14,413 bases of DNA from Lachnospiraceae bacterium (lineage in GTDB: Bacteria > Bacillota > Clostridia > Lachnospirales > Lachnospiraceae): positions 1 to 14,413 of the forward strand of contig JAJQCU010000279.1 of NCBI GenBank assembly GCA_021202575.1, read 5' to 3'. The position numbers were made by a program, and so were the translations under genes. Below, piece after piece: positions 1 to 14,413 of this stretch (position 1 is its first letter; each line of letters starts with the position of its first letter). The notes under the pieces are model-generated. The model had not been told where the DNA came from. It did not search any database and was given only the letters and a program-made list of their open reading frames with translations.

Positions 1-68
1 ATATAGTATACCACACATCTTTTTACTTTACCACCTTTTTATATCTACACCCTTTTTCGCGGGCGGCA

Positions 69-97
69 TTGACAATTCTCCTCCGTTATACTACAAT
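69..97 (+). promoter_or_regulatory. Sigma-A type promoter of the ATP-grasp operon
   Basis: A perfect -35 box TTGACA (69-74) is followed after exactly 17 bases by TACAAT (92-97), one mismatch from the consensus -10. Transcription would begin near 103-105. This is the only convincing promoter upstream of the five + strand genes, and those genes are packed without room for others, so it probably drives all of them. The 68 bases to its left are AT-rich with several T runs and show no gene. Confidence 0.75.
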
Positions 98-103
98 AAC
101 GAG

Positions 104-145
104 AGACAAAGACGCCTGCGGAGGGCAGCTTTGTCTTTTTGTTTT
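104..145 (+). terminator. Terminator-like hairpin at the 5' end of the operon transcript
   Basis: AGACAAAG (104-111) pairs with CTTTGTCT (129-136). An inner helix CTGC (116-119) / GCAG (125-128) closes a GGAGG loop, and ACGC is bulged on the 5' side. The stem runs straight into TTTTT, G, TTTT. This has the layout of an intrinsic terminator, but it lies right at the predicted transcription start and before the first gene. It could be an attenuator, a 5' stabilising hairpin, or a terminator for readthrough from the left. No protein or ligand binding site is recognisable. Confidence 0.55.
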
Positions 146-166
146 ATATAGAAAGGACTGCGAACC

Positions 167-1486
167 ATGAATAATTTAGATCTTCTGGACAGAACCGACA
201 CGATCAACGGCCTTTTAGCCCGTTACGGCGTCAAATTCGGCATCTACAAAAACGGCACGTTTAAGGAGCAGCTTTTCCCCTTTGACGCCATTCCCAGAGT
301 CATTGAGAAGGAGGAATTCGCTTATCTGGAGCGGGGGCTGAAGCAGAGAGTCGCCGCGCTGAATTTATTTCTCAAGGATATTTATAATGAAAAAAAGATC
401 GTGAAGGACGGCGTCGTCCCGGAGGATTTTGTCTATGCCGCCAGCGGCTATCTGGTGCCCTGCGAGGGCGTCACTCCGCCGAAGGATGTTTTTTCCCATA
501 TTTCAGGAATCGATCTGGTGCTTGGCAAGGACGGCGTCTGGTACATACTGGAGGATAACCTGCGGGTGCCCTCCGGCGCTTCCTACCCCATGATCGCCAG
601 AGAGCTTTGCAGACGGGCCAGCCCCCGCACCTTCAACGAGACGGCCATCGAGGACAACCGCAATTACGCCCGGCTTTTAAAGCATACCCTGGATTATGTG
701 AATACCGGGGGACTGAGCGTGGTGATGACGCCGGGACGTTACAATGCCGCCTACTTTGAGCACTCCTACCTGGCGGAGCAGATGCGGGTGCCGCTTGTGA
801 CCTACAGCGACCTGGAGGTGGACAACGATTACCCGTATTTCAAGTGATACGCCGGCAGAAAAGAGCGGGCAGGCGCGGTCTACCGCCGTATTTCCGACGA
901 ATACATGGATCCCATGAATTTCAACCCGGAATCGGTGATCGGCGTTCCCCATATTTTTGACGTATACCGAAAGGGCCATGTGGCGCTCTTAAACGCTCCC
1001 GGCAACGGCATCGCCGACGACAAGGGAATATATTATTTCGTACCGAAAATGATCAAATACTATCTCGGCGAGGAGCCCATTCTGCACAACGCGCCCACCT
1101 ATCTTCCCTTCTACGAGGAGGATATGAAATATGTGCTGGAGAAGTTCGATACCCTGGTCTTAAAGGACGTGGCGGAGGCCGGCGGCTACGGCGTCGTCTT
1201 TGGCAGCAAGATGACCAGAGAGCAGAAGGAGCAGTTTATCGCCATGCTGAAGGCCGAGCCGAGACGCTTTATCGCGCAGGAGGTCATTGATTTCTGCGAT
1301 ATTCCCATTCAGGACAGGGGACAGATCGTGGAGCGCAAGGCGGACTTAAGAGCGTTCGTACTGACCGCGGAGGAGCCCGTGGTATGGAAGAGCGGGCTGA
1401 CCAGATTTTCCAGAAATCCGGATTCCTTTATTGTAAATTCTTCACAGGGAGGAGGCTTTAAAGACACATGGGTACTAAGTCAGTAA
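167..1486 (+). pseudogene. Circularly permuted ATP-grasp ligase, interrupted by an in-frame TGA
   Basis: The reading frame codes for a circularly permuted ATP-grasp protein (DUF404/DUF407 type, COG2308) of normal length, about 439 codons. TGA at 845-847 splits it into a 226-residue N-terminal part and a C-terminal part in the same frame. Family signatures lie on both sides: EDNLRVPSG around residues 127-135 before the stop, and YRRISDEYMDP, GIADDKG, AGGYGVVFG, KADLRAF and a terminal NSSQGGGFKDTWVL after it. The codons just after the stop still read as family sequence, so this looks like one substitution rather than two genes. The first internal ATG after the stop (905) has no ribosome site. 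AAAGGA (152-157) serves the ATG at 167. The family is predicted to form amide bonds using ATP; the substrate is unknown. The end overlaps the next gene by 19 bases. Confidence 0.88.
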
Positions 1487-2139
1487 TCAACACGGACCGT
1501 CTGTACTGGCTCGGACGCTACTCCGAGCGGGTCTACACCACTTTAAAACTTTTTGGAAAGAGCTTCGACGAGCTCATCGAGCAGATGACAGAGGCGGATT
1601 ATTCCAAATTCTGCACCACCCTCGAAATTCCGAATATTTATACCGACAAGGACGATTTTATCGCGCGCTACGCCTTTGACCTGACGGATCCCAACTCCAT
1701 CATTTCCAATCTGACAAGAGCCTACGACAACGCCATTGAGCTGAGAGAGGAAATCGGCAGCGAGACTCTCTCCTATATCCAGATGGCTCTTTACAGCATG
1801 CAGAGGGCAAAGGAGGACCAGGCGCCTGCCATTGAGTTTCAGAGCGTGACCGATGACATCCTGGCCTTCTGGGGGATCGTGGACGACCAGATCGACGATG
1901 AAAATACCCGCAACATCATCAAGGTAGGGAAACGGGTGGAGCGGCTGGATTTGTACACCCGCCTGCACATGGGACGCGTGGACATCAACCGGGAGGTACA
2001 GCGCCTGGCAGGGCGGATTGACCGTTGCTCCCTGCGCTACAGAACGCAGAGTATCATTGAGCTTCTGGACGCGGTCCGGGCTCCGGAGCTGGATTATCCG
2101 GCGATCTTAAAATCCGTGGAGAGCATTCTGGAGGTTTAG
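1468..2139 (+). CDS. Alpha-E domain protein (DUF403 family)
   Basis: This 223-residue all-helical protein matches the alpha-E family (COG2307), the usual partner of circularly permuted ATP-grasp ligases. Recognisable parts are the opening RLYWLGRYSERV (residues 11-22), a central segment with LTDPNSI and RAYDNAIELREEI, and the basic VGKRVERLDLYTRLHMGR segment near residues 152-169. Family members are often around 300 residues, so this is a compact form. GGGAGGAGG (1447-1455) lies 12 bases before the ATG, inside the end of the ATP-grasp gene; the 19-base overlap implies translational coupling. No enzymatic role is established for the family. A scaffold or partner for the ligase is an inference from gene neighbourhood. 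Confidence 0.85.
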   Translation: MGTKSVINTDRLYWLGRYSERVYTTLKLFGKSFDELIEQMTEADYSKFCTTLEIPNIYTDKDDFIARYAFDLTDPNSIISNLTRAYDNAIELREEIGSETLSYIQMALYSMQRAKEDQAPAIEFQSVTDDILAFWGIVDDQIDDENTRNIIKVGKRVERLDLYTRLHMGRVDINREVQRLAGRIDRCSLRYRTQSIIELLDAVRAPELDYPAILKSVESILEV

Positions 2140-2142
2140 CCG

Positions 2143-2937
2143 GTGGAGACTCTGTCTTTTCGCTATCATCTGAGCATCTGTTTTGACGCGCCCGTTCACG
2201 ACCATCACTTTACTCTGCGTTGTTTTCCCATTTCAGATGAACGGCAGCGCATCGACAGATTACAGATTACCATCTATCCAAATGAGTTCTTTTCGGACAG
2301 CTTTGACAGCTTTGGCAATCGCTGTATTGTCGGCCGGGCCGGGCAGCCCCACACCCGCTTCAGCGCGGATGTGACAGGGGATGCCGTCACCGGCCTTTCT
2401 GAGCGTGTTCCGGAGGGAAACCCCTGGCGGGAGCATTTGTTCCGCCAGAAGACCCGCCTCACCTGGCCCGATGAGGAGCTGCTTTCCTTCGCGGATTCTG
2501 TACCCACCTGGCCCAGCGCGCTGGATACGGCCAAAGCTGTCATGGAAGCTCTGGGAAAAGAAATCACCTACACGCCCGGCGCTACAAACATAGACACCAC
2601 AGCTGCAGAAGCCTTTTCTCTCAGGAAGGGCGTCTGCCAGGATTACTCCCACATTATGCTGTCAGTTCTGCGTGAGAAAAAAATCATGTCCCGATACGTG
2701 GTAGGAATGCTCATGGGCGAGGGTTTAAGCCACGCTTGGGTAGAGGTCAAGGAGGGGGAATTCTGGTACGGTTTCGACCCCACCAACCAGCTTCTGGTCA
2801 CGGATCAGCACATCAAGATTTCCCATGGCCGGGACTACTGCGACTGCCGGATCAATCAGGGACATTTCTACGGCCTTGGAAAGCAAACCCAGGAAATATC
2901 CGTCCTGGTGCAGAGAAAGGAAGCACAAAGCGCATGA
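2143..2937 (+). CDS. Transglutaminase-like cysteine protease family protein
   Basis: This 264-residue protein has an N-terminal beta-rich domain of the bacterial transglutaminase-N type, starting SFRYHLSICFDAPV, followed by a transglutaminase-like core. The catalytic triad is visible: Cys in RKGVCQDYSHIML, His in SHAWVEV and Asp in YGFDPTNQ. It has no signal peptide, so it should act in the cytoplasm. Members beside ATP-grasp/alpha-E genes are thought to be peptidases or amidases acting on the ligase product, but no substrate is known. Translation starts at GTG 2143, with GGAGGT (2130-2135) seven bases upstream inside the alpha-E gene. Its TGA stop overlaps the next ATG as ATGA, indicating coupling. 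Confidence 0.88.
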   Translation: METLSFRYHLSICFDAPVHDHHFTLRCFPISDERQRIDRLQITIYPNEFFSDSFDSFGNRCIVGRAGQPHTRFSADVTGDAVTGLSERVPEGNPWREHLFRQKTRLTWPDEELLSFADSVPTWPSALDTAKAVMEALGKEITYTPGATNIDTTAAEAFSLRKGVCQDYSHIMLSVLREKKIMSRYVVGMLMGEGLSHAWVEVKEGEFWYGFDPTNQLLVTDQHIKISHGRDYCDCRINQGHFYGLGKQTQEISVLVQRKEAQSA

Positions 2938-3866
2938 TACAGGACATTGTGTCCATCCGCCTGCCGGTGGATGAGACCTATCATATACAGAAAAATTCCA
3001 TCTCCCACGGAAGCGGAAAACGAATCTGTGTGGTCACCGGCATCCACGGGGACGAGCTGGAGGGGCAGTATGTCTGCTTTCTCCTGGCTCAGAAGCTGCT
3101 GTCCCAGATAGAAAAGCTGCACGGCACCGTGGATATCTACCCGGCCGCCAATCCCCTGGGGATCGATTCCATCAACCGGGGACTGCCCGGCTTTGACCTG
3201 GATATGAACCGCACCTTTCCCGGCAGTGATACCGGCGACATGGTGGAGTTCACCGCCATGAAGCTGGTGGAGGATTTAAAAGGCGCCGACCTGGTTTTTG
3301 ACATCCATGCCAGCAATATTTATCTGACAGAGATTCCCCAGATCCGCATCAATGAAAAAAACGCGGACCAGCTGGTGCCTCTGGCCCGGCTCTCCAACGT
3401 GGACCTGATCTGGGTTCACGGAAATTCCACGGTGCTGGAATCCACCCTCGCCTATTCCCTGAACAGCCGGGGGACTCCCTGCCTGGTGGCGGAGATGGGC
3501 GTGGGAATGCGGCTGACGGAAAAATACGGCCGCCAGTTCTGCGATGGAATTTTCAGCCTGATGCAGCATCTGGATATGTGGGACGGCGATGTTCCCCCTG
3601 TCAGAGAGCCCCTGATCTGCGATGACCCGGACGAAGTGGTCTTTCTGAACGCGCCCACCTCCGGCATGTTCATGAAGACAAAGGAGCACGGCTCCTGGGT
3701 TGGCAAGGGCGAGACCGTGGGCTATATCTTTGATCCCCTCCGGGGTGAAATCCGTGAATATATCAACGCGGATAAAAGCGGCCTGCTCTTTACCATCCGG
3801 GAATATCCCCTGGTGGCCGAGGGCTCTCTGATGGGCCGGATTTTAGCGAGGGAGGCCAACCGATGA
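2934..3866 (+). CDS. AstE/aspartoacylase-like zinc hydrolase (M14-related)
   Basis: This 310-residue protein belongs to the succinylglutamate desuccinylase/aspartoacylase group of zinc carboxypeptidase-like enzymes, which cleave N-acyl or peptide-like amide bonds. The metal site is complete: GIHGDE supplies H38 and E41, and FDIHAS supplies H125. LDMNRTFPG (residues 89-97) is the conserved Asn-Arg substrate loop, and E187 in VAEMGVGM is the likely general base. The last 80 residues form the small beta domain usual in AstE-like proteins. There is no signal peptide. The frame stays open upstream to 2736, but ATG 2934 is chosen because it overlaps the previous stop as ATGA, has AAAGGAAG upstream, and the family fold starts directly after it. 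The substrate is unknown; context suggests it acts on the product of the upstream ligase. Confidence 0.85.
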   Translation: MIQDIVSIRLPVDETYHIQKNSISHGSGKRICVVTGIHGDELEGQYVCFLLAQKLLSQIEKLHGTVDIYPAANPLGIDSINRGLPGFDLDMNRTFPGSDTGDMVEFTAMKLVEDLKGADLVFDIHASNIYLTEIPQIRINEKNADQLVPLARLSNVDLIWVHGNSTVLESTLAYSLNSRGTPCLVAEMGVGMRLTEKYGRQFCDGIFSLMQHLDMWDGDVPPVREPLICDDPDEVVFLNAPTSGMFMKTKEHGSWVGKGETVGYIFDPLRGEIREYINADKSGLLFTIREYPLVAEGSLMGRILAREANR

Positions 3867-4804
3867 AAGAAAGCGTCATATACAGCACCTCCTCCCTTTA
3901 CCGGGATGATTTCCGGGTGAAGGCCTATACCTTTGGCCGGGGAGAGAAGGCGCTCTGCGTTGTGGGAGCCATGCGCGGCAACGAGTATCAGCAGATTTAT
4001 ATCTGCTCCCAGCTGATGCGTTATTTCAGGCAGTGGGAGCGGGATGGGCGCTTTGTCGCCGGCAAACAGGTCATGCTCATCCCTTCCGTCAACCCCAGCT
4101 CCATGAACATTGGCAAGCGCTTCTGGGCCATCGACAACACGGATATCAACCGAATGTTTCCCGGCTACAGCCTGGGGGAGACCACTCAGCGCATCGCGGC
4201 GGGGGTTTTTGAGGTTATCAATAAGTATCAGAGCGGCATTCAGCTGACCTCCTTTTATATGCCCGGGGACTTCTCTCCCCATGTGCGCATGATGCGCACC
4301 GGCTATGAGAACGTGGAAAAAGCCAGGGATTTCGGCTTCCCCTACATTGTGGTCCGCGAGCCCCGGCCTTACGATACCACAACCCTGAACTACAACCTGC
4401 AGATCTGGGAGACGGACGCCTACAGCCTGTATTCCAACACCACCAGCCGCATCGATCCGCAGAGCGCCGCAAAGGTCATCGAAGGAATTGAGCGCTTTAT
4501 GATTCTGGGCGGCATGCTGACGGGAGAAGCCGCCGCAGCCTGCGTCCAGCCCCGGATTTTTGAATATGGCGACCTGATTTCCCTGCGCACCACCCAGGCG
4601 GGCCTGTATCACCGGCTGGCGGAGGCGGACACCCACGTAAAAAAAGATACCCCCGTTGCCGAAATCTACGACCCCGGCAGTGGGGATATCCTGGAAACTC
4701 TGTATGCTCCTTCGGACGGCGTCATCTTTTTCCAGCACAATGACCCGCTTGTATACGCTTACACCGCCGCGGTGAAGCTTCTGGCCGATCTGCCGCAGAT
4801 TTGA
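3863..4804 (+). CDS. AstE-like paralogue lacking canonical zinc ligands
   Basis: This 313-residue protein is collinear with the preceding AstE-like enzyme (LCVVGAMRGNE against ICVVTGIHGDE; NTDINRMFPG against LDMNRTFPG) and has a similar C-terminal beta domain. The metal site differs. The first His is Arg (R38), while E41 is kept, and the region of the second zinc His reads IQLTSFYMP, with Thr129 where His is expected. E183 in the WETDAYS segment may occupy the general-base position. It may therefore be a non-catalytic partner, a substrate-binding subunit, or an enzyme using other residues. It starts at an ATGA overlap with GAGGGAGG (3848-3855) seven bases upstream, so it is probably made together with its partner. 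It ends the operon at the convergent boundary. Confidence 0.8.
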   Translation: MKESVIYSTSSLYRDDFRVKAYTFGRGEKALCVVGAMRGNEYQQIYICSQLMRYFRQWERDGRFVAGKQVMLIPSVNPSSMNIGKRFWAIDNTDINRMFPGYSLGETTQRIAAGVFEVINKYQSGIQLTSFYMPGDFSPHVRMMRTGYENVEKARDFGFPYIVVREPRPYDTTTLNYNLQIWETDAYSLYSNTTSRIDPQSAAKVIEGIERFMILGGMLTGEAAAACVQPRIFEYGDLISLRTTQAGLYHRLAEADTHVKKDTPVAEIYDPGSGDILETLYAPSDGVIFFQHNDPLVYAYTAAVKLLADLPQI

Positions 4805-4868
4805 ACCGGCGCTCATGAATCAGCCTGCAGTTTGCTGTGAGTGAACGCTCTCCCTCGTGCTCATTACG
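4805..4868. other. Convergent junction between the + operon and the - strand genes
   Basis: Sixty-four bases separate the stop codons of the last + gene and the HPr gene. I see a repeated GCTCAT and some short inverted pairs, but no GC-rich stem followed by a T run on either strand. Transcripts from the two sides may therefore run into each other, or termination may be factor-dependent. Confidence 0.5.
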
Positions 4869-5132
4869 TCACGTATCAATCCGATGCTCCAGCAGGTCCA
4901 CCAGGGCCGCTAAAGCTTCCTCCTCGTCCGCGCCCTCGCAGATCAGTTCAATCTCATCATTTCCTCTGACACAGGCGCCGAGAACGCTGAGAACGCTCTT
5001 GGCGTTGGCGGTATAGTTTTTAAACCGGAATGTGATTTTGGACTGGTACTGCATGGCCAGCCGGCACAAATCCCCCGCAGGGCGCAGGTGCAGCCCGATC
5101 AGGCTGTTGACCACCACTTTCTGAGATACCAC
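4869..5132 (-). CDS. ptsH: HPr phosphocarrier protein
   Basis: HPr carries phosphate from enzyme I to the sugar-specific IIA proteins of the phosphotransferase system. The chosen start is the GTG at 5132, because GAAGGAGGG sits five bases upstream. This gives an 87-residue protein, the normal HPr length, and places the active histidine exactly at position 15 (GLHLRPA) and the regulatory serine exactly at position 46 (AKS). Longer starts at 5156 or 5204 would add a basic tail and put the ribosome site inside the gene. His15 rules out a Crh-like protein. The residue after His15 is Leu rather than the commoner Ala. The gene is 119 bases downstream of cdaR. The symbol assumes this is the main HPr; a second copy elsewhere is possible. 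Confidence 0.88.
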   Translation of the reverse strand: MVSQKVVVNSLIGLHLRPAGDLCRLAMQYQSKITFRFKNYTANAKSVLSVLGACVRGNDEIELICEGADEEEALAALVDLLEHRIDT

Positions 5133-5151
5133 ATTGACCCTCCTTCTCTTT

Positions 5152-5182
5152 TTCATTATATACTGATCATTTTCAACCCTCA
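5152..5182 (-). promoter_or_regulatory. Possible promoter of the HPr gene
   Basis: Reading the minus strand, TATAAT lies about 20 bases upstream of the HPr GTG and just before the AGAAGGAGG ribosome site. No good TTGACA box is present at 16-18 bases, so the site is weak. The leader would be very short. The alternative is readthrough from cdaR. Confidence 0.3.
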
Positions 5183-5251
5183 GATCAGAGGTTCCGTTCC
5201 GCATATATGGGCCAGTACCCTGCCCTCCCGGAGAATTCTCCCCGGGATTTC

Positions 5252-6568
5252 TTAGTCCTCCACGATTTCTTCTGTCACAAGAATGGCAATATCACTTCCC
5301 GAGACAATCTCCACAGCTTCCGATTCGATGGTGTACTCCGCGGGGATGTCGTAGGTTCTGCCGTCCACAAGCGAGGTCAGATCCTCATCCTCCATCCAGG
5401 CCTCCACATCGATGGATACCGCGATATCCGAGGCGCTCACTTCCTCCACGTCCGCCTGCAGACCGGACACCACCACTGAAGCCTGCACCTCATCCGCGAT
5501 CTGCACAATATACCCCTCCGGCACATTGGAAATCGCGATCCGGTCGGTATTCAGAGTAATCTCAGCCTCGTAAACCTCCTCCACAGGCTGCGTCACCGTA
5601 ATCACGCCGCTTTCGCCCGAATCCGCGCGCGACACGCCGCTGGGCAGATAATCATCAATATCGATCTCAAATACCACATCCTCCGTGGCATCGGTCACAA
5701 TGTATTCCTCCCCGGAGACCACAATCTCCGTGACATTATCCACCACGCCGCTCTTGCCCGCCAGCGTAATCTCCCTCGCGCTTGCGGTCATTTCGCCGCT
5801 CAGCAGATAGCCTGACGCGGGAGTTACCTCCACCTCAAACACAAGAGGAACTGTGCTGGTCTTGAGCACTTCCACCGTAACCCGCACCCGGCTGGAGCCG
5901 AGAGTCAGCCGATCCTGTGAAATCTCATTGCCATCCGAATCATACAGTACGATATCCGCGTAAGTCACCACATTCTCTGTGGCGTCCTCCAGCACCACGG
6001 AGGCCCTCGCCGTGGCAATGCTACTGACAATGCTCTCCGGTCCGCTGACTGACAGCTGGTTCTGCTCGATGGTGCTGCCCGAGATGATATAGCCATCCGC
6101 AGCGCTGCCGGTCACATCGGCGGTCAGGCGGATGTATCTGTCCATCTTATCCTCCACCTCCAGCTCCAGGACGGAGGAGCTTGCGGAAAAAGTCACGTTT
6201 CCCTCATACTTGGTGCAGGTAAAGGTCAAATCTACCGTGCCGTCCAGGCGCATTTTGGAGAAATCCGCCGTCACCTCGATGTCGCTGTCCGTGATATCAT
6301 CTATGATCGTCCGGGAAGCGGACACCGTGACCGTGCGAACCACATCAGAGTTGTTCAACACAGCGTATACCTGCCCGTTCTCCTCAAGGACCTCCGTATT
6401 CAGAAAGGTCACCTCCACATTGGTGAAACGGGTGCTGGTCACAGGGTTCTCAATGCTGTAGGCTACAGCCCACAGAATAACAGCACAGACAATCGAAAAC
6501 AGCTTGAGATACCAGTTGTGCAGAAGCTTATCCCTCAGTCTTTTCAGTTGATCCCTGCTGTTTTTCAT
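5252..6568 (-). CDS. cdaR: YbbR-domain protein, CdaA regulator
   Basis: This 438-residue protein has a short basic cytoplasmic start, one membrane helix (about residues 21-38) and then a long extracytoplasmic region of repeated beta-rich YbbR domains, rich in Val, Thr, Asp and Glu with few Lys. In Bacilli, CdaR binds the membrane diadenylate cyclase CdaA and modulates c-di-AMP output. The pairing here is tight: its ATG lies inside the end of cdaA, overlapping by 41 bases, with GGGAGGAAAGGAAG just upstream. In many Bacilli glmM follows; here an HPr gene follows instead. After the stop, a hairpin around the perfect palindrome GGAGAATTCTCC (5230-5241) has no T run, so it is not a standard terminator. 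Confidence 0.88.
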   Translation of the reverse strand: MKNSRDQLKRLRDKLLHNWYLKLFSIVCAVILWAVAYSIENPVTSTRFTNVEVTFLNTEVLEENGQVYAVLNNSDVVRTVTVSASRTIIDDITDSDIEVTADFSKMRLDGTVDLTFTCTKYEGNVTFSASSSVLELEVEDKMDRYIRLTADVTGSAADGYIISGSTIEQNQLSVSGPESIVSSIATARASVVLEDATENVVTYADIVLYDSDGNEISQDRLTLGSSRVRVTVEVLKTSTVPLVFEVEVTPASGYLLSGEMTASAREITLAGKSGVVDNVTEIVVSGEEYIVTDATEDVVFEIDIDDYLPSGVSRADSGESGVITVTQPVEEVYEAEITLNTDRIAISNVPEGYIVQIADEVQASVVVSGLQADVEEVSASDIAVSIDVEAWMEDEDLTSLVDGRTYDIPAEYTIESEAVEIVSGSDIAILVTEEIVED

Positions 6569-7451
6569 TCTGCTTCCTTTCCTCCCATTTGCTCCTGAGC
6601 CAGTCCCGTCTTCTGGGCTTTTCCTCCCCGGGCTTATCCTCCTTCTGCCGGAAGGAGGACAGCTGCTCCAACAGCTGGTCGGGGCTCAGTCCTCTGGACA
6701 GCACTCCCTCTCTGGCCACCGTAATCTGTCCCGTCTCCTCGCTGACCACGATCACAAAGGCGTCCGTATTCTCACTGGCCCCCAGCGCCGCCCTGGGGCG
6801 GGTTCCCAGCTGCTTGCTGACCGACATATCCTCAGACAGGGGCAGATAACAGGGGGCCGCCACCACCCTGTCCCCGCTGATCACCACCGCGCCGTCGTGC
6901 AGCGGCGTATTATGCTCAAATATATTGACCAGAAGCTGCATGCTGACCACCGCGTCGATCTCAATACCAGTCTCCACATAATCGGTCAGCTTCTGATAAT
7001 TCTCCAGCAAAATCAGCGCACCTGTCTTATCCCCGCTCATGACCGTGCAGGCCTTCACAATACTCTGCATGGTCTTATCGGAAAACTTTCCCTCCGGGTT
7101 CATGCGGTCTCCCAGATTCATCAGCTGAAAAATATTATTTCTGCCCAGCTCCTCCAGCATCCTGCGAAGCTCCGGCTGAAAAATCACCACAATCGCCATC
7201 AGGGCCACGCTGACCACATTTTTGGCGACCCACATAATGGCTGTCATGTCAAGAAGCTCAGCAACCAACAAAAAGAGCCCGATCACAGCGATGCCCCTGA
7301 GCAGCACAAAGGTTCTGGTTGACTGTATCCAGCCCAGAATCTTATAGATCAGCCAGGCAAGAATCAGCATCTCCAGAACGTCGATAACCGTTAAATTATA
7401 CTTAACGAAGCTGTCCGAAATGTAGCTCCAAAATGTAGTAATATACTGCAT
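6528..7451 (-). CDS. cdaA: Membrane diadenylate cyclase CdaA with altered RHR motif
   Basis: CdaA joins two ATP molecules into c-di-AMP, a second messenger for potassium, osmotic and cell wall control. The 307-residue protein has three N-terminal membrane helices (about residues 23-40, 47-66 and 72-92), then the DAC domain with PELRR, the catalytic DGA motif at 186-188 (LHDGAVV), and a charged C-terminal tail. The second family signature, normally RHR within GTRHRAALG, reads R218-P219-R220: codon 219 is CCC (6795-6797), one base from the His codon CAC. Everything else looks intact. ATG 7451 gives the standard N-terminus; the ribosome site is weak (GGGAAAAGAAG). The gene overlaps cdaR by 41 bases. 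Whether it is active as read here is uncertain. Confidence 0.9.
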   Translation of the reverse strand: MQYITTFWSYISDSFVKYNLTVIDVLEMLILAWLIYKILGWIQSTRTFVLLRGIAVIGLFLLVAELLDMTAIMWVAKNVVSVALMAIVVIFQPELRRMLEELGRNNIFQLMNLGDRMNPEGKFSDKTMQSIVKACTVMSGDKTGALILLENYQKLTDYVETGIEIDAVVSMQLLVNIFEHNTPLHDGAVVISGDRVVAAPCYLPLSEDMSVSKQLGTRPRAALGASENTDAFVIVVSEETGQITVAREGVLSRGLSPDQLLEQLSSFRQKEDKPGEEKPRRRDWLRSKWEERKQNEKQQGSTEKTEG

Positions 7452-7522
7452 GGCAATTTCTTCTTTTCCCTTAGCTCAAAAACCTCTGTCCTGTCTCTGA
7501 AAAGGACGCAGCAGGCCTCATG

Positions 7523-8464
7523 CTACCTCCTGTTTCTCGGAGAATTGATCCTCTTGACGGTTCTGGAGGCCGTGGTCACATGCATCTTGGGAACCGCCTT
7601 TACATAATAATAATACTCGTCGTCCTCAAACTGCACCTTCTCGGCCCGGCTGTAATCCAGCCCCCGCATCAGGAAGGTGACCAGCATGGCGATGATGGCT
7701 GAGACCGCGGTTTCCACCAGAAGCTCCGTCAGAGACAGCTCAATCTCAAAGGACAGCACAGCCAGAATATTCAGGATCGCGTTCAGCAGTGCCGCGCTGA
7801 CCACCGCGATCATCCATCCGTAATCTATGGAGGTCCTGCAAATCAGTTAAACCACAACTCCCACCAGCAAAAAGATCACCGCCATAATCCACATCTCCTC
7901 GTTGGACACGAGGCCGCTGATGGCGGTACTGATTTTCTCCAGACTGTCGTTGTCTGAAATAGCCGTAATCGCCGCCGCGTTCTCAACGATATATGACAGA
8001 TAATAATAGGTCACCACCCCCAGGCTGACGGCAATCGCGGAGCCCATTCCCCCGGCGACTCCCACCACCAGAGGCATCACATAGGGAATATGCAGCACAA
8101 AAGCCAGCGGCGTCAGAAGCAGGACGATATACTGTTTGCTGCCGCAAAGCCGCAAATACAGCAGAAACATGCACAAAAGCACAGCCAGCAGTACCCCCGC
8201 CACCTCAATGGACAGCGCTGACACATGAGCCACAAGAAAGAAGGCGCAGACAAACGCCGTAAACCCCATGGGCAGAAGGCCGCACAAAACCGAGGCTAAT
8301 AATACAATAAAAACATTGTCAAGCCTTGTCATATATCCGATCCTGTCATTGATCATAAGCAGCAGCCCAAAGGCGAACACGCCTCTGACCAACGGTCTGA
8401 CAATCTTTTCGTATCGGGCGTACAGATTCTGAATTTCCGTTTTTATCATTAAAATCGTGGTCAT
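7523..8464 (-). pseudogene. Polytopic membrane protein of unknown function, interrupted by an in-frame TAA
   Basis: One continuous frame of 313 codons is broken by TAA at 7847-7849 (codon 206). The first part has about six hydrophobic helices (roughly residues 24-38, 48-66, 68-85, 88-106, 112-138 and 140-158). A further helix (192 onward) runs directly into the stop, ending FLLVGVVV. After the stop the same frame continues through at least two more helices and a soluble tail containing LDYSRAEKVQFEDDEYYYY. A stop in the middle of a helix, intact coding beyond it, and no ribosome site before the internal ATG (7813) argue for a single gene in which a Tyr codon (TAT/TAC) may have become TAA. I recall similar tails in Lachnospiraceae proteins of unknown function. 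The ATG at 8464 has GAGGAA upstream and lies 7 bases after its neighbour; cdaA follows after 71 bases. Confidence 0.75.
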
Positions 8465-8471
8465 AGGTTCC

Positions 8472-8879
8472 TCATCTCTTCTTAGAATCTCCAGGTGTCT
8501 TATAGGAATGATAAAGCTCCTTCATATCCCCCAGATAGCCCTTCAGGCGCCTGCGCTTCCGGTCATACTGGTATGTGGCGTACAGGTAGCATATAATTCC
8601 ATATACTATGTCGAAGCCAAGGTAGACCAGCAGAATATCCCGGGCAAACAGCATCAGATCCATGGTAAAGATTGCCTGCATCAGATCCTCCATATAATAG
8701 AAAACATACAGCACAAGGGCAATCACAAAGGCTATCGTTCCGCAGACCAGCCCCATCAGCACCTGCGCTCCGATGTAGTCCCTGCGGTAATATTCGGCAA
8801 TCGCCAGAGCGTCCCTTCCCTCCCTTTCCTCAAAGGCCGCCAGCCGGGCCATCAGCCGGGTGCGTTCCGCGTTTATCAT
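8472..8879 (-). CDS. Small membrane protein of unknown function
   Basis: This 135-residue protein has a charged N-terminal helix (residues 1-36, many Arg and Glu), two membrane helices (about 39-62 and 78-100) and a basic C-terminal tail (YQYDRKRRRLKGYLGDM onward). Both ends would lie on the same side of the membrane, probably the cytoplasm. I do not recognise a characterised family. It begins three bases after the comF-like stop, with GGAGTG overlapping that gene's end, and is followed after seven bases by the polytopic membrane protein, so the three are probably cotranscribed. Its neighbours do not reveal a function. Confidence 0.75.
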   Translation of the reverse strand: MINAERTRLMARLAAFEEREGRDALAIAEYYRRDYIGAQVLMGLVCGTIAFVIALVLYVFYYMEDLMQAIFTMDLMLFARDILLVYLGFDIVYGIICYLYATYQYDRKRRRLKGYLGDMKELYHSYKTPGDSKKR

Positions 8880-8882
8880 CTT

Positions 8883-9578
8883 TCACTCCATTCCCGCGGC
8901 CAGCGTCAGCAAATACACTCTGGAGGCGCCGGCTGTCTTAAGCACGGCGGCCACAGCGTCCGCTGTACTGCCCGGCGTATAAATATCGTCCACAATCAGG
9001 ATTATCTTTAATTGTACATCAACTTCACCTATTTTAAAAGCATTTTTCAAATTATTTTGCCGTTCCGCGCGATTCAGCTGTTTCTGGGAGGTTGTTTTCC
9101 TGCTCCTGATCACACACTGCCCGCATACCGGCAATCCCAGCCGCCTTCCCAGAGCCTTTGCCAGAAGCTCAGCCTGATTATAGCCCCGCTGCCGTTGCCG
9201 GCTCTTATGCAGAGGGACGGGCACAATCAGGTCAATTTTCCAGGCGGCGATGGTATCCTTAAGCTCCCGGTACCATTCCTCCGCGAAAAAATCCGCGTAC
9301 TCCTGCCGCCCCTTATATTTCAGGCGAAAAACCGCACCGGCCGCGCTCTCATAGGTATACAGGGAGCGGCCGCGGTCAAATACGTGGGGATATCTGCGGC
9401 AGTCGGCGCAGTATTCCCACTCTTCCCTGGAAAGCCCCTTGCCGCATTTCAGGCAGTAGGAGCGGCCCAGGGATACAAGCTTCCCCCTGCAGCCCTGGCA
9501 GATATACTCTCCCCAGGGCGTGGGCCGGTCGCAGACCGGGCATCTTCTGGGAAATAACAGTTCTTTGATAATCGACAC
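8883..9578 (-). CDS. comF: ComF family phosphoribosyltransferase-like protein
   Basis: This 231-residue protein has the ComF layout: an N-terminal double zinc ribbon with four Cys pairs (C13/C16, C27/C30, C42/C45, C57/C60), then a type I phosphoribosyltransferase domain with PVPLHKSRQRQRGYNQ (residues 120-135) and the PRPP loop VDDIYTPGST (196-205). In Bacillus, ComFC is needed for uptake or processing of single-stranded DNA in transformation, but the family is also common in bacteria not known to be competent. The start is GTG 9578 with AAAGGA five bases upstream, giving the canonical N-terminus FPRRCPVC. The 120 bases separating it from recD2 show no clear promoter or terminator. Confidence 0.88.
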   Translation of the reverse strand: MSIIKELLFPRRCPVCDRPTPWGEYICQGCRGKLVSLGRSYCLKCGKGLSREEWEYCADCRRYPHVFDRGRSLYTYESAAGAVFRLKYKGRQEYADFFAEEWYRELKDTIAAWKIDLIVPVPLHKSRQRQRGYNQAELLAKALGRRLGLPVCGQCVIRSRKTTSQKQLNRAERQNNLKNAFKIGEVDVQLKIILIVDDIYTPGSTADAVAAVLKTAGASRVYLLTLAAGME

Positions 9579-9698
9579 AGCGTCCTTTCCCTCTCCAGGT
9601 GACTGCTGCTATCCATGGTGTTTGATGTTTCTCAAATATCTCAACGCTCCCGTTTTGTATGTCAGCCTCTCTTTTCTGCCGCATTTGACCGACAGCCT

Positions 9699-11948
9699 TT
9701 ATGTATATTCCTCCATTCCCTGGGCCGCGCATTCTTTAATTCTCAGGTCCAGAGAGGTGTATCTTTCGTGCTGGCTGACGTTCTGAATCATCTCCTGCAC
9801 GCAGCGCAAGCTTCCCAGAATGACCACGCAGCTTTTTGCCCGGGTCACGCCGGTGTAGAGCAGATTCCGGTTAAAAAGCAGCCTCGGGCCGCCCAAAAGC
9901 GGCATCACCACCGCCGGATACTCGCTGCCCTGAGACTTATGTATAGTGATGGCGTAGGCCAGATCCAGCTCCTCCAGGCGGTCGAAGGGGTATGTCACTC
10001 TCTTCCCCTCCTCAAATTCCACCACCATCTGCTCCGCCGGCTCCCGGATTTCCAGGATACGCCCCATATCTCCGTTAAAAACGCCCATTCCCTTGTCCAC
10101 AGGAATATTGTATTTTCCCAGAATCTCCCACTCCGCCTGATAGTTATTTTTCGTCTGCATCACCTTGTCCCCCTCCCGGAACAGGGTGGCGCCCTCCTGG
10201 TGCTCCTTTTTGCGCGGATCCGGCGGGTTCATGTACTGCTGCAGAATCCGGTTGAGCTGTTCCACCCCCAAGGCACCCTTGCGCATGGGGGTCAGCACCT
10301 GAATCTCCAGCGGGGAGGCGTTCACGTACTTCGGCAGCATTTGAGTGATCAGCTGCAGCATGTGCTTATAAATGACGTTGGGGTCCTTGCGCTCCAGCAG
10401 GAAAAAGTCCCTGCTCTTGTTGTTGAAGTCCAGAGGCTCCCCCTGATTGATCCGGTGGGCGTTCACCACGATATCGCTGGTCTGCGCCTGCCGGAAAATA
10501 TGGCTCAGCGTCACCACCGGAAAGCAGCCGCTTCGGATCAGGTCTCTCAGTACCTGCCCCGGCCCCACGCTGGGAAGCTGGTCCACATCCCCCACCAGAA
10601 TCAGCCGGGTGCCCGCCGCGATGGCCTGAAGCAGAGAGGAAAACAGATGAATGTCCACCATGGACATCTCATCAATAATCACCACGTCCGCTTCCAGCGG
10701 ATGATCCCGGTTTCTCTCAAAGCGGGCTCCCCTGTCGTTTTCCTCCGGCGCGCCGTTGACCTCCAGCAGACGATGAATAGTCCTTGCCTCACAGCCCGTG
10801 GCCTCCGTCATGCGTTTGGCGGCCCGCCCCGTAGGCGCCGCCAGTAAAATATCCAGTCCCTGCCTCTCAAAGTACCTCAGAATCATATTGACTGTGGTGG
10901 TCTTGCCCGTGCCCGGGCCGCCGGATAAAATAAACAGGCCGTTTTCGATGCTGGCAAGCACCGCCTTTCTCTGCATTTCATCCAGCTCAATGGAGAATTC
11001 CGCGGCGATGGCGTCGATCTCCTTTTGCAGTGCGGCTCCCGCGGAAGGATCCGTCAGCTCCACCGCCCCGTTCAGGTCATGGAGCATCCGGGCGCAGTTT
11101 AATTCCAGATAATAATATCCGGCCGCGTATACGAGAGTCTGCTCTCCCTGCCTTTTGATCACCAGCTTTTTGTCCATCATCATGTTGGACAATACCGGCT
11201 CAATGGATGAGGCGGCAACCTCCAAAAGCTGCTGCGCCCTGGACACAAGCAGCTCCATCGGCAGATAGACATGGCCCTCCTGCTGAGCCTGAGTCAGCAC
11301 ATACAGCACGCCGCTGGCAATGCGATAGTCGGAATCCGTATGAATCCCCGCCCTGGCCGCGATCTCATCCGCCATCTTAAAGCCGATGCCGCTGATATCC
11401 TCCGCCAGACGATAGGGATTGGTCTGCATCACCTGATAGATCTCATTCTGATAGGTCTGATAAATTTTCACAGCCAGGGCATTGCTGATGCCGTATTGCT
11501 GCAGATAGACCAGGGCCGAGCGCAGCTCTTTTTTTTCCTCCATCTGTGCGGAAATATCCTGGGCCATGCGCTCACTGATGCCCTTAATCTCCGCCAGGCG
11601 CTCCGGCTCCTCCTCCATGATGCGAAAGGAGTCATCGCCGAATTTACTCACAATCCGATCCGCTAAAGCCGCCCCAATCCCCTTGACGGCGCCGCTGGCC
11701 AGATACCGCCGCATACTCTCCTTGTCCTCGGGAGGGATGACCTGCCAGGAGGAAATTTTAAACTGGCTGCCGTACACCGGATGGGAAACGCCCTCCCCCC
11801 TGGCCTCGATGGTTTCCCCCACAGTCAGGCCCTTCAGCGTTCCGACGCAGGTGATCTCATCGCCCTCACTGACCAGATTCATCACTGTATATCCATTTTC
11901 ACCGTTCTGGTAAATGATATGCTCCACATATCCCCTGATGACATCCAT
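9699..11948 (-). CDS. recD2: RecD2-type ATP-dependent DNA helicase
   Basis: RecD2 is a 5'-3' superfamily 1B helicase that works without RecBC and takes part in repair and replication fork handling. The 749-residue protein has an N-terminal domain starting VIRGYVEHIIYQNGENGYTV, helix-hairpin-helix repeats (about residues 87-205), Walker A GGPGTGKT (343-350), APTGRAAKR, Walker B IIDEMSMVD, GDVDQLPSVG, the motif IV arginine in SHIFRQA, IHKSQGSEYP and the C-terminal NLLYTGVTRAK. All motifs look intact. The frame remains open for 69 codons upstream of ATG 11948, but the family normally begins here and the upstream part is low-complexity spacer. This ATG has no obvious ribosome site. A GGAGGAG lies about 43 bases further up, in a potentially folded leader. 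Confidence 0.92.
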   Translation of the reverse strand: MDVIRGYVEHIIYQNGENGYTVMNLVSEGDEITCVGTLKGLTVGETIEARGEGVSHPVYGSQFKISSWQVIPPEDKESMRRYLASGAVKGIGAALADRIVSKFGDDSFRIMEEEPERLAEIKGISERMAQDISAQMEEKKELRSALVYLQQYGISNALAVKIYQTYQNEIYQVMQTNPYRLAEDISGIGFKMADEIAARAGIHTDSDYRIASGVLYVLTQAQQEGHVYLPMELLVSRAQQLLEVAASSIEPVLSNMMMDKKLVIKRQGEQTLVYAAGYYYLELNCARMLHDLNGAVELTDPSAGAALQKEIDAIAAEFSIELDEMQRKAVLASIENGLFILSGGPGTGKTTTVNMILRYFERQGLDILLAAPTGRAAKRMTEATGCEARTIHRLLEVNGAPEENDRGARFERNRDHPLEADVVIIDEMSMVDIHLFSSLLQAIAAGTRLILVGDVDQLPSVGPGQVLRDLIRSGCFPVVTLSHIFRQAQTSDIVVNAHRINQGEPLDFNNKSRDFFLLERKDPNVIYKHMLQLITQMLPKYVNASPLEIQVLTPMRKGALGVEQLNRILQQYMNPPDPRKKEHQEGATLFREGDKVMQTKNNYQAEWEILGKYNIPVDKGMGVFNGDMGRILEIREPAEQMVVEFEEGKRVTYPFDRLEELDLAYAITIHKSQGSEYPAVVMPLLGGPRLLFNRNLLYTGVTRAKSCVVILGSLRCVQEMIQNVSQHERYTSLDLRIKECAAQGMEEYT

Positions 11949-12138
11949 GCGTTCACAAAACAGGGGCTGTCCGACAGGCTGTATCCAGGCTTCTCCTCCT
12001 AAGGAACTGTCACGAATACAGGCTGCCGGTGACAGCCCCTTTATCCTTTTTTTATATTCTTCTGAACGGGCAGCCCCCTGATGCTTTGCCTGAAAAGCTC
12101 CAGCGCAATGCTGTTCTTCACACAATTCCCGCCCGTTC
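11949..12138 (-). other. mreB-recD2 spacer with two inverted-repeat-bounded segments
   Basis: Segment A (11963-12039, 77 bases) is bounded by GGGGCTGTC (11963-11971) and GACAGCCCC (12031-12039). It contains a nested pair CTGTAT (11979-11984) / ATACAG (12016-12021). Its minus-strand transcript carries GGAGGAG in the inner loop. Segment B (12064-12138, 75 bases) is bounded by GAACGGGC (12064-12071) and GCCCGTTC (12131-12138), directly next to the mreB stop. It holds a nested hairpin: TTGC+CTG (12086-12092) pairs with CAG+GCAA (12101-12108) with one bulged base, extended by GC/GC past one mismatch. On the + strand, segment A is followed by T7 (12047-12053). These may be an RNA leader for recD2, a 3' structure of the mreB transcript, or small repeat elements. 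They match no riboswitch family that I know. Confidence 0.6.
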
Positions 12139-13134
12139 CTAATTGTCCTCGCCAAAACCGGAAAGTGATTCGATATATTTTCCCGTGCCGATCGCCACGC
12201 AGGTCATGGGATCCTCCGCCGTGACCGTGTTGATGCCCGTCCTGTCATGAATCAGCTCCTCCAGCCCCCGCAGCATGGCGCCGCCGCCGGTCAGCACGAT
12301 TCCGCGGTCTAAAATATCCGCCGCCAGCTCCGGCGGCGTTTTCTCCAGGACACTGTGAATGGGCTCCACGATCTGATTGACCGTATCCCGCAGGGCCTCC
12401 TCCGTCTCATAGGAAGAAACAGAAATAGTCTTGGGAAGTCCCGTCACCAGATCCCTGCCCCTGACATCCATAAATTCCTCCTCACCGCTGCGCCAGCAGG
12501 TGCCCACTTTGATCTTTAAATCCTCAGCGCTCCTGTCGCCCACCAGCAGATTGTGCTTCTTCCTCAGATATCTGACCAGCGCCTCATCGAAATCATCCCC
12601 GGCCACCTTGATGGACGCGCTGACCACGCTGCTGCCAAGAGAAATAACGGCAATATCAGAGGTGCCGCCGCCGATATCCACAATCAGGTTGCCGCAGGGC
12701 CTGGAAATATCAATGCCCGCGCCGATAGCGGCCGCGATGGGCTCCTCAATAATATAGACCTCTCTGGCGCCCGCCTGATACGCGGGGTCCTCCACCGCCT
12801 TTTTTTCCACCGCTGTTACTCGGCTGGGTAGACAGACCGCGATGCGGGGTTTGCGGAAGGTCCTGTGCCCGATGGCCTTTCTGATGAAGTGCTCTATCAT
12901 CTGCTCCGTCACCCTGTAATCAGAAATCACGCCCTGGCGCAGAGGGCGGACCGCCACAATATTGCCCGGGGTGCGGCCAAGCATCAGGCGCGCGTTCTCC
13001 CCGATGGCCTTGATGGTATTGGTGTCTCTGTCAAACGCCACGACGCTGGGCTCCTTGAGCACCACGCCCTTCCCCTTGATATATACCAAAATACTCGCTG
13101 TACCTAAATCGATTCCGATATCACTATATGCCAC
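12139..13134 (-). CDS. mreB: MreB/Mbl family actin-like cell shape protein
   Basis: This protein polymerises under the membrane and guides elongation-phase peptidoglycan synthesis. The 331 residues show the actin-fold landmarks: phosphate-1 loop DLGTAS (residues 9-14), phosphate-2 loop DIGGGTSD (about 155-162), VAGDDFDEALVRY, VRGRDLVTGLPKT and the adenosine motif TGGGAML. At the usual VPSGVT site the sequence reads LPSRVT, with Arg at 105. Other bacteria vary there (Asn or Gly), so this is only a mild oddity. The start is GTG 13134 with AAGGAGG nine bases upstream. No mreC or mreD follows, so this is a detached paralogue, and mbl or another mreB-like name could be equally right. Confidence 0.9.
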   Translation of the reverse strand: MAYSDIGIDLGTASILVYIKGKGVVLKEPSVVAFDRDTNTIKAIGENARLMLGRTPGNIVAVRPLRQGVISDYRVTEQMIEHFIRKAIGHRTFRKPRIAVCLPSRVTAVEKKAVEDPAYQAGAREVYIIEEPIAAAIGAGIDISRPCGNLIVDIGGGTSDIAVISLGSSVVSASIKVAGDDFDEALVRYLRKKHNLLVGDRSAEDLKIKVGTCWRSGEEEFMDVRGRDLVTGLPKTISVSSYETEEALRDTVNQIVEPIHSVLEKTPPELAADILDRGIVLTGGGAMLRGLEELIHDRTGINTVTAEDPMTCVAIGTGKYIESLSGFGEDN

Positions 13135-13471
13135 GGTACACTTCCTCCTTCACTGATCCTGGATATGATTTCCCTCTGCTTTATAAACGTACATCTCTGT
13201 AACAGCAAACAACACTATATCGCTTACCATCCCGCCGATCACGGACTGCGCAAGCAGCCATTTCCTGCATGATCGTGCGCATCCTATCACTGCTTCTCTT
13301 TCGATTTGAATTCCAGAAATATCCAGTTTTTGTCTTCTACCATCATAAAGCAGATTGTCCGGAAGTGCAAGAGCGAAAAAAGGCGATTCTGAAATTTTTG
13401 ACTTTCCTTGTTACTATTCACAGCCGACTTGAGAGATATAAACAGACTCGTCAGGCGTAGTTTGCCTGTAT
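13135..13471 (-). other. uvrA-mreB intergenic region and mreB leader
   Basis: This 337-base gap is clearly less GC-rich than the genes around it. It holds the mreB promoter (13342-13370), a long leader and the strong mreB ribosome site. Near uvrA there is a small hairpin, CAGGC (13452-13456) / GCCTG (13464-13468), without a T run in the uvrA direction. A minus-strand frame is open for more than 80 codons and ends with TGA at 13150-13152, directly before the mreB AGGAGG. A GTG at 13290 would give 46 residues with a hydrophobic middle. I cannot show that it is translated. A 63-codon + strand frame here (13269-13460) looks like chance. Confidence 0.6.
13342..13370 (-). promoter_or_regulatory. 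Sigma-A type promoter upstream of mreB
   Basis: On the minus strand TTGCAC (13370-13365) is followed after exactly 17 bases by TATGAT (13347-13342). Each box has about one or two mismatches to consensus. The start would be near 13335, giving an mreB leader of about 200 nt. It lies in the 337-base gap after uvrA, which fits mreB heading its own transcription unit. Confidence 0.65.
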
Positions 13472-14413
13472 TTATATTTTCCGTCCTGCCCTTTCCAGCA
13501 TCTTCTTAATATAAATCCCTGTATAGGACGCCGGATTCTGAGCCACCTCCTCCGGCGTGCCCTTCGCGATCACCGTACCACCGCCGTCTCCGCCCTCCGG
13601 ACCCATGTCAATGATATAATCCGCGGTCTTGATCACGTCCAGATTGTGCTCAATGACCACCACCGTGTTGCCTCCGTCAGCCAGCCGCTGCAGTATTTCC
13701 GTCAGCTTGTGCACATCCGCGAAATGCAGCCCCGTGGTGGGCTCGTCCAGAATATAGATGGTCCTGCCGGTGCTCTTTCTGGAAAGCTCCGCCGCCAGCT
13801 TGATGCGCTGGGCTTCCCCGCCGGACAGCGTGGTGGAGGGCTGCCCCAGCTTAATATAGGACAGGCCAACATCATTCAGCGTCTCAATTTTGCGCCGGAT
13901 GGAAGGGAACGCGGAGAAGAAGGGCACGGCCTCCTCCACCGTCATTTCCAGCACATCATAAATGCTCTTTCCCTTATATTTGACCTCCAGGGTCTCCCGG
14001 TTATACCGCTTGCCGCCGCAGACCTCGCAGGGCACGTACACATCCGGCAGAAAGTGCATCTCAATTTTGATAATGCCGTCCCCGGCGCAGGCCTCGCAGC
14101 GGCCTCCCTTTACATTAAAGCTGAAACGCCCCTTGCCGTAGCCTCTGGCCTTAGCGTCCGCGGTTCCCGCGAACAGGTCGCGGATCTGGTCAAATACACC
14201 GGTGTAGGTGGCCGGATTGGAGCGGGGCGTGCGGCCGATGGGCGACTGGTCGATGGCAATGACCTTGTCCAGCTGCTCCATCCCCAGAATGCTCTTATAT
14301 TTCCCCGGAATGGTACGGGCCCGGTTCAGCTTTCTGGCCAGCACCTTGTACAGCACCTCGTTGATCAGGGAGGATTTGCCGGAGCCGCTGACTCCGGTGA
14401 CACAGGTGAATAC
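13472..14413 (-). CDS. uvrA: Excinuclease ABC subunit A, C-terminal third (partial)
   Basis: UvrA is the damage-recognition ATPase of nucleotide excision repair. The visible 313 residues are its C-terminal third, entering the window at the second Walker A (GVSGSGKSS) and continuing in frame to 14413. Other landmarks are the CxxC pairs of the C-terminal zinc module ([10 protein letters not shown] and [11 protein letters not shown]), the ABC signature [12 protein letters not shown], Walker B in [11 protein letters not shown], and the distal [10 protein letters not shown] switch. The protein ends normally ([11 protein letters not shown]). A GTG at 14356 is internal and not a start. About two thirds of the gene lies beyond the right edge. 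Confidence 0.96.

Follow-up and report, generated by a model that had tools for sequence, protein, structure and literature searches.

A conserved ATP-grasp/alpha-E/transglutaminase cassette with a paired active-looking and pseudo-enzyme AstE, and an RNA leader it appears to share with nitrogen-supply genes in Lachnospiraceae

Introduction

To our knowledge, operons that unite ATP-grasp, alpha-E and transglutaminase genes have been discussed since at least 2009 with neither a substrate nor a settled role. The form that also carries Anbu has been proposed to act in tagging or peptide synthesis (Iyer 2009, as cited in excerpts of PMC5666114 and PMC6376114). In Pseudomonas putida, Anbu is upregulated under nitrogen limitation (PMC5666114, excerpt), and in Burkholderia cenocepacia the DUF403/DUF407 cluster is NtrC-dependent (PMC5491218, excerpt). 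ANTAR control of nitrogen genes, including those for P-II, ammonium transporters and glutamine and glutamate synthases, is known from other bacteria (PMC3369931).

Here, we analyze a related five-gene cassette from a Lachnospiraceae bacterium, located in a 14,413-nucleotide stretch of DNA (the window; assembly GCA_021202575.1, contig JAJQCU010000279.1). The cassette order is ATP-grasp, alpha-E, transglutaminase, AST1 and AST2, the last two being AstE-like genes.

Results

Architecture and conservation of the cassette

The features of the locus, all on the forward strand, are as follows.

69..97, + strand: sigma-70-type promoter-like site, TTGACA-17-TACAAT, 11/12 consensus matches
about 104..141, + strand: promoter-proximal terminator-like hairpin with U-run, an attenuator-like leader (RNAfold -16.0 kcal/mol for 104-145)
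167..1486, + strand: circularly permuted ATP-grasp ligase gene (PF14403/PF04174 on both pieces)
1468..2139, + strand: alpha-E protein, short form, 223 aa (PF04168, profile 7-192 of 294)
2143..2937, + strand: transglutaminase-like cysteine hydrolase (PF08379 + PF01841)
2934..3866, + strand: AST1, AstE/DoeB-like zinc hydrolase (PF24827)
3863..4804, + strand: AST2, predicted AstE-fold pseudo-hydrolase (PF24827)

The alpha-E gene starts at 1468, within an ATP-grasp gene whose stop ends at 1486 (19-nt overlap), and ends at 2139, leaving a 3-nt gap to the GTG start of the transglutaminase gene at 2143, while 4-nt ATGA overlaps at 2934-2937 and 3863-3866 form the remaining two junctions. A preliminary description of this DNA had reported these overlaps and the single gap, and all of them are borne out, as are its five gene identities, for which Pfam returns CP_ATPgrasp_2, Alpha-E, Bact_transglu_N with Transglut_core, and AstE_AspA_cat twice. 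The one promoter that it placed ahead of the genes likewise stands as a promoter-like site. The window contains 16 such sites (9.8 on average in shuffles, sd 2.9), of which the one at 69-97 ranks first. Order and junctions hold, but the ATP-grasp gene proves to be interrupted, AST2 lacks catalytic residues, and a terminator-like hairpin between the promoter and the ATP-grasp gene had been missed.

Among relatives with at least 5.2 kb of upstream sequence, the five-gene order is intact in 55 of 59; ATP-grasp and alpha-E overlap by precisely 19 nt at 63/71 loci. Judged from these comparisons, the order is real, conserved and more than chance. Of 18 alpha-E genes from 150 genomes of the family, 16 have the AstE pair directly 3' and the other two reach contig ends, and in a phylum sample of 299 the pair accompanies short alpha-E genes (3/3) but not long ones (0/3); within these samples, the pair is a constant partner of the short alpha-E branch. 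The preliminary description had proposed counting how often the pair is kept with the other genes, and here the answer is divided. Short alpha-E genes do keep it, but AST2 often occurs elsewhere, which counts against that description by the criterion it had set for its own refutation. In the family sample, 24 of the 40 strong AST2 genes have no alpha-E neighbor on their contig, a few being located at a contig end. Most standalone AST2 genes belong to a second AST2 group, and AST pairs without a ligase exist. Further neighbors are occasional, with a gene for an ArAE/FUSC-HAD protein, possibly an exporter, within the same gene run in 11/77 cassette loci and an SBP3 gene near only 12/77.

An in-frame stop codon in the ATP-grasp gene

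An in-frame TGA at 845-847, seen in one MAG only, interrupts the ATP-grasp gene. Stop-free ATP-grasp matches are present in six of the eight other genus genomes, one of the six being partial at a contig start. The interruption raises the question of whether the operon is dead in the window's genome and our finding a decaying remnant, all the more as remnants in G019, G025, G037, G083, G094 and G124 show that the cassette has been lost repeatedly in the family. Selection on the locus argues otherwise. Relative to genome G155, dN/dS ranges from 0.017 to 0.13 across all cassette pieces, and within the ATP-grasp gene it is 0.078 before the TGA and 0.017 after it. Because dN/dS is low in every piece, also past the TGA, the stop is either very recent or an assembly error, and we consider a dead operon doubtful, if deserving of real weight.

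Active-looking and pseudo-enzyme AstE proteins

In AST1, the zinc site and catalytic glutamate of the AstE/AspA family are kept, with His38 found in 44/46 sequences and Glu41, His125 and Glu187 in 46/46. The roles of the HxxE motif, distal His and Glu in zinc binding and catalysis are presumably those assigned within that family, and by these residues AST1 is an intact-looking zinc hydrolase. The preliminary description had counted two AstE-like hydrolases, a claim that AST2 does not sustain: Arg38 replaces the zinc His in 20/20 examined sequences, the third-ligand His is lost (position 129 is Thr, Ala or Pro), and no Glu aligns with the AST1 catalytic position. AST2 nevertheless keeps Asn96-Arg97 and Arg142 and has a dN/dS of 0.04; it is predicted to be a conserved pseudo-hydrolase. 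Its modeled fold is that of CphZ and DoeB; among solved relatives with an activity named in the entry, these two stand closest to AST1 and AST2. The best fold match is the cyanophycin-dipeptide hydrolase CphZ, although residues 86-109 fall below pLDDT 50.

Two further proteins retain their conserved positions. Cys165, His197 and Asp212 of the transglutaminase-like protein are present in 37/37 sequences, and E20, R21, E158 and R159 of alpha-E in 46/46. The AF2 model of alpha-E is all-helical (pLDDT 91.6) and has no significant match among PDB folds.

A promoter-proximal leader common to cassettes and nitrogen genes

The hairpin has one match in each of 6/9 genus genomes, each just 5' of that genome's ATP-grasp gene, and the promoter-then-hairpin layout is also present in genus relatives. 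More broadly, a hairpin precedes 60/79 cassettes vs 77/505 other gene starts, and promoter and hairpin together precede 47/79 vs 12/505.

We built a covariance model of the promoter-proximal terminator hairpin, R1, which returned 82 matches in 36 genomes. Fifty-five of the 82 lie ahead of a cassette or of nitrogen-assimilation or ABC genes, and 24 adjoin no cassette or named nitrogen/ABC gene. Cassettes aside, the genes headed by R1 are mainly those for glutamine synthetase, P-II/AmtB, glutamate synthase and amino-acid ABC systems, with carbamoyl-phosphate synthase also found. In seven units (L076=G060, L077=G135, L121, L135, L144, L146 and L156), ABC genes run into the cassette, and there the R1 match stands ahead of the first ABC gene with none ahead of ATP-grasp. 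One RNA switch appears to be common to the cassette and nitrogen-supply genes.

The leader in the window itself has diverged and matches R1 weakly (21 bits, E=0.012 in 58 kb). In the same genome, R1 has a single match at E 0.001 (C1:7069-7115), which heads an ABC ATPase-SBP3-permease-permease-cytidylate-kinase-like set, the same as the cassette-linked ABC set. A gene for an ANTAR protein adjoins GSI on contig C24, a stretch in which R1 finds nothing at E up to 5. Genomes G152 and G155 possess ANTAR with no R1 match at E 0.001; a weaker match lies ahead of the G155 ABC unit.

An alternative hexaloop structure and its putative regulator

The left arm of the hairpin can instead form an A1/G4 hexaloop hairpin (P2), as in ANTAR targets. 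A P2 hexaloop with A1 and G4 that overlaps the terminator occurs in 34/60 cassette leaders and 34/46 R1 matches; in the window's own leader, no A1/G4 hexaloop with a 4-bp stem was found. The two mutually exclusive helices, terminator and P2, both covary. For the P2 stem, 91.3 % of cells are paired vs 82.6 % in shuffles in a first set, and 171/184 vs a shuffle maximum of 159 in a second. An ANTAR gene is present in 36/39 genomes, and both R1-searched genomes that lack one have no R1 match (post-hoc Fisher p=0.0095).

These leaders could also be attenuators of nitrogen genes under a regulator other than ANTAR, with the hexaloop resemblance a by-product of conserved terminator sequence. Several observations fit such an account: the P2 loop bases double as terminator-stem bases; an ANTAR gene is present in the window's genus, whose cassette leader has no hexaloop; genome G114 has no ANTAR, yet its cassette retains the promoter-proximal hairpin; and a second, upstream hexaloop (P1) is not above chance among R1 matches (5/46 vs 3.7 expected from shuffles), P1 and P2 occurring together in 6/60 cassette leaders, a count made without a control. 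The account sits poorly with the P2 covariation in two sets, with the retention of G4 in 45/46 regulon matches, and with the fact that this leader heads GSI and, 3' of it, an ANTAR gene in G003, G036, G086 and G144. We regard a non-ANTAR regulator as a serious possibility, though on balance not the expected one. Our own, tentative proposal, held at a little short of an even chance, is that nitrogen assimilation (GSIII, GSI, P-II/AmtB, GltB, CarAB and amino-acid ABC genes) in Lachnospiraceae and related Clostridia is controlled by a minimal ANTAR attenuator that has one hexaloop and sits immediately behind the promoter. The amidoligase/AstE cassette would be a core member of this regulon and would serve nitrogen salvage, its ATP-grasp/alpha-E ligase acting together with an AstE pair, one active and one a pseudo-enzyme, in the place of Anbu.

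Discussion

A possible role in nitrogen limitation

The cassette enzymes of these gut Clostridia probably make and degrade a small compound that contains nitrogen. We give an even chance to the more specific reading, drawn from gene content and leader sequences, of a nitrogen-limitation module that ligates and hydrolyzes an amide. When nitrogen is short, an ANTAR-type antiterminator would keep the terminator's left arm folded into the alternative hexaloop hairpin, and transcription would continue past the terminator. The polar-amino-acid ABC system would then import a nitrogen compound, which ATP-grasp with alpha-E may join to a carrier via an amide bond. The transglutaminase-like protease and AST1 would cleave the conjugate, freeing usable nitrogen, with AST2 a putative non-catalytic, carboxylate-binding partner in this cleavage. 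In favor of the reading speak the enrichment of hairpins ahead of cassettes, the R1 matches ahead of nitrogen genes and of ABC genes that run into cassettes, the ABC match and the GSI-adjoining ANTAR gene of the window's genome, the covariation of both helices, the co-occurrence of ANTAR and R1, and the nitrogen context of the Burkholderia cenocepacia cluster and of Pseudomonas putida Anbu. Against it weigh the weak R1 match and missing hexaloop of the window's leader, the GSI-ANTAR stretch devoid of R1 matches, the lack of P1 enrichment, genomes G152, G155 and G114, the 24 R1 matches away from the named genes, the rarity of SBP3 near cassettes and the AST pairs that occur without the ligase.

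Three other functions merit consideration. In the first, ATP-grasp and alpha-E would add a peptide-like tag to peptides or proteins, and the transglutaminase-like protease with AST1/AST2 would remove it, the AstE pair standing in the place of proteobacterial Anbu. This reading would extend the tagging proposal made for the Anbu operon (as cited in excerpts of PMC5666114 and PMC6376114). None of 21 family genomes searched contains an Anbu/proteasome-family gene (PF00227), and another hydrolase must therefore serve; the other five genomes searched yielded five PF00227 matches (open frames of 184-192 aa), each either on a different contig from alpha-E or separated from it by hundreds of kb. The AST2 fold also weakly matches M14 carboxypeptidases. 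Linkage to amino-acid importers and to glutamine and ammonium genes points instead to small nitrogen compounds, and the substrates of DoeB and CphZ are an N-acetyl amino acid and an isodipeptide, respectively, such that tagging seems unlikely to us.

The second, a biosynthetic module that makes a dedicated amide or peptide product for AST1 to shape, is the make-and-trim reading of the preliminary description, in which nitrogen limitation did not figure. It is compatible with the data, as ligase and hydrolases occupy one apparent transcription unit of conserved order. We nonetheless rate it improbable, given that catalytic residues persist in just one member of the AstE pair and that the genes sharing the leader are mostly for nitrogen assimilation, the occasional ArAE/FUSC-HAD protein weighing in its favor. 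The third, a nitrogen reserve, would have cells lay down an amide polymer or dipeptide resembling cyanophycin when nitrogen is plentiful and draw on it when nitrogen is short. An ATP-grasp protein beside an AstE-fold hydrolase, and CphZ as the best AST2 match, would suit a reserve, but a single leader for building and breaking genes fits salvage better than storage, and we find this very unlikely.

Nitrogen limitation is thus indicated once more, here by sequence evidence from a different bacterial group that has an unrelated regulator, and an importer and a hydrolase pair are added. A long-unexplained operon type would gain a testable job in withstanding nitrogen shortage, together with a culture condition, a reporter and a class of candidate substrates.

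Comparison with known systems

AST1 has the catalytic Glu of the AstE/AspA zinc hydrolases DoeB (6twl, 6twm) and CphZ (8ein, 8eip) as well as their HxxE...H zinc motif, whereas AST2 has the same fold with zinc ligands and catalytic Glu gone. Identity of either protein to DoeB and CphZ is low, and AST2 adjoins AST1 almost everywhere seen. The Rim/Rlo loci of Pseudomonas resemble the cassette in combining ATP-grasp and protease genes in one operon, with a transglutaminase-like protein in rlo, but in the excerpt of PMC12239564 they differ in having a RimK-like ATP-grasp, a retropepsin protease and an inactive membrane transglutaminase.

As in the ANTAR target RNAs of EutV, NasR and AmiR (Ramesh 2012, PMC3369931), an A1/G4 hexaloop in the cassette leader excludes an intrinsic terminator, nitrogen genes lie downstream and an ANTAR gene is present in the genome. 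Characterized targets require a dual hexaloop; the leader described here has one, is a putative ANTAR binding site, and forms a single short attenuator right behind the promoter. A literature search exclusive of the supplementary hit tables of PMC3369931 found no earlier report of the single-hexaloop ANTAR form in Lachnospiraceae or of its link to the cassette.

The Anbu operon of proteobacteria and cyanobacteria has the same first three genes in the same order (circularly permuted ATP-grasp, alpha-E, transglutaminase), and its expression under nitrogen limitation is reported in excerpts of PMC5666114, PMC6376114 and PMC5491218. The cassette departs from it in carrying a short alpha-E followed by the AstE active/pseudo pair, with neither Anbu nor another proteasome-family gene in the 21 family genomes searched, and in having an ANTAR-like leader in place of NtrC.

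Operon layout and cassette conservation

The layout proposed in the preliminary description was borne out, with a promoter-like site, a single 3-nt gap and three overlaps (19, 4 and 4 nt).

69-97, forward strand: promoter-like site
about 104-141, forward strand: terminator-like hairpin between the promoter and the first gene
69-4804, forward strand: cassette of ATP-grasp (Pfam CP_ATPgrasp_2), alpha-E (Alpha-E), transglutaminase (Bact_transglu_N/Transglut_core) and the AstE-like pair, AST1 and AST2 (both AstE_AspA_cat)
845-847: in-frame TGA within the ATP-grasp gene
4869-5204, reverse strand: HPr-family protein (PTS-HPr), convergent to the operon, listed as an ORF with an N-terminal extension
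5252-7451, reverse strand: YbbR (CdaR-like) gene adjoining the diadenylate cyclase CdaA gene
9699-13134, reverse strand: RecD2 helicase and MreB/Mbl-like genes, listed as overlapping ORFs; the real RecD2 start probably lies inward of the listed one

The window is approximately the whole of contig C356 of a MAG (84% complete, 427 contigs), and its nearest named relatives among the matches listed are Lachnospiraceae MAGs. A stop-free ATP-grasp match is present in six of eight other genomes of the genus, one of them partial at a contig start. Because dN/dS against genome G155 is 0.017 to 0.13 across all cassette genes and both ATP-grasp pieces, the TGA is either very recent or an assembly error.

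Among 150 same-family genomes, 18 possess alpha-E, and in 16 of these AST1 and AST2 lie directly downstream on the same contig; in G076 and G114, the remaining two, the contig runs on for no more than 1.4 kb. There are 40 strong AST2 matches (>200 bits), spread over 35 genomes; 24 of the 40 have no adjoining alpha-E on their own contig. Across 299 genomes sampled phylum-wide, short alpha-E occurs in three (G000, G405, G451), which are also the sole genomes with strong AST2, and three long alpha-E genes have no adjoining AstE pair. Named genomes yielded at least 589 loci, of which the best 80 formed a second sample, biased to window-like loci; 59 of these 80 have at least 5.2 kb upstream of AST2, and the five-gene order is retained in 55 of the 59, a few with a split gene, the exceptions being one rearranged (L101) and three decayed (L108, L110, L126). 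The ATP-grasp/alpha-E overlap is exactly 19 nt in 63 of 71 loci.

A quick maximum-likelihood (ML) tree of 107 AST2 proteins, which left out duplicate loci (L074, L194-L198) and rows under 290 aa, contains 82 proteins labelled cassette and 25 labelled pair, at least three of the latter only because a contig starts at that point. One group of 74 contains 70 cassette rows, another of 23 contains 20 standalone rows, and the label changes at least nine times. Cassette remnants in G019, G025, G037, G083, G094 and G124 indicate that the cassette has been lost repeatedly within the family.

Individual loci vary further. In remnants L084 (G094:C24), L085 (G025:C44) and L086 (G124:C305), the first part of ATP-grasp abuts the end portion of AST2, as though the cassette middle had been deleted internally; in G094 the two ends are fused in one 125-aa open frame and the leader hairpin is retained (50.8 bits). 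One chromosomal slot, flanked by a DinG-like helicase gene and a large purL-like gene, holds the full cassette in L167 and the AST pair alone in L081, L176, L177 and L083. L201 (G326) encodes alpha-E and transglutaminase as a single 633-aa protein without an AstE pair, and in L202 (G451:C39) AST2 is extended at its C terminus by about 200 aa resembling a SAM methyltransferase.

A leader hairpin and a possible ANTAR-like hexaloop

By a single-rule scan, a hairpin precedes 60 of 79 cassette fronts, which include some genomes twice (e.g. L070 and L092, both G157), versus 77 of 505 other gene starts at the same loci. With a promoter required just upstream, the counts become 47/79 versus 12/505, and five of these 12 control starts belong to linked ABC, C26 and ArAE-HAD genes. 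Some hairpin was obtained for 74 of the 79 fronts; 60 leaders were within the energy limit after hand removal of two more (L079, L117). Our alignment holds 46 of the 60, omitting the window's genus (seven leaders, the window's among them) as well as L078, L102, L145, L153, L154, L158 and L190. Ten of the 13 terminator stem pairs vary on both sides, although pairing per se is no test of this stem because the sequences were selected as hairpins. Five cassettes (L123, L147, L160, L161, L191) have two tandem leader hairpins, and in six (L112, L115, L124, L130, L136, L172) a TTGTATTATTGTATACAA-like inverted repeat, possibly an operator, covers the -10 region upstream of the leader.

The terminator left arm, GAAC-AAAGGC-GTTC, can alternatively fold into a stem of four pairs capped by an A1/G4 hexaloop (P2), the signature of ANTAR targets (PMC3369931, PMC8934654); P2 and the terminator are mutually exclusive. 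In the cassette set 91.3% of P2 cells are paired; the figure is 82.6% for shuffles and falls to between 33 and 54% when P2 is slid along. In the first 46 fetched matches to R1, our covariance model of the leader terminator, 171 of 184 P2 cells are paired (shuffle maximum 159, n=2000) and G4 is present in 45. The second, upstream hexaloop of ANTAR targets (P1) does not exceed chance in these 46 matches relative to shuffles, and the leader is therefore not a classical dual-hexaloop element. PMC8934654 argues for one hexaloop as the minimal motif bound by ANTAR, while antitermination in vivo required both.

At least one ANTAR gene is present in 36 of 39 genomes. In a post-hoc comparison, the two ANTAR-less genomes among the 36 searched with R1 both belong to the four that have no R1 match; in one of the two, G114, a hairpin of different sequence still precedes the cassette.

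R1 matches at nitrogen genes

Searching 36 genomes with R1 (only 150 candidates scored per genome) gave 82 matches, all of which were judged, 71 from a fetched stretch and 11 from position beside a known cassette. Genes at fetched matches were called by Pfam or, failing that, by BLASTP to Pfam-named or earlier clusters. Cassette or nitrogen-assimilation/ABC genes lie at 55 of the 82, and 24 have none of the tabulated genes alongside.

Genes downstream of R1 matches (GSI and GSIII, glutamine synthetases; SBP3, substrate-binding protein of the amino-acid ABC system)
Cassette or remnant: 12 (2 precede an ABC-cassette unit)
GSIII: 14
AmtB/P-II: 12
SBP3 ABC: 7
GSI with or without ANTAR: 4
GltB or PyrG-GltB: 4
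CarAB: 2
CTP synthase: 1
Amino-acid permease and glutamine-synthetase-like ligase: 1
LamB/YcsF gene: 1

At some loci the cassette is also linked to transport genes. In L076, L077, L121, L135, L144 and L146, ATP-grasp is directly preceded by amino-acid ABC genes (for an ATPase, SBP3 and two permeases) and a cytidylate-kinase-like gene, and in L156 one extra gene intervenes. In these seven ABC-cassette units the R1 hairpin precedes the first ABC gene rather than ATP-grasp, which we counted in favour of control by nitrogen status (G060, which is L076; and L077, which is G135, L121, L135, L144, L146 and L156, with E between 7e-7 and about 0.01 for 1.6 Mb). The cluster's SBP3 lies near 12 of 77 cassette loci, in the same run in eight; several of the 12 are close tree relatives and so are not independent events. 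The SBP3-family background of 101 matches in about 52.7 Mb (18 genomes), some being fragments of one gene, gives about two expected in the 0.96 Mb of cassette flanks. A C26 gamma-glutamyl-hydrolase-type gene lies near six of the 77 loci, and an ArAE/FUSC-HAD gene shares a run with the cassette in 11.

In the window's genome, the sole R1 match at E 0.001 precedes an ABC-cytidylate-kinase unit on contig C1. The window's own cassette leader reaches 21 bits. Contig C24 carries GSI with an ANTAR protein gene after it and has no R1 match there, which we counted against control by nitrogen status. Such control is well supported at family level and moderately supported for the window itself.

Residues and structural models

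In AST1, His38 is present in 44 of 46 sequences and Glu41, Asp123, His125, Glu187 and Arg138 in all 46. AST2 has Arg38 in 20 of 20, lacks the third-ligand His and the catalytic Glu, and retains Glu41, Asn96-Arg97 and Arg142; the ligand, catalytic and binding roles named here follow those of the AstE family. AST2 shows strong conservation and purifying selection (dN/dS 0.04). Its AF2 model has a mean pLDDT of 85, dropping below 50 at residues 86-109, and has CphZ and DoeB as fold matches. We infer that AST1 is an active hydrolase and AST2 its putative non-catalytic, carboxylate-binding partner. The transglutaminase triad is complete in 37 of 37. Alpha-E gives a confident helical predicted model, for which a significant PDB match was not found.

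Comparison with known systems

Our literature search found nothing linking "circularly permuted ATP-grasp" to "succinylglutamate desuccinylase", and we recognised no ANTAR- or leader-controlled nitrogen regulon of Lachnospiraceae among the papers listed. An ATP-grasp/alpha-E/transglutaminase/Anbu operon with a proposed tagging role was described by Iyer 2009, as cited in PMC5666114 and PMC6376114; a search of 21 family genomes found no proteasome-family gene (Anbu or HslV). For the cassette we propose a salvage chemistry. At L304 (G054:C37), the amino-acid permease and glutamine-synthetase-like ligase preceded by an R1 match recall gamma-glutamylation pathways for amines. NtrC dependence is reported for B. 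cenocepacia (PMC5491218), and from marine metagenomes a co-occurrence with urea genes is reported (PMC3597751). In other bacteria, according to PMC3369931, ANTAR targets precede P-II, ammonium transporter and glutamine/glutamate synthase genes.
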